Below, in pieces: positions 1 through 64,000 of a stretch of DNA of 64,000 bases. The stretch's first letter is position 1. Each line of letters starts with the position of its first letter. This DNA is from an uncultured Pelagibacteraceae bacterium. Lineage in GTDB: Bacteria; Pseudomonadota; Alphaproteobacteria; Pelagibacterales; Pelagibacteraceae. The position numbers were made by a program, and so were the translations under genes. The stretch lies in assembly GCA_902622805.1 (NCBI GenBank), contig CACNRG010000002.1, positions 1-64,000 of the forward strand, written 5' to 3'. The notes beneath the pieces are model-generated. The model was not told the origin of the DNA. It did not search any database and saw nothing but the letters and a program-made list of their open reading frames with translations.

Positions 1-1109
1 CTTATTATTTAGCAAAAAAACACAATATGAAAAATATCGCTGTTTTAGAAAAGGGATGGATTGGTGGAGGTAACACCGGAAGAAATACTACGATTATTAG
101 ATCAAACTATTTATGGGATGCAAGTGCAGGTCTATATGACCATGCTCTTAAAATTTGGGAAGGTTTATCTCAAGAGTTAAATTATAATGTTATGTTTAGT
201 CAAAGAGGAGTCATGAATCTTGCACATAATTTGCAAGATGTTAGGGATTTAAAAAGAAGAACTCACGCAAATAGATTGAATGGCATTGATGCAGTTTATT
301 TAAATACCGAGGAAGTTAAAAAATTTTGTCCAATTATAAATACCTCACAAGATATTCGTTATCCAGTTTTAGGTGGAACCCTTCAAAGAAGAGCTGGTAC
401 AGCCAGACATGATGCTGTTGCTTGGGGATATGCAAGAGGTGCTGATGAAATGGGTGTTGATATAATTCAAAATTGTGAAGTAAAAGGAATAAAAAGAAAT
501 GGCGATGTGGTTGAAGGAATTGAAACAACAAAAGGATTTATCAAAACAAAAAAAATTGGAGTTGTAGCAGCTGGTCACTCCAGTGTAATAGCGAATATGG
601 CTGGATTGAAATTACCTTTAGAAAGTAAACCACTTCAAGCTTTAGTGTCTGAACCAGTAAAACCGATAATAGATACAGTTGTAATGTCAAATGCTGTTCA
701 TGCATATGTAAGCCAATCTGATAAGGGAGAATTGGTTATTGGAGCAGGAACTGATGATTATGTGTCTTACTCTCAAAAAGGAAGTCATGATATTGTGGAA
801 GGCACTTTAAATGCTATTTTAGAGCTATATCCAATATTTAGTAGAATGAGAATGCTTCGTCAGTGGGGTGGAATAGTTGATATATGTCCTGATGCAAGTC
901 CAATCATAAGTAAAACATCAATTAAGGGTTTGTACTTTAATTGTGGTTGGGGTACAGGAGGTTTTAAAGCTACACCTGGCTCAGGGGATTTATTTGCTCA
1001 CACAATTGCGAATGATGAACCTCATAAATTAAATGCTGCCTTTAATATAAATAGATTTGTAAGTGGTGATCTAGTTGATGAACATGGTGCAGCTGCTGTT
1101 GCACACTAA
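1..1109 (+). CDS. soxB: Sarcosine oxidase beta subunit (5' partial)
   Basis: This is the catalytic beta subunit of heterotetrameric sarcosine oxidase, which oxidises sarcosine to glycine and passes the one-carbon unit to tetrahydrofolate with release of H2O2. The reading frame is already open at base 3 and reads YYLAKKHN into the ATG at 27, which matches the family just after its N-terminal FAD-binding GxGxxG. The gene therefore starts before the window and the ATG at 27 is internal. Visible family marks are [13 protein letters not shown] and the C-terminal [14 protein letters not shown]. The motif RAGTARHD, at residues 122-129 counted from the ATG at 27, probably contains the His that binds FMN covalently (from family knowledge). 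The stop overlaps the soxD start by one base. Confidence 0.95.
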
Positions 1110-1384
1110 TGTTTTTAATTAATTGTCCTTTTTGTGGTGAAAGAGAACAAAGCGAATTTAAAGCAGGTGGTGAAGCACATATTGTAAGACCAAAACAACC
1201 TACAGAACTTAGTGATGATGAGTGGGCAGAATATTTGTTCATGAGAAAAAATATAAAAGGAGTTCAATTTGAAAGATGGAACCATATTCATGGTTGTAGA
1301 AAATGGTTCAATATGGTTAGAGATACGTCAAACGACCAAATAAAAGCTGTATACAAAATGGGTGAAAAACCACCAGTAAAGTAA
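1109..1384 (+). CDS. soxD: Sarcosine oxidase delta subunit
   Basis: This is the small delta subunit of heterotetrameric sarcosine oxidase, 91 residues, within the family's usual range. Cys6 and Cys9 (NCPFCG) with His59, His61 and Cys63 (NHIHGC) form the zinc-site pattern known for this subunit. It is a structural partner of the alpha and beta chains and has no separate catalysis. It is translationally coupled to soxB (one-base overlap) and lies one base before soxA, as expected of a soxBDAG operon. Confidence 0.95.
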   Translation: MFLINCPFCGEREQSEFKAGGEAHIVRPKQPTELSDDEWAEYLFMRKNIKGVQFERWNHIHGCRKWFNMVRDTSNDQIKAVYKMGEKPPVK

Positions 1385-1385
1385 A

Positions 1386-4300
1386 ATGTCTAATAATCTA
1401 AGATTTAAAACAAGCAAATTTATTGATGAAACTTATCGAATTTCTTTTAAGTTTAATAATAAAACTTACTTTGGTTTTAAAGGTGATACACTAGCATCAG
1501 CTTTATTAGCAAATGGTGTTCATCTTGTAGGAAGAAGTTTCAAATATCATAGACCTCGTGGAATTATGACATCTGGTTCTGAAGAACCAAATGCAATTAT
1601 ACAATTACATGATAATTCATCAAGAACCGAGCCTAATGTAAGAGCTACAGAGGTTGAAATTTATGAGGGTTTAGTTGCATCTAGTCAAAATTGTTGGCCA
1701 AGTGTTAATTTTGATATTGGGGGAATTAATAATCTGTTATCCCCTATTTTACCCGCGGGTTTTTATTATAAAACTTTTATGTGGCCTGCAAGTTTCTGGG
1801 AGAAGTATGAATATTTTATTAGAAAATCTGCAGGTTTAGGTAAATCACCTAAAGTCGCTGATCCAGACATATATGAACATAATTATATTCATTGTGATGT
1901 TTTAGTAATCGGGGCAGGTATATCAGGAATAATAGCGGCCAAAATGGCAGCTAAAAATGGTTTTAAAACTCTTTTAGTTGATGAAAAATCTTATTTAGGT
2001 GGATCATCTATTTATGATAATTCAGAGTTTTCAAAGATTAATAATCATTTAACAAGTTCATGGTTAGAAAAAGAAATTAACGAAATATCTAAATTAGAAA
2101 ATTTAGAAATAAAAACAAGAACTAGTGTTGCAGCATTTCATGGATACAATTTTTTATTGGCTCGTGAAAATCTCACTGATCATTTACCAGTTAATCAAAG
2201 AGAAAACAAAGTAAGACAAAGGTTATTAAAAATTAGAGCCAAAAAAGTAATCACAGCCACTGGCTCTATAGAAAGACCTTTAATATTTGATAATAATGAT
2301 CGCCCGGGGATACTGTTATCTTCAGCAATTAAGAAATATATTGATTTATATGGCGTGGCTTGTGGGAAAAATAATGTTCTTTTTACAAATAACGATACTG
2401 CATACGAAACTGCCATGAGCTTAATTCAAAGGGGAATTAAGATTAATGCAATAATTGATAATAGAGAGCAGATTGACTCTAAAATTTCTTACGAAGTTGA
2501 GAAAAATAATATTAAGATTTATAAAGGTTACTCTATTGTTGAAACCTACGGATATAGAAGAATAAATAAAATATCCATTATGAAACTTTCAAAAGACGGT
2601 CAAACGGTAATTGGTAACAAAACTAAATTAAATTGTGATTGTTTGGGTTTATCTGGTGGGTGGACTCCAGCGGTGCATTTGTTTACACAATCGGGAGGTA
2701 AATTAAAATTTAGAGAAGAAGACCAAGTATTCATTCCTGATGTTTATCCCTCAGATCAAATAAGTATTGGGTCTTGCAATGGAGACTTTGGTTTAGAGGA
2801 AATAGTAAAGAATACTTTATCCTCACTAAAAAAATTTCTTAATATAGATAATTCTGAATACAAAACTATTGAAATTATCTCAGGTTTAAATCAATCAAAG
2901 AGAAATATTTGGTTATTACCATCTGACAAATCCATAGGAAAAACTAAATCTTTTGTTGATTATCAAAACGATGCAACATCAAAAGATATTAAATTAGCTC
3001 TAAGAGAGGGATTTAGATCTATAGAACATGTAAAAAGATACACCACTACTGGTATGGGAACTGATCAAGGTAAACTTGGTAATATGCATGCTTTAGGAAT
3101 TATTTCAGAAACAGCTGGAACCAAAATGGGCGAACATGGTACTACCACTTTTAGACCTCCTTATACACCTCTTACTTTTGGGACTATTGTTGGAAGAAAT
3201 GTAGGAGAATTTTTTGATATATTCAGACGTACTCCGATACATGATTGGCATGTTGCAAACAATGCTGAGTTTGAAAACGTTGGTCAATGGAAAAGAGCTT
3301 GGTACTATCCCAAAGATAATGAAAACATGCATCAAGCAGTACAAAGAGAAAGTAAAGCTGCAAGAGATTCAGCAGGTATTCTAGATGCTTCTACATTAGG
3401 AAAAATTGATATTCAGGGCACTGATGCATCAGAATTTTTAAATCGTGTTTATACTAATGCTTGGTCAAAACTTGCAGTAGGTAAATGTCGTTATGGTTTA
3501 ATGTTAAATGAGGATGGAATGGTTTATGATGATGGAGTAACTACAAGACTGGGTGAAAATCATTATATAATGACTACTACTACTGGTGGAGCGGCTAACG
3601 TTTTAGGGAAACTTGAAGATTATCTTCAAACAGAATGGCCTGAATTGGATGTCTATCTATCTTCTGTAACTGATCATTATGCTACAATAAGTGTTTGCGG
3701 CCCAAATAGTAAAAAAATTGTCTCGAAAGTTATTCCTGATTTAGATCTTTCTGATGAAAAGTTTCCGCATATGTCATTTAAAAATACAAAAATAGATAAC
3801 ATTAAATGTAGAGTAATGAGGATTAGTTTTACTGGAGAACATAGTTATGAAATTAATATTCAAGCAAATTTTGGTAAATCTGTTTGGGAAAAATGTATGG
3901 AAGCTGGTAAAGAATTTAATATTACACCTTATGGAACTGAAACTATGCACTTATTAAGAGCGGAAAAAGGTTTTATAATAGTTGGTCAAGATACTGATGC
4001 AACGCTGACACCAATTGATTTACAGATGGATTGGATAGTAAGTAAAAAGAAATATGATTTTATTGGAAAAAGATCATTATATAGATCTGATACTATTAGA
4101 GAAGATAGAAAACAATTAGTTGGTTTATTGACAGAAAATCCTGAGGAAGTTTTGGAGGAAGGTGCACAGATAGTTGCTGATATAAAAAAATCACCTATTG
4201 AAATGCTTGGCCATGTTACCTCAAGTTATTACAGCCCAAATTTAAAAAAATCGATCGCATTAGGTGTTGTAAAAGGTGGAAAAAACATGTTGGGGCAAAA

Positions 4301-4397
4301 ATTAATCATACCAATGGAAAATAAAAATATTAATGTAACTGTAGCTGATCCTGTTTTTTTTGATAAAGAAGGAGAAAGATTAAATGCTAAATTATAA
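1386..4397 (+). CDS. soxA: Sarcosine oxidase alpha subunit
   Basis: This is the 1003-residue alpha subunit of heterotetrameric sarcosine oxidase, of normal length. The N-terminal 100 residues are ferredoxin-like (GDTLASALLANGVHLVGRS, PRGIMTSGSEEPN) but lack the iron-sulfur cysteines, as is usual in this family. A dinucleotide-binding motif VIGAGISG lies near residue 175. The C-terminal third, from about residue 620, is a GcvT-like folate-binding aminomethyltransferase domain (GILDASTLGKIDIQG, TGEHSYEI, RAEKGFIIVGQDTD) where the methyl carbon is transferred to tetrahydrofolate. Its last 14 bases overlap soxG. In SAR11 this enzyme fits demethylation of glycine betaine through dimethylglycine and sarcosine to glycine (inference). 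Confidence 0.97.
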   Translation: MSNNLRFKTSKFIDETYRISFKFNNKTYFGFKGDTLASALLANGVHLVGRSFKYHRPRGIMTSGSEEPNAIIQLHDNSSRTEPNVRATEVEIYEGLVASSQNCWPSVNFDIGGINNLLSPILPAGFYYKTFMWPASFWEKYEYFIRKSAGLGKSPKVADPDIYEHNYIHCDVLVIGAGISGIIAAKMAAKNGFKTLLVDEKSYLGGSSIYDNSEFSKINNHLTSSWLEKEINEISKLENLEIKTRTSVAAFHGYNFLLARENLTDHLPVNQRENKVRQRLLKIRAKKVITATGSIERPLIFDNNDRPGILLSSAIKKYIDLYGVACGKNNVLFTNNDTAYETAMSLIQRGIKINAIIDNREQIDSKISYEVEKNNIKIYKGYSIVETYGYRRINKISIMKLSKDGQTVIGNKTKLNCDCLGLSGGWTPAVHLFTQSGGKLKFREEDQVFIPDVYPSDQISIGSCNGDFGLEEIVKNTLSSLKKFLNIDNSEYKTIEIISGLNQSKRNIWLLPSDKSIGKTKSFVDYQNDATSKDIKLALREGFRSIEHVKRYTTTGMGTDQGKLGNMHALGIISETAGTKMGEHGTTTFRPPYTPLTFGTIVGRNVGEFFDIFRRTPIHDWHVANNAEFENVGQWKRAWYYPKDNENMHQAVQRESKAARDSAGILDASTLGKIDIQGTDASEFLNRVYTNAWSKLAVGKCRYGLMLNEDGMVYDDGVTTRLGENHYIMTTTTGGAANVLGKLEDYLQTEWPELDVYLSSVTDHYATISVCGPNSKKIVSKVIPDLDLSDEKFPHMSFKNTKIDNIKCRVMRISFTGEHSYEINIQANFGKSVWEKCMEAGKEFNITPYGTETMHLLRAEKGFIIVGQDTDATLTPIDLQMDWIVSKKKYDFIGKRSLYRSDTIREDRKQLVGLLTENPEEVLEEGAQIVADIKKSPIEMLGHVTSSYYSPNLKKSIALGVVKGGKNMLGQKLIIPMENKNINVTVADPVFFDKEGERLNAKL

Positions 4398-4947
4398 CCA
4401 TACTATAAAAGAAGAAAAATCATATCAAGGTTTGCAAATGATTGAGATGAGGCCTGTTATGAAATTGATAGTAAGAGGTAAAAAAAGAGAATTTTTGTCA
4501 GCAATTGGTAAATCTTTAAATATGGTTTTACCAACGAAAGCAAATACTTCTACTCAAAGTGAAAAATTGACTGCCTTATGGTTAAGTCCTGATGAATGGA
4601 TGATTTTTTCAAATGGTATAGTTAAAGAAAATACAAACTCATATGACACCGAAACACTTTTAAATGAAAATATATCTAAATTATATTTAGGAGCTGTGGT
4701 GGACGTTACGGATCAATTTGTAAGAATTAGCCTTAAAGGAGATAAGATATATAGTTTATTTCAAACAGGCTCTCCTTTTAATTTCAATGATTTTAGAAGT
4801 AAAATTGGCTCTGTAACCCAAACAATTCTAGCAAAAATAGATGTAATTATTCACAATCAAAATAAAAATGAGGTGAATTTATTTGTAAGACGCTCATTTT
4901 CTGAACATTTATTTGCTTGGATGAATGATAGTGCGTCAAGATTATAG
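4384..4947 (+). CDS. soxG: Sarcosine oxidase gamma subunit
   Basis: This is the gamma subunit of heterotetrameric sarcosine oxidase, 187 residues. The call rests on its place as last gene of soxBDAG and on family-like segments: [11 protein letters not shown] near residue 65, [15 protein letters not shown] near residue 105, and a C-terminal [17 protein letters not shown]. The gamma chain is GcvT-like in fold and is needed for assembly, not chemistry. The ATG lies inside the last codons of soxA, so translation is probably coupled. Confidence 0.93.
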
Positions 4948-4981
4948 TCACATTTATATCCCAAATAAGTTATTAAAATTT

Positions 4982-5749
4982 ATGAAAAAACTTTTTTTAA
5001 TAGCAGTATTTGCTCTTTTGCCCTTTTCACTTAATGCGGAATCTAATCTAGATAAAATTTTATCTTCTGGAGTATTAAAAGTTGGTACTACTGGAGATTG
5101 GGATCCAATGACAGTTAAAGACCCTGCGACTAATAAATATAAAGGTTTTGATATTGATGTAATGAATCAATTGGCCAAAGACATGGGTGTTAAAATAGAA
5201 TTTGTACCTGCAGAATGGAAAACTATCGTTTCAGGAATAACATCAGAGAGATATGATATTTCTACTAGTGTTACAAAGACACCAAAAAGAGCTGAAGTAG
5301 CTGGTTTCACCGATACATATTACAAATATGCTACTGTACCACTTGTTCTTAAAAAGAATTTAAAAAAGTTTTCAACTTGGGACTCGCTAAATAATTCAAA
5401 TGTAACAATTGCAACAACTCTTGGTACTTCACAAGAGGAAAAGGCAAAAGAATTTTTTCCTAAATCGAAATTGAATTCAGTAGAAGCACCAGCTAGAGAC
5501 TTCCAAGAAGTTTTAGCAGGTAGAGCTGATGGTAACATCACGAGTTCAACAGAAGCAAATAAATTGGTTATTAAATATCCTCAGTTAGCAATTGTTCCAG
5601 ATGGTGGAAAAAATCCAGCCTTTTTAGCAATGATGGTGCCAAAAGGTGATACTAAGTGGAATAATTATGTAAACAAATGGATTAAGGATAAAAAATCCTC
5701 AGGCTTCTTCACTAAGTTGTTAGCTAAATATAATCTAAAAAGTTTATAA
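4982..5749 (+). CDS. Amino-acid type ABC transporter solute-binding protein
   Basis: This is a periplasmic solute-binding protein of the family-3 (polar amino acid) type, about 255 residues. I start it at 4982 because that ATG gives a textbook signal peptide, [19 protein letters not shown], cleaved about residue 20. The upstream in-frame ATG at 4925 would add 19 hydrophilic residues that overlap soxG. Family marks are [30 protein letters not shown] and the [13 protein letters not shown] segment, where Arg normally holds the ligand carboxylate. It follows soxG by 34 bases and is followed by a permease, so it is probably co-expressed with sarcosine oxidase. The ligand cannot be read from the sequence. 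Confidence 0.9.
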
Positions 5750-5789
5750 AAAATTAGAAATTAATTTTTTATTCTTTATAAGTTAAAGA

Positions 5790-6521
5790 GTGAAAAATTT
5801 ATTTTTATTAATTCTTATTTTTCCATTAACGTCATGCGGTAAAAGTGAATTAAACTGGCTAATCTTATCACCAAACAATGTTGAAGGATTAACAAATCTA
5901 AAGTTTTTATTAAGTGGTTTAACGACTACTATATACATTAGTGTAGTTTCGATTGTTATCTCAATAATTATTGGTCTATTAGTTGCAATTCCATCTTTAG
6001 CTAAAAATAAATTCTTAACCTACCTAAACATTGGATATGTTGAAATTGTAAGAGCAGTACCTTTGCTAGTTTTAATTTTGTGGATTTATTACGGTCTACC
6101 AATCATGACAGGTATTAGTTTTAGTCCATTTGTTTCTGGTATCATCGCATTATCAATAAGCGAAAGTGCCTTTCAAGCAGAAATATTTAGAGCAGGAATT
6201 AATTCAATAAAAAAATCACAATGGGAGGCTGGAAGCTCTTTAGGATTAAGTTTTTTTAGAAAATTAAAATTAGTTATTCTTCCTCAAGCGATAAAAAATA
6301 TCTTACCAGCTATTGGTAATCAATTTGTGTATGTGCTTAAAATGTCCTCTCTTGTATCGATAATTGGTATTGGAGATTTGACTAGAAAAGCTAATGAATT
6401 AGTTGTGACAACTTATCGGCCACTCGAAATATATACATTTTTAATTCTAGAATATTTAGTTTTGATATTAATAGTTTCTTATTTGGTTAGAAAATTAGAA
6501 AAGAAACTACAAAAGGATTAA
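5790..6521 (+). CDS. Amino-acid ABC transporter permease with lipoprotein-like N-terminus
   Basis: This is an inner-membrane permease of the HisM/GlnP type with about five membrane helices. The cytoplasmic EAA loop that docks the ATPase is clear: EAGSSLGLSFFRKLKLVILP, about residues 150-170. The start is GTG at 5790, with AAAGAG just upstream. Unusually, residues 1-16 read MKNLFLLILIFPLTSC, a bacterial lipoprotein signal with lipobox Cys16, placed before the normal permease start. No ATPase gene follows, because the next gene is on the other strand. The partner ATPase must lie upstream of soxB or elsewhere. The stop codon abuts the stop of the convergent lipoprotein gene with no spacer. Confidence 0.9.
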   Translation: MKNLFLLILIFPLTSCGKSELNWLILSPNNVEGLTNLKFLLSGLTTTIYISVVSIVISIIIGLLVAIPSLAKNKFLTYLNIGYVEIVRAVPLLVLILWIYYGLPIMTGISFSPFVSGIIALSISESAFQAEIFRAGINSIKKSQWEAGSSLGLSFFRKLKLVILPQAIKNILPAIGNQFVYVLKMSSLVSIIGIGDLTRKANELVVTTYRPLEIYTFLILEYLVLILIVSYLVRKLEKKLQKD

Positions 6522-7097
6522 TTATAGACCTTTATAATATTTGCATTCACTAGAATAATAATTCAATTTTTTTTGAATCATCAATGAAAAATTAATGCAA
6601 TTATCTTTTTCTAAAAATAATCCAATTGTTGAAGTATCCTCACTGTCATCAGTTTTGTAATTAAAATAATAGAATGGAGTAATTGTTTTTGTTTGAGTTA
6701 TTTCTTTAAATTTCTCATCATATTTTAAATGAAGCTCATTAAAAATTTCACATTTTTTTTTATTTTCACTTAACATTTCATCCATAAATTTTAAAGTAGT
6801 TTCAGATGGTTTTGACTCTTTGATGGCATTTCCAAATGCATTACAAGCAAGTATAGATCCACCTATTAATGAATACATTCTTGAAAGAGATGGTTCAGAT
6901 AAAATTTCAATTACTTTATCTCTAGGTGTTTGTTCATTAAGCCTATTTGAAAATTGAATTTCATAAAGCTTATTACTAATATCAACATTTAGATATTTTT
7001 TGACTTCACTAACGTCTTTTTCACTGACATTATTATTATCCTCTGAACATGAAGTAAATAAAATACATGTCAATAATAGACATAAGATTTTTTTCAT
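6522..7097 (-). CDS. Predicted lipoprotein of the TerB-associated membrane cluster
   Basis: I do not recognise this 191-residue protein. It begins with a lipoprotein signal, MKKILCLLLTCILFTSC, with Cys17 as the probable lipidated residue, followed by an acidic Asp/Asn/Glu linker. The rest looks like a soluble, mostly helical domain with cysteines near residues 85, 138, 167 and 186. It is the last gene of a four-gene - strand cluster, 2 bases after the coiled-coil membrane protein gene. It probably acts in the periplasm, on the inner or outer membrane, as the envelope-facing part of that system (inference). Confidence 0.75.
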   Translation of the reverse strand: MKKILCLLLTCILFTSCSEDNNNVSEKDVSEVKKYLNVDISNKLYEIQFSNRLNEQTPRDKVIEILSEPSLSRMYSLIGGSILACNAFGNAIKESKPSETTLKFMDEMLSENKKKCEIFNELHLKYDEKFKEITQTKTITPFYYFNYKTDDSEDTSTIGLFLEKDNCINFSLMIQKKLNYYSSECKYYKGL

Positions 7098-7099
7098 AT

Positions 7100-7978
7100 T
7101 TATTTCAAAAATCTACAATGATTTTGTTTTAAATCGGTAAATTGTTCCTTGTTAAAACCATTATTTATATACTTGTTTGGAACATTAAAATTTGAATTAG
7201 AAGTACCCAAATTAAGATCTACTAAATCGAGTTTTGCAATTTTGTAAAAATCTACATAACAATCAACCGACATTGGTTTTGTCGCATTTAAGTCTTTGAA
7301 TTTGTATCTTGTCATTACCCTTAAATTTTTATTATTTACCCTTACTACTTCTTCATTAAATAAATAATAGTTTTGAACTGCATTTTCATTTTTTTTCTTA
7401 ATATCTTCTAGCTTTTTAATTGTTTCTGCTCGTTCACTACTTTCTTGTTCTAATTTATTTATCTTATTTTCAAGTTCTTGCTGTTTATTTAAAGAAGCGA
7501 GTACTTCAGATTCATATGATTCAATTTTACCAACAGACTTTTCGAGTTCTTCTTTTTGAGCAATTATTTGCTCAGCTGTTTTTTCAATTTTTCCAGCAAG
7601 TTCTTTATTTTTATTTTTTTCATTTTCTAAAGCTTTTTCAGCTTCATCTAATTTTTCTATAGCAATTTGATTATCACCTAACATTTGAAGCTTTCCTATA
7701 GATTTTGATATACCACTATTGGATATTGCAGCGTTTATTTTATCTTCAATTACTCTTTCTTGAACTACAGCAACTCTTTTTAATATATAATGCTTATGTA
7801 ATAATGAATAAGCCCAAGCCAAAAGTACAGCCAATAGCCCTATAGCGATTAATATCAAAGCCCAGGAGCGAGCATTTATCCAAAAACTTTTTGCTCTTCT
7901 TAGTTTACTTTGTTCATCAATATATTTATTTACAGGTGAATAGTCATTTTCATTTGTTGATGATAATTTTTCACTCAC
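7100..7978 (-). CDS. Single-pass membrane protein with long coiled coil
   Basis: This is an unrecognised 292-residue protein. A charged N-terminal tail of about 37 residues is followed by one membrane helix (about 38-61, WALILIAIGLLAVLLAWAY). A helical segment follows, then a long coiled coil rich in Glu, Lys and Gln (about 98-205). The C-terminal domain of about 85 residues has two cysteines (VDCYVDF and NHCRFLK). Topology suggests the coiled coil and C-terminal domain lie in the periplasm, though this was not computed. It sits one base after the larger coiled-coil membrane protein and two bases before the lipoprotein gene, so the three are surely co-transcribed. Confidence 0.75.
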   Translation of the reverse strand: MSEKLSSTNENDYSPVNKYIDEQSKLRRAKSFWINARSWALILIAIGLLAVLLAWAYSLLHKHYILKRVAVVQERVIEDKINAAISNSGISKSIGKLQMLGDNQIAIEKLDEAEKALENEKNKNKELAGKIEKTAEQIIAQKEELEKSVGKIESYESEVLASLNKQQELENKINKLEQESSERAETIKKLEDIKKKNENAVQNYYLFNEEVVRVNNKNLRVMTRYKFKDLNATKPMSVDCYVDFYKIAKLDLVDLNLGTSNSNFNVPNKYINNGFNKEQFTDLKQNHCRFLK

Positions 7979-7979
7979 T

Positions 7980-9536
7980 TTATTTCTTATCTTTATCTTT
8001 TTCGTTATAAATCATAGGACCTTTTTTTATTACTTCAGGATCATCAGTTGGAAAAGGAACGTGTACAAAAACTTTTTTTTCAACTTCTTTAGGTACTTCT
8101 ACCTTCTGAATAACAATTTTTTCCTCAACAACAGGTTTCTCTATTATTTTCTCTACTATTTTTTCTACCTCTACTTCAACCGTTTTTATCTTTGGTTTAA
8201 AGAGTCTTTTAATTGACTCCCAAATATATTTGTTAATCAATATTGGGACTCTAACAAAATGTCTTTTTACAGGTTTGTTTCTTAGTTCATGCATTTTTTC
8301 ATCTTGCAAATGAAGACCTGCTAAAGCAACCCCTGTTCCTATTACAGCTATGACTAAGGCTAAACCACCAAACCAAATAGTAAATGCAAAATCTAAATCC
8401 TCCTGATTAACTTCAGTAATTTTATAAGTTTGATCATCACCGCCTAGCCATGTAGCTCTATTTTTTATTCTTAATGTTATCCTGTAAATAGGGTTAGCTT
8501 GCATCAACTTCTTAGCTTCTTTTTCTTGATCTATAAGAATTTCCTTTTTTGCTTTAATTTGATTATTTATTGATTCAGTAGATTTACTTACATTTTCTTT
8601 TTCCACTGATAAACTTTTTATGCTTTCATTAAGTTTAGAAATACTTTGATCGATTGGTGCTAATAAAGCATCATATTTTTTATCAATTATTTTTTGTTTT
8701 CCTTCATCCTTACCAGATGTTTTTCTTAGTGCATTTTGATATTCACGATCTAATTTTTCAATTTCTCTCTCAAATTTAGAAATATTATCGTCATATTTTT
8801 TTATATCTCTTTCAAGCGATTTTCCCACAGCATTTAAACCTCCAAAAACTCCTGTTATCTTGGTGTTTGTTTTTCTATCTTGAGCTTGCGATTTTAAAAT
8901 TTTTTCTGCCTCTAATTGTTTTTCTTTTTTTTCTCTTTTTTCTTTAATTGATGCAAGAACTGAATTATCAACACTGTATTCATCTTTAAGCAATGTTAAC
9001 TCTTTAGATCTATCAGTTTCAATTTTACTTTTATTATTTAATGCATCTGAAAGCTGACCATTTAATCTTTCAATATCATTATCTAGTTTATTGGTATCTA
9101 GTTTAAAACTTAATAGTTTTAAATCTTCTCTTGTATTTTCAATTTTTTCTCTTTGTTCATCAACAATTAAAATTCTATTGTAATAAGATAAATCAAAAGC
9201 TTGAATTATTGTTTCAAAAGTTGAGTAATTTGCAAATAAAAGTAATAAAATAAATAAAGTTCTCCAGATCCACCTAGTTGAATAATATAAAGCTATTGCT
9301 AATGGAATTTTCGTAATTTCCATCGCAGCTACAACTACAAGTGCAAGCACTATTACATAAGTATCTGGTCCTCTTTCTGCTAATAAATCTGTAAAATTAA
9401 AAAGATAAGCTATTGCTAAACTTACGCAGGCAACCAAAATTTCAATACCCCAAGCTAAATATATTAATTTTTTACCCCAAGGAGCAGTTCTAGATTTTGG
9501 AAAAAATCTACTATGAATTCTCTCTAAGTTGTGCAT
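7980..9536 (-). CDS. Multi-pass membrane protein with central coiled coil and Val/Glu/Lys repeat tail
   Basis: This is an unrecognised 518-residue protein. Three membrane helices lie near the N-terminus (about 23-46, 58-83 and 87-106). A long coiled coil runs from about 120 to 350 (runs such as EKREKKEKQLEAEK), and a fourth helix lies near 385-410 (WFGGLALVIAVIGTGVALAG). The cytoplasmic-looking tail carries a low-complexity repeat (VEVEVEKIVEKIIEKPVVEE) and ends in a short Pro/Asp segment. If all four helices cross the membrane, the coiled coil and the tail lie on opposite sides. It overlaps the TerB-like gene by 26 bases, which suggests translational coupling. It may be a scaffold or sensor spanning the inner membrane (inference). 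Confidence 0.78.
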   Translation of the reverse strand: MHNLERIHSRFFPKSRTAPWGKKLIYLAWGIEILVACVSLAIAYLFNFTDLLAERGPDTYVIVLALVVVAAMEITKIPLAIALYYSTRWIWRTLFILLLLFANYSTFETIIQAFDLSYYNRILIVDEQREKIENTREDLKLLSFKLDTNKLDNDIERLNGQLSDALNNKSKIETDRSKELTLLKDEYSVDNSVLASIKEKREKKEKQLEAEKILKSQAQDRKTNTKITGVFGGLNAVGKSLERDIKKYDDNISKFEREIEKLDREYQNALRKTSGKDEGKQKIIDKKYDALLAPIDQSISKLNESIKSLSVEKENVSKSTESINNQIKAKKEILIDQEKEAKKLMQANPIYRITLRIKNRATWLGGDDQTYKITEVNQEDLDFAFTIWFGGLALVIAVIGTGVALAGLHLQDEKMHELRNKPVKRHFVRVPILINKYIWESIKRLFKPKIKTVEVEVEKIVEKIIEKPVVEEKIVIQKVEVPKEVEKKVFVHVPFPTDDPEVIKKGPMIYNEKDKDKK

Positions 9537-9954
9537 ATGCTTTTGGTTTTATTTCCATAAGTTTACTAAAAATTGATTCTTTTAATTTAAATACTTCTGC
9601 AACTTTTCTGATTAAAACATCTTCACGTTCATCATAAACATGATCACTATGAGCAAGTTTATACAATACTGCTATAATGAACTCTAAAAGATCTTTTTCT
9701 TGATTTCTTACGTATTTTTTTACTCTTTCAGCATGATAAATTACGTCCTGTTTATCTTCTTCTGCAAGTTCCATAACTTTTAGAACAGATCTTTTTTCTG
9801 ATTCTGAATGACATGGAAGAACTTTTAAAATTTCATCCTTTTCTAAAGAAGAAAAATGACCATCTGCTAAACATAGTTTTACTGATATTACAATTATACC
9901 AACCATGCATATTGTCTGATCACTTTCACCACGATGCATTTCCCAAATATCCAT
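9511..9954 (-). CDS. TerB-like (tellurite-resistance/stress) domain protein
   Basis: This 147-residue soluble helical protein resembles the TerB family. It has two related halves, each with an acidic turn: ADGHFSSLEKDEI at residues 30-42 and AHSDHVYDEREDVLI near residue 107. The acidic clusters match the metal-binding positions known in TerB. TerB domains are reported in membrane-associated stress-sensing complexes. Here the gene heads a cluster with two coiled-coil membrane proteins and a lipoprotein, which fits a cytoplasmic regulator of a membrane assembly. None of the other ter genes is present in the window. ATG codons at residues 6 and 17 are alternative starts. Confidence 0.75.
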   Translation of the reverse strand: MDIWEMHRGESDQTICMVGIIVISVKLCLADGHFSSLEKDEILKVLPCHSESEKRSVLKVMELAEEDKQDVIYHAERVKKYVRNQEKDLLEFIIAVLYKLAHSDHVYDEREDVLIRKVAEVFKLKESIFSKLMEIKPKAYAQLRENS

Positions 9955-10020
9955 AACTTCAAAAGTTAAAGTTAAACAGATTTTAATATTCTATGATAGA
10001 TGCTAAAATTATTGAGAAAT

Positions 10021-10542
10021 CTAATTTTTTTTACGAAAATCCCAAGGAAATTCAAATTTCATGTCCCATAAGCCTAATTTATTATTTTTCGCAAATTCTT
10101 GATCCTCTGCATATTTTTTTTTTGAATATCTTGGATAATCAAATGCATATCCATTTCTAACTAAAATACGTGACAAGCTTTTTTGTTTTACAAAACATTC
10201 GCCTAATTTTCGTTTATATCTGTCAGGTTTTGCCTCTATTTCACAAATAACTTTATGATTATTTATCGCTTTAATCAAAAAAGCTTTTGATAATTTACCA
10301 CAAGAAATTCTTTCATCTTCTTTGAAACATATTTGTTCTTTGCCCTTATAATAACTTTCTGGTGCATCGATTCCTGAAAATCTTATTTTTTCTCCATTAA
10401 TTTTAATTGTGTCACCATCCACAACAAAAGCGTTTCCTTCGATAGTCTTAGTCTCTTGAGATTTAACTTCTAAATACGTGAAGAAGAAAAATATTATAAA
10501 GACACTAGTGAGTAAAAAGACTTTTATTTTGTTTGAAAACAT
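10021..10542 (-). CDS. Secreted or membrane-anchored staphylococcal-type nuclease
   Basis: This is a 173-residue nuclease of the SNase/thermonuclease family. The hydrophobic residues 7-24 are a signal peptide or anchor, so the enzyme acts outside the cytoplasm. All expected active-site positions are visible: Asp42 and Asp44 (VVDGDTI), Arg54 (IRFSGIDAPE), Asp59, Glu62, and a later Arg in DRYKRKLGE. It would cut DNA or RNA in a Ca2+-dependent way, perhaps to scavenge phosphate or nucleotides (inference). The gene starts inside the 3' end of the MATE exporter gene (38-base overlap), so the two are probably expressed together. Confidence 0.88.
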   Translation of the reverse strand: MFSNKIKVFLLTSVFIIFFFFTYLEVKSQETKTIEGNAFVVDGDTIKINGEKIRFSGIDAPESYYKGKEQICFKEDERISCGKLSKAFLIKAINNHKVICEIEAKPDRYKRKLGECFVKQKSLSRILVRNGYAFDYPRYSKKKYAEDQEFAKNNKLGLWDMKFEFPWDFRKKN

Positions 10543-11875
10543 TATTTAAAAAATACCCAATAAACATTAGAACTGCAATTCCCATAAACCAATTTGTTAC
10601 TAAAATCGTATAAAAAATATCCTCATAATCCCCTCCTTTAATATTAATTACATACCATAAACTTAAAAATGGAAGAGCTGTTAATCTAAGAATACTTAGA
10701 TAAAGACTGTACAATGGTTTTTTCACTGCTTGGAATACTGCAGTCGTTATAAAAAAAACAGGATAAATTGGGCCAATTAATGCAGCAACTTTTAAATATA
10801 TCGCACCATGCTTTATTGCCTCTTGGTTATCAGTAAATAATGATACTAAAAACTCTGCACCTAAAAATATTATTATTCCTGCACATATCATAAAAGATGA
10901 TCCAAACATGAGAGCTTTTCTGTATAATTCTCTCAATCGATCATAATTTTTTGCACCAAAATTTTGTCCCCCAATAGATAATACTGCTGTATTTAATCCA
11001 ATTACAGGAAGTAAAAAAACTTGTTCTATTCTTAAAGCAGCACCATAACCAGCAGTAGCTAAGTCTCCAAATTGACCAATGAAGTAAAGGATATTGAACA
11101 AACCTACACCAATCAACAACATGCTAAACATTACGGGAATTGTCTGATACAAAAGTTCTCCTAGAAGATCAAATTTTGGAATAAAACACTCAGGCTTAAG
11201 ATATTGTTTTAATTCACAACAATAAACTTTATATGCCAAATATAAAAGACCAATAAACTGTGCAACTACTGTCGCAATCGCAAGTCCAGCTATACCAAAA
11301 GCTGGAATAAAACCATAACCAAAAATAAATAATGGATTTAGTATAATATTTAAAAAGAAACTAAAGATTAAAACGTTTCTGTAACTTTTTGTATCCCCTT
11401 GTGCATTTAGTGTTCCATTTAAGGAAATTTGTATCAAAACAATTATGGTTCCATAAAAAATTATATCTAGATATTTTCTAGATAATATAATTCCCTCTTG
11501 GTCTGATCCCATAAGAGAAAGTAAAAAATCTGAAACATTCAAACCAAAAAAAGTAACTAGTATGGATAAAAAGATTGCAAAAATAATTGATTGAGCAACA
11601 AATAAAGATGCCTTTCTCTTATTATTAGCACCTAAATTATTACCTATTAAAGTATTTGTTCCTGCAGTTAATCCAACACCTATGGCTATAATAGTAAAAT
11701 AAATTGGAAAAGATTTTGCAATCGCCGCTATTGCTTCAGCAGATATTCTTCCTGCAAACCAAGTATCTACTAAATTGTAAAAGGTTTGAAATAATGAGCC
11801 AACACTTGCTGGAATAGTAACTTTTCTCAATAAAAACCATATTGGATCTTTAGTTAATTTGAAAGATTGTGACAA
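10505..11875 (-). CDS. MATE family multidrug/cation exporter
   Basis: This is an inner-membrane transporter of 456 residues with about 12 hydrophobic helices in two related halves. The N-terminal signature is typical of MATE proteins: PASVGSLFQTFYNLVDTWFA and GVGLTAGTNTLIGNNLGA. The second half repeats it with IGGQNFGAKNYDRLRELYRK. MATE proteins export organic cations or drugs against Na+ or H+; the substrate is not predictable here. It lies 8 bases after trhO on the same strand and overlaps the nuclease gene. Confidence 0.93.
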   Translation of the reverse strand: MSQSFKLTKDPIWFLLRKVTIPASVGSLFQTFYNLVDTWFAGRISAEAIAAIAKSFPIYFTIIAIGVGLTAGTNTLIGNNLGANNKRKASLFVAQSIIFAIFLSILVTFFGLNVSDFLLSLMGSDQEGIILSRKYLDIIFYGTIIVLIQISLNGTLNAQGDTKSYRNVLIFSFFLNIILNPLFIFGYGFIPAFGIAGLAIATVVAQFIGLLYLAYKVYCCELKQYLKPECFIPKFDLLGELLYQTIPVMFSMLLIGVGLFNILYFIGQFGDLATAGYGAALRIEQVFLLPVIGLNTAVLSIGGQNFGAKNYDRLRELYRKALMFGSSFMICAGIIIFLGAEFLVSLFTDNQEAIKHGAIYLKVAALIGPIYPVFFITTAVFQAVKKPLYSLYLSILRLTALPFLSLWYVINIKGGDYEDIFYTILVTNWFMGIAVLMFIGYFLNNVFKQNKSLFTH

Positions 11876-11883
11876 ATAAATCC

Positions 11884-12792
11884 TTAGTTAAATTCTTTTT
11901 GAAAATTATATTTTTTTCCTGATAGCTTTGCTTTGTATATCTGACTTTGTCTCATTCTAAAACGAGATTTTTGGTTTTTTGAGAGTTTATCAAAACAATT
12001 AGGACAAGTTACACCCTCCTCATATCTTTTAGATTTTTTATCTTTAACTGAGATTGGTTGTCTACATCCACCGCAAATTGAGTAAGTTCCTTGAACTAAT
12101 CCATGTTTTAAACTTACTCTGTTGTCAAATACAAAACATTCACCTTTCCACAAACTATTTTTTTGTTTGATTTTCTTTAAATAATTTAGAATTCCGCCTT
12201 TTAATTGATAAATATTCTTAAAACCTTTTTTTTCTAGATATACAGAAGCTTTTTCACATCTAATTCCACCTGTGCAAAACATTGCTATTGGCTGATCTTT
12301 TTTTAATTTTTTTAAATATTTCGGGAAATCTCTAAAGTTACCTATATTTGGATTAACAGATTTTTTAAAAGATCCAACTTTATGTTCAAAAGGTTTTCTT
12401 GCATCTAATAAAAGAGTTTCTTTTTTTTTAATTAATTTATTCCATTTTGTTGGATCAATATGAGTATTCTTTTGTTTGATCCTCTTCGATATTTTTAGAT
12501 CCATTGGAACAACTTCATTTTTAATCTTTACTTTTGGTTTATGAAAAGGTTTAAATTCACTTTTTGAATTATTGAAACTATCAAATTCTTTAATATTCAA
12601 AATTTTTTTTAATCTAATAATTGTAGTCTTAATATCTTTATTTATTCCACATATAGATCCATTTAGACCCTCTTTGGATATAATAAGTGATCCATTAATA
12701 TTATTATTAGCTAAGAGATTACTTAATATTTTTTGATTTTTTTTTAAATTATTTATTTTTTGAAATTTATAAAAACCAAATATAGTGAACAT
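11884..12792 (-). CDS. trhO: tRNA uridine(34) hydroxylase, rhodanese family
   Basis: This is a 302-residue protein of the YceA/TrhO family, which hydroxylates U34 of certain tRNAs with O2, an early step to 5-oxyacetyl-type wobble modifications. It has an N-terminal acylphosphatase-like domain (NINGSLIISKEGLNGSICG), a rhodanese domain with its Cys173 loop (FCTGGIRCEKAS), and a C-terminal Cys-rich module (ICGGC and CPNC, about residues 243-266) that may bind zinc. The start codon overlaps the stop of the O-methyltransferase gene (TAATG), so the two are coupled. Confidence 0.92.
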   Translation of the reverse strand: MFTIFGFYKFQKINNLKKNQKILSNLLANNNINGSLIISKEGLNGSICGINKDIKTTIIRLKKILNIKEFDSFNNSKSEFKPFHKPKVKIKNEVVPMDLKISKRIKQKNTHIDPTKWNKLIKKKETLLLDARKPFEHKVGSFKKSVNPNIGNFRDFPKYLKKLKKDQPIAMFCTGGIRCEKASVYLEKKGFKNIYQLKGGILNYLKKIKQKNSLWKGECFVFDNRVSLKHGLVQGTYSICGGCRQPISVKDKKSKRYEEGVTCPNCFDKLSKNQKSRFRMRQSQIYKAKLSGKKYNFQKEFN

Positions 12793-13442
12793 TAAATCTT
12801 CCTACAAACAGTCATTCCATCACCAAAAGGTACCATAACCTTTTCAATTCTTTTATCCTTAGAGATAAAATCATTCAGATCTCTTATACTTTTTGTAAAT
12901 TTGTCATTTATATCTTTGTTAACAACTTCTCCATGCCAGAATACATTATCGATTATCACTAGACCCTCTTTATTCAATAAATCTAATGAAATTTCATAAT
13001 ACTTTTTGTAATTCATTTTATCTGCATCAATAAAAACTAAATCAAATTTTTCATTTCTGATACTCATTAAAGTTTCTAACGCCGGGTTAATTATAGTTTG
13101 AATCTTATGATCTTGATTAGCTTTTTTAAAAAAGTTTTGAGCAATTTTGGTTGTTTCCTCATTTTTATCCAACGCAATTATTCTACCTTCTTCTGGCAAA
13201 GCTAAGGCCATGGATAGTGTACTTAAACCTGTAAAAGTTCCTATTTCGAGAACTTTTTTAATTTTTGAAACTTTAATTATCAAATGTAGAAATTGGCATT
13301 GTGAGATAGATATTTGCATTCTTTTTGAGTCACCAAGTGATAAATTATAATCTATTATTTCTCTTTGAATTGGATGTAATTTTAAACCATTCTTTAATAT
13401 ATAATCTTGTAAATGTTTTGTGATATTAAGGTCTGAACCCAT
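12792..13442 (-). CDS. SAM-dependent O-methyltransferase (CCoAOMT-like)
   Basis: This is a 216-residue soluble class I methyltransferase of the catechol/caffeoyl-CoA O-methyltransferase family. The SAM-binding loop VLEIGTFTGLSTLSMALALP lies near residues 62-81, the acidic residue binding the ribose is in RIIALDKN, and the metal-site motif FDLVFIDADKMNY is followed by LVIIDNVFWHGEV. Bacterial members methylate small catechols or related phenolics; the natural substrate is unknown. The neighbour trhO may only share a transcript. A proposed tRNA-modification role by association would be speculative. Confidence 0.88.
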   Translation of the reverse strand: MGSDLNITKHLQDYILKNGLKLHPIQREIIDYNLSLGDSKRMQISISQCQFLHLIIKVSKIKKVLEIGTFTGLSTLSMALALPEEGRIIALDKNEETTKIAQNFFKKANQDHKIQTIINPALETLMSIRNEKFDLVFIDADKMNYKKYYEISLDLLNKEGLVIIDNVFWHGEVVNKDINDKFTKSIRDLNDFISKDKRIEKVMVPFGDGMTVCRKI

Positions 13443-13446
13443 AACC

Positions 13447-14922
13447 TTATAATTTTTTCTTTAGGATCTCATTGATTAATTGAGGGTTAGCTTTTCCACC
13501 TGATGCCTTCATTGCTTGACCAACAAAAAAACCAAATAATTTTTCTTTACCTTGTTTATATTCAATAGCTTTTTCTCTATTGTCATTAATTATTTTGTCA
13601 ATTAAAGCTTCTAGAGCTTTTGGGTCACTTTGCTGCTTTAATCCTTTTTCCTCAACAATTTTTTGTGGATCTTTATCTCCATCAATCATTAATTCAAAAA
13701 CAGTTTTTGCTATTTTTCCTGAGATAGTTCCATTCTTAATAAGATTTATCAAAATAGCGAAATTCTTAGCACTTACTGGACTTTGAGAAATTTCTAGACC
13801 TTTGCTGTTTAAAACAGCAAATAGTTCACCAGTAATCCAATTAACTGCTAATTTAATATCTTTGTTCTTACCCATTTTAGCAACAACTTCTTCAAAGAAT
13901 TTTGCAGTATCAATATCAGACACTAAAATATTGGCTTCATAAGGAGACAATTTAAACTCTTCAATAAATCTTTTCTTTTTATCATCTGGAAGTTCTGGAA
14001 TATCGTTTTTGAGTTCTTCAATAAATTTTTCTGAAACCTCCAAAGGTAATAAATCAGGATCAGGAAAATATCTATAATCATGAGCGTCTTCTTTTGATCT
14101 CATTGACCTTGTTTCATTTTTCTTTGTATCAAAAAGTCTCGTTTCTTGATCAATAGTTTTACCTTCTTCTATTAAATCGACTTGTCTATTAGCTTCATAT
14201 TCTATTGCCATTTGCATGAATTTAATTGAATTAACGTTTTTAATTTCACACCGTGTACCAAATTCTTTTGAGCCTTTTGGTCTTACGGAAACGTTTACAT
14301 CAGCTCTTAAAGAACCCTCTTGCATATTCCCATCACAAGTTCCCAAATACCTCATTATAGATCGCAATTTTTTAATATAAGCATTGACCTCATCTGGGGA
14401 TCTTAGATCAGGTTTGCTTACAATTTCCATTAAAGCTACCCCTGATCTGTTTAAATCTACAAAGGTGTTTTGTGGGTCAAGATCATGGATGCTTTTTCCA
14501 GCATCTTGCTCCAAATGTAATCTTTCTATACCAACTTCTTTTTGACCATTAGGCATATCCAAAATAACTTTGCCCTCACCTACTATTGGATCTTTAAATT
14601 GTGAAATTTGATATCCTTGAGGTAAATCAGCATAAAAATAATTTTTTCTATCAAATACTGAACGTTTATTAATTTTCGCATTAAGGCCGATGCCAGTTTT
14701 AATTGCTTGTTTGACACAAAATTCATTTATTACTGGTAGCATTCCTGGAAATGCAGCATCAACTAAACTAACCTGTGTATTGGGCTCTGCTCCAAATTTA
14801 GTTGCAGAAGTAGAGAATAATTTTGACTCAGATAGCACTTGAGCATGAACTTCTAAACCAATTACAACCTCATACTGATTGTCTTTTCGATTAATCAGAT
14901 ATTCTGAATCTTTTTTACTCAT
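13447..14922 (-). CDS. gatB: Asp/Glu-tRNA amidotransferase subunit B
   Basis: This is the 491-residue tRNA-binding and kinase subunit of GatCAB. The complex activates mischarged Glu-tRNA(Gln) or Asp-tRNA(Asn) and amidates it, since many bacteria lack GlnRS or AsnRS. Motifs near the N-terminus include [17 protein letters not shown], and [13 protein letters not shown] near residue 92. The helical YqeY-like tail ends the protein with [20 protein letters not shown]. It overlaps gatA by 4 bases and closes the gatC-gatA-gatB operon. Confidence 0.97.
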
Positions 14923-16376
14923 TTAATCCACCAATCAGTAATTTTATTCTTAAAATTGATCTTTTCTTCCATAGCATAAGCTATATTCAATATATTTTGT
15001 TCATCAAAAGCTTTACCAATAATTTGTAAACCTAAAGGATAACCTTTTGAGTCATGCCCTGCAGGTATTGAGATACCTGGAAGTCCAGCTAAGTTTACTG
15101 GAACTGTAAATATATCATTAAGATACATTGAAACTGGATCATTTGTTTTTTCACCTATTTTAAATGCTGAGCTAGGTGTTGATGGAGTTAAAATTGCATC
15201 AACTTTTTTATAAGCCTCGTCAAAATCATTTTTAATAAGTTTCCTTACTTTTTGAGCTTTAAGATAATATGCATCGTAATACCCAGAAGATAAAACATAA
15301 GTTCCAATCATAATTCTTCTTTGAACTTCAGCTCCAAAACCTTCTGATCTAGTTTTTTCATACATATCAATTAAATTTTCACCTTTAGCTCTAAATCCAT
15401 ATTTGACACCATCATATCTTGCTAAGTTTGATGATGCCTCTGCAGGAGCTACTATATAATAAGTCGGTAAGGCATAACTTGTGTTCGGCAGAGAAATATC
15501 AATGGTTTCAGCACCACAATCTTTCACGTATTGAATGCCTTTTTGCCAAAGATCTTCAATTTCTTTCGGCATGCCATCCACTCTATATTCTTTTGGTATT
15601 CCAATTTTTTTTCCCTTAATATTATTTGTGAGTTCTTTACTGTAATGATTTCTATTAAAATCTATTGAAGTAGAGTCTTTTGGATCATAAGAGCTAATTA
15701 CTTCATGTAGTAAAGCACAATCCTTAACGTTTTGTGCCATCGGTCCTGCTTGATCTAATGATGAGGCAAAAGCAACTATTCCGTATCTTGAGCAACTTCC
15801 ATATGTAGGTTTCAATCCAACAATCCCTGTAAAAGAAGCTGGCTGTCTAATTGATCCTCCAGTATCAGTACCAATTGTAACAGGAGTTAATTGTCCAGCT
15901 ACTGCTGAGGCTGAGCCGCCTGACGATCCACCTGGAACTAAATTCCTATCAATAGGGCTTTGAACATTGCCAAAAAAACTTGTTTCATTTGATGAACCCA
16001 TTGCAAACTCATCACAGTTTAGTTTACCTAAAAGTATTGCACCTTCATTCCAAATATTTTCAGTTACTGTTGACTCATAGGTTGGTACAAAATTATTCAA
16101 AATTTTGCTACCAGCAGTTGTTTTAATATCTTTAGTGCAAAATAAATCCTTAACAGCAATTGGTATACCAGGAAGTTTTGAATCTAAATTAGGTTTTTGG
16201 TCAAATTTTTTTGCTTTTTCTAAAGCAGAGGTAAAGTCATTTGTAATATAAGCGTTCAATTCCTCAGATTTTTCAGATCTATCAATAAAAGCTTTAGTCA
16301 CATCTGTTGAGGAAAGTTTTTTATTTTTAATATTCTCAACCAGTTCAGTTAAGGATTGTTTTGTTATTTCTGACAT
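14919..16376 (-). CDS. gatA: Asp/Glu-tRNA amidotransferase subunit A
   Basis: This is the 485-residue amidase subunit of GatCAB. It releases ammonia from glutamine for transfer to the tRNA-bound acid. The amidase-signature Ser-Ser-Lys machinery is visible: Lys in PIAVKDLFC, the Gly/Ser-rich [14 protein letters not shown], and the nucleophile region [14 protein letters not shown]. Its length is normal. It starts at the last base of gatC and overlaps gatB by 4 bases, so the three subunits are translated together in stoichiometric order. Confidence 0.97.
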
Positions 16377-16663
16377 TATTCAATTACCTTTGGCACTACA
16401 AAATAATCCTCATTATCTTGAGGGGAATTTTTAATAATCTGTTCTCTTATATTTTTGCTTTTTACTTCGTCGGATCTTAATTTTAGAGTTGTTTCAGCAA
16501 TAGAGGTTAATGGTTCTACATTATCTGTTTTTAATTCATTAAGTTTTTCAATAAAATCAAAAATAGAATTTAAATCACCAGCCAATTTTTTAGCTCTTTG
16601 TTCATCAACTGAAATTCTTGATAATTTAGATATATGTTTTATTGTTTTAAGATCTATACTCAT
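16376..16663 (-). CDS. gatC: Asp/Glu-tRNA amidotransferase subunit C
   Basis: This is the 95-residue GatC, a small protein that wraps around GatA and stabilises the GatCAB complex. It has the usual N-terminal helix (IKHISKLSRISVDEQ), the central LNSIFDFIEKLNELKTDNVEP and the C-terminal NSPQDNEDYFVVPKVIE. It heads the gatCAB operon. It diverges from ruvX across a 50-base gap that must hold both promoters. Confidence 0.95.
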   Translation of the reverse strand: MSIDLKTIKHISKLSRISVDEQRAKKLAGDLNSIFDFIEKLNELKTDNVEPLTSIAETTLKLRSDEVKSKNIREQIIKNSPQDNEDYFVVPKVIE

Positions 16664-16713
16664 ATGCTATTTAAATAAGACGCAAAGTATCACTTAAGTT
16701 TAAAATATACAAT

Positions 16714-17169
16714 ATGATCACTTTAGATGAATTTAAAAAAAAACACTTAGATAAGTGTAGATTGATAGGTTTAGACCTGGGTTCTAAAAGAATTGGTGTG
16801 TCAATCTGTGATGATAAACAATTAATAGCTACTCCATTAAAAACATTAAATAGAAATTCGTTTAAGGATCTTGTTAACGAACTCGAGTTAATCATTAATG
16901 AAAATAACATAAAAGGAATCATTGTTGGAAATCCTCTTAATATGGATGGATCCTTAGGCAGGTCAGCTCAATCAGTAAAAGATACGACAGAAAATATTGA
17001 AAAAAAATTAGATATTCCAATTTGTCTGTGGGATGAAAGACTTTCAACTGTTGGTGCTTTTAACCTATCTAGCCAATTAGATATAAATGTGAGTAAAAGA
17101 GAAAAAAAAATAGATGAAAACGCCGCTACTTTTATATTACAAGGAGCTTTGGATTTTTTGAATAATTAA
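16714..17169 (+). CDS. ruvX: YqgF/RuvX family RNase H-fold nuclease
   Basis: This is a 151-residue RNase H-fold protein of the YqgF (RuvX) family. Family work ties it to 16S rRNA 5'-end processing, and the alternative name suggests Holliday-junction resolution. Motifs are LIGLDLGSKRIGVSICD near residue 19 with the catalytic Asp, IIVGNPLNMDGSLG, LWDERLSTVGA and the C-terminal DENAATFILQGALDFL. It is the first gene of a + strand run with pyrB and the gene after it, and diverges from gatC. Confidence 0.94.
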   Translation: MITLDEFKKKHLDKCRLIGLDLGSKRIGVSICDDKQLIATPLKTLNRNSFKDLVNELELIINENNIKGIIVGNPLNMDGSLGRSAQSVKDTTENIEKKLDIPICLWDERLSTVGAFNLSSQLDINVSKREKKIDENAATFILQGALDFLNN

Positions 17170-17211
17170 CACTTGCTATTATAGAGGTTTATAGTTATAG
17201 AGTTGGTTTTA

Positions 17212-18153
17212 ATGGCAATTAAAACTAATAAAGCTATTAAAATCTCCCAAAAACATTTGTTAGGTATCCAAGATTTATCAATTAATGATGTCAATTTAAT
17301 ACTTGAGGAAGCAAGTACTTTTATAAAAGTAAATCAAAGTAAAAATAAAAAAATTGACGTTTTAAGAGGAAAAACTCAGATAAACTTATTTTTTGAACCC
17401 TCTACGAGGACACAAAGTTCATTTGAATTAGCTGGCAAAAGACTTGGAGCAGATGTTATGTCTATGAACATAAGTAACTCAGCAATAAAAAAAGGTGAAA
17501 CATTAATTGATACAGCCATGACATTAAATGCAATGCATCCTGATATTATTGTAATCAGACATCAAGATTCGGGTGCATGTAATTTGCTCTCTCAAAAAGT
17601 TAATTGTGCTGTCTTAAACGCTGGCGATGGTAGAAGAGAACACCCTACTCAAGCTTTATTAGATGCTTTAACAATAATAACTCGGAAAAATAAAATTCAA
17701 GGTTTAAAAATTGCAATATGTGGTGACATACTTCATTCTAGAGTTGCTAGGTCGAATATATATTTACTTAATATGTTGGGTGCAGAGGTAAATATAATCG
17801 CGCCAACAAATCTTATGCCTAAAGAAATTGAAAAATTTGGTGTTAACATTTTTACTGATATGAAAAAAGGTTTGAAAGATTGTGATATTGTGATGATGTT
17901 AAGATTACAAAATGAAAGAATGACAAGTTCATATCTTTCATCAAATAGAGAATATTATGAATATTACGGATTGACTCCTGATAAATTAGAGCATGCAAAA
18001 TCTGATGCATTAATTATGCATCCTGGTCCGATGAATAGAGGTATTGAAATAGACACAATACTAGCTGATGACATTAATAAAAGTGTCATCAAAGAACAGG
18101 TTGAGTTAGGTGTTGCCGTAAGAATGGCATGTTTAAAAATTTTTTGTACATAA
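17212..18153 (+). CDS. pyrB: Aspartate carbamoyltransferase catalytic subunit
   Basis: This protein joins carbamoyl phosphate to aspartate, the committed step of pyrimidine synthesis. The carbamoyl-phosphate loop [15 protein letters not shown] and the C-terminal [13 protein letters not shown] are complete, and length is normal at about 313 residues. I prefer the ATG at 17212 (MAIKTNK) over an in-frame TTG at 17203 that would add three residues. No pyrI regulatory chain is nearby. As in many alphaproteobacteria it is followed immediately by a dihydroorotase homologue, with which it probably forms a complex. Confidence 0.96.
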
Positions 18154-19440
18154 ATGAAAAAACAATATTTTATAAATGCAAAAGTTGTAGACCCTCATAA
18201 TTCAATTAATGAAATTGGTGGATTAATTATCAGTGAAGATGGTAAAATTGAAGCAATAGGTAAAAAGGTAAATATCAACAATCTTCCAAGTAGAGAAAAG
18301 CCAGTTGACTTGAAAGGTAAATATATTTTTCCAGGATTAGTTGATATGAGAGTTTTTGTAGGTGAACCTGGATATGAATATAAAGAAAATTTTAGAACTT
18401 TAAGTGACGCAGCTTTATCAGGAGGTGTTACCTCTGTCGTTACAATGCCAAATACAGACCCAATAATAGATAATGTATCCATCGTAGATTTTTTAAAAAG
18501 AAGAGGAAGAGATAAATCAAAAATAAATATTTTTCCATGTGCCTCACTAACTAAAAATATTGAAGGGACTAATATGACTGAATTTGGTCTTTTACAAAAA
18601 AAAGGAATAATTGCCTTTACAGATGGAATAAAAACAATTCAAAATCCTAGATTAATGTCGCGAATAATGAACTCTGCAAAAGATATAGGATGTCTAATTA
18701 TGCAACACGCCGAGGACTATGAGTTGGCAAAAAATGGAATGATAAATTCTGGCATTATTGCATCTAAATTAGGGTTATCCGGTATACCTGAAATTGCAGA
18801 AAGAATTTTGATTGAAAGAGATTTAACATTATTAGAAAAAGTTAAATGTAGGTATCACATATCTCAACTATCATCACAAAAATCAATTGAAACAATAAAG
18901 TATAGAAAAGAAATCGTTAAATTTACCTCAGGTGTATCTATTAATAATCTTTCATTAAATGAAAATGATATTGGAGATTTTAGAACTTTTTTAAAGTTAT
19001 CCCCTCCCCTTAGAAGAGAGGAAGATCGAGTAGCTTTGGTTCAAGGATTAAAAGATGGATTGATTGATGTTATTGTTTCTGATCATAAACCAGAAGATGA
19101 AGAGTCTAAAAGATTAACATTTTCACAAGCTGCTACAGGTGCTTCAGGAATTGAAACATTATTATCTTTGAGTTTAGAATTATATCATAATGGTTCTCTT
19201 AAACTTGAGACTATTATTAGAGCTTTGACATCTAATCCAGCAAAAATATTAAAAATAGATAAAGGAAATTTATCTATAGGAAGTGATGCCGACCTATGTA
19301 TAGTTGATATTGATAAACCTTGGATTGTAAAAAAAGAAAAACTTGTCTCAAAATCAAAAAATACTTCAATTGAAGATAAGAAACTGCAAGGAAAAGTTAC
19401 TAATACATTTGTAAAAGGTAGAGAATTATTTAAGCTGTAA
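18154..19440 (+). CDS. Dihydroorotase homologue, probably non-catalytic (PyrC'/PyrX type)
   Basis: This is a 428-residue amidohydrolase of the type I dihydroorotase family. The metal-binding HxH is missing: the motif reads DMRVFVGEPG, with Arg66 and Phe68 where active enzymes have His. Later positions are retained in part (MQHAED, KCRYHISQLS, VSDHKPEDEE). This pattern matches the inactive PyrC' partners known to hold aspartate carbamoyltransferase together, so a structural role with the PyrB encoded just upstream is likely. An active dihydroorotase should then lie elsewhere in the genome. The gene follows pyrB directly with no gap, and its stop lies one base before plsY. Confidence 0.9.
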   Translation: MKKQYFINAKVVDPHNSINEIGGLIISEDGKIEAIGKKVNINNLPSREKPVDLKGKYIFPGLVDMRVFVGEPGYEYKENFRTLSDAALSGGVTSVVTMPNTDPIIDNVSIVDFLKRRGRDKSKINIFPCASLTKNIEGTNMTEFGLLQKKGIIAFTDGIKTIQNPRLMSRIMNSAKDIGCLIMQHAEDYELAKNGMINSGIIASKLGLSGIPEIAERILIERDLTLLEKVKCRYHISQLSSQKSIETIKYRKEIVKFTSGVSINNLSLNENDIGDFRTFLKLSPPLRREEDRVALVQGLKDGLIDVIVSDHKPEDEESKRLTFSQAATGASGIETLLSLSLELYHNGSLKLETIIRALTSNPAKILKIDKGNLSIGSDADLCIVDIDKPWIVKKEKLVSKSKNTSIEDKKLQGKVTNTFVKGRELFKL

Positions 19441-19441
19441 T

Positions 19442-20020
19442 ATGGATATTTTTTTAATTGGTATAATTTCATACCTCTTGGGCTCTATACCATTTGGTTT
19501 TATACTTACAAAAATTTTTTTAAATAAAGATATAAGGGAAATTGGTTCAGGTAATATTGGGGCTACTAATGCTCTTAGAACTGGAAATAAAAGTATTGGT
19601 TACTCAACATTAATCTTAGATATTTTAAAAGCAGTGGTTCCTATTATTTATGTAAAAATTTTTTATCAAGATTTTTTATATATTGCTTCACTATGTGCTT
19701 TTTTGGGTCATGTATTTCCAATCTGGCTTAAGTTTAAAGGTGGAAAAGGAGTTGCTACTTATGTTGGAATTTTATTTGCTATTAATTTATTTTTTGGAAT
19801 TATTTTTACTATTACTTGGTTTGTAACATTTTTTATTTCAAAATATTCCTCTCTTTCATCTTTAATTGGTGCAGGATCTATACCAATTTATTTATTAATT
19901 TTAACTCAATACGATCAAGTAATTTTTTTTACAATTATGTTTATCTTGATATTTTTTACTCATAGAGAAAATATTAAAAGATTGAAAAATAAAGAGGAAA
20001 CTAAGACAAAAATTTATTAA
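19442..20020 (+). CDS. plsY: Glycerol-3-phosphate acyltransferase PlsY
   Basis: This is a 192-residue inner-membrane enzyme that transfers an acyl group from acyl-phosphate to glycerol 3-phosphate, the first step of phospholipid synthesis. Motifs are the N-terminal YLLGSIPFGFILTK, REIGSGNIGATNALRTGNK, and GHVFPIWLKFKGGKGVAT, with four to five hydrophobic helices. It lies between the dihydroorotase homologue and topA, an order shared with other alphaproteobacteria except that dprA is missing here. Confidence 0.95.
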   Translation: MDIFLIGIISYLLGSIPFGFILTKIFLNKDIREIGSGNIGATNALRTGNKSIGYSTLILDILKAVVPIIYVKIFYQDFLYIASLCAFLGHVFPIWLKFKGGKGVATYVGILFAINLFFGIIFTITWFVTFFISKYSSLSSLIGAGSIPIYLLILTQYDQVIFFTIMFILIFFTHRENIKRLKNKEETKTKIY

Positions 20021-20056
20021 TTTGACTATCTAACTCTTTTGGTTAGTTTGTAGTTT

Positions 20057-22639
20057 ATGAACTTGGTCATCGTAGAAAGCCCTGCTAAAGCTAAGACAAT
20101 AAATAAATATTTGGGAGATGATTATAAAGTTTTAGCAAGTTATGGTCACATAAGAGATTTGCCCTCTAAAAATGGCTCTGTTGATCCTAATCAAGATTTT
20201 AAAATGGAGTGGGAAGTTGATAGTTTTTCAAAAAAATATCTAAAAGAAATTACTGATGCTGCAAAAAACTCTTCTAAAATTATATTAGCTACAGACCCAG
20301 ACCGTGAGGGTGAAGCTATTGCATGGCATGTGAAAGAATATCTAAACGAAAAAAAACTTTTAAAAGATAAAGAAATAGAACGAGTAGTATTTAATGAGAT
20401 AACTAAAAAAGCTGTAATCCAAGGAATTGAAAATCCTAGGCAAATTGAACCATTATTAGTTGACGCATACATGGCAAGAAGAGCTTTAGATTATTTAGTT
20501 GGTTTTAATATTTCACCAATACTTTGGACAAAATTACCAGGCTCAAAATCTGCTGGTAGAGTTCAATCTGTAGCTTTAAAGTTAATCACAGAAAGAGAAC
20601 ATGAGATAGAGTCATTCAATCCGGAAGAATATTGGACTTTAAGTATTAAATTTATCGATAATAAAAATCAAAATATTACTGCAAGTATAAGTCAATTAAA
20701 TGATAATAAGATTGAAAAATTTTCATTTAGAAATAAAGATGAGATAAATAAAGCTATATCAAGTATAAATAAAAAAAAATTCTATATCGCTGACATTTCA
20801 AGCAAAGTTATTAATCGAAATCCATCAGGACCATTTACAACATCTACTCTACAACAAACTGCCTCAAGTAGGTTAGGTTTTGGTGCATCTAGAACAATGC
20901 AAATTGCTCAAAAGATTTATCAAGGTGTAGAGATCGATGGAGAAACAATTGGTTTGATTACTTATATGAGAACTGACGGTACAAACTTATCTAAAGATGC
21001 AATAATAGCTTTCAGAAATTATATTCAAAAAGAAATAGGTAAAGAATATCTACCTAAAGTTGCTTTAAATTATTCTGGAAAGAAAGCTAAAAATGCTCAA
21101 GAGGCGCATGAAGCAATCAGACCTACTGATATAGTCAGAACACCTCAAAGTGTTAAAAAATATTTAAGTACTGATCAATATAAACTTTATGATCTAATTT
21201 GGAGAAAAGCTTTATCTTCTCAAATGGAGTCTGCTAATTTTGATAGAAATACTATTACTATAACTTCAGACACAAATGACACTGTTTGTAAAGCAAGTGG
21301 ATCTGTCCTTAAATTTGATGGATTTTTGAAAATCTATAATAATCAAAGTAAAGATGATGATGAAAATATTTTACCAGCTGTTTCCAAAGGACCAATTAAT
21401 ATTGAAGCACTGCTAGATGAACAACATTATACACAACCTCCCCCAAGATACTCTGAAGCTAGTTTAGTAAAAAAACTTGAAGAATTAGGTATAGGAAGAC
21501 CATCTACTTATGCAAGTATTATTTCTACTATTGCTAATAGAGGATATGCAGAAATTTTAAATAAAAGGTTTTTTCCAACTGATAGAGGTAAATTAATTTC
21601 AGCTTTTTTAGAAAAACTATTTTCAAAATATGTAGATTATAATTTTACAGCTGGTTTGGAAGATCAACTTGATGAAATTACAACTGGTAAAGAAAGTTGG
21701 ATTAAAGTTTTAGAACTTTTTTGGAAAGATTTTAATAATAATATATCTGAAGTAAAAGAAAAAAGGACTAGAGAAGTTTTAGATTTACTTAATGATAGCT
21801 TAGGAGATTTAATTTTTGATAAAGATAAACAAGGCAATATAGTTAGAAAATGTCAATTATGTAATTCTGGAACATTAAGTTTAAAAAATAGTTTTAGAGG
21901 AGGTGCTTTTATTGGATGTTCAAATTATCCAGAATGTAAATTTACAAGGCCATTATCTAAAGCAAAGGCAGCTGCACAAGCACAATTGGCTGAACCAAAG
22001 TTTATTGGAAAACATGAGAATGGTAACGATATATATTTAAAAAATGGAAGATTTGGTCCTTATTTACAGTATGAAAAAATACCTACCGAAATAGAAATAG
22101 AAAAGGAAAAAGCTACAAAAAAAAGAAAAAAAAGTAAAAAAAATAAATCAGAAATCAACGAACTTTTAAAAAATGTTTCAATACCCAAGGGTTTAGAATT
22201 AAAAGATATTAATTTAGAAAAAGCACAATTCTTATGTTCATTGCCTAAATCTTTAGGAATAAACCCTGAAAATCAAAAAGAAATTTCATTAAACACAGGA
22301 AGATTTGGACCTTATCTAAAATGTGAAAATAAATCTGCAAGAATTGAAAATATTGATGAAATATTCTCAATAGGTTTAAATAGGGCAATCGCTATGATAG
22401 CTGAAGCTAAACCTGGAAGAATATCTTCTTCTATTATAAAAGACTTAGGCGAGCATCCTGAAGATAAAAAATCTGTTAAAGTAATGAAAGGTCAGTATGG
22501 TCCTTATATTAAGTACAAATCTTTAAATGCAACTATTCCTGAGGAAAAAGATCCAACAGAACTTACAATGGAAGAGGCTTTAATTCTTATTGAGAAAAGA
22601 AAAGAATACGATAAAATTAAAAAAAATAAAAAAAAATAA
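20057..22639 (+). CDS. topA: DNA topoisomerase I
   Basis: This type IA topoisomerase relaxes negative supercoils. It has 860 residues. The TOPRIM domain opens with LVIVESPAKAKTINKYLG and has the acidic ATDPDREGEAIAWH at 78-91. The active-site Tyr303 is in GLITYMRTDGTN. One four-Cys zinc ribbon is visible (Cys599, Cys602, Cys621, Cys627). The C-terminal half has repeated GRFGPYLQY, GRFGPYLKC and GQYGPYIKY segments typical of bacterial TopA tails, and ends in a lysine-rich tract. It starts 36 bases after plsY. Confidence 0.97.
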   Translation: MNLVIVESPAKAKTINKYLGDDYKVLASYGHIRDLPSKNGSVDPNQDFKMEWEVDSFSKKYLKEITDAAKNSSKIILATDPDREGEAIAWHVKEYLNEKKLLKDKEIERVVFNEITKKAVIQGIENPRQIEPLLVDAYMARRALDYLVGFNISPILWTKLPGSKSAGRVQSVALKLITEREHEIESFNPEEYWTLSIKFIDNKNQNITASISQLNDNKIEKFSFRNKDEINKAISSINKKKFYIADISSKVINRNPSGPFTTSTLQQTASSRLGFGASRTMQIAQKIYQGVEIDGETIGLITYMRTDGTNLSKDAIIAFRNYIQKEIGKEYLPKVALNYSGKKAKNAQEAHEAIRPTDIVRTPQSVKKYLSTDQYKLYDLIWRKALSSQMESANFDRNTITITSDTNDTVCKASGSVLKFDGFLKIYNNQSKDDDENILPAVSKGPINIEALLDEQHYTQPPPRYSEASLVKKLEELGIGRPSTYASIISTIANRGYAEILNKRFFPTDRGKLISAFLEKLFSKYVDYNFTAGLEDQLDEITTGKESWIKVLELFWKDFNNNISEVKEKRTREVLDLLNDSLGDLIFDKDKQGNIVRKCQLCNSGTLSLKNSFRGGAFIGCSNYPECKFTRPLSKAKAAAQAQLAEPKFIGKHENGNDIYLKNGRFGPYLQYEKIPTEIEIEKEKATKKRKKSKKNKSEINELLKNVSIPKGLELKDINLEKAQFLCSLPKSLGINPENQKEISLNTGRFGPYLKCENKSARIENIDEIFSIGLNRAIAMIAEAKPGRISSSIIKDLGEHPEDKKSVKVMKGQYGPYIKYKSLNATIPEEKDPTELTMEEALILIEKRKEYDKIKKNKKK

Positions 22640-22642
22640 TCT

Positions 22643-22846
22643 ATGAAAAAAACTATAATAATAATATTTTTTTTAAATGTTTTAACTTTAAATTCTTTTG
22701 CTGCTGAATTAAAAGATTGTTCTGTATATAAGAAATTTAATCCTAAATTCTATGCTTGTAAAACAGCAAATGCTATAAAAAGTACAGCTGATTATCAAAA
22801 AAAAGAATGGTCTAAAGAAAAAGATAAATTAATTAAAAAAGATTAA
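22643..22846 (+). CDS. Small secreted protein of unknown function
   Basis: This is a 67-residue protein that I do not recognise. It has a clear Sec signal peptide (MKKTIIIIFFLNVLTLNSFA), cleaved about residue 20 or 21. This leaves a mature peptide of about 46 residues, rich in lysine, with Cys26 and Cys39 that could form one disulfide in the periplasm. It sits 3 bases after topA and 2 bases before the RidA gene, so it is translated from the same message. The tight spacing and signal peptide argue that it is a real gene. Confidence 0.7.
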   Translation: MKKTIIIIFFLNVLTLNSFAAELKDCSVYKKFNPKFYACKTANAIKSTADYQKKEWSKEKDKLIKKD

Positions 22847-22848
22847 AC

Positions 22849-23310
22849 ATGAGCTTTGATAATAAAATCAAAGAATTAAAAATAGAACTGCCTGAGGCAA
22901 AAGCTCCAGTTGGAAACTATGTTGCAACTAAAATTATTGGTAATTTACTTTATATATCAGGTCAAATATCTATTGATGAGAACGGTGAACTTATAAAAGG
23001 TAAAGTAGGTTTAGATTTAAATACTGAAAAAGCGTATCAGGCTGCAAAACGATGTGCTCTAAGTATTATTTCTCAAGCAAAACAAGCTTGTGGTGGTAAT
23101 TTATCAAAAATTAAGAATTGTATAAAGTTAACTGGGTTTGTTAATTCTACTGATAATTTTATAGAACAACCAAAAGTCATAAATGGTGCATCTGATTTAA
23201 TTGCTGAAGTTTTTGGTGATGCAGGAATGCATACTAGGGCAGCTGTAAGTACAAATAGTTTACCTCTCGGTGTAGCAGTAGAAATTGATGCAATATTTGA
23301 GTTGATTTAA
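22849..23310 (+). CDS. RidA/YjgF family protein
   Basis: This is a 153-residue protein of the RidA/YjgF/YER057c family. Canonical RidA hydrolyses reactive enamines and imines made by PLP enzymes, but this longer subgroup is less well characterised. Marks are GNLLYISGQISIDENG near residue 31 and the C-terminal HTRAAVSTNSLPLGVAVEID, which carries the conserved Arg. Its stop lies three bases from the stop of the convergent ugd gene. Confidence 0.88.
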   Translation: MSFDNKIKELKIELPEAKAPVGNYVATKIIGNLLYISGQISIDENGELIKGKVGLDLNTEKAYQAAKRCALSIISQAKQACGGNLSKIKNCIKLTGFVNSTDNFIEQPKVINGASDLIAEVFGDAGMHTRAAVSTNSLPLGVAVEIDAIFELI

Positions 23311-23313
23311 ATT

Positions 23314-24615
23314 TTAACCTCTTCCCACACTATAGTATTTAATTTTTTTATTAATCATTTTATGTGGAGAATATAAATTTCTCATATCAAATACTTTAAT
23401 CTTTTTATTCTTAATAAACCTATTAAAATCAAGTGATTTAAAATCGTTCCATTCTGTATGAATAATTACAAGATCAGTTTTATCCAAACATTTAGATATT
23501 GATTTAACATAATTAACATTTTTAATTTTTTTAAATTCTTTCTTATAACCAGTAGGATCAAAATAACTTATAATCGCACCTTTTTTTGAAAGAGTTGGTA
23601 TCATTGTCAAACTTGACGAGTCTCTCATATCATCAGTGTTCGCTTTAAAAGTGACACCGAGAAAACTAATTTTTTTTTTCCTAACTTTGTTATTTAATAT
23701 TTTATAAACTCTTTTTAATAATAATGTTGACCTATTTTTATTAGATTTTATTACAGATTTAATTACAGACAAATTGGTAGCAAATTTATCTGCTGTAGAA
23801 GTGATTGCCTTAGTATCTTTGGGAAAACATGAGCCTCCATAAGCAGGGCCAGCTCTTAAAAAACGACTTCCTATTCTTTGATCTAAACCCATTCCAATTG
23901 AAATATCATCTATATTTATATTTATTTTTTCACACAAGTTTGCTAGTTCATTAATAAATGTAATTTTTGTAGCTAAAAAAGCATTAGACGCGTATTTTAT
24001 TAATTCAGCTGCTCTTCTTGAAGTATTAATATATTTTGCCCCTTTTGTAATTAACGGCAAATATAAATTTTTTAAAATTCTAGCTGATTTTTTGTCATTA
24101 GATCCGACTACAATTCTATCTGGATATATGAAATCTCTAATTGCTTCTCCCTCTCTTAAAAATTCTGGGTTTGAAATAACAGCAAATTTATTTTTAGAAT
24201 TAAATTTTAATAAAATTTTCTCAATACCGTCACCTGTCATTACTGGTACAGTAGATTTAGTAATAATTATTTTATATTTGTTTATAGATTTTGATAATTC
24301 CTTAGCTACACCATAAATTTGGCTTAAATCTGCATTATTACCTCCTCTTTTAGTAGGGGTGCCAACACAAATAAAAATAATATCAGATTTTTTTATAGAA
24401 TCTTTTAAATTATTTGAGAAATTTAATCTTTTATTATTAATGTTTTTTTTAACCAATTCATCTAAACCAGGTTCATAAATAGGAATAATTCCATTTTGTA
24501 AATCATTAATTTTTTTATCATCTTTATCAACACATATAACTTGATTACCTAGATCAGAAAAACAGACGCCACTCACAAGCCCAACATAACCCGTTCCTAT
24601 CATACATAGTTTCAT
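23314..24615 (-). CDS. ugd: UDP-glucose 6-dehydrogenase
   Basis: This enzyme oxidises UDP-glucose to UDP-glucuronate with two NAD+, supplying acidic sugar for envelope polysaccharide. Its 433 residues open with the Rossmann motif MIGTGYVGLVSGVCFSDLG. The catalytic Cys is in AYGGSCFPKDTKAI, followed by the helix that binds the second domain. A C-terminal UDP-binding domain follows (SFLGVTFKANTDDMRDSSS). It overlaps galU by 4 bases, so substrate supply and oxidation are coupled. A 10-base poly-T run lies at 23670-23679. Confidence 0.95.
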   Translation of the reverse strand: MKLCMIGTGYVGLVSGVCFSDLGNQVICVDKDDKKINDLQNGIIPIYEPGLDELVKKNINNKRLNFSNNLKDSIKKSDIIFICVGTPTKRGGNNADLSQIYGVAKELSKSINKYKIIITKSTVPVMTGDGIEKILLKFNSKNKFAVISNPEFLREGEAIRDFIYPDRIVVGSNDKKSARILKNLYLPLITKGAKYINTSRRAAELIKYASNAFLATKITFINELANLCEKININIDDISIGMGLDQRIGSRFLRAGPAYGGSCFPKDTKAITSTADKFATNLSVIKSVIKSNKNRSTLLLKRVYKILNNKVRKKKISFLGVTFKANTDDMRDSSSLTMIPTLSKKGAIISYFDPTGYKKEFKKIKNVNYVKSISKCLDKTDLVIIHTEWNDFKSLDFNRFIKNKKIKVFDMRNLYSPHKMINKKIKYYSVGRG

Positions 24616-25427
24616 AGTTTAGCAATTTCTAAAGTTGATTTAATATAACCATGCATACTTCCACAATCTAAATACTTGCCAGAAAAATTATGAGCAATAA
24701 ATTTATTATTTTCTTTAATTAATGATTGAATCGCATCAGTAATATGAATTTCTCCACCTTTACCTGGTTTTTGTTTAATTAATTTAGAAAAAATTGTTTT
24801 AGGTAAGATATATCTTCCAATTACTGCTTTATTAGACGGAGCATCTTTTACAGATGGTTTTTCAATAACATCTTTTATTAGAAAATTTTTTTTATCAATT
24901 TTTTTATAAAGTTTATAAATACCCCATCTTGAAACAGTTTTTTTATTTACGTTCATACTAGCCATAACACTAGAATTAAATCTTTTGTGGATTTTAATCA
25001 TAGATTTGGAGCAGTTTTTTTTAATAATAAGATCATCAGGTAAAAGCATTAAAAAAAATTTATCTTTTATAAATTTTCTAGATTTTAAAACAGCGTCACC
25101 TGTACCAAGAGGTTTATTTTGATAAACAAACTTAATCATTTTTTTATATTTTAAAATTTTTTTGTATTCTTGGATTATTCTAGGATCTTTTTTTTTTTTA
25201 ATTATTTTTTTGTAGAAAATATCATTAAAAAAATAATCTTTAATCATTATTTTTTTTTTTGAAATTATAAAAATTACATTTTTTATTCCAGCTTCAATAC
25301 ATTCATCTAAAATATATTCAATTCCAGGTTTTCCATTTATGGGTAAAAGTTCTTTAGCAAAGACACTTGTTAGAGGCAGTAAACGAGTGCCTAAACCTGC
25401 TAATGGAATTATTGCTTGTTTAATCAT
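24612..25427 (-). CDS. galU: UTP-glucose-1-phosphate uridylyltransferase
   Basis: This enzyme makes UDP-glucose from UTP and glucose 1-phosphate and feeds the ugd product. Its 271 residues open with the nucleotidyltransferase signature PLAGLGTRLLPLTSVFAKEL. Further marks are GTGDAVLKSRKF, MLLPDDL and the glucose-site GRYILPKTIF with GGEIHITDAIQ. The coding strand has poly-A runs of 12 (25188-25199) and 11 (25250-25260), both read as lysines. These are unusually long and could allow slippage. It diverges from panC with a very short spacer. Confidence 0.94.
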   Translation of the reverse strand: MIKQAIIPLAGLGTRLLPLTSVFAKELLPINGKPGIEYILDECIEAGIKNVIFIISKKKIMIKDYFFNDIFYKKIIKKKKDPRIIQEYKKILKYKKMIKFVYQNKPLGTGDAVLKSRKFIKDKFFLMLLPDDLIIKKNCSKSMIKIHKRFNSSVMASMNVNKKTVSRWGIYKLYKKIDKKNFLIKDVIEKPSVKDAPSNKAVIGRYILPKTIFSKLIKQKPGKGGEIHITDAIQSLIKENNKFIAHNFSGKYLDCGSMHGYIKSTLEIAKL

Positions 25428-25461
25428 TTAAATGTTTTACTTATTAAATTGTTTTATACAA

Positions 25462-26274
25462 ATGAAAATTTTATTAAGTAATAATGATTTAAATGAGGCA
25501 TTATATAATGTCTCAAACTTAGGATTTGTGCCTACAATGGGTAGCTTGCATGAAGGGCATATTTCATTAATTAAGAAATCTATAAAAGAATGTAAGAAAA
25601 CAATTGTTAGTATATTTATAAACCCAACACAATTTAATAACAAAAAAGATTTTAAAAATTATCCAAGAAATATCAAAAAAGATTTATTAATTTTAAAGAA
25701 ATTAAGGATAAATTTTGTGTATTTACCGAGTGTTAAAGATGTCTACCATTTTAAAAGAAAATCTCCAATTAAACTCAAAAAAAAAGATAAAATACTTTGT
25801 GCGAAATTTAGAAAAGGTCATTTTGAGGGAGTTATTGATGTTATAGATCGGCTAACAAAGATGATTAAACCACAAAAAATTTATTTTGGTGAGAAAGATT
25901 TTCAACAACTTTATTTAATTAAGAAATATAACCCAAAAAAATTAAATGTAAAAATTATTTCTTGTCCAACAATAAGAAATCTTAATAAACTTGCCCTTTC
26001 ATCAAGAAATAATCTTTTAACCAAAAATCAATTAATAAAAGCAGAAAAAATATCAAAAAAAATTTTTTTATTTAAAAAAAAAATTTCTCAAAATAGAAAT
26101 ATCAATACACTAGTATACAAACTGAAAAAAGAACTAACAAATTTATTTAATATAAAGTTTGATTATTTAGAATTGAGAAATAAATCTAATCTTCAAGTTT
26201 CAAATAAAATAAAAAACTCAAAATTATTTGTTGCTTATTATATAAATAAAGTAAGGTTAATTGATAATTTCTGA
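25462..26274 (+). CDS. panC: Pantothenate synthetase
   Basis: This enzyme condenses pantoate and beta-alanine with ATP. The nucleotidyl-transfer motifs are intact: VPTMGSLHEGH, SIFINPTQF, FRKGHFEGVIDVIDRL, YFGEKDFQQLYLIKK and LALSSRN. I start at the ATG at 25462 (MKILLSNNDL). An in-frame ATG at 25432 would add ten residues and sit only 4 bases from the galU start, leaving no room for a promoter. No panB or panD is nearby. The protein is strongly lysine-rich. It ends one base before the convergent mgtE stop. Confidence 0.92.
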   Translation: MKILLSNNDLNEALYNVSNLGFVPTMGSLHEGHISLIKKSIKECKKTIVSIFINPTQFNNKKDFKNYPRNIKKDLLILKKLRINFVYLPSVKDVYHFKRKSPIKLKKKDKILCAKFRKGHFEGVIDVIDRLTKMIKPQKIYFGEKDFQQLYLIKKYNPKKLNVKIISCPTIRNLNKLALSSRNNLLTKNQLIKAEKISKKIFLFKKKISQNRNINTLVYKLKKELTNLFNIKFDYLELRNKSNLQVSNKIKNSKLFVAYYINKVRLIDNF

Positions 26275-26275
26275 C

Positions 26276-27649
26276 TTATAAAAAATAAGCACCAACACCT
26301 AAAAAAGATACAAATCCGATTACATCAGTTATTGTTGTAACAAAAACACTTGATGCGATTGCAGGATCGATATTCATTTTTTTAAGTGTGACGGGTACTA
26401 AAATTCCAAATAGACCTGCAACCACCATAGTTAGTACCATTGAAATTGATATGATTAATGAAAGTTGGATATCTTGGAACCATAATTGTACAATAATAGA
26501 ACTGATAATTGCAAAAATTATACCATTCAAAATACCTATATTAAATTCCTTTAAAATATTTTGATTAAAATTATTTTTAGTTAAATCATTAGTAGCTAAA
26601 GTTCTCACTGTCACAGCTAAAGTTTGCATTCCAGCGTTTCCGCCCATTGATGCAACAATTGGCATTAGAAAAGCTAAAACAACCATTTGTTCAATAGTTG
26701 CTCCAAATAAACTTATACACCATGTAGCTAAAAAAGCAGTAAATAGATTTAGTAATAACCAATTAAATCTTCTTTTTGTTTTTGTTATCACACCATCAGT
26801 AATTTCTTCATCACCTACTCCAGCCAATCTTAATGCATCTTCTTCTGCTTCCTCTTTTAATACAGTAAGAACATCATCTGAAGTAATCATTCCTACTAAC
26901 TTATTTGTTTTATCAACAACACATGCAGAATTAAGATTGTAATTCTCAAATAAATTACCAACTTCTTCCCTATCCATATCTACAGGAATTAAAAAAGAGG
27001 TATCATCCATAATTGATGACATTTTAGTATCTCTAGCAGTTCTTAAAACTTTTGATGATGGAACAGTTCCAATTGGTTTAAAATTTTCATCTACTATATA
27101 AATTTCTAAAAATTGTTCTGGTAAATCCTTGTTTTCTCTCAAGTAGTCTATAGTTTGACCAACAGACCAATTACTTGGAATAGCAGTAAATTCTCTCTGC
27201 ATAATTCTGGCGGCACTATCTTCAGGATAACTTAGTCCTTCTAACAAAGCAAAACGATCCTTCGGAGGAAGCGAACTTAAAATAGAATTTTTATCTTTTT
27301 CCTCAACATTTTCTAAGATTGAAATAGCATCATCAGACTCTAGATTTTTTAATATTCTTACAATAGCATCTGATGAAAGATATTTAATTATTTCTGATTG
27401 GACAGACTCATTTAGCTCAATAAATACCTCTGGATCAATTCTAAAATTATTTAACTTAATTAGTTTTTCTCTATCGCTTTCACCTAAATGCTCTATTATA
27501 TCGGCAGCATCGGCAGGATGCATTTCTTTAAATGAATTAGTAATAAATAAAGCATCATTATTTGTAATCTTATCGGTGACTACTTTGATATACTCTTTAT
27601 TAAATTCAAAGTTGACTTTTTTATCTTTGATTTTTTTTATTAAAGTCAT
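26276..27649 (-). CDS. mgtE: Magnesium transporter MgtE
   Basis: This is an inner-membrane Mg2+ channel of 457 residues. The cytoplasmic N domain includes LLEGLSYPEDSAARIMQ. Two CBS domains follow at about 140-265, with VVDKTNKLVGMITSDDVLTV in the second. The C-terminal half carries five membrane helices with the pore signature MPIVASMGGNAGMQTLAV. The N and CBS domains sense cytoplasmic Mg2+ and gate the pore. No Mg2+ riboswitch fits in the 60-base gap shared with lipB. Confidence 0.95.
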   Translation of the reverse strand: MTLIKKIKDKKVNFEFNKEYIKVVTDKITNNDALFITNSFKEMHPADAADIIEHLGESDREKLIKLNNFRIDPEVFIELNESVQSEIIKYLSSDAIVRILKNLESDDAISILENVEEKDKNSILSSLPPKDRFALLEGLSYPEDSAARIMQREFTAIPSNWSVGQTIDYLRENKDLPEQFLEIYIVDENFKPIGTVPSSKVLRTARDTKMSSIMDDTSFLIPVDMDREEVGNLFENYNLNSACVVDKTNKLVGMITSDDVLTVLKEEAEEDALRLAGVGDEEITDGVITKTKRRFNWLLLNLFTAFLATWCISLFGATIEQMVVLAFLMPIVASMGGNAGMQTLAVTVRTLATNDLTKNNFNQNILKEFNIGILNGIIFAIISSIIVQLWFQDIQLSLIISISMVLTMVVAGLFGILVPVTLKKMNIDPAIASSVFVTTITDVIGFVSFLGVGAYFL

Positions 27650-27709
27650 AAATATACCTTTTATTAAGTCGGATCTTTTAATACAAAATATGAAGAATAC
27701 AATTTTTTT

Positions 27710-28339
27710 ATGGACATAGAGATCAAAAAATCAACAAAACCAGTAAAATATTATGATGCTTTAACTCTTCTTGAAGCTAGATCAAAAATGGTTAGTAAAA
27801 ATGAGGATAAGGAGCTTATATGGATATTAGAGCATGAATCTATTTATACTGCAGGCACAAGCTTTTCAAAAAATGATATTATTGATAAATCAATAGAAAT
27901 TTATGAAACAAATCGTGGAGGTAAAATCACCCATCATGGGCCAGGTCAATTGATGTTTTATTTTGTAATTGATTTAAGAAATAAAAAAAAGGATATAAGA
28001 AAATTTGTATCAATAATTGAAAATTCGATTATCGAAACTCTTGGAGAATTTAAAATAAAATGTCACGCTGATAGAAAAAATGTTGGAATTTGGTTTAAAA
28101 ATAAAGGTAAATCTGAAAAGGTTGCTGCTATAGGTGTAAGAGTAAGCAAATGGATTGCTTATCATGGTTTTTGTTTAAATATAAAAAATGATCTAGAACC
28201 ATACAAAAAAATAGTACCATGTGGAATTTCAGACAAGAAAGTTACAAATTTAAGAAAAATTTCAAAAATAAAATTTAATAAAATTGACGATATTTTGATA
28301 GATAAATTTATTTCAAATTTGAAAAATTTAAACGCTTAG
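27710..28339 (+). CDS. lipB: Octanoyl-[acyl-carrier protein]-protein transferase
   Basis: LipB moves octanoyl from acyl-carrier protein to lipoyl domains of 2-oxoacid dehydrogenases and GcvH. Its 209 residues carry TNRGGKITHHGPGQLMFYFV, the catalytic Lys137 in EKVAAIGVRV, and the thioester Cys171 in VPCGI. The last 32 bases overlap the 3' end of the convergent pseudouridine synthase gene. It diverges from mgtE. Confidence 0.96.
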   Translation: MDIEIKKSTKPVKYYDALTLLEARSKMVSKNEDKELIWILEHESIYTAGTSFSKNDIIDKSIEIYETNRGGKITHHGPGQLMFYFVIDLRNKKKDIRKFVSIIENSIIETLGEFKIKCHADRKNVGIWFKNKGKSEKVAAIGVRVSKWIAYHGFCLNIKNDLEPYKKIVPCGISDKKVTNLRKISKIKFNKIDDILIDKFISNLKNLNA

Positions 28340-29225
28340 TTTTTAATAATTTTTTAAAATAATCTGGTAATAAAGCGGTGTAAGTATGCTTTATGTTGTT
28401 GATCATAAATTTAATTTGATAAGAATGTAACATTAAATTTTTATTTATACCTTTGCTCGTATTTGAAAGTTTATATTTTACATCGCCAAATATAGGTTGT
28501 CCTAAAGCGAATAATTGTTTACGTAACTGGTGTTTTCTTCCGGTAATAGGTTTCAACTCAATCAAACTGGCTTCAGAATTTTTATCGATTACCCTATATA
28601 ATGTTTTAGCTGGTTCAATTATTTTTTTTTCTCCATCATATCTTATTAAATCATCATTCCATTCACCTGAATTTTTTATAATTTCTCCATGACATATAGC
28701 TAAATATGTTTTATGAATTTTTCTCAATCTAAACAGAGATGTAAGAAGTTGTGCACTTTCTCTTTTTTTTGCGATAATAAAAACTCCAGAAGTATCTTTA
28801 TCCAATCTATGAACAGAATAAGGCTTAGTACCTTTAAAAATTTCACTTTTAGCAAAAATATCAACAAGATTTTTTTTTGATTTTGTTCCTCCTTGAACCG
28901 AAATACCAGCGCTTTTATTTAAGACAATAAATTCATCATTATTATCGATAATTTGATTTTCATTTGATTTTATAATTTCTTTTGAGGGTTCAAATTTAAC
29001 TTTTTTTTGAACTACTTTTTCTTTAAAATTTATATCAAATAAATCAATTTGATCATTTGATTTGACTTTGTGTGAACTTTTAATTTTTTTTTTGTTTAAT
29101 TTAATTTTGCCAGCTCTTAAATTTTTTTCAATTAAGCTTTGAGGAATTTTTCCCAATAAATGTCTAATCCATCGGTCAATACGCATATCGTTAGACGTTG
29201 AATCAACGATATAAGTCTTTTTCAT
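28308..29225 (-). CDS. rluC: RluC-type 23S rRNA pseudouridine synthase
   Basis: This is a 305-residue RluA-family pseudouridine synthase. An N-terminal S4 RNA-binding domain (MRIDRWIRHLLGKIPQSLIE) precedes the catalytic domain with Asp142 in SVHRLDKDTSGVFI. The domain layout and the S4 domain favour RluC (23S positions 955/2504/2580 in E. coli numbering) or RluD; I choose RluC with some doubt. It lies 10 bases downstream of rplQ on the same strand, so it may be read through from the alpha ribosomal cluster. Its 3' end overlaps lipB. Confidence 0.85.
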   Translation of the reverse strand: MKKTYIVDSTSNDMRIDRWIRHLLGKIPQSLIEKNLRAGKIKLNKKKIKSSHKVKSNDQIDLFDINFKEKVVQKKVKFEPSKEIIKSNENQIIDNNDEFIVLNKSAGISVQGGTKSKKNLVDIFAKSEIFKGTKPYSVHRLDKDTSGVFIIAKKRESAQLLTSLFRLRKIHKTYLAICHGEIIKNSGEWNDDLIRYDGEKKIIEPAKTLYRVIDKNSEASLIELKPITGRKHQLRKQLFALGQPIFGDVKYKLSNTSKGINKNLMLHSYQIKFMINNIKHTYTALLPDYFKKLLKTKRLNFSNLK

Positions 29226-29235
29226 GATTTAAGAA

Positions 29236-29679
29236 TTATACTGTTTTAACTTTTTTTTCTTCAGCTTTAGGTGTTTCTTTAGTTGTCTCTTTTTTCTTTT
29301 TATCGACTCTTTTTGCCTCTAGATCTCTATCTACAAATTCGATTATTGCCATTGGAGCATTATCACCGTATCTAAAACCAGCTTTTATTATTCTAGTATA
29401 CCCACCATTTCTTTTCTCATATCTCTTAGAGAGAGTTTTTTTTACTTTATTTGCTAATTTGATATCTTGTAATTTTGAGACTAAAATTTTAGTTGTATGA
29501 AGGGTTTCTTTTTTTCCCAGTGTAATTATTTTATCAGCTTGTGGTTTTAAAAATTTTGCTTTTGGTAATGTTGTTTTTATTTGTTCATACTTAATTAATG
29601 AATTAAGCATGTTTTTCAGCAATGCTTTTCTGTGTTCAGAAGATCTATTTAACTTTTTATTTGCCATTCCATGTCTCAT
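29236..29679 (-). CDS. rplQ: 50S ribosomal protein L17
   Basis: This is bL17, a large-subunit protein near the peptide exit region. Its 147 residues comprise the conserved core ([20 protein letters not shown], about 1-120) and a Lys/Glu-rich tail (KKKKETTKETPKAEEKK) typical of alphaproteobacterial L17. Its start overlaps the rpoA stop by one base, and it closes the rpsM-rpsK-rpoA-rplQ cluster. Confidence 0.97.
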   Translation of the reverse strand: MRHGMANKKLNRSSEHRKALLKNMLNSLIKYEQIKTTLPKAKFLKPQADKIITLGKKETLHTTKILVSKLQDIKLANKVKKTLSKRYEKRNGGYTRIIKAGFRYGDNAPMAIIEFVDRDLEAKRVDKKKKETTKETPKAEEKKVKTV

Positions 29680-30707
29680 TAAATGGCTTCCTCCAATTTT
29701 TTAGACATTTCTGCAATATTATCTGGTGGCCAGTTAGGAATTTCCATTCCTAAATATAAAGACATTCCAGTTAAAACTTCTTTTATTTCATTAAGAGATT
29801 TTCTTCCAAAATTTGGTGTTCTTAGCATCTCACCTTCTGATTTTTGAACAAGATCTCCTATATAAATAATATTATCATTTTTAAGACAATTCATTGATCT
29901 AACCGATAACTCTAATTCATCAACTTTTCTCAATAAATTTTTATTAAATTCAGGTTCAGTTGAAACTTCTTTAACTGGTGCTTCTACTGGTTCTTCAAAA
30001 TTTATAAACATTTTAAGTTGATCTTGAAAAATTCTTGCAGAATATGCAACTGCATCTTCGGCTGAAATTGAACCATTAGTTTCAACTTCCATAGTCAATT
30101 TATCATAATCAAGAGCTTTACCTTCTCTAGCTGTACTTACTGAATATGACACTTTTTTCACTGGACTGTACAAAGAGTCAATAGCAATTAATCCTAATGG
30201 TGGTTCCTCTGGTTTATTTAATTCAGCTGGAACATAACCTTTTCCGGTATTAAGATTCATTTCCATATGAAAATTTGTATTTTCATCTAAATTACAAATT
30301 ACTAAATCTGGATTTAGTATTTCTACATCATTTACTGGAGTAATATCTGAAGCTTTAATTTCACCAGGTCCTTTTGCGTCTAAAATTAATTTTTTTGTAC
30401 CCTCAGATGAACATTTTAGTGCTAAAGATTTTACATTAAGTACAATGTCGGTAACATCCTCTCTTACACCTTTAATAGACGTAAATTCATGCAACACACC
30501 ATCTATTTGTATAGATGTTACTGCTGCTCCACGTATTGACGAAAGAAGTATTCTTCTCAAAGAATTGCCTAGAGTTAAACCAAAGCCTTTTTCTAATGGT
30601 TCAACAACTATTTTTGCTTGAGTAAGATCATCGCTCATTTTAACATCTAATTTTGCAGGCTTAATTAGCGATTTCCAATTTTTAACATTAACATTTTCAG
30701 TTTCCAT
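29679..30707 (-). CDS. rpoA: RNA polymerase alpha subunit
   Basis: This is the 342-residue alpha subunit that nucleates RNA polymerase assembly. The N-terminal dimer domain has [20 protein letters not shown] near residue 42. After a linker, the C-terminal domain (about 255-325: [20 protein letters not shown], then [18 protein letters not shown]) binds UP elements and activators. It overlaps rpsK and rplQ by one base on each side, giving coupled translation in the alpha cluster. Confidence 0.98.
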
Positions 30708-31156
30708 TAAACTCTCCTTTTTTTTGGTGGTCTTGTACCATTATGTGGCATTGGTGTTGTATCCTTTATAGATAAAATTTTAAAACCTCTAGCTTGTAAT
30801 GCTCTCAAAGCGGTTTCTCTTCCAGAACCAGGACCTTTGACTTCTACAGATAAAGTTTTCATTCCATAATCTAAAGCTTTTGATGCTGCTGCATCAGCAG
30901 CAATTTGAGCAGCATAAGGTGTAGATTTTCTAGATCCTTTAAAACCTTTTTGCCCTGCAGATGCCCATGAAATTACATTTCCATTTGTATCGGCAATTGA
31001 AATGATTGTATTATTAAATGTTGATTGAACATAAGCAATACCATTTAATATATTTTTTTTAGTTTTCTTTTTCTTTGAATAAGAACTTTTGTTTATTTTT
31101 TTTGAAGACTTTTCAACTTTTTGCTCTTTGTTTTCAACTTTTTCTGTTTTTGCCAT
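30707..31156 (-). CDS. rpsK: 30S ribosomal protein S11
   Basis: This is uS11, on the platform of the small subunit. The core begins about residue 33 ([18 protein letters not shown]) and ends with the invariant [15 protein letters not shown]. The first 32 residues are a Lys/Ser/Glu-rich extension, which makes this copy about 20 residues longer than the usual 129. It lies two bases after rpsM. Confidence 0.97.
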
Positions 31157-31158
31157 TA

Positions 31159-31542
31159 TTATTTTTTTAGTGGTGTTAATTTTTTTCCAGCAATTGCTAT
31201 AGCTTTACCTTTTCTTGTTCTAGCATTACATCTAGTTCTTTGCCCTCGCACAGGTAATTTTTTTCTATGTCTTGATCCCCTATAACAAGCTAAGTCAATA
31301 AGTCTTTTAATACTTAGCGAATAATCTCTTCTAAGATCTCCTTCAACTTTAAAATTTTGATCTATATATTCTCTAATTTTTAAAATTTCATCATCAGTTA
31401 ATTCATTCACTCTTTTCTTTTTTGGGATTTCCAGTGACGAGCAAATTTGTTTAGAAAACTTATCACCTATACCATAAATATAAGTTAAGCCTATATGAAC
31501 AAGCTTATTTTGTGGAATATTGATACCTGCTATCCGCGCCAT
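31159..31542 (-). CDS. rpsM: 30S ribosomal protein S13
   Basis: This is uS13, in the 30S head at the contact with L5 and the P-site tRNA. It has 127 residues with [20 protein letters not shown] at the start and the tail [22 protein letters not shown]. It is the first gene after a 56-base gap that contains a convincing promoter (TTGACT-16-TATAAA), so the alpha cluster can be started independently of the upstream spc genes. Confidence 0.97.
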
Positions 31543-31566
31543 ATATTTTGTGATAAATTTGAGCCT

Positions 31567-31594
31567 TTTATATAAGAAGATCTTTTAAAGTCAA
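31567..31594 (-). promoter_or_regulatory. Predicted sigma-70 promoter for rpsM-rpsK-rpoA-rplQ
   Basis: On the - strand, TTGACT (31594-31589) is followed after a 16-base spacer by TATAAA (31572-31567). Each is a 5/6 match to the consensus. It lies 5 bases after the adk stop codon and about 25 bases upstream of rpsM, in one of the few gaps of the ribosomal block. It was called by eye. Confidence 0.6.
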
Positions 31595-31598
31595 CGTC

Positions 31599-32177
31599 TT
31601 AAACATTCAGAAAATTGTCAATTTTCCTTGTTATTTGATCAATTTCTTGACTTCCATCTATTTCCTTAAAGTTTGGGTTTTTTGAGTAGAATTCTAAAAC
31701 TGGTTTAGTTGTTTGCATATATGTATCATATCTTTTTAAAATTGTATTTGTCTCATCATCAGTTCTATCTTCTAAAATTTTTCTTTTTTCAATTCTTTTT
31801 ATTATGATTTCTTTATTAACATTAAGAAAAAAAATAAAATCAATTTTTTGATTTGAATTTTCTAATAATGAGTCTAAGTTTTTTGCCTGACTTATAGTTC
31901 TAGGATAACCATCAAAAATTAGGTTGTTTTTTTTATTTGGATCAAAAATTATATCTTTAATCAAATAATTCACTATTTCATCACTCACAAATTTTCCATT
32001 ATCAATATCTTTTGAGATTTTAGCACCAATTTCTGTATTATCTTTTATTTCGTTTCTTAATATTTCTCCTGTTGAAATTTGAAAACCATTTAATTTTTTT
32101 ACTAAATATTTAGCTTGTGTACCCTTACCAGCACCAGGAGGACCAAATAGAATAATATTCACAAAATTATCTACCAA
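31599..32177 (-). CDS. adk: Adenylate kinase
   Basis: This enzyme interconverts ATP, ADP and AMP. Its 192 residues have the P-loop FGPPGAGKGTQ at 11-21, the AMP-site FDGYPRTISQAKNLD and KRKILEDRTDDETN. This is the short form without the long LID insert or its zinc cysteines. It sits inside the spc cluster and overlaps secY by 11 bases, a common bacterial arrangement. Confidence 0.97.
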   Translation of the reverse strand: MVDNFVNIILFGPPGAGKGTQAKYLVKKLNGFQISTGEILRNEIKDNTEIGAKISKDIDNGKFVSDEIVNYLIKDIIFDPNKKNNLIFDGYPRTISQAKNLDSLLENSNQKIDFIFFLNVNKEIIIKRIEKRKILEDRTDDETNTILKRYDTYMQTTKPVLEFYSKNPNFKEIDGSQEIDQITRKIDNFLNV

Positions 32178-33447
32178 ATTTTGTTTTTTTTATAAGTTGT
32201 TCATACTGAGCACTCATAAGTCTAGTTTGAATTTGTGTTACAGTATCAATTGCAACAACTACAACAATTAAAATTGATGCGCCTCCTAAATAAAAAGGAA
32301 TAGGATAATTGGCAATTAAAAATTCAGGCATTAAACAAACAAGTGTTAAATATAAAGCTCCGATTGTAGTTAATCTAGTTAAAATATTTTCAATATATAT
32401 AGCTGTGCTTTCACCAGGTCTTATGCCTGGAATAAATCCACCATATTTTCTTAAATTGTCCGCAGTTTCAGTGGGATTAAAAGTAATTGATGTGTAGAAA
32501 AAAGTAAAAAAAATTATCCCTGATGCATAAAGTAACATATAAAGTGGTTGTCCTTGTGTAAAATATGAACTTAAATTTAAAAATGTTTCATTGTCTGAAA
32601 AATTAAAATTTGAAAAAGTAACTGGTAATAATAATAAAGCTGAAGCAAAAATTGCAGGTATAACACCTGCCTGATTTATCTTTAGAGGTAAGTGTGAAGA
32701 CTCGCCACCATACATTTTATTCCCCATTTGTCTTTTAGGGTAGTTTATCAAAATTTTTCTTAAAGCTCTTTCCATAAAAACCACAAAAAGAACAGTTATA
32801 ATCAACAAAACAAAAATTGCTAAAATCATTATTGTCGAAACAGCTCCAGTTCGACCTAATTCAATAGTTGTAACTAATGCTCTTGGAATTTCAGCAACAA
32901 TACCAGCAAAAATTATTAATGATATTCCATTTCCAATACCTCTTTGTGTAATTTGTTCTCCAAGCCACATTAAAAAGATAGTACCAGCGACTATTGTTGT
33001 TACTGTCGAAATTTTGAAAAATATACCTGGATTGATAACTAAGTTTGCTGATGATTCTAATCCTACAGACAAACCATATCCTTGAACCGTAGCTAGTAAA
33101 ACAGTTCCATATCTAGTTATCTGAGTAATTTTTGCTCTTCCAGTCTCACCTTGAGATTTTAAATTTTTAAAATAATCAGATACTCCGGTTAAAAGCTGCA
33201 CAATAATAGCAGAGGATATATAAGGCATTATACCTAAAGCAAAAATAGCCATTCGACTTATAGCACCACCTGCAAAAACGTTAAACATGCCTAGTAGTCC
33301 TTTTTGATTACCTTCCATTAATATCTTAAGTTGTTCAGGATCTATGCCAGGTAGTGGAACAAAAGTTCCAAATCTATAAACAGCTAATATACCAATTGTA
33401 AATAATATTCTATTTCTTAAATCATTTGATGAAGTTGATGCACTCAT
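32167..33447 (-). CDS. secY: Preprotein translocase subunit SecY
   Basis: This is the channel subunit of the SecYEG translocon in the inner membrane. It has 426 residues with about ten membrane helices, starting with NDLRNRILFTIGILAVYRFG and FVPLPGID. The cytoplasmic loop NYPKRQMGNKMYGGESSHLP and FIPGIRPGE, which bind SecA and the ribosome, are intact. Its partner SecE is encoded at 56137-56334. It follows rplO by 11 bases. Confidence 0.98.
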   Translation of the reverse strand: MSASTSSNDLRNRILFTIGILAVYRFGTFVPLPGIDPEQLKILMEGNQKGLLGMFNVFAGGAISRMAIFALGIMPYISSAIIVQLLTGVSDYFKNLKSQGETGRAKITQITRYGTVLLATVQGYGLSVGLESSANLVINPGIFFKISTVTTIVAGTIFLMWLGEQITQRGIGNGISLIIFAGIVAEIPRALVTTIELGRTGAVSTIMILAIFVLLIITVLFVVFMERALRKILINYPKRQMGNKMYGGESSHLPLKINQAGVIPAIFASALLLLPVTFSNFNFSDNETFLNLSSYFTQGQPLYMLLYASGIIFFTFFYTSITFNPTETADNLRKYGGFIPGIRPGESTAIYIENILTRLTTIGALYLTLVCLMPEFLIANYPIPFYLGGASILIVVVVAIDTVTQIQTRLMSAQYEQLIKKTKFGR

Positions 33448-33458
33448 AATACAATGAT

Positions 33459-33914
33459 TTATTTTTTTAGTTGAATTGATCCACCAATTTTTTCTAATTT
33501 TTCTACAGCAGATTTTGAAGCTAAGTTTGCTTCAATATTAACTTTATCTTTAATTTCACCTGTACCTAAAATTTTTAATTTTGTTGAATTCTTATTTATT
33601 ATTCTATATTTTTTTAATAATTCTGCATTGAGAAGCTCACTTGTATTAATTGTTTTTTTATCTATGTGAGATTGGATATTTTCTAAGTTCAAAATTGCTA
33701 CTTTTTCTTTATTAATTGAGTTAAATCCTCTTTTAGGTAAGCGTCTGTATAAAGGCATTTGTCCACCTTCAAAACTTTTTATTGCTACCCCAGATCTTGA
33801 TTTTTGACCTTTAACTCCCCTTCCAGAAGTTTTTCCTTTGCCAGAACCAATACCTCTACCCACTCTAATTTTAGATTTATTAATTTTTTTTCTATTATTT
33901 AATTGCGTTGTCAT
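33459..33914 (-). CDS. rplO: 50S ribosomal protein L15
   Basis: This is uL15, a late-assembling large-subunit protein of 151 residues. The Gly/Lys-rich N-terminus (GRGIGSGKGKTSGRGVKGQK) is characteristic. Its start overlaps the rpsE stop by one base. In most bacteria rpmD (L30) lies exactly between these two genes, but here there is no room for it. Confidence 0.97.
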   Translation of the reverse strand: MTTQLNNRKKINKSKIRVGRGIGSGKGKTSGRGVKGQKSRSGVAIKSFEGGQMPLYRRLPKRGFNSINKEKVAILNLENIQSHIDKKTINTSELLNAELLKKYRIINKNSTKLKILGTGEIKDKVNIEANLASKSAVEKLEKIGGSIQLKK

Positions 33915-34429
33915 TATCCTCTTTTTTCAATAATTTCTGATATTTTTTTATTTCTTATTGCTGAAATTTGCTTAGGGGAACTTTGTTTCATTAGAGCTTT
34001 AATAGTAGCTCTTATAACGTTATGAGCATTAGAAGTTCCCATTGATTTAGCTACAATATCTCTTACGCCTAATACCTCACAAACAGCTCTCACAGGACCG
34101 CCAGCAATTATACCGGTTCCTTTAGATGCAGCTCTTAAAATAATTCTACCTGAGCCATCTTTTGCTTTGACATCATGATGAATTGTTCTTCCTTCTCTTA
34201 ATGGTATTTGTATAAGTTTTCTTCTAGCCATTTCATTAGCTTTTTTAATTGCATCAGGAACTTGTTTTGCTTTAGCATGTGCAATACCTATTCGTCCCGC
34301 TTGATTCCCAACAACAACTAATGCTGAAAATCCAAACCTTCTTCCACCTTTTACAACTTTAGTAATCCTATTGATGTGAACTAGTTTTTCTAAAATATCG
34401 TCAGTTTTTTTATCTTTGTTATTCTCCAT
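33914..34429 (-). CDS. rpsE: 30S ribosomal protein S5
   Basis: This is uS5, involved in decoding accuracy and mRNA entry. Its 171 residues include [20 protein letters not shown] near the N-terminus, the loop [18 protein letters not shown], and the C-terminal [17 protein letters not shown]. It lies 2 bases downstream of rplR and overlaps rplO by one base. Confidence 0.98.
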
Positions 34430-34431
34430 AA

Positions 34432-34788
34432 TTAAAAATCCATTCCGTTTTTACGTAAAGTTTCTGCAAATATTTTTACACGACCATGATATTTATAAAC
34501 ACCACGATCAAAAAATATCTTTGTTATCTTTTTTTCTTGAGCCTTTTTTGCTAATTTTTCAGCCACAATCTTTGAAAGCTCAGTTTTATTTACTTTAGAT
34601 CCTGACTTAATATCTTTTTCAATAGAAGAAGCTGACAATAAAGTGATATTCTTTCTATCATCAATAATTTGGGCAGAAATATTTTTTGCAGATCTGGAAA
34701 TACATAATCTGAATCTATCTTTAGGTGCAACTTTTTTAACTTTATTGCTTACTCTAAATCTTTTTCTTATTCCTGTAGTTAACTTCAT
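34432..34788 (-). CDS. rplR: 50S ribosomal protein L18
   Basis: This is uL18, which binds 5S rRNA with L5. It has 118 residues with the core [18 protein letters not shown] and the C-terminal [20 protein letters not shown]. It starts at the last base of rplF, as usual in the spc order. Confidence 0.97.
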
Positions 34789-35327
34789 TATTTTTTCTTT
34801 CCCTCTTTTTTGAGAACATATTGACCTTTTTCTCTAATTCCCTTGCCTTTATAAGGTTCAATTTTTCTAAATGTCTTGATTTTTGATACAACGACCCCAA
34901 CTAATTGTTTGTCAGAGCCTGATATTTTTAAGGTTGTTTGTTTTTCTACGACAATTTTAATCCCATCCGGAATATCAAAATTTATATCGTGGCTATATCC
35001 TAACTGTAAATTTAACTGATTACCTTTTAGAGCAGCTCTATAACCAACTCCAACTAATTCTAATGTTTTTTCATAACCAGCACTTGAACCAATTACTGCA
35101 TTATTAATTAGACTTCTATTCATTCCCCAAAGTCTTTTGGTATTTTGATCAATTTTTTTTGGCTTTATTGAAATTTCTTTTCCATCTTTAATTTCAAGAT
35201 TAAATAAGTCTAAATCTATATCCAAAGATTTTTTACCTAGAGGGCCCTCAATGTTTAAAATATTACCAGCCAAAACAACTTTCACTTTGTCAGGGATTGC
35301 AATATTTATTTTTCCAATTTTAGACAT
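34788..35327 (-). CDS. rplF: 50S ribosomal protein L6
   Basis: This is uL6, near the factor-binding site of the large subunit. Its 179 residues start [19 protein letters not shown] and carry the conserved [20 protein letters not shown] and the C-terminal [20 protein letters not shown]. It lies two bases after rpsH. Confidence 0.97.
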
Positions 35328-35329
35328 AA

Positions 35330-35725
35330 TTAAAATACCTTACAAATTATTTCACCACCCACTTTTTGTTTTCTAGCATCCATATCTGTCATTACACCTT
35401 TTGGTGTTGAAACGATCGCTATGCCAAGACCATTATTGATTTTTGGTAAACTATCCGCACTAGAAAATATTCTTCTTCCTGGTTTTGATACTCTTTCAAA
35501 ATTACTGATCACTGGACTTCCAGAATGATATTTAAGCTCTAATGATAAAATTGGTTTTTTATCATCCCCTGCTACTTTAAAATCTTTGATAAATCCCTCA
35601 TTTTTAAGAATATCAGCAATTTTAGTTTTAAAATTTGATGATGGTAACTCTACTTTTTTATGATTTCTTGCTTGAGCATTTTTAATTCTAGCTATCATAT
35701 CTCCTATTGGGTCACTTAAACTCAT
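35330..35725 (-). CDS. rpsH: 30S ribosomal protein S8
   Basis: This is uS8, a primary 16S rRNA binder, and the usual autogenous repressor of the spc operon in E. coli. It has 131 residues with MSLSDPIGDMIARIKNAQAR and the C-terminal SRP-like STPKGVMTDMDARKQKVGGE. It lies between rpsN (10 bases) and rplF. Confidence 0.97.
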   Translation of the reverse strand: MSLSDPIGDMIARIKNAQARNHKKVELPSSNFKTKIADILKNEGFIKDFKVAGDDKKPILSLELKYHSGSPVISNFERVSKPGRRIFSSADSLPKINNGLGIAIVSTPKGVMTDMDARKQKVGGEIICKVF

Positions 35726-35735
35726 ATAATCCTTT

Positions 35736-36041
35736 CTACCAACTTGATTTAACTAAACCTGGTATTTTTCCTTGCAATCCAAGTTGTCTTAATGCAATTC
35801 TAGAAATCTTTAATTTTCTATAAACACCATGTGGTCTACCTGTTATTTGACATCTATTCATGACTCTATTCTTTGCCGAATTCCTCGGTAATTTTGATAA
35901 TTTTTGTTGAGCCTTAAATCTTTCCTCTAGTGAAAGTTTTTTGTCCATCACTATATTTTTTAATCTCTCTCTCTTTTTATAAAGTTTATCTGAAAGTTTT
36001 ATTCTTTTATTATTCTTATTAATTGAACTCATTTTAGCCAT
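35736..36041 (-). CDS. rpsN: 30S ribosomal protein S14
   Basis: This is uS14 of 101 residues, the long zinc-independent form: the four-Cys zinc site of the short form is absent and only one Cys (NRCQITGRPHG) remains. The C-terminal RIALRQLGLQGKIPGLVKSSW is standard. It lies two bases after rplE. Confidence 0.97.
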   Translation of the reverse strand: MAKMSSINKNNKRIKLSDKLYKKRERLKNIVMDKKLSLEERFKAQQKLSKLPRNSAKNRVMNRCQITGRPHGVYRKLKISRIALRQLGLQGKIPGLVKSSW

Positions 36042-36043
36042 GC

Positions 36044-36598
36044 TTAATTTTCTCCTTTTTTAATAAATGGGAAGTTTAGTTTTTCTAATAATGCAAAACT
36101 ATGCTCTTTGTTTTTAGATGATATAACAATTACAATATCTAATCCTCTTACTTTATCAGCTCTATCAAAGCTGACTTCTGGAAAAATTATATGTTCCTTT
36201 ACGCCAAATGTGTAATTTCCAAATTTATCAAAACCATTAGCAGATAACCCTCTAAAGTCCTTAATTCTGGGTAAAGCTATATTTACTAATCTATCTAAAA
36301 ATTCATACATCTTGTTTTGTCGTAATGTTACTTTCAGTCCAGCATTTGAACCTTTTCTTGTTTTAAAATTTGCTACCGATTTTTTAAATTTTGTAATAAC
36401 TGGTTTTTGACCTGTAATTTTAGCCATATCCTCTTCGCAAGATTTTAATATTTTTGAATCATTCCCGTCTAAACCCAGACCCATATTTAGAATTATCTTT
36501 TCTATTTTAGGGCTCATATAAATATTCTTGAATCCAAATTGATTTTTTAAAGCTGGTTGAATTTCTTTAAAGAAAAGTTCTTTTAATCTTGGTGTCAT
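36044..36598 (-). CDS. rplE: 50S ribosomal protein L5
   Basis: This is uL5, the 5S rRNA and P-site tRNA contact in the central protuberance. It has 184 residues with KIEKIILNMGLGL, GQKPVITKFKKSVANFKTRK, GLKVTLRQNKMYEFLDRL and RGLDIVIVISSKNKEHSFAL. It overlaps rplX by one base. Confidence 0.98.
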   Translation of the reverse strand: MTPRLKELFFKEIQPALKNQFGFKNIYMSPKIEKIILNMGLGLDGNDSKILKSCEEDMAKITGQKPVITKFKKSVANFKTRKGSNAGLKVTLRQNKMYEFLDRLVNIALPRIKDFRGLSANGFDKFGNYTFGVKEHIIFPEVSFDRADKVRGLDIVIVISSKNKEHSFALLEKLNFPFIKKGEN

Positions 36599-36846
36599 TA
36601 TTTTTTAGCCTCTGATTTTTTAGTTAATTTTTTGTTATCAACTAACTTTAAATTAGAAATATGTATAAAGCTTTCTTTTGAAACAATTCCACCTTTTTTT
36701 TCTTTAGTTGTTTTTATATGTTTTTTAACCATATTAATTTCTTTGACTTTAGCTCTATTATTAGGTCTATCTATTTCAATAATTTCACCTTCTTTTTTTT
36801 TATCTTTACCAGCTAAAACTATTACCTTAAGACCTTTTTTAATCAT
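36598..36846 (-). CDS. rplX: 50S ribosomal protein L24 (short form)
   Basis: This is uL24, an early assembly initiator at the exit-tunnel mouth. A KOW motif ([18 protein letters not shown]) leads the protein. At 82 residues it is about 20 shorter than the usual 100-105, with the C-terminal arm reduced to a Lys-rich end. It overlaps rplN and rplE by one base each. Confidence 0.95.
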
Positions 36847-37214
36847 TATAATACCTCTGGTGCTAATGAAATTATTTTCATTTGACCTCTGTTTCTTAAC
36901 TCCCTCGTTACAGGACCGAATATTCTTGTACCCACTGGCTCACCTTTGTCATCAACTAATACGGCTGCATTATTATCGAACTTTACTTTTGATCCATCAT
37001 CTCTATGAATACCTTTTTTTACTCTTACTACTACTGCTTTATGAACTGAGCCTTTTTTAACTTTACCTTTAGGTATTGCTTCTTTAACAGCAATAACAAT
37101 AGTGTCACCTATGCTAGCATATCGTCTTTTTGAACCACCTAAGACCTTAATACACTCAATTTTTTTTGCACCAGTATTGTCGGCAACTTGTAATTCTGTT
37201 TGCACCTGTATCAT
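36846..37214 (-). CDS. rplN: 50S ribosomal protein L14
   Basis: This is uL14, which lies at the subunit interface. Its 122 residues match the family end to end ([53 protein letters not shown]). It is the first gene of the classical spc cluster but here overlaps rpsQ by one base, leaving no room for an internal promoter. Confidence 0.98.
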
Positions 37215-37450
37215 TATTTAATATTCTCCATAACTTGAAATTTTTTATTTTTCGAAAATGGTTTACTTTCAATAATTGAAACTTTATCTCCATTCTTAAA
37301 TTTATTATTCTCATCATGCGCGTTATATTTTTTTCTTACCTTAATAACTTTTTTTAAAACTGGGTGAGAAAATTTTCTCTCAACCATTACAGTTATAGTC
37401 TTATTAGGTTTATCGCTTACAACTACTCCTGTTAAAATTTTTTTAGGCAT
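37214..37450 (-). CDS. rpsQ: 30S ribosomal protein S17
   Basis: This is uS17, a primary 16S rRNA binder of 78 residues with an OB fold. Marks are [20 protein letters not shown] and the metal-free [19 protein letters not shown]. It overlaps rpmC by 8 bases. Confidence 0.97.
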
Positions 37451-37634
37451 TAATTTTTTCCTTTAAAGATGTTTTCAATCTCGCTATAGTTTTCTTTGTC
37501 TCACCAATCTTAGCAGGATTAGTTATCTGTGAGTTTATTTTTTGAAATCTAAAGTTAAATAAATCTTTTTTTAGTTTATCTATATTCTTTATAATTTCGT
37601 CTTTTGATAATTTCTTAATTTCTTGTTTTTTCAT
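37443..37634 (-). CDS. rpmC: 50S ribosomal protein L29
   Basis: This is uL29, a 63-residue two-helix protein at the exit tunnel that helps dock trigger factor and SRP. It has [20 protein letters not shown] followed by the basic [13 protein letters not shown]. It overlaps rplP by one base and rpsQ by eight. Confidence 0.95.
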
Positions 37635-38044
37635 TATGCAAATCTTTTTATAGTTTTTGTTTTAATTGGTAATTTTGCTGATGCTTTATATAACGCTTCT
37701 TTAGCAATTTGTTCAGAAACACCGTCGACCTCAAATAATATTCTTCCTGGTTTTACTCTACAAGCATAGTACTCTGGTGAGCCCTTGCCCTTACCCATTC
37801 TTACCTCAATAGGTTTTTTTGATACGGGGATATTTGGAAATACTCTTGTCCAAACTCTGCCTTGTCTTTTCATATGTCTTGTTAATGCAACTCTAGCAGC
37901 CTCAATTTGTTTACCTGTTACTCTATCTGGTGTCATGGCTTTTAATGCATATGCTCCATAATTTATAAAATTCGCTCTCGAAGCGTTTCCATGAATTCTT
38001 CCTTTGTGAGCTTTTCTCCATTTAGTTCTAACAGGTTGTAGCAT
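37634..38044 (-). CDS. rplP: 50S ribosomal protein L16
   Basis: This is uL16, at the A-site tRNA elbow. Its 136 residues match well ([59 protein letters not shown]). The conserved Arg of the hydroxylation loop is in [17 protein letters not shown]. One base separates it from rpsC. Confidence 0.98.
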
Positions 38045-38045
38045 T

Positions 38046-38726
38046 TTATTCTTTAGCCTCTTTAGCGGTTACCTTGTTTGTTTCTTGACTGAATTCTTTT
38101 GCAAAAACTTCACCTTTATAGATCCATACTTTAATTCCAATAATGCCATATGTAGTTAATGCTTCTGCTTCTGCATAATCAATATCAGCTCTGAGTGTAT
38201 GAGAGGGAATGCTACCATCTCTTAACCATTCTGTCCTTGCAATTTCATTTCCACCAAGTCTACCACTACAAGAAACCTTGATGCCTTTAGCACCAAGTCT
38301 TATACATGATTGCATTGCTCTCTTCATCGCTCGCCTATATGAAATTCTCTTTACTAATTGTTGTGCAATATTTTCAGCTACTAAATAAGCATTGGTCTCT
38401 GGTTTTTTTACCTCTTTAATATTTAATGTGACTTCATTTTTAGTAAACTTTGATAAATTATTTTTTATTTTATCAATATCACTTCCTTTTTTACCAATAA
38501 CAAAGCCTGGTCTTGAAGTGTAAATTGTAACATAACATTTATTTGATGTTCGTTCGATCATAACTTTAGACACTCCAGAGTTAATAACATTTTTTTTGAC
38601 GTATTCTCTAATTTTAAAATCTTCAATTAAATAATTCCCAAAATCTTTTTTCTTAGCATACCAGACAGAGTCCCAACCTCTATTGACACCTAATCTAAAA
38701 CCTACAGGGTTAACTTTTTGTCCCAT
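38046..38726 (-). CDS. rpsC: 30S ribosomal protein S3
   Basis: This is uS3, at the mRNA entry tunnel. It has 226 residues with [20 protein letters not shown], a KH domain with GxxG ([16 protein letters not shown]) and the C-terminal [20 protein letters not shown]. It overlaps rplV by 17 bases. Confidence 0.98.
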
Positions 38727-39108
38727 GACTCTCCATCTTTTTTGCCTCTGATAATATTATTGTTATACTTGAATAAGGTTTTAAAATCGAAGCAGCTCTA
38801 CCTTTTGCTCTAGGCCTAAACCTTTTCATGGTTATTTTTTTTCCACAGTATGCTTCTTTTACAATTAAATTATCAATATCATATTGAAAATTATTTTCCG
38901 CGTTAGCTACAGCTGAACTAATTGTTTTTCTTATATCTTTAGTAATTCTTTTTTCTGAAAATTGTAAATCTCTAATAGCTAGATCAACTTTTTTTCCAAC
39001 AATTCCTTTCAATATTGGATTAAGTTTTCTAACACTAGATCTTATATTATTATTAATAGATCTAACTGTTTTTTCATTATTTTTATTAATCTTCTTTTTT
39101 TTACTCAT
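38710..39108 (-). CDS. rplV: 50S ribosomal protein L22
   Basis: This is uL22, whose long hairpin lines the exit tunnel. It has 132 residues with a Lys/Asn-rich N-terminal extension of about 20 residues. The core has [20 protein letters not shown] and the hairpin tip region [20 protein letters not shown]. It lies 3 bases after rpsS and overlaps rpsC by 17 bases. Confidence 0.97.
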
Positions 39109-39111
39109 AAA

Positions 39112-39405
39112 TTACTTTTTTGCTTCTTCAGGTTTAGCTTTTTTATCAGCAGGTGTATGACCAAAAAAAGTTCTCGTAGGTGCAAATTCCCCCATTTTAT
39201 GACCAACCATATCTTCTGAAATTGTAATTGGTATAAATTTTTTTCCATTATAAATTAAAAAACTTACTCCAACAAAATCAGGAATTATCGTAGATTTTCT
39301 GGACCAGGTCTTTATTGGAATTTTTTTTGGATCTGCTTTGTATTTATCAACTTTTTTCATTAAGCTATCTTCAACAAATGGTCCCTTCCAAACTGCTCTA
39401 GCCAT
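39112..39405 (-). CDS. rpsS: 30S ribosomal protein S19
   Basis: This is uS19, in the 30S head contacting S13. It has 97 residues starting [20 protein letters not shown], with [19 protein letters not shown] and [21 protein letters not shown] short basic tail ([10 protein letters not shown]) closes it. It lies 3 bases after rplB. Confidence 0.97.
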
Positions 39406-39408
39406 TAT

Positions 39409-40242
39409 CTAATCCTTCCTCTTCTTTCTTCTACGTACAATGAATTTATCTGTACTCTTATTATCTCTTGTTTTTAATCCTTTTGCAGATTGACCTGTTG
39501 GAGAAACAGGGTGTCGTCCACCAGCTGTCTTACCTTCTCCACCTCCGTGTGGGTGATCAACTGGGTTTTTAACTACTCCTCTAGTGTGAGGGCGTCTACC
39601 TAGCCATCTTGATCTACCTGCCTTACCTATCTTAATATTTTTTTGGTCTGGATTGCTTAAAACGCCAATTGTAGCAAGAGATCTAGAATCAATTTTTCTT
39701 ACCTCACCTGAAGCAAGTTTGATTAAACTATAATTTCCATCTAAACCACTAATTGTCACTGAAGTACCTGCTGATCTTGCTATTTTACCACCGCCGCCTG
39801 GTTGAATTTCTACATTGTGAATGTTTATACCAACCGGAATATCTTGTAATGGCATACAATTTCCAACTTTAATCTCTTTTTTTGTTCCATTTTCCACTAC
39901 ATCACCAACTTTAATTTTTTGTGGCGCTAGATAATAAGCATGCGAGTTATCCTGAAATTTTACCAACATAATATAACAAGATCTATTTGGATCGTATTCA
40001 ATTCTCTCAACTTTTGCAGGCATATCATTTTTTTTTCTATAGAAATCAACGTGTCTATACATTTTTTTGTGTCCACCTGCCCTATTGATAGATGTTATAT
40101 GACCATTATTATTTCTGCCTTTCATGGCGTTTTTAGGTGAAACTAAAGTTTTAAATGGTTTACCTTTCCATAAACCTGATCTATCGACAAGAATTGTTCC
40201 TCTTGTTGATTTTGTGTATGGTTTAAAAGTTTTTAGTGCCAT
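39409..40242 (-). CDS. rplB: 50S ribosomal protein L2
   Basis: This is uL2, essential near the peptidyl-transferase centre. It has 277 residues with GRNNNGHITSINRAGGHKKM and the invariant NPVDHPHGGGEGKTAGGRHP, which holds the key His. The C-terminus is basic (FIVRRRKKRKD). It follows rplW by 4 bases. Confidence 0.98.
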   Translation of the reverse strand: MALKTFKPYTKSTRGTILVDRSGLWKGKPFKTLVSPKNAMKGRNNNGHITSINRAGGHKKMYRHVDFYRKKNDMPAKVERIEYDPNRSCYIMLVKFQDNSHAYYLAPQKIKVGDVVENGTKKEIKVGNCMPLQDIPVGINIHNVEIQPGGGGKIARSAGTSVTISGLDGNYSLIKLASGEVRKIDSRSLATIGVLSNPDQKNIKIGKAGRSRWLGRRPHTRGVVKNPVDHPHGGGEGKTAGGRHPVSPTGQSAKGLKTRDNKSTDKFIVRRRKKRKD

Positions 40243-40246
40243 TTAA

Positions 40247-40540
40247 TTAAACTCCAGTTGTAAGGTCAATACTTTGACCTTTTTTTAATGTGATAATTGC
40301 TTTTTTAAATCCAGAAACTTTAACTTTTCTTCCTCTGGTTAATTTAGTTCTGTTTTGTTTATTGATAATATTGATTTTAGTAACATTTACTTTAAAAATC
40401 TTTTCAATATTTGTTTTTAAGTTTTTCTTATTCGCAGTAGCCGGAACTTTGAAAACAACTTTATTTTGTTCTGACAAATTAGTTGTTTTTTCTGTAACTA
40501 TCGGAGATAAAATTTTATCGTATAAATGTAACTTATCCAT
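40247..40540 (-). CDS. rplW: 50S ribosomal protein L23
   Basis: This is uL23, the docking site for trigger factor and SRP at the tunnel exit. It has 97 residues with YDKILSPIVTEKTTNLSEQN near the start and VNVTKINIINKQNRTKLTRG. It overlaps rplD by one base. Confidence 0.96.
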   Translation of the reverse strand: MDKLHLYDKILSPIVTEKTTNLSEQNKVVFKVPATANKKNLKTNIEKIFKVNVTKINIINKQNRTKLTRGRKVKVSGFKKAIITLKKGQSIDLTTGV

Positions 40541-41163
40541 TATGAATATCTCTTTTCTAACTCTTTAATTGAGCTTTCTGTAAAGACTACTTTTTTAAAT
40601 TTTACTATATCAAAAGCACTAAAATGATTTATGTCTGTAACTTTTACGTTTGGAATATTTCGGACTGATTTTTCAATTTTTTGCCTAGAGTTTTTATCTA
40701 AAATTATAAGAGAATTAGTAATTTCAAATTTCTTTATTATTAAATGCATTTCTTTTGTCTTTTTAATTTCACTATTAAAGTCACTAAAAATTAATAAATC
40801 TTTATTTTTGTTTTTTTCGGTTATTAATGAGGCGATGCTTAATTTTTTTTCACTTTTATTTAATTTTCTTTTTTTATATGCCAACTCTCCTTTAGGTCCA
40901 TGAGCTATACCACCTCCAACGAAAATTGGTGCTTTTCTACTTGCATGTCTTGCTCCACCAGTTCCTTTTTGAGCATATATTTTTGAAGTTGGTCCAGAAA
41001 CTTCATTTTGTTGTTTCGTTTTAGCATGTCTTCCTTTGTAATTTGCATTTGTTTTATATAAAACACTGTTAACTAATTTCTTATTTATTTTAGCTGAAAA
41101 TATTTTATCAAGAACTTCAATCGAGTCCTTCTTGCCATTTAAATTCAATTTATCTACTTTCAT
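40540..41163 (-). CDS. rplD: 50S ribosomal protein L4
   Basis: This is uL4, whose extended loop reaches the exit tunnel. In E. coli it represses its own S10 operon. It has 207 residues with the loop KQQNEVSGPTSKIYAQKGTG and ARHASRKAPIFVGGGIAHGP. It is flanked by one-base overlaps with rplC and rplW, and no S10-type leader was found. Confidence 0.97.
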   Translation of the reverse strand: MKVDKLNLNGKKDSIEVLDKIFSAKINKKLVNSVLYKTNANYKGRHAKTKQQNEVSGPTSKIYAQKGTGGARHASRKAPIFVGGGIAHGPKGELAYKKRKLNKSEKKLSIASLITEKNKNKDLLIFSDFNSEIKKTKEMHLIIKKFEITNSLIILDKNSRQKIEKSVRNIPNVKVTDINHFSAFDIVKFKKVVFTESSIKELEKRYS

Positions 41164-41873
41164 TATTTTTTCTTTTTATCGGGTGTTTTTTTTGCTTCCT
41201 CTAAAGCTTTTAATTTTTCATCAATTGTTAATTTATTAGTATTTTTTATTGATTTTTTTACTAAAATTTCCGAATTTTTTGCTCCTGGAATTGAACCTTT
41301 TAAATATAGTAGTTCGTTTTCAATATCTGTTTTAATAATTTCAATATTTAGCATAGTTCTTAACTTATCACCCATATGACCGGCCATTTTTTTACCTTTA
41401 AATACCTTTCCAGGATCTTGTCTTTGACCAGTAGATCCATGAGATCTATGAGAAACTGAGACACCATGAGAAGCTCTTAAACCACCAAAATTATGTCTTT
41501 TCATAGCACCTGCAAAACCTTTACCAATAGTTTTTGATCTTGTGTCAACAAATTTAATGTCTTTAAAAATCTCTAATCCGAACTCATTACCTTCTTTAAA
41601 AGTTTCCGTATTTTCTACTCTAAATTCTTTTAAAGTTTTTTTAGGTTCAGTATTTTTTTTTGAAAAAAATCCTTTCATTGCCTTTGTGAGCTTAGAATTT
41701 TTAATTTTTCCAAAACCTAACTGGACACCTTTGTATCCTCTTTTTTCTTTATCTATTATTTGAATAACTCTTGCTTTTTCCATCTTAAGCACTGTAACTG
41801 GAACTAATTGACCAGTTTTATAAAACTCTCTGGTCATTCCAATTTTTTTTCCTATTAAAGCAATCTCAGTCAT
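41163..41873 (-). CDS. rplC: 50S ribosomal protein L3
   Basis: This is uL3, a primary 23S rRNA binder. It has 236 residues with KKIGMTREFYKTGQLVPVTV and the conserved loop GGLRASHGVSVSHRSHGSTG followed by QDPGKVFKGKKMAGHMG. It is about 25 residues longer than the E. coli protein because of a Lys-rich C-terminal tail. It lies 2 bases after rpsJ. Confidence 0.98.
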   Translation of the reverse strand: MTEIALIGKKIGMTREFYKTGQLVPVTVLKMEKARVIQIIDKEKRGYKGVQLGFGKIKNSKLTKAMKGFFSKKNTEPKKTLKEFRVENTETFKEGNEFGLEIFKDIKFVDTRSKTIGKGFAGAMKRHNFGGLRASHGVSVSHRSHGSTGQRQDPGKVFKGKKMAGHMGDKLRTMLNIEIIKTDIENELLYLKGSIPGAKNSEILVKKSIKNTNKLTIDEKLKALEEAKKTPDKKKK

Positions 41874-41875
41874 AA

Positions 41876-42184
41876 TTATATTTTAATTTCCACATCAACT
41901 CCTGAGGCTAAATCCAACTTCATTAAAGCTTCAACTGTTTGTGGTGTTGGTTCAACTATATCAATCAATCTCTTATGTGTTCTTGACTCAAATTGTTCTC
42001 TACTCTTTTTATCAATATGTGGTGAACGTAATACTGTGTACCTTTCAATCTTAGTAGGCAAAGGAATTGGGCCTTTTATCGTTGCTCCAGTCCTTTTAAC
42101 AGTATTTACAATTTCCTCTGTAGAAGCGTCTAAGATCTTATTATCATAAGCTTTAAGTTTAATTCTGATATTCTGTTTTTCCAT
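41876..42184 (-). CDS. rpsJ: 30S ribosomal protein S10
   Basis: This is uS10, also the NusE partner in antitermination. It has 102 residues with [40 protein letters not shown] and [20 protein letters not shown]. It follows fusA by only 2 bases; the usual tuf gene and S10 promoter gap are not present here, so the S10 genes depend on upstream transcription. Confidence 0.98.
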
Positions 42185-42186
42185 AA

Positions 42187-44265
42187 CTACCCTGCAATCT
42201 TTTTAGTAACTTCATCTTGAACATTCTGAGGAACTTTTGAATAATGATCAAAAAACATTGAATATTGTGCTCTACCTTGAGACATAGATCTTAAACTGTT
42301 AATATACCCAAACATATTAGCAAGAGGAACCATTGCTGTAATTACAGTTGCATTACCTCTTTGTTCTTGAGTACTTATTTGCCCTCTTCTACTATTTAAA
42401 TCACCAATAACATCTCCCATATAATCTTCAGGGGTTACAACCTCAACTCTCATTACTGGTTCTAATAATTTTAATCCACCTTTAGTACAAGCTTCTTTAA
42501 AACAAGCTCTACTTGCTAACTCAAAAGCTAAAACACTTGAGTCAACATCATGATGTAATCCATCTAAAATAGTTACCTTGTAATCTATCATTGGAAATCC
42601 GGCCAAAATTCCACCATCAGATACAGTTTCTATACCTTTTTCAACACCAGGAATAAATTCTTTTGGAATAGCACCACCTTTTATCTTACTTTCCACCTCT
42701 CTACCTTTTCCAGGTTCTTGAGGCTCTACAAGTAATTTAACTTTTGCAAATTGTCCTGCACCACCACTCTGTTTTTTATGTGTATATTCAACTTCAGATG
42801 AAGATTCTATCGTTTCTCTGTACGCCACTTGAGGAGCGCCAACATTAGCTTCAACTTTAAATTCTCTTTTCATTCTATCAACAATAATGTCTAAATGAAG
42901 TTCACCCATGCCTTTGATGATTGTTTGACCAGACTCCTCATCAGAGGTAACTCTAAATGATGGATCTTCTTTTGCTAATCTACCTAATGCTTCACCCATC
43001 TTCTCTTGGTCAGCTTTTGTTTTTGGCTCAACAGCAATTTCAATAACTGGATCAGGAAACTCCATAGGTTCAAGAAGAACAGAATTTTCTCTATCACATA
43101 ATGTATGCCCAGTAATAGTATTTTTCAAACCTGCTAAAGCAACTATATCTCCTGCATTTGCCTCTTTAATATCCTCTCTGGAGTTTGCGTGCATTAAAAG
43201 CATTCTTCCAACTCTTTCTTCCTTTTCTTTAGATGAATTAAAAACGGCTGTTCCTGTTTTGATTGTTCCTGAATATACTCTTATAAATGTTAAAGAACCA
43301 ACAAATGGGTCAGTTGCAACTTTAAATGCTAATGCTGAAAAAGAGACACTATCATCAAATTTCATCTCCATTTCATCTTCACCTCCTAGTTTAGTTCCTT
43401 TTATAGACCCAATATCAACTGGGCTAGGCAAATAATTTATAACTGCATCCAATAAAGGTTGAACTCCCTTATTTTTGAAGGCCGATCCAGTTAAAACTGG
43501 CACAAAACTGAAATTTAAAGTTCCTTTTCTAATACATTTAACAAGATCTTCTTCTTTAATATCATCTCCATTTAAGTAGCTTTCCATTAATTTTTCATCT
43601 TGCTCTACAGCCAACTCAACAAGTTCAGTTCTATATTTTTGAGCAATTTCTTTTAAATCATCAGGTATTTCTTTATATTCCCATTCAGCACCTAAAGCTT
43701 CATTTTTCCATACCTGAGCTTTCATTTTTACTAAATCAACAACACCAGTTAATGATGCTTCAATTCCAATTGGAACTTGTAAAACTAATGGTTTAGCACC
43801 TAGCCTGTCCTTGATCATATCAACACATCTAAAAAAGTCAGCTCCAGTTCTATCTAGCTTATTTACGAAACAAATTCTTGGAACTTTATATTTATCAGCT
43901 TGTCTCCATACTGTTTCAGATTGAGGCTCTACACCTGCAACACCGTCAAATACAGCCACTGCTCCATCTAAAACCTTTAATGATCTTTCAACTTCTATTG
44001 TAAAATCCACGTGACCAGGAGTATCTATTATATTTATTCTGTGATCTTGCCAAAAACAAGTTGTTGCAGCTGAAGTTATTGTTATTCCTCTTTCTTGCTC
44101 TTGCTCCATCCAATCCATAGTTGCTGCACCATCATGTACTTCACCTATTTTATGACTTTTACCTGTATAATATAAAATTCTTTCAGTAGTAGTAGTTTTT
44201 CCAGCATCAATGTGAGCCATGATACCAATATTTCTATACTTATCTAAAGTGTGTGTTCTTCCCAT
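42187..44265 (-). CDS. fusA: Elongation factor G
   Basis: This GTPase drives translocation and, with RRF, ribosome recycling. It has 692 residues, normal length. GTP motifs are [28 protein letters not shown] and NKLD, with the switch region [14 protein letters not shown]. Domains II-V follow, with [20 protein letters not shown] and the C-terminal [20 protein letters not shown]. It lies 6 bases after rpsG. Confidence 0.98.
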
Positions 44266-44271
44266 AATAAA

Positions 44272-44742
44272 TTACCACCTAAAATGAGCAAAAGCCTTAT
44301 TTGACTCAGCCATTTTGTGAACATCTTCTCTTTTTTTTACTGCTGCTCCCTTTTTTTCATAAGCATCATAAAGTTCATTAAAAATCTTGTCGGACATATA
44401 TTTGTCTTTTCTTTTTCTAGCAGAGTCTACTAGCCATCTTATAGCAAGAGCTTGGGCTCTTTTACTTTTAACCTCTACAGGCACTTGATAAGTAGCTCCT
44501 CCTACTCTCCTAGATCTTACTTCAACAGTTGGCTTAATATTATTAATTGCTTCATTAAATATATTAATTGGCTCTTCTTTAGTTTTAGATTTTATTTTGT
44601 CGATAGCTTCATACACTATTTTTGCTGCAACACCCCTTTTACCATCATACATAATATTATTTATTAATTTTGGTATAATAGTTGATTTGAATTTGGGATC
44701 AGGAATTACTTTTTTTTTTGGTTGAGTTTTTTTTCTAGACAT
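44272..44742 (-). CDS. rpsG: 30S ribosomal protein S7
   Basis: This is uS7, which organises the 30S head. It has 156 residues with PDPKFKSTIIPKLINNIMYD, GGATYQVPVEVKSKRAQALA and the C-terminal HKMAESNKAFAHFRW. A 10-base poly-T run near its N-terminal coding part (44710-44719) encodes lysines. It lies three bases after rpsL. Confidence 0.98.
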   Translation of the reverse strand: MSRKKTQPKKKVIPDPKFKSTIIPKLINNIMYDGKRGVAAKIVYEAIDKIKSKTKEEPINIFNEAINNIKPTVEVRSRRVGGATYQVPVEVKSKRAQALAIRWLVDSARKRKDKYMSDKIFNELYDAYEKKGAAVKKREDVHKMAESNKAFAHFRW

Positions 44743-44745
44743 AAA

Positions 44746-45117
44746 TTATTTACCTTTTTTAGTACCGTATAGAGATCTTCTCTTTTTTCTATTAGCAACA
44801 CCTTGGGTATCTAGATTTCCCCTTAGAATGTGATATCGAACACCAGGTAAATCTTTAACACGTCCTCCACGAATTAAAACAACTGAGTGTTCTTGTAAAT
44901 TATGTCCTTCACCAGGAATATAAGCTGTAACTTCAAAACCATTAGACAATCTCACCCTAGCTACTTTTCTAAGTGCTGAGTTAGGTTTTTTTGGTGTAGT
45001 CGTGTAAACTTTTACACAAACACCCCTTTTCAAAGGTTGTTTTTCAAGAGCTGGAACCTTATTTCTCTTGCTTTGTTTAACTCTTCTATTTTTTAACAAC
45101 TGGTTTATAGTTGGCAT
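44746..45117 (-). CDS. rpsL: 30S ribosomal protein S12
   Basis: This is uS12, in the decoding centre. It has 123 residues with [20 protein letters not shown] and [18 protein letters not shown]. The lysines at the two positions whose change gives streptomycin resistance are wild type (KKPNS and RVKDLPG). It starts the rpsL-rpsG-fusA cluster, 165 bases after rpoC, where a promoter is predicted. Confidence 0.98.
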
Positions 45118-45152
45118 AATTTTTTTAAATTTAATAAATTGTTTTTGAGGGA

Positions 45153-45170
45153 AATAACTGACAGGTTATT
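45153..45170 (-). other. Small hairpin in the rpsL 5' leader
   Basis: A perfect 6-base inverted repeat, AATAAC and GTTATT, with a 6-base loop lies about 35 bases upstream of rpsL. It overlaps the predicted -10 box by 3 bases. It could be a weak operator or a 5' message structure, and the low GC makes it marginal. Confidence 0.25.
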
Positions 45171-45195
45171 ATTGGCAGCGTTTAGTGTCTATCAA
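45168..45195 (-). promoter_or_regulatory. Predicted sigma-70 promoter for rpsL-rpsG-fusA and downstream genes
   Basis: On the - strand, TTGATA (45195-45190) is followed after 16 bases by AATAAT (45173-45168). Each is a 5/6 match. It lies in the 165-base gap between rpoC and rpsL, leaving a leader of about 40 bases. A second TTGACA at 45253-45248 lacks a good -10. It was called by eye. Confidence 0.4.
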
Positions 45196-45239
45196 TAACA
45201 CTACATTCCAACCAAAAACATCGCCAAATTACTAATTAA

Positions 45240-45254
45240 TTTGACTTTGTCAAA
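45240..45254 (-). terminator. Short stem-loop downstream of rpoC
   Basis: TTTGAC and GTCAAA form a 6-base stem with a 3-base loop, about 30 bases after the rpoC stop. No long T tract follows on the - strand, so at best it is a weak terminator or a processing end for the rpoBC message. The same bases include a TTGACA hexamer. Confidence 0.25.
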
Positions 45255-45282
45255 CTAAAACTGGTAATTGAAACATTAATTT

Positions 45283-48200
45283 TTATTGATTTACAGGGGT
45301 TTCTGAAGCTTCAATTTTATCCTGCTCTGACAAAAATTGGTTATCATCTTCTAGAGCTTTTTTGTTCCATTTATTCTTTATATTGCCTGTTCCTGCAGGC
45401 ACTAATCTACCAACAATAACATTCTCTTTTAATCCATTAAGTGGATCTACTTTTCCTTTAATTGCTGCATCTGTTAATACTCTTGTTGTTTCTTGAAAAG
45501 AGGCTGCAGAAATAAATGACTCTGTTTGTAAGGATGCCTTGGTAATACCCATAAGTACTCTTTCTCCTATTGCTGGCGTTTTACCCTCTTTTTTAAGTTT
45601 TTCATTTACAATATCAAATTTAATTCTATCTATAATTTCTCCTGGTAAGTAAGATGATTCACCAGAGTTTTTAACCTCTACTTTTTTAAGCATTTGTCTT
45701 AAAATGGTTTCAATATGTTTATCATTAATAATAACACCTTGTAATCTATATACTTCTTGAACTTGGTTGACGAAATATTCAGTTAAATCTTTAATACCCA
45801 TAATTCTAAGAATATCATGAGGCAAAGGTTGTCCATCAAGTAAGTATTCTCCTTTTTTAATTCTCTCACCTTGATTAAAGTTAATATGTTTTCCTTTAGG
45901 AATTAGGTAGTTTGATGGTTCGGTACCATCCTCTGGTACAATTGAAACTCTTTGTTTGCCTCTTACTTCTTTTCCAAAAACAACTTGTCCATCATTTTCA
46001 GCTATAATTGCACTATCCTTTGCTTTTCTTGCCTCAAATAATTCTGCAACTCTTGGAAGGCCACCAGTAATATCTTTAGTTTTTGTAGTTTCTTTTGGAA
46101 GTCTGGCTATCACATCTCCAGCTGAAACTTTTTGCCCATCTTTCACAGACAAAATTGAGTCTGGTACTAAATAATATCTAGCTTCATTATCGTCTGCTTT
46201 TTTAATTACATTTCCCTTTTCATCTCTCAATGTTATTCTTGGTTTTAAGTCTGTACTTTTTGATTGTGATCTCCAATCAATAACAGATTTTGATGATATA
46301 CCTGTTGCATCATCTGTAGTCTCTTGAATTGAAACTCCATCTATTAGATCAACGAAACTCGCTATACCACTTTTTTCTGCAATAACAGGTGTCGTGTACG
46401 GGTCCCACTCACAAATTTTCGTATTAGCTTTAACCTTGTCATCATTTTTGAAAAATAATTTTGATCCATAAGCAACTTTGTAAACTGCAACTTGAACTCC
46501 ATTATCATCTTCAATTGATAGCTGAGTATTCCTTCCCATTACTATTAAGTTTTTCTTAGAATCTTCCAAAATATTTGAGTTAATGATTTTTAAAATTCCA
46601 TCATTTTTAGTTACAATTTGAGAATCTTGTTTTACTGACGCTGTACCTCCGACGTGGAAAGTTCTCATTGTTAATTGTGTTCCAGGTTCACCTATTGATT
46701 GAGCAGAAATCATTCCAATTGCTTCACCAACGTGAACCATTTTACCTCTTGATAGATCTCTTCCGTAACATGTTGCGCAGACACCCTCTTTAGAACTACA
46801 AGTCATAACTGAGAATACTTTAATTGATTTAATACCTGCGGCATCAATTTTATCACAAGCTGACTCATCAATCATAGTAGATTTTTTTATTATTACTTCT
46901 CCAGAAATAGGATTTTTTACATCTGCAGCTGTAACTCTTCCTAATGCTCTCTCAGATAAGCTTACTACAACATTCCCTCCTTCTAATATTTCTGATAATT
47001 CAATAAATCCTGGGTTTTCACAATTAATTTTTGTTATTGTTAAATCCTGAGCCACATCACAAAGTCTTCTAGTTAAGTAACCTGAACTTGCAGTTTTTAA
47101 AGCTGTGTCAGCCAAACCTTTTCTAGCACCATGAGTAGAGTTAAAATATTCTAAGGCAGTTAATCCCTCTTTAAAATTTGATATAATTGGACTTTCAATA
47201 ATTTCACCAGATGGTTTTGCAATCAAGCCTCTCATACCAGCTAGTTGTTTCATCTGTGCTGCTGAACCCCTTGCTCCACTGTCAGCCATCATAAATACTG
47301 AATTTATTTTTAATCCTTCAGGTGTTTTTTCTGTAGCAGAAATACCTTTCATCATTTCGCCAGCTACTTTATCCGTACATTTTGACCAAGCATCAACTAC
47401 TTTATTATATTTTTCACCTCTTGTGATTAATCCCTCTGCATATTGAGTTTCATAATCCGCAATTAATTTTTTTGTATCATCTATCAGTTGAGTTTTGCTT
47501 TCGGGTATTACGAGATCATCTTTTCCAAACGAAATACCAGCTTTAAATGCATGTTTAAAACCCAAATCTTTTAGTTTATCACAGAAAATAACAGTAGTTT
47601 TTTGTCCACAAAACCTAAATACAATGTCAATTACTTCGGAAACAACTTTTTTTGGAAGCAATCTATCAACTAAAGAAAATTTAATGTCTTTATTTTTTGG
47701 TAGTAGATTTGCTAATAAAAATCTTCCAGCTGTTGATGTGTATTTTTCAAATTTTTTATCACCTTTTTCATCAACTGTCTCAAATCTTGAAATAATTGTA
47801 CTATGAACTTTAATCTGTCCAGACGATAAAGCAAATTCAATTTGATCTGCATCTACAAAATATCCTGCAGGCTTATCGGTTAACGGCTCTTGAGATAAAT
47901 AATAAATTCCTAAAATCATATCCTGACTAGGAACAATTATCGGTTTTCCATTCGATGGAGATAAAATATTATTTGTTGAAAGCATTAAAATTCTTGCCTC
48001 TAATTGTGCTTCCAAGCTTAAAGGTACATGAACTGCCATTTGATCACCATCAAAATCTGCATTGAAAGCTGCACAAGTTAGGGGGTGGAGCTCTATTGCA
48101 TCACCTTCAATTAATTTTGGTTCAAATGCTTGCACTCCAAGTCTGTGTAAAGTAGGTGCTCTATTCAGAAGTACAGGATGTTCTCTAACAATTAGTTCTA

Positions 48201-49446
48201 GTGCATCCCACACTGCATTAGTTTCTTTTTCGACAAGTTTTTTTGCTTGTTTAATTGTTGAAGCTAAACCTAATTTATTTAATCTTGCATATAAAAATGG
48301 TTTGAATAACTCTAATGCCATCTTCTTTGGAAGGCCACATTCATGTAATTTTAAATCTGGTCCAACTACAATTACAGATCTACCTGAGTAATCTACACGT
48401 TTACCTAACAAGTTTTGTCTAAATCTGCCCTGTTTACCTTTTAACATTTCTGCTAAAGATTTTAGGGGTCGTTTTCCTGTTCCAGTGATAACTCGGCCAC
48501 GTCTTCCATTATCAAACAATGCATCAACAGATTCTTGAAGCATTCTCTTTTCATTTCTTACAATAATATCTGGAGCTTTAAGATCCATTAATCTCTTAAG
48601 ACGATTATTTCTATTAATTACTCTTCTATAGAGATCATTTAAATCTGACGTGGCAAATCTTCCACCATCTAATGGTACAAGTGGTCTTAATTCAGGTGGA
48701 ATAACAGGTACAACCGTCATTATCATCCATTCTGGTTTTTGTCCTGTATCAATAAATGACTCTATTAGTTTTAATCTTTTAATAGCTCTTTCTTCATTTA
48801 CTTTAGATTTTGTCTCTTTAATGTAGTTAACTAAATTTTTTCTCTCCAGTTCAAGATCTAGGCTCTTTAACATTTCTAAGACAGCTTCAGCACCAATTCC
48901 AGCTGTGAAAGCTTCTTCACCAAACTCATCTTGATATTTTGCTAATTCCTCTTCATTTAAAAGCTGATTTTTTTGTAAGCCAGTTAATCCTGGTTCAATA
49001 ACAATAAAATTTTCAAAATATAAAACTCTCTCTATTTCTTTTAATTTCATATCAACTGCTAGTGCTATTCTGCTAGGGAGTGATTTTAAAAACCATATAT
49101 GAGCAACTGGTGTTGCTAGATTAATGTGGCCCATTCTTTCTCTTCTTACATTAGATTTTGTAACCTCAACTCCACATTTTTCACAAATAATTCCTCTAAA
49201 TTTCATTCGTTTATATTTTCCACACAAACACTCGTAATCCTTAATAGGACCAAATATCCTTGCACAAAATAAGCCATCTTTCTCAGGTCTAAATGTTCTA
49301 TAATTGATAGTTTCTGGTTTTTTAATTTCACCATAGGTCCATGATTTTATCTTTTCTGGACTTGCCAAAGAAATTTTAATACTATTAAAATTTTGGGCTT
49401 CTGAAATTTCTGAATTTTTGAAAAGATCTGTTAATTCTTTTTTCAT
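45283..49446 (-). CDS. rpoC: RNA polymerase beta' subunit
   Basis: This is the catalytic beta' subunit, 1387 residues, full length. The N-terminal zinc site has [20 protein letters not shown]. The Mg2+-binding [16 protein letters not shown] is intact. The second zinc site near residue 880-895 includes [20 protein letters not shown]. The trigger-loop region [20 protein letters not shown] and the C-terminal [19 protein letters not shown] are also present. It lies 2 bases after rpoB. Confidence 0.98.
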
Positions 49447-49448
49447 AA

Positions 49449-52400
49449 TTAATTAAGCTCCACGTTTAAAGCTAATGATTTAATCTCTTTTACTAAAACG
49501 TTAAATGACTCAGGTATACCAGACTCAAAATTTTCCTCTCCTTTAACTATTGTTTCATAAACCTTTACACGTCCTGCAACGTCATCAGATTTTACAGTCA
49601 ATATTTCTTGTAAAGTATAGGACGCTCCATAAGCTTCTAGTGCCCAAACTTCCATCTCACCAAACCTTTGGCCACCTAGTTGAGCTTTACCACCTAAAGG
49701 TTGTTGTGTAACCAAACTATATGGTCCAGTTGATCTTGCATGAATTTTATCTTCAACTAAATGATGAAGTTTAAGCATATAAATAATTCCAACAGTTACA
49801 GGTCTATCAAATTGTTCACCTGTTCTTCCATCCCACAAATATGTCTGTCCAGAACCAGGAAGTTTTGCTAACTCAAGCATTTTTGTAACATCTTTTTCTT
49901 TAGCCCCATCAAAGACTGGAGTCGAAATAGCAATTCCATTTTGAAGATTTTCACATAAATCACTGAATTCAGTTTTATTCAATTTATCAACTTTATCATT
50001 AAAAATTTCTTCACCATAAACAGATTTTAAAAATTTTGAAATTTTTTCTGTTTTTTCAATTTTCTTATTATTTTCATTAACTAACTTTTTTACCTCTTCA
50101 CCAAATTCTTTACATGCCCAACCCAAATGAGTTTCTAAAATTTGACCTACGTTCATACGACTTGGAACACCAAGTGGATTAAGAACTATATCTACTGGTC
50201 TACCATCTTCCCTATATGGCATATCTTCAACAGGTACAATTTTACTCACAACTCCCTTATTTCCATGTCTACCAGACATTTTATCTCCTGGTCTCAATCT
50301 TCTTTTAATCGCAACAAAAACCTTAACCATTTTCATCACGCTAGGTAGTAGGTCATCTCCACTTCTAATTTTTAAAACCTTATCCTCAAATCTTTCGGTA
50401 ATATCTTCTTTAGCCTTATTATATTGGTCTTTAAGCTGGGCTAAAGTTGCTTCAACTTTTGAATCACCGACATTAATTTTAAATACATCATTAATACTTA
50501 GTGTATTTATATTATCAAAGTTAAGATTAGTACCCACTGCAAGATCTTTTACTTTCTTTAACAAAGAGGAATTAGATAAAATTTGTGCAGCTCTTTGTTT
50601 GATGCTTCTCTCTAAAATTTCTTCTTCAACAATTTTATCTTGTTGAACTTGATCAATTTCTGCTCTTTCAATAGTTATTGATCGTTCATCTTTTTCTATA
50701 CCATGTCTGTTAAAAACTTTAACGTCTACAACAGTTCCACTACTGCCTCTAGACATTCTTAAAGAAGTATCAGTAACATCAATAGCTTTTTCTCCAAATA
50801 TTGACCTTAATAATTTTTCTTCTGGACCAGATGCCGAGTCACCTTTTGGAGTTACTTTTCCAACTAATATATCTCCAGCATTAACCTCCGCACCAATATA
50901 GACTATTCCTGACTCATCCAAATTTTTTAAAGCTTCTTCATTAACATTAGGTATATCTCGAGTAATTTCTTCTTCACCCAATTTTGTATCTCTTGCCATT
51001 ATTTCATACTCAACTATGTGAACAGAGGTAAATACATCATCTGTTACACATCTTTCTGAAATTAAAATTGAGTCCTCAAAATTATATCCTTGCCAAGGCA
51101 TAAATGCTACAGTTACGTTTTTACCTAAAGCTAATTCACCCAACCTCGTTGAAGGTCCATCAGCAATTATATCTCCAATTTTAACTTTATCTCCAACTCT
51201 TACTAATGGTCTTTGGTTTATACATGTATTTTGATTTGATCTCTTAAATTTTTGTAGATTATAAATATCAACACTTGATTTTGTAAAATCTGTTTCTTCT
51301 GTTACTTTTACAACAATTCTTTTTCCATCAATCTTATCAACTACTCCATCTCTTTTAGCCACAATTGTTACACCCGAGTCAAGTGCAACATCACTCTCTA
51401 TTCCTGTGCCAACCAAGGGAGATTCCGGTTTTAATAATGGAACTGCTTGTCTCATCATATTTGAGCCCATAAGTGCTCTATTAGCATCATCATTCTCTAA
51501 AAATGGAATTAAAGATGCTGCAACTGAAACAAGTTGTTTTGGTGATACATCTATATAATCAATAGTTTCAGGTTTAGATAATAAAAAATTTAGATTTTGT
51601 CTGCATGAAACAAGCTCTTCTATAATTTTTCCATTTTTGTCAATTTTTGTATTTGCTTGCGCAATAGTAAATTTAGTTTCTTCCATTGCAGATAAATACT
51701 CTACTTTATCTTGCACAACTCCATCTTTAACTCTCTTGTATGGACTTTCTATAAAACCATATTTGTTTATTTTTGCATAAGTCGATAAACTATTTATAAG
51801 TCCAATATTTGGTCCTTCTGGTGTTTCGATAGGACAAATTCTTCCATAATGTGTTGGATGAACATCACGGACCTCAAAACCAGCTCTTTCTCTTGTCAAA
51901 CCACCTGGACCTAGTGCCGACACTCTTCTTTTGTGAGTAATTTCTGATAATGGATTTGTTTGATCCATGAATTGAGATAATTGTGAGCTCGCAAAAAAAT
52001 CTTTTAATGATACTGTTAGTGGTTTCGCATTAATCAAATCTTGTGGCATTGATGACTCAACATCAAGAGTGGTCATCTTTTCTTTGATGGCTCTTTCCAT
52101 TCTATAAACACCAATTCTTGCTTGATTTTCTACTAATTCTCCAACAGATCTGACTCTTCTATTTCCTAAATGATCAATATCATCAACATCATCTTTACCA
52201 TCTCTCAAATCCAACATTTTATGAACAATAGCAATAATGTCATCATTTCTTAAAATTGTAATTTTGTCGGAACATTCTAGATTTAATCTCGAATTCATTT
52301 TTACTCTTCCAACATCTGAAAGATCATATCTATCTGAGCTAAAGAATAGATTATAAAAAATTTGGGTAGCAATTTCTATTGTTGGTGGCTCACCTGGTCT

Positions 52401-53534
52401 TAACATTTTATAAATTTCCGTGATTGCATCATCTTTTGTATTATTTTTGTCATTTAAAATAGTTGTTAATAAATAAGGGCCTTTATTAATAGAATTAGTG
52501 ACTGAAATTTCTAATGAGTGGATGTTTGCATCAAGTATTTTTTGAATGACGGTATCATTCAGCTCCGTGCCAATATAAAATGTACCATTTTCATCTTCGC
52601 TTACTTTGATATCTTTATGTAAAAATTTTCCGTATAAAGCATCTCTAGAAATTAAAATATCTTTTAGACCATCGTTTGATAATTTTTTTGCATTTAAATA
52701 ATTAATCTTTTCACCTAATTTTATTACAACATTTCCAGTTTTTGCATCAATAACTTCCTCTGAAAAGTTTTTCGCTTTATAATTTTCAGGATTAAATTTT
52801 GTTTTCCATTTTTCTGTTTTAGGATCAAATACAAATTGTTCTTTATCATAAAACTCATTAACAATTTCTGATTTAGAATAACCTAAGGCTAATAATAATG
52901 TAGATGCTAAAATTTTTTTCTTTCTATCTATTTTAAAATATAATAAATCTTTAACATCATATTCAAAATCTAACCAAGATCCTCTATTAGGAATAACTCT
53001 GCAATTAAATAAAAGTTTTCCACTTGCATGAGTTTTTCCTTTATCATGATCAAAGAATACACCTGGGCTTCTGTGCATTTGATTTACCACAACTCTTTGA
53101 ACACCATTAGTAATAAAAGTACCACTGTTTGTCATCATTGGAACTTCTCCCATATAAACTTCTTGCTCTTTAGCCGATAAAATATCTTTTGTATTAGTCT
53201 CTTGATTAATATCGTAAACAACTAATCTTAAAGTACATTTTAATGCAGACGAATAAGACAGGCCCCTAGCTATACATTCTTCGACATCAAATTTTGGTTT
53301 TTCTAAACGATAAGAAACATATTCTAAAGTTGCTTTGTCATTTAAATCCTCAATAGGAAAAATACTTTTAAAAACTCTGTCAAAACCCTTTGTGATTTCT
53401 GCTTCTGCATTAAAATGAGTTAACTCATCATATGAGTTTTTCTGTACTTCAATAAGATTTGGTATTGATAAACTTTCTTTTAGTTTACCAAAATTTTTTC
53501 TAATATTCTTTTTTTCAGTAAAAGATATTTGCAT
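49449..53534 (-). CDS. rpoB: RNA polymerase beta subunit
   Basis: This is the beta subunit, 1361 residues, full length. The rifampicin-site region reads [20 protein letters not shown] then [20 protein letters not shown], so the main resistance positions (Asp, His and Ser) are wild type. The C-terminus has [21 protein letters not shown] 55-base gap from rplL holds a hairpin that may attenuate or process the message, as at the equivalent site in E. coli. Confidence 0.98.
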
Positions 53535-53544
53535 CTATGTTTAA

Positions 53545-53568
53545 AACTGATTAATAATTTAATCAGTT
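53545..53568 (-). terminator. Hairpin in the rplL-rpoB gap, possible attenuator or processing site
   Basis: AACTGATTAA and TTAATCAGTT form a perfect 10-base stem with a 4-base loop. On the - strand it is followed by only four T residues, so it should leak. A partial terminator and RNase III site is known at the same place in E. coli, where it sets the ratio of L7/L12 to polymerase. By analogy this may do the same. Confidence 0.5.
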
Positions 53569-53589
53569 CTTGAATTCTTTCTATTATAT

Positions 53590-53955
53590 TTATTTTAATT
53601 CTACTTTTGCGCCAGCTGCTTCTAATTTAGCCTTAATTTCTTCAGCTTCTTTTTTTGGAACACCGGTTTTTAATTCTTTAGGTGCTCCCTCAACTAAATC
53701 TTTAGCTTCTTTCAAACCAAGTGATGTTGCTGCTCTTACTTCTTTAATTACATTAATTTTTTTATCACCAGCTGCGACTAACATAATGGTAAAATCATCT
53801 TTATCAGCTGCTGCTTCACCTCCAGCTGCTGCTGCTGGTGCTGCTGCTGCCATGGGTGTTACGCCCCATTTTTCCTCTAATTGTTTTGAAAGATCTGCTG
53901 CTTCCGCAACAGTCAATTTCGATAAATCATCTATAATTTTATTTAGGTCAGGCAT
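53590..53955 (-). CDS. rplL: 50S ribosomal protein L7/L12
   Basis: This is bL12, the multi-copy stalk protein that recruits translation GTPases. It has 121 residues with an N-terminal dimer domain, an Ala/Gly hinge ([16 protein letters not shown], about 34-49), and the C-terminal domain with [20 protein letters not shown]. The Ala-rich hinge has much higher GC than its surroundings. It follows rplJ by 5 bases. Confidence 0.98.
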
Positions 53956-53960
53956 ATTGT

Positions 53961-54482
53961 CTACTCTTTAGGTTGTGTTTCAGAATTTTCTGGGGCCAAA
54001 CTACTCATTTTTTCAGAGTGTGCAAGTAAAATACTTATTATTTTTGACGCTGATGCATTCAATATACCTATAATATTAGCTCGTGCTTCATCTAATGTAG
54101 GTAAATTAGCAACTTTTTCTACTCCTGCTTGATCTAAAACTTCATTATCCATAATCCCACCAATGAGTTTTAGATTTTCATTTTCTTTAGCAAATTTAGA
54201 CAAAATTCTCGCAGACATTATTGCATCTTCTCCAAATGCGACTGCTGTTGGACCTGAGAATAAATTTGATAAATCTTTACACTTAGTTTTTTCTAATGCT
54301 AATTTTGTAATCCTGTTTTTTGTAATCTTAAATACTATACCATGTTCTCTCATTTTAGATCTTAATTCGTCTAATTGAGGCATAGTTAAACCCTGATAAT
54401 GAGTAACCATTACTGCTTTACTATTTTCAAACTTACTAGTTATATCGGCAATATAAGATTTTTTTTGCTCTTTGTTCATCAT
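53961..54482 (-). CDS. rplJ: 50S ribosomal protein L10
   Basis: This is uL10, the base of the L7/L12 stalk. It has 173 residues with [20 protein letters not shown] near residue 19, and the helical tail that binds L12 dimers near the C-terminus. In E. coli L10 with L12 represses its own message. No leader separate from rplA can be seen here because only 4 bases intervene. Confidence 0.96.
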
Positions 54483-54486
54483 AAAA

Positions 54487-55176
54487 TTAAATCGCCTTAC
54501 CTAATTTTAGTTTATAAGAAACTCCCATTGTAGAAGTGATAAAAGTACTTTTAACCAAATCACCTTTTAAAGTATTGTTTGATTTTTCTTTTTCTAGTGT
54601 ATCAACTATAGCGTTGTAATTTTTTATCAATTGATCATCACTAAAAGATTTCTTGCCAATACTTACTCCAATATTTCCATCTTTATCATTTCTTATTTCA
54701 GCTTGACCAGATTTTGCATCGCTAACAGCTTTTTTTAAATTTTCGGTAACTGAACCAAGTTTAGGGTTTGGCATTAGACCTTTAGGACCTAAAACTTTAC
54801 CAAGTTTAGATAGTTTTATCATCATTGATGGTGTACAAATTAACTTTTCAAAATTCATTTCACCATTTTTTATTTTTTCAATAAAATCATCTCCACCAAC
54901 AATGTCTGCACCTGCACTTTTTGCTTCAGCAGATTTAGCATCTTCACAAACAACGGCTACTTTCACTTTTTTGCCTGTTCCACCAGGTAAATTTACAACT
55001 GTTCTAATATTTACTTCACCTTTTTTTTGCTTATTATTAATTTGAAAACTTAAATCAATTGACTCATCAAATTTTGTTGTACAATTATTCTTAATATTAA
55101 TTAATAATTTTTCTATAGTTTCTGGCTGTAAACCTAAAGTACCTTTGGGTAATTTTTTAAATCTTTTTGATTTCAT
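54487..55176 (-). CDS. rplA: 50S ribosomal protein L1
   Basis: This is uL1, which forms the L1 stalk at the E site. It has 229 residues with LPGGTGKKVKVAVVCEDAKS, CTPSMMIKLSKLGKVLGPKG and LMPNPKLGSVTENLKKAVSD. In E. coli L1 represses the L11 operon. It overlaps rplK by one base. Confidence 0.98.
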   Translation of the reverse strand: MKSKRFKKLPKGTLGLQPETIEKLLINIKNNCTTKFDESIDLSFQINNKQKKGEVNIRTVVNLPGGTGKKVKVAVVCEDAKSAEAKSAGADIVGGDDFIEKIKNGEMNFEKLICTPSMMIKLSKLGKVLGPKGLMPNPKLGSVTENLKKAVSDAKSGQAEIRNDKDGNIGVSIGKKSFSDDQLIKNYNAIVDTLEKEKSNNTLKGDLVKSTFITSTMGVSYKLKLGKAI

Positions 55177-55607
55177 TACTCTTTTACCTCTATACCCATC
55201 GATCTAGCAGAACCAGCTATAATTTTTACAGCTTGATCTAAACTTATAGCATTTAGATCATTCATTTTTTGTTTTGCAATTTCTTCAGCTTGTTTTTTTG
55301 TTATAGAAGCTACTATATTTCTGCCTGGTTCTTTAGAGCCACTTTTCAATTTTGCTGCTTCTCTTATAAAAAAAGAAGCTGGTGGAGATTTAATTTTAAA
55401 ATCAAATTTCTTATCTTTGTAAACTGTAATTTCAACAGGTACTGGTTTGCCCGCTAAAGATTTAGTTTTGTCATTAAATGCTTTACAAAATTCCATTATA
55501 TTAACACCTCTTTGCCCTAAAGCAGGCCCAACAGGTGGAGCGGGATTAGCTTGTCCACCCTTAATCTGTAATTTTATAAAACCACTAATTTCTTTTTTTG
55601 CAGCCAT
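55176..55607 (-). CDS. rplK: 50S ribosomal protein L11
   Basis: This is uL11, at the GTPase-associated centre and the site of thiopeptide action and stringent signalling. It has 143 residues with [40 protein letters not shown] and the C-terminal [12 protein letters not shown]. It overlaps nusG by one base. Confidence 0.98.
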
Positions 55608-56137
55608 TAACTTGTTTTCTCCACTTGATTATATTCTAATTCAACTGGTGTTGGCCTTCCAAATATAGAAACAGAAACCTTAAGTCTAGACTTTTCTTCA
55701 TCTATTCCTTCAACCATACCGCTGAAGGATGCAAAAGGCCCGTCAACAACTTGAACTTTTTCACCAACGCTGTACTCTATACCAGATTTTGGCTGTGCCA
55801 CACCATCTTTTATTTGGCCTAAAATCTTTTCAATTTCTTTATCCGAAACTGGTACAGGCATGCCTTTTGTACCCAAAAACCCACTCACTCTCTTAATATT
55901 CTTAATCATATGGTAAATATTATTGTCCATCTCACTTTTTATTAAAACATAACCAGGAAAATATTTCTTTTTTCTCTGAATTCTTTTTCCTCGTTTTACT
56001 TCAGTAACATCATGAGTAGGAACTACTATTTCCTCAAATTTATCAGAAATTTTTGCTTTTTCAGCTTCTTCTTTAATCAACCCAGCAACTTTATTTTCAA
56101 AGCTTGAGTGTGATTGAACAATATACCAATTTTTCAT
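55607..56137 (-). CDS. nusG: Transcription elongation factor NusG
   Basis: NusG binds RNA polymerase and links it to Rho or the ribosome (through S10). It has 176 residues with the N-terminal domain starting [20 protein letters not shown], then [20 protein letters not shown], and a C-terminal KOW domain ([20 protein letters not shown]). It overlaps secE and rplK by one base each. Confidence 0.97.
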
Positions 56138-56334
56138 TATATACTTACCTTAAGTAATAATTCTAAGAAAAATTTAAAAACTTGATCTAAGAGTAAAAAA
56201 AATAAAGACATAACTACGGCCATTGCGAGAACCATTAATGCTCCTTGCAAAGTCTCTTTACCAGTAGGCCACGAAACTTTAAATGCCTCTTGCTTTACCT
56301 CTTGAATAAATTTTATAGGGTTTTTCATAATCAT
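56137..56334 (-). CDS. secE: Preprotein translocase subunit SecE
   Basis: This is SecE, a 65-residue single-span clamp of the SecYEG channel. It has the amphipathic helix FIQEVKQEAFKVSWPTGKET and one membrane helix (about 30-57). It lies between tRNA-Trp and nusG, the classical order, and its partner SecY is encoded about 23 kb away on the same strand. Confidence 0.95.
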   Translation of the reverse strand: MIMKNPIKFIQEVKQEAFKVSWPTGKETLQGALMVLAMAVVMSLFFLLLDQVFKFFLELLLKVSI

Positions 56335-56344
56335 TTAACTTTAT

Positions 56345-56420
56345 TGGCAGGAGCGGAGGGACTCGAACCCTCAGCCTCCGGTTTTGGAGACCGGCGCTCT
56401 ACCAATTGAGCTACACTCCT
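56345..56420 (-). tRNA. tRNA-Trp (CCA anticodon)
   Basis: The - strand sequence folds as a cloverleaf of 76 bases: acceptor AGGAGTG pairs with CGCTCCT, the anticodon loop is CTCCAAA with anticodon CCA, and the T arm has GGTTCGAGTCC. The 3' CCA is encoded. It lies between tuf and secE, the standard place for tRNA-Trp. Confidence 0.97.
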
Positions 56421-56429
56421 ATATAGAGC

Positions 56430-57620
56430 TTACTCTATAATTTTAGTTACTACTCCAGCTCCTACAGTTCTACCACCCTCTCTAATTGCAAAATTTAATT
56501 TCTCAGACATTGCAATAGGTGTAATTAACTTAACTGTAAATTTAGCATCATCACCAGGCATAACCATCTCTGTTCCAGCTGGTAGTTCAACTTCTCCTGT
56601 CACATCTGTTGTTCTAAAATAAAACTGAGGTCTGTACTTTGTAAAAAAAGGAGTGTGTCTTCCACCTTCTTCTTTTTTAAGCACATATGCTTGAGCTTCA
56701 AATTTAGTATGTGGAGTTACTGAACCAGGTTTACAAAGAACTTGACCTCTTTCAATATCTGTTCTTTCAACACCTCTTAACAAGACACCTACGTTATCAC
56801 CTGCTTCACCTGAGTCTAAAAGTTTTCTAAACATTTCTACTCCTGTACAAACTGATTTTTTAGTTTCTCTAATACCAACTATTTCTAATTCATCACCAGT
56901 TTTTAGTACACCTGATTCAACTCTTCCAGTTGCAACAGTACCTCTTCCTGAAATTGAAAAAACATCCTCAACTGGCATCAAAAAATCTTTATCCTTTGGC
57001 CTATCAGGTTGTGGAATAAAAGAGTCTACATTTTTCATTAATTCTAAAATTGAATTTTTTCCAATTTCATCATCTCTTCCTTCTACTGCAGCAAGTGCTG
57101 AACCTTTAGCAATTGGAGTTTTGTCACCTGGAAATTTATATGAAGTTAATAATTCTTTTATTTCCTCTTCTACTAAGTCAATCATCTCTTTATCATCAAC
57201 TTGATCAACTTTATTAAGATAAACACAAATTGCGGGTACACCAACTTGTCTTGCCAAAAGAATGTGTTCTCTTGTTTGAGGCATAGGACCGTCTGCAGCA
57301 TTAACAACTAAAATTGCTCCATCCATTTGTGCTGCACCAGTGATCATATTTTTTACATAGTCAGCATGCCCTGGACAATCCACATGTGCATAGTGTCTTT
57401 TTTCTGTTTCATATTCAACGTGCGCAGTTGAAATTGTAATTCCTCTTTCTTTTTCTTCAGGAGCTTTATCAATTTGATCGTACGCTACTGCTTGTGCACC
57501 ACCAGTTTCTGCTAAAACTTTAGTGATAGCTGCAGTTAAAGTTGTTTTACCATGGTCGACATGACCAATTGTTCCAATATTACAATGCGGTTTATTTCTT
57601 ACAAATTTTTCTTTTGACAT
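56430..57620 (-). CDS. tuf: Elongation factor Tu
   Basis: EF-Tu delivers aminoacyl-tRNA to the ribosome. It has 396 residues with GTP motifs [14 protein letters not shown], the switch region [40 protein letters not shown] and NKVDQVDD. It is the only tuf in the window: the second copy that many proteobacteria carry between fusA and rpsJ is absent. It is flanked by tRNA-Gly and tRNA-Trp. Confidence 0.98.
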
Positions 57621-57660
57621 TACTTTATTACCTCAGTTTAATTTCTTATTAATTTTTTCT

Positions 57661-57734
57661 TGGAGCGGGTAAAGGGAATCGAACCCTTACATCCAGCTTG
57701 GAAGGCTAGCGTTCTACCATTGAACTACACCCGC
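57661..57734 (-). tRNA. tRNA-Gly (TCC anticodon)
   Basis: This is a 74-base cloverleaf on the - strand. Acceptor GCGGGTG pairs with the CACCCGC-like 3' side (TACCCGC), the discriminator base is T, as usual for Gly, and CCA is encoded. The anticodon loop is CTTCCAA with anticodon TCC, which reads GGA and GGG. It lies between tRNA-Tyr and tuf. Confidence 0.96.
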
Positions 57735-57780
57735 ACAACCCCAAGAATATCACTCCAGTATTACTCAAAGATATATTGAA

Positions 57781-57866
57781 TGGTGGAGGGGGAAAGATTC
57801 GAACTTTCGAAGACCGAAGTCAACGGGTTTACAGCCCGCCCCATTTGACCGCTCTGGAACCCCTCC
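57781..57866 (-). tRNA. tRNA-Tyr (GTA anticodon)
   Basis: This is an 86-base class II tRNA on the - strand with a long variable arm (GTTGACTTCGGTCTTCGAAAG region). The acceptor starts GGAGGGG, the anticodon loop is CTGTAAA with anticodon GTA, and CCA is encoded. It is the first gene of the tRNA-Tyr, tRNA-Gly, tuf, tRNA-Trp, secE series. Confidence 0.95.
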
Positions 57867-57872
57867 TTTTTC

Positions 57873-57886
57873 GGGGAAGCGACCCC
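57873..57886 (-). other. GC-rich leader hairpin upstream of tRNA-Tyr
   Basis: GGGG and CCCC with a 6-base loop form a small hairpin 7 bases upstream of the tRNA-Tyr 5' end, a GC-rich island in a very AT-rich gap. The G run could also pair with the tRNA acceptor, so it may guide 5' processing or signal stable-RNA control. The function is inferred. Confidence 0.35.
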
Positions 57887-57916
57887 TTGTTCAATAAAGC
57901 TTCAAACAACATCGGT

Positions 57917-57944
57917 TTTATATATTTTATTTGCCTAAATGCAA
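57917..57944 (-). promoter_or_regulatory. Predicted promoter of the tRNA-Tyr-tuf-secE-nusG-rpl-rpoBC series
   Basis: On the - strand, TTGCAT (57944-57939; 4/6) is followed after 16 bases by TATAAA (57922-57917; 5/6). The leader to tRNA-Tyr would be about 44 bases. It lies in the divergent gap with rlmB, and it is the only substantial gap upstream of the series. Confidence 0.5.
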
Positions 57945-57998
57945 TATGAGAATTATTAAGAAAATATAAGAAAAACTGTGTAAAATTAACCAAAATAT

Positions 57999-58739
57999 AT
58001 GAATAAATCGACTTTTTTTATCGTTGGACAACATGCTGTTATTGAGGCACTAAAAAACCACAAAAGAAAAGTTTTAAGAGTATTTTTAACAGAGGAAAGT
58101 AAAAAGAATATTCACAGAAAAAGCCCAAAAAAAAATCTTCTTGAAAATATTAAAGTGTTTTTCAAAACAAAAAAAGAATTAGACAAATATTCAACTAAAG
58201 AAAATATTCTTCACCAAGGATATGTGGCTGAAATAGAGCATCTAGAAAAACCTGTTCTTAAAGATTATATTGAACAAAAAAAAAATATTACTTTTGCATG
58301 CTTAGATGGGGTCACTGATCCTAGGAATATTGGTTCCCTAATAAGAAGTGCAGCTTCATTTGATATTGATGGTATAATCATAAAAGAAAGGCATTTTCCA
58401 AATGAAAGTAAGCTAATGTATAAAGCTGCAAGTGGGGCAATGGAATATATAAATATTTTTGAGGTATCAAATATTAATTCTACTTTAAAAAATTTAAAAA
58501 ATAAAAATTTTTGGGTTTATGGATTTGATGGAAAAGGAGATAAGAATTTTACAAAAATTGAATGGAAAGGAAACAACATCCTTTTATTTGGATCAGAAGG
58601 TTCTGGTATGCATAAACATACATCCAAATATGCTGATTTTTTAGTGAAGATAGATATTAATAAAAAAATTCAAAGTTTAAATATTTCTAACACTGCTGCT
58701 ATTGTTTTTCACCACCTTAGTTTCTTAAGAAAAAGTTAG
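57999..58739 (+). CDS. rlmB: 23S rRNA (guanosine-2'-O-)-methyltransferase RlmB
   Basis: This is a 246-residue SPOUT methyltransferase that modifies G2251 (E. coli numbering) of 23S rRNA. An N-terminal L30e-like substrate domain (FIVGQHAVIEALKNHKRKV) precedes the knotted SPOUT domain with LDGVTDPRNIGSLIRSAASF, LLFGSEGSGMHKHTS and SLNISNTAAIVFHHL. It diverges from tRNA-Tyr and converges on the glycosyltransferase gene with two bases between the stop codons. Confidence 0.93.
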   Translation: MNKSTFFIVGQHAVIEALKNHKRKVLRVFLTEESKKNIHRKSPKKNLLENIKVFFKTKKELDKYSTKENILHQGYVAEIEHLEKPVLKDYIEQKKNITFACLDGVTDPRNIGSLIRSAASFDIDGIIIKERHFPNESKLMYKAASGAMEYINIFEVSNINSTLKNLKNKNFWVYGFDGKGDKNFTKIEWKGNNILLFGSEGSGMHKHTSKYADFLVKIDINKKIQSLNISNTAAIVFHHLSFLRKS

Positions 58740-58741
58740 GC

Positions 58742-59692
58742 CTATTTATTTTTTTTATTATTCAGGATCTTTTTAATAATAAAATTTGGTCTTTTTTTGG
58801 TTTCTTCTAAAATTTTTCCAATATATTCAGACAAAATACTAATTGAAAGTAATTGAACTCCACCTAAAAATAAAACTAGAACAATTAATGTAGTTATTCC
58901 TTTTGGAGCCTCTTGAGTGAAAAAATATGAAATAATATAAAATAATAAAGCAAGCCCTGAAATAAAAACTACAATATAAGAAAAAAACGACATTATTTCC
59001 AAGGGAAGAAATGAAAAAGAAAATATACCTTTTTTTGCCCACTTAATATTTTTAAAAAAATTGTTTGTTGATCTTCCAAATAATCGTTCAGGTCTATTAT
59101 AAGGAACTCCTATTTGTTTAAATCCTACCCAAGCTCTTAAACCTCGAATAAATCGATCTCTTTCTTTAGTATTGTTAATCTCATTTACAACTTTACGATC
59201 CATCAATGAAAAATCACCAGCATCTAAAGGTATTTCAAGATATGAAAGTTTATTAAAAATTCTATAAAAAGTTTTGTATGCATAGTTCATTATTTTTGAA
59301 GTATCTCTATTAGTTCTAGAGCCATATACAACATCATACCCTTCAAGCCATTTTTTAATAAACTGCTCAATCATTTCTGGTGGATCTTGCAAATCACCAT
59401 CAAGTAACACTACAGCATCTCCTGTAGACTGTAACATTCCCGATGTAAAAGCATTTTGAGAATCAAAATTTCTAGAATGAAAAATAGCAGTAGTTTTTTC
59501 ATCTTTTTGACAAATATCTTCTAATATTTTTTCGCTTTCATCAGGACTCCCATCATTGACAAAAATAATTTCATAGTTGCAACCAATTTTTTGAAAGACA
59601 TCTGTAAGTCTCTTGTGCATCACTGGTATAGATTCGCCATCTTTGTAACAAGCTATTACAGAAGATATTTTTAAATCTTTAATATTTTTCAT
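58742..59692 (-). CDS. Family 2 glycosyltransferase with two C-terminal membrane helices
   Basis: This is a 316-residue GT2 enzyme of the DPM1/GtrB-like polyprenyl-phosphate sugar transferase type. The nucleotide site is SSVIACYKDGESIPVMHKRL and EIIFVNDGSPDES. The acidic VVLLDGDLQDPPEMIEQFIK includes the metal DxD, and two helices lie near residues 225-290. It probably loads a sugar on a lipid carrier for envelope glycan. It overlaps the transketolase C-terminal gene by 14 bases and ends the sugar cluster. Confidence 0.88.
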   Translation of the reverse strand: MKNIKDLKISSVIACYKDGESIPVMHKRLTDVFQKIGCNYEIIFVNDGSPDESEKILEDICQKDEKTTAIFHSRNFDSQNAFTSGMLQSTGDAVVLLDGDLQDPPEMIEQFIKKWLEGYDVVYGSRTNRDTSKIMNYAYKTFYRIFNKLSYLEIPLDAGDFSLMDRKVVNEINNTKERDRFIRGLRAWVGFKQIGVPYNRPERLFGRSTNNFFKNIKWAKKGIFSFSFLPLEIMSFFSYIVVFISGLALLFYIISYFFTQEAPKGITTLIVLVLFLGGVQLLSISILSEYIGKILEETKKRPNFIIKKILNNKKNK

Positions 59693-60605
59693 CTAAAAAT
59701 TTTTTAATAATTTTAAAAATACTTATCTCATCTAGTCCATTAATCTTTCTTAAATAAGATTGTGAGCCTATATTATTATGAACTTTATCCTTTAAAGATA
59801 TAGATTTAAAACAAATTTTATTATTAATCTTATGTTTAAAATATAAGTTTGATAATAAAGAACCCAACCCACCTATGTCTATATTCTCTTCAATTGACAT
59901 AGTTTTTGGAGAGGAATTTTTAATTATAAAATTTTCATTAACCGGCTTTAATATTGGTAAGCTTATTAATTTTATTCTAAATCCGATTGATTGAATCTTT
60001 TTAACAGCTTTAAAAACGTTTTCCATAATATTTCCTGTAGAAAAAATAGTTAAATCTTTACCAGAGGATATAATTATACCTTTATTATTTTTTATCTTTA
60101 TATTTTTTTTATAAAAATCTAAATCAGGTGCTTTTCCAAGTCTAACAAAACAAGGTTCTTTATTTTTAAAAATCAAATTTACTATTATCTTCGCTTCAAT
60201 TTTACTGCCAGGATTATAGACCGACAGGTTAGGTAGGGAGCGTGAAATTGATATATCCTCAGATGTATTATGTGAAATACCCTGAACATTATAACTAAAA
60301 CCTCCTCCTGCACCAATAATTTTTACATCTAAATTATTATGAAGAATATTATTTCTTATCTGTTCTAAAGATCTAAATAAAACAAATGGGAGTATTGAGT
60401 AAACGAATACTTTTTTTCCATTCATAGCCATTCCTGCGGCAACACCGATCATATTGCTTTCAGAAACCCCAACATTCAAAAATCTGTTAGGATACAATTT
60501 AGCAAATTTTTCAAATGCTCGGTAACCTAAATCAGAGGTAACTAGATGTACATCTTTATTTTTTTTTGCAAATTTTATTAGCTCATCAACAAAAATGAAT
60601 CTCAT
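59679..60605 (-). CDS. Transketolase-like C-terminal subunit
   Basis: This is a 308-residue protein with the pyrimidine-binding and C-terminal domains of transketolase. It has the catalytic Glu in NVGVSESNMIGVAAGMAMNG, and SILPFVLFRSLEQIRNNILH. Its partner, the PP domain, is encoded 5 bases upstream. Such split pairs occur beside sugar-nucleotide genes and could make an unusual ketose or branched sugar; the substrate is unknown. It is not likely to be the housekeeping transketolase, given its setting (inference). Confidence 0.88.
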   Translation of the reverse strand: MRFIFVDELIKFAKKNKDVHLVTSDLGYRAFEKFAKLYPNRFLNVGVSESNMIGVAAGMAMNGKKVFVYSILPFVLFRSLEQIRNNILHNNLDVKIIGAGGGFSYNVQGISHNTSEDISISRSLPNLSVYNPGSKIEAKIIVNLIFKNKEPCFVRLGKAPDLDFYKKNIKIKNNKGIIISSGKDLTIFSTGNIMENVFKAVKKIQSIGFRIKLISLPILKPVNENFIIKNSSPKTMSIEENIDIGGLGSLLSNLYFKHKINNKICFKSISLKDKVHNNIGSQSYLRKINGLDEISIFKIIKKFLDEKY

Positions 60606-60610
60606 TAAAT

Positions 60611-61432
60611 TTAACCTCTTAAACCTTTCAGTGAAATTTTATAATCTTTTTCATTTAAGACATGGTAGTGAGATTCAAACTTATTTTCCATAAATTTTAC
60701 AGATTTACCTTTTATAGTATGAGCGATTAATAAATTTGGTTTATTTTTTTTCTTCTTTAAAATATTTAATGATTTAACTAAATCGTTTATGTGATGACCA
60801 TTGCAATCAATTACATTCCAGTTAAAACTTTTGAATTTTGATTTAATTGGTTCTAGATTAATTATATTTTTTGTTGAACCAAACCCTTGAAGTTTATTGT
60901 AATCTAATACAACAAATAAATTATCTAATTTATGTTGAGCAGAAAATAGTGCTGATTCCCAAATTATACCTTCATTACATTCACCATCTCCAATTAAAAT
61001 AAAAACTTTATTATTTTTATTATCTTTTTTAAATGTATAAGCCATACCAGAAGCGACCGACAATCCATTTCCGAGTGAACCTGAACAAAAATCAATACCT
61101 ATTGAAGAATTAGTATCAGGATGACCTCCAAATTTTCCGTTATCAGATAAATATTCTTTGATTAAAAATTTTTCACTGAAAAATTTTTTTTTCATTAATA
61201 TAAGATAATATGCTAAAGCGGCATGACCTTTACTCATTATGAATTTATCATTTTGGTTTTTTTTATTTTTTTTAATTTTCATAAAATTGAAATAAAGAAC
61301 AGTCAAAATGTCGATACATGAAAGGCATGAACCAATGTGATGAGTTTTTTTATTATATGATATCTCTATAATTTTTTTTTTTAATTCTATAGAAATTTTT
61401 TTTAACTTTGAAATATTAGCTTTAATTTTCAT
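60611..61432 (-). CDS. Transketolase-like N-terminal subunit
   Basis: This is a 273-residue protein with the thiamine-diphosphate (PP) domain. The TPP/Mg2+ motif is GDGECNEGIIWESALFSAQH with the downstream LDNLFVVLDYNKLQGFG; GKFGGHPD and MSKGHAALAYYLIL are also family-typical. It overlaps the epimerase by 11 bases and precedes the C-terminal subunit by 5. An 11-base poly-T run at 61372-61382 lies in the coding region. It forms a heterodimer with the next product. Confidence 0.88.
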   Translation of the reverse strand: MKIKANISKLKKISIELKKKIIEISYNKKTHHIGSCLSCIDILTVLYFNFMKIKKNKKNQNDKFIMSKGHAALAYYLILMKKKFFSEKFLIKEYLSDNGKFGGHPDTNSSIGIDFCSGSLGNGLSVASGMAYTFKKDNKNNKVFILIGDGECNEGIIWESALFSAQHKLDNLFVVLDYNKLQGFGSTKNIINLEPIKSKFKSFNWNVIDCNGHHINDLVKSLNILKKKKNKPNLLIAHTIKGKSVKFMENKFESHYHVLNEKDYKISLKGLRG

Positions 61433-62357
61433 TATTAAATTTCTTATACCAATTAACTGTTTTTTCTAAACCTTTTTTCAAACTTACTTTAGGCTTCCAA
61501 TTTAATTTATTCTTAACATAAGACATATCTCCATACCAAATTTTTTGGTCCCAAGATCTATTTTTCATAGATCCCCATTTATTTATTTTCTTATAATTTG
61601 TTATAGATTTTATTAAATTATAGATTTCCTTAATTGTAGTTTTTTTTCCACTTGCTAAATTAAAAATTTCACCTTTTAAACCTTTCTTCTTAGCAATCAT
61701 TAAATAAAACTTAATTGCATCATCTATATAAATCAAATCTCTAGATATATCAGGAGATACTAATCTTATTTTTTTTTTGTTTATCATTTTTCTAACTAAA
61801 GTTGGTATTAATCTTTTATAACTTTCAAAGGGTCCATAAATGTGAAAAGGTCTTACTGTAACTATTTGAAGATTAGATTTTAAACTTTCGTATTGACAGT
61901 ACAATGTAGAAGAACTCTTAAATACTGAATAATAACTATTTGGAGTAAGTAAGTCAGTTTCTTTCATTGATTTATTTTTAAAACCATATTCAGAACTTGA
62001 TCCAGTATTTATAAAAGTATTAAATTTGTATTTTTTACATTCATTTAATAAATTGAATGTAGCATCTAAAGTTGATTTTTTTATTTTAAATAAATTATTT
62101 TGTTCAGAATATGCTCCATGAGTAGCTAAATGGAAAATAGTTTTTGGTTTAATTTTTTTTATAATATTTTTAATCTTATGTTTATCACTGATATCTGCAT
62201 AATAGATTTTTAAATATTTAGTTATATCTTTTAGTCTCCAGAGACTAGATGATTTTTTAACTATGATATTTACTTTAATTTTTTTGTTAACTAAGTATCG
62301 AGCTAAATTAGAACCAATAAATCCAGCAGCACCAGTAATTAGTATGGGATGTTTCAA
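61422..62357 (-). CDS. NAD-dependent sugar epimerase/dehydratase (extended SDR)
   Basis: This is a 311-residue extended short-chain dehydrogenase acting on a nucleotide sugar. The Rossmann motif is LITGAAGFIGSNLARYLV, Ser and Tyr-xxx-Lys are in NTGSSSEYGF and YYSVFKSS, and VTVRPFHIYGP is the substrate side. The exact reaction (epimerase, dehydratase or reductase) cannot be told. It lies in the sugar cluster and overlaps the transketolase N-terminal gene by 11 bases. A 10-base poly-T run lies at 61769-61778. Confidence 0.88.
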   Translation of the reverse strand: MKHPILITGAAGFIGSNLARYLVNKKIKVNIIVKKSSSLWRLKDITKYLKIYYADISDKHKIKNIIKKIKPKTIFHLATHGAYSEQNNLFKIKKSTLDATFNLLNECKKYKFNTFINTGSSSEYGFKNKSMKETDLLTPNSYYSVFKSSSTLYCQYESLKSNLQIVTVRPFHIYGPFESYKRLIPTLVRKMINKKKIRLVSPDISRDLIYIDDAIKFYLMIAKKKGLKGEIFNLASGKKTTIKEIYNLIKSITNYKKINKWGSMKNRSWDQKIWYGDMSYVKNKLNWKPKVSLKKGLEKTVNWYKKFNNEN

Positions 62358-62434
62358 AATAAAATATATTAATATTTATTTTAATATCATAGTAAATAAC
62401 TTTTTTGAATATAGTATTAAATAGAAATTAATTA

Positions 62435-63328
62435 TTATCCTTTTTTTGCAATTAAATATAAATTACCTGCTTTAATACCAATTGGTTTTTCTTTGATTAC
62501 TAATTTTATAATAAATTTTAAAGGGTTTTTGATAAATTTTGGAAGTGGAATCATTTTAAACCAATAATCAGCTGTGTAAAAATTTTTTAAATTCTCTATT
62601 TTAATATCTATAAAATTATTCTTAGAAAATATTTTTGATAACGTATCTTTTCCAAAAACATATACATGCTCATCATTAATAATTGGATGTTTACTTTTTA
62701 AAACTTTAGACAAAAAGTGTCTTTCATTATGACATACGCATACTATAAAACCTCCTGGTTTTAAAATATTATACAAATTTGATAAAAAATTATTAATATC
62801 TGTCACGTGTTCAATAATCATTGCAATAAAAATTAAATCATAAGAATTTTCCTTAAAGTCATTTTTATTAAAAACACCATGTTTAATTTTTTTTTTTATA
62901 TTTTCATTTGCTGCATCAATCGCGAGTTTTGATGGCTCAACTCCCTCAACGTTTTTAAAGCCAAGATTTAAAGCAACTTCCATCATGTACCCGCTACCAC
63001 ATCCAATTTCTAAAAAATTAGATTTTGATTCTAAATTTTTTAAAGCTAATGAAATACATTTTTCATATGTTTTTTTTAAACCATCTATTTCTAATGAATT
63101 AACAAAATCACTTTCTTGATATAATTCATTTGAAAAATTTTCATTATAAATTTCTGCTGCATAAAGTAAGTCACAATTTTTACATCTAACCATTTTATAA
63201 TGAAAACCATCTGGATTTTTACTACCAGAAAAATTAATTTGATTTTTTTCTTGGGGAAGTTTTTCATTATAAACTAAATGACTATTTTTGTCCGTTTCAC
63301 ATATAGGGCATATTTTTTTTATCATCAT
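62435..63328 (-). CDS. SAM-dependent methyltransferase with N-terminal zinc ribbon
   Basis: This is a 297-residue class I methyltransferase. An N-terminal zinc ribbon (ICPICETDKNSH then RCKNCDLLYA) precedes the SAM site FLEIGCGSGYMMEVALNLGF and EGVEPS. The C-terminal part is basic and hydrophobic. Similar ribbon-plus-methyltransferase proteins lie in sugar or lipopolysaccharide clusters and methylate sugars; the substrate here is unknown. It is the upstream gene of the - strand sugar cluster, 77 bases before the epimerase. An 11-base poly-T run is at 62887-62897. Confidence 0.85.
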   Translation of the reverse strand: MMIKKICPICETDKNSHLVYNEKLPQEKNQINFSGSKNPDGFHYKMVRCKNCDLLYAAEIYNENFSNELYQESDFVNSLEIDGLKKTYEKCISLALKNLESKSNFLEIGCGSGYMMEVALNLGFKNVEGVEPSKLAIDAANENIKKKIKHGVFNKNDFKENSYDLIFIAMIIEHVTDINNFLSNLYNILKPGGFIVCVCHNERHFLSKVLKSKHPIINDEHVYVFGKDTLSKIFSKNNFIDIKIENLKNFYTADYWFKMIPLPKFIKNPLKFIIKLVIKEKPIGIKAGNLYLIAKKG

Positions 63329-63486
63329 ATACTAAAGTAATATCATCTATATCAACCAACTTCATAACTTATTCTATCTCTATTTTTGATTTAAAATTTA
63401 ATTCAAAAATTAATTACTTTTAATTAGAGCATAATTTTTTTTGTTGAAAATTAAGGTTTTTTGTTTTAACTGTTCATTTAAAAAAT

Positions 63487-63562
63487 GCCCTTGTAGCTCA
63501 GCTGGTAGAGCAATTGATTTGTAATCAATAGGTCCGCGGTTCGAATCCGTGCGGGGGCACCA
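63487..63562 (+). tRNA. tRNA-Thr (TGT anticodon)
   Basis: This is a 76-base cloverleaf: acceptor GCCCTTG pairs with CGGGGGC using two G-T wobbles, and the D arm is GCTCAGCTGGTAGAGC. The anticodon stem ATTGA/TCAAT closes the loop TTTGTAA with anticodon TGT, the T arm is CGCGGTTCGAATCCGTG, and CCA is encoded. It stands alone on the + strand between two - strand surface-related genes. Confidence 0.96.
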
Positions 63563-63594
63563 TTTTTCTTTAATAAAACTATTTCAAATTAAAT

Positions 63595-64000
63595 TTAATC
63601 CTTAGTAAACTTATAGATTATTTCACTAACTTTTTTATAACCTTCAACAGTGTAATGACCATACATTTCGAATGGGAAAAGAATTAATGGATTTTTCTCT
63701 TTTTCAAAAACCTCAATTGGAATATCGATAAAAGGGATATCTAATTGATTAACAATTTTTTTTATTAGATAGTAATTTGTATTATCATAGTTATTTTTAT
63801 ATCGAGCATATTCAGGTAGATAAATAAAATATAATTTTGAATTATTTTCATTGACTAATTCTTTAGCTAATTTAAGAATTTTTTTTAGACTTTTTGTTAA
63901 TTGTGGTGGCGGATGAATTAAAACTCTTAAATTGGCAATTTTAATAAAATTTATTAATTCACTACTAAAAATTATTTTTTCTCTTTTACTTTGTTTTTTT
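63595..64000 (-). CDS. Probable SGNH-type protein (5' part beyond window)
   Basis: An open - strand frame enters from beyond base 64000 and ends at TAA (63597-63595), giving 134 visible C-terminal residues with SAR11-like composition. The segment LYFIYLPEYARY followed by YGHYTVEGYKKVSEII resembles the C-terminus of SGNH hydrolase or acyltransferase-linked proteins. There a D/GxxH block carries the catalytic His; here it is the His of GHYTVEGY. Such proteins often attach or remove acyl groups on cell-surface glycans, and the neighbouring sugar cluster fits that. The nucleophile Ser would be outside the window. Confidence 0.65.
   Translation of the reverse strand, partial: KKQSKREKIIFSSELINFIKIANLRVLIHPPPQLTKSLKKILKLAKELVNENNSKLYFIYLPEYARYKNNYDNTNYYLIKKIVNQLDIPFIDIPIEVFEKEKNPLILFPFEMYGHYTVEGYKKVSEIIYKFTKD

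Follow-up and report, generated by a model that had tools for sequence, protein, structure and literature searches.

A run of four closely packed minus-strand genes in an uncultured Pelagibacteraceae bacterium raises the question of which of them belong together, and what a TerB-family protein, two membrane coiled-coil proteins (here named A and B) and a lipoprotein might do at the cell envelope. An earlier note on the 64,000-nucleotide stretch analyzed here (the window) had described them as a single unit forming an unrecognised envelope system. An ORF check of the window found all four ORFs on the minus strand at the positions reported before and confirmed their spacing, namely a 26-base overlap of TerB and A, a gap of one base between A and B and a gap of two bases between B and the lipoprotein (Table 1). 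Because the order TerB-A-B recurs in about 30 SAR11 loci, the four ORFs are, judging from the sequence, genes rather than chance ORFs. The single unit, however, held only in part: the conserved core consists of three genes, TerB-A-B (TAB), which are kept together, whereas the lipoprotein was present in no other genome searched. Moreover, the unit lacked the gene of an SNase-family nuclease just upstream of TerB, which probably belongs to it, so that it had been misdrawn at both ends. The description as unrecognised proved apt, as neither A nor B matches any curated family; with TerB, A and B also kept together across SAR11, the outcome that the note had named as refuting it did not occur. A literature search found no description of a TerB-A-B gene set; we regard it as an undescribed system.

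Table 1. Positions of the TAB genes, their predicted parts and the neighbouring features in the window.
Feature	Position	Strand	Basis
TerB-family cytoplasmic protein, 147 aa, first core gene	9511..9954	-	PF05099 profile match
Protein A, 518 aa, four membrane spans	7980..9536	-	Charge pattern, AlphaFold2, profile searches
Coiled-coil hairpin of A, about residues 112-358, predicted periplasmic	8463..9203	-	AlphaFold2 helices
Cytoplasmic tail of A with Val/Glu/Lys repeat, candidate TerB docking site	7983..8303	-	Conserved motif, low pLDDT
Protein B, 292 aa, GTG start, one span (residues 42-60), coiled coil	7100..7978	-	Sequence, charge pattern
C-terminal domain of B, beta sheet and helix, predicted periplasmic, two cysteines	7103..7402	-	AlphaFold2, alignment
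Lipoprotein, 191 aa, FTSC lipobox, orphan cargo after B	6522..7097	-	No relatives elsewhere
SNase-family nuclease with signal sequence, 66 bases upstream of TerB	10021..10542	-	PF00565, linked second copies
Cassette insert	6522..10020	.	SNase and ABC permease directly convergent here in relatives (L090, L091, L092, L093, L095)

The lipoprotein was rejected as a core part because it is an orphan: it had no match in 246 other Pelagibacteraceae genomes, and against Pfam, NCBIfam, PHROGs and PADLOC it yielded only weak signal-peptide noise. It is absent at L027/L040, and in the relative G406, where A is 99.8% identical, B runs straight up to the adjacent permease gene. Elsewhere, the slot after B holds SNase, a membrane protein of 104-106 aa or a secreted protein of 513 aa, and also Sel1-repeat proteins or arrays of secreted proteins of about 195 aa. 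The caspase, trypsin-like and array proteins were likewise rejected as core parts, since they come mainly from one group of related loci and are not independent evidence. A slot filled with lipoproteins, tandem secreted arrays and Sel1 repeats, together with a glycosyltransferase domain fused to B in place of its usual end in one locus (L053), might be expected if B and the cargo proteins were recognition modules in surface or contact competition between neighbouring cells. We consider this very unlikely, however, because neither toxin-like genes nor genes of secretion systems turn up repeatedly, and because the predicted orientation of A and B is towards the periplasm rather than the outside.

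The presence of the genes as a general SAR11 trait was not borne out: A was found in 13 of 397 Pelagibacteraceae genomes (about 3%), and the cassette is inserted. Among 84,980 species, 34 loci encoded A, nearly all of them in single-cell or metagenome genomes of SAR11; those outside SAR11 were found in Marivita, a Rhodospirillales MAG and a short contig filed as Flavobacteriaceae. Within SAR11 the three core genes keep their order almost without exception and occupy several chromosomal sites. Outside SAR11 they stay together less regularly: one locus (L086) combines A-B with a convergent TerB-like ORF, two (L068 and L072) carry A-B, and in three (L087, L130 and L131) A is present and neither B nor TerB was detected. 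From this loosened association, A looks like a wider family and TerB-A-B like a SAR11-centred assembly.

The site of insertion is visible in relatives of the window. In five TAB-free relatives (L090-L093 and L095), the genes for an ABC permease and the SNase are convergent and their stops overlap by 4 bases, whereas 3,499 bases lie between them in the window. A sixth relative (G002, L094) has a methyltransferase-like gene at this junction, and the closed sites together with this differing insert indicate a site for placing different cargo. TAB is an accessory, allelically exchanged envelope cassette inserted at a site that is closed in relatives. A phage origin or carriage of the cassette was rejected, since viral contigs (IMG/VR) contained no relative of A or TerB and phage records none of A. 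A defence-island setting was rejected as well: known defence systems were not enriched beside TAB, PADLOC matches were isolated among 75 neighbours, and the neighbours are mainly housekeeping genes.

Sequence comparisons between loci revealed that the modules of the cassette are exchanged. Between the window and L040, identity is 99% for A and 96% for TerB and 70% for B, whereas between L040 and L041 it is 49% for A, 52% for TerB and 94% for B, with 91-96% in the flanking permease, SBP, MATE and sox genes. In the comparison of L041 with L042, A and TerB are 91-93% identical and SNase 47%. It is thus well supported that TerB/A, B and SNase alleles have been exchanged while the flanks stay far more similar. 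Overall, the distances of TerB, A and B correlate (Mantel rho 0.35-0.44, p=0.001), which in combination with the swaps indicates a common evolution of the parts accompanied by repeated exchange. Such allele replacement at a fixed site would be typical of frequency-dependent selection, e.g., on phage-facing genes.

The first core gene encodes a TerB protein, with a match to PF05099 (E=9.9e-13, 48.9 bits) well above the curated gathering cut-off of 24.4, and it adjoins A at nearly every SAR11 locus whose upstream sequence can be read; in L056 and L071, A-B is present and TerB was not detected. The cassette shares this TerB protein with the Ter systems, but it differs from a Ter operon, in which TerB occurs with TerC/TerD-type genes, in that the companions of its TerB are A, B and often SNase, and no terC, terD or terZ partner belonging to the cassette was found among the neighbours of the TAB loci. 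The only TerC gene seen, near L064-L066, looks like chromosomal backbone because the same neighbours lie near L057. TerB also gave a weak NCBIfam match to DjlA (E=0.005), an inner-membrane protein with a TerB-like domain that acts in the Rcs envelope-stress pathway (PMC11709261). The likeness lies in a TerB-like domain on the cytoplasmic side of the inner membrane; in contrast to DjlA, the TerB protein of the cassette has no J domain or membrane span, and neither A nor B matches DjlA.

For A, the distribution of positive charges and the hydropathy fit an N-in/C-in protein with a cytoplasmic TM2-TM3 loop and a periplasmic coiled coil. The AlphaFold2 model, built from a 29-sequence alignment (mean pLDDT 77.9, pTM 0.46, i.e., low confidence for the overall arrangement), contains helices at residues 89-145, 149-227, 234-318 and 320-358 with a low-confidence turn at 228-233. 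A is accordingly predicted to form a helical hairpin turning near residue 230, with about 115 residues per arm and about 17 nm long if straight, and to sit in the inner membrane with this hairpin reaching into the periplasm. The tail is unstructured in the model, with low pLDDT, and ends in a VHVPFPTDDPE-type motif that almost every complete A protein of SAR11 retains. Searches of A against Pfam, NCBIfam, PHROGs and PADLOC gave nothing beyond coiled-coil noise, and the same was true of 29 A proteins scanned singly. Weak matches to SMC, tape-measure, LmuB and JetC proteins were rejected as reflecting coiled-coil composition only. DUF4407 (PF14362), which we take to be a multi-span coiled-coil family resembling A, was rejected too, as it was not listed for the 29 A proteins at E<=0.05 and gave no match in the window's own genome either.

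B differs from A in having a single span, and its positive charges fit an N-in/C-out protein. Its relatives in SAR11 are 171-826 aa long in total, and the length of the coiled coil varies greatly. A matched length of the A and B coiled coils was rejected, since the two were uncorrelated (rho -0.28, p 0.19). The C-terminal domain was modeled by AlphaFold2 with high confidence (pLDDT 89.2, pTM 0.77), and its residues T31, C48, Y49 and C96 are invariant in 24 sequences; the two cysteines may form a disulfide. B is predicted to stand beside A and to present this domain, with its two conserved cysteines, in the periplasm. The domain lacks a clear structural match: Foldseek found none at E<=0.001 and nothing convincing in the PDB or BFVD, and the best VIA-align Z was 4.5. 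For B as a whole, matches in Pfam, NCBIfam, PHROGs and PADLOC did not go beyond weak noise from coiled coils or signal peptides. Whatever the function of the cassette, A and B define, by these profile searches, two protein families without curated description.

The general layout of a multi-span A and a single-span B as its periplasmic partner is like that of energised machines of the ExbB-ExbD, MotA-MotB or ZorA-ZorB type, and A has invariant charged residues within its spans or close to them (E32, E73, K76 and E108). A also had a weak PADLOC match to ZorA, but this match is confined to the coiled coil (residues 255-364), and no MotA/ExbB/TolQ domain was matched by Pfam in the 29 A proteins. 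Furthermore, the span of B (SWALILIAIGLLAVLLAWAY in the window) contains no D or E, whereas such machines need an acidic residue there. On these two defining features, an identity as Zorya or a stator was rejected, and we hold an energised machine of any of these types to be highly improbable. With Zorya the cassette has in common a multi-span protein with a long coiled coil and a single-span partner; it differs in the missing MotA-like domain and in the coiled coil of A, which is predicted to be periplasmic, while that of Zorya is cytoplasmic.

The nuclease gene upstream of TerB matches PF00565 (E=1.9e-17, 64.1 bits, cut-off 21) with an intact catalytic signature DGDT...R..GIDAPE, and several lines of evidence link it to the cassette. 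SNase is a single-copy gene in SAR11, with one copy in 51 of 61 relatives and two in none of the 61, and a second copy lies directly beside TAB in G432, G354, G078, G200 and the genomes of L056, L058 and L071, all of which carry the cassette elsewhere than at the site in the window. Two SNases, one of the pair lying beside TAB, were present in 4 of 14 TAB genomes from unselected searches as compared to 0 of 59 others (Fisher p=9e-4), or in 7 of 18 TAB genomes when loci picked for a nearby SNase were added (p=1e-5), the groups being phylogenetically unmatched in both comparisons. At 13 loci, TAB has an SNase gene no more than about 0.8 kb away, and in every case the two share a strand. Among 34 SNase sequences placed in a tree, that of the window belongs to a 13-row branch (90/93) together with five of the six second copies linked to TAB and separate from most closed-site SNases, although this branch is below the starred support level and also includes four core SNases. 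The adjacent SNase of L041 and L060 is of the ordinary kind, so that the link is common and not obligatory, and more than half of the TAB loci have no SNase nearby. Taken together, the upstream SNase is probably a partner of TAB. At its start, the SNase of the window still looks like the closed-site gene G014 (MFSNKIKVFLLTS), and this suggests that its mature part might have been replaced by recombination.

An exported nuclease with intact catalytic residues could also serve the scavenging of extracellular DNA, with the cassette displaying or regulating a secreted nuclease to gain nucleosides or phosphorus where the water is poor. The waters in which SAR11 lives are low in nutrients, and one distant A gene (L087) adjoins apparent pst/pho phosphate genes. 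Nucleoside-transport or phosphatase genes do not recur beside TAB, however, such allele swapping is seldom seen in nutrient genes and SNase is missing at many loci, so that we judge scavenging improbable.

The conservation and linkage of the cassette genes are well supported, and their trans-envelope anatomy is predicted from the models. The earlier note had suggested a role in shape, envelope stress or phage defence; if we infer a role from the present data, the allele swapping and the nuclease link lean to defence. The cassette is patchily present, inserted at specific sites, swapped by module and linked to an exported nuclease, and these features together lead us to favour, tentatively and at less than even probability, a trans-envelope scaffold with a periplasmic nuclease that blocks the entry of foreign DNA. 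In such a barrier, TerB would dock on the cytoplasmic side, with the V/E/K tail of A as a possible site, and A and B would touch, forming a trans-envelope stalk. The stalk would sense or hold an intruder at the envelope, the exported SNase would cut DNA during crossing, and the sensing parts of this barrier to phage or foreign DNA would be diversified by recombination. The lack of defence-system enrichment beside TAB, the absence of A and TerB relatives from viral contigs and the many TAB loci without SNase count against this reading, and the core SAR11 SNase gene may have a housekeeping role.

Nearly as likely, and possible in our view, is an envelope tether or stress sensor, in which the hairpin of A together with B connects the inner membrane with the outer membrane or the cell wall and TerB signals damage of the envelope to the cytoplasm, SNase being a mere genetic neighbour. 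The predicted anatomy of A and B suits a tether, and some distant relatives of A stand alone without TerB, B or SNase; a sensor would be in line with the TerB-like domain of DjlA and its place in the Rcs pathway (PMC11709261), and in a few loci a gene for a PrsW protease is located close to TAB. A housekeeping role at the envelope would, however, leave unexplained the presence in only about 3% of the genomes and the several insertion sites, as well as the second SNase copies and the exchange of alleles of A and B.

The ocean's most abundant bacterial group, SAR11, is under heavy phage attack, and little literature was found on the defence systems that its small genomes encode. If the entry barrier is true, a cassette of the envelope that is conserved, can be swapped and comes with a nuclease would be a concrete candidate for SAR11 defence. 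A rather unlikely form of it is a new immune machine of TerB-A-B and SNase, whose stalk would recognise phage and direct the exported nuclease onto the incoming genome, with recognition parts recombined among SAR11. A membrane-bound nuclease that cuts phage DNA during injection has been described as SNIPE (PMC13190303). SNIPE combines DUF4041 and GIY-YIG in one protein, whereas the cassette uses separate genes and an exported SNase instead; neither DUF4041 nor GIY-YIG was found in the cassette proteins, and the cassette is no member of SNIPE. The likeness lies in a membrane nuclease with variable envelope-facing parts, a similar principle if the cassette is indeed an entry barrier.

The permease-SNase junction is a cargo site, since a methyltransferase-like gene fills in genome G002 the same junction that carries the cassette in the window. 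The lipobox-like start (LTSCGKS) of the ABC permease is unusual for a permease and is kept in relatives.

Downstream of B, the one-span coiled-coil protein of the TerB-A-B core (TAB), secreted proteins of ~195 aa starting with ADDIRDFEIEG occur in tandem arrays, with 43 copies across nine loci (L044, L045, L049, L050, L055 and L063-L066); a single copy scanned against Pfam gave no match. The B protein bearing a glycosyltransferase domain, either fused or recombined, is followed by sugar-modifying genes in L053, a locus of the same genome as L033.

A lipoprotein of ~88 aa adjoins TAB in 13 loci, mostly just upstream of TerB, and is absent from the window. Eight related loci, L063 among them, encode a secreted caspase-domain protein a few kb upstream of TAB, and in L086 the neighbourhood of TAB includes a trypsin-like protein. 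Variants of the four-span membrane protein A include a miniature and a stand-alone form, the latter neighboured by what look like pst/pho phosphate-uptake genes.

Features in the window and in loci of other genomes
Feature	Coordinates	Remark
ABC permease	window 5790-6521	lipobox-like signal at start
Methyltransferase-like gene	L094:2234-2857	G002
B with Glyco_trans_1_2 domain	L053:9773-11467	
~195-aa protein array	L044:10527-13724	after B
~195-aa protein array	L045:10526-13917	after B
Miniature A, 152 aa	L044:7542-8000; L045:7542-8000	four spans, no coiled coil; between TerB and A
Stand-alone A, 817 aa	L087:7908-10361	
Secreted Peptidase_C14 protein	L063:3383-4876	upstream of TAB
~88-aa lipoprotein (example)	L044:6788-7054	adjoins TAB
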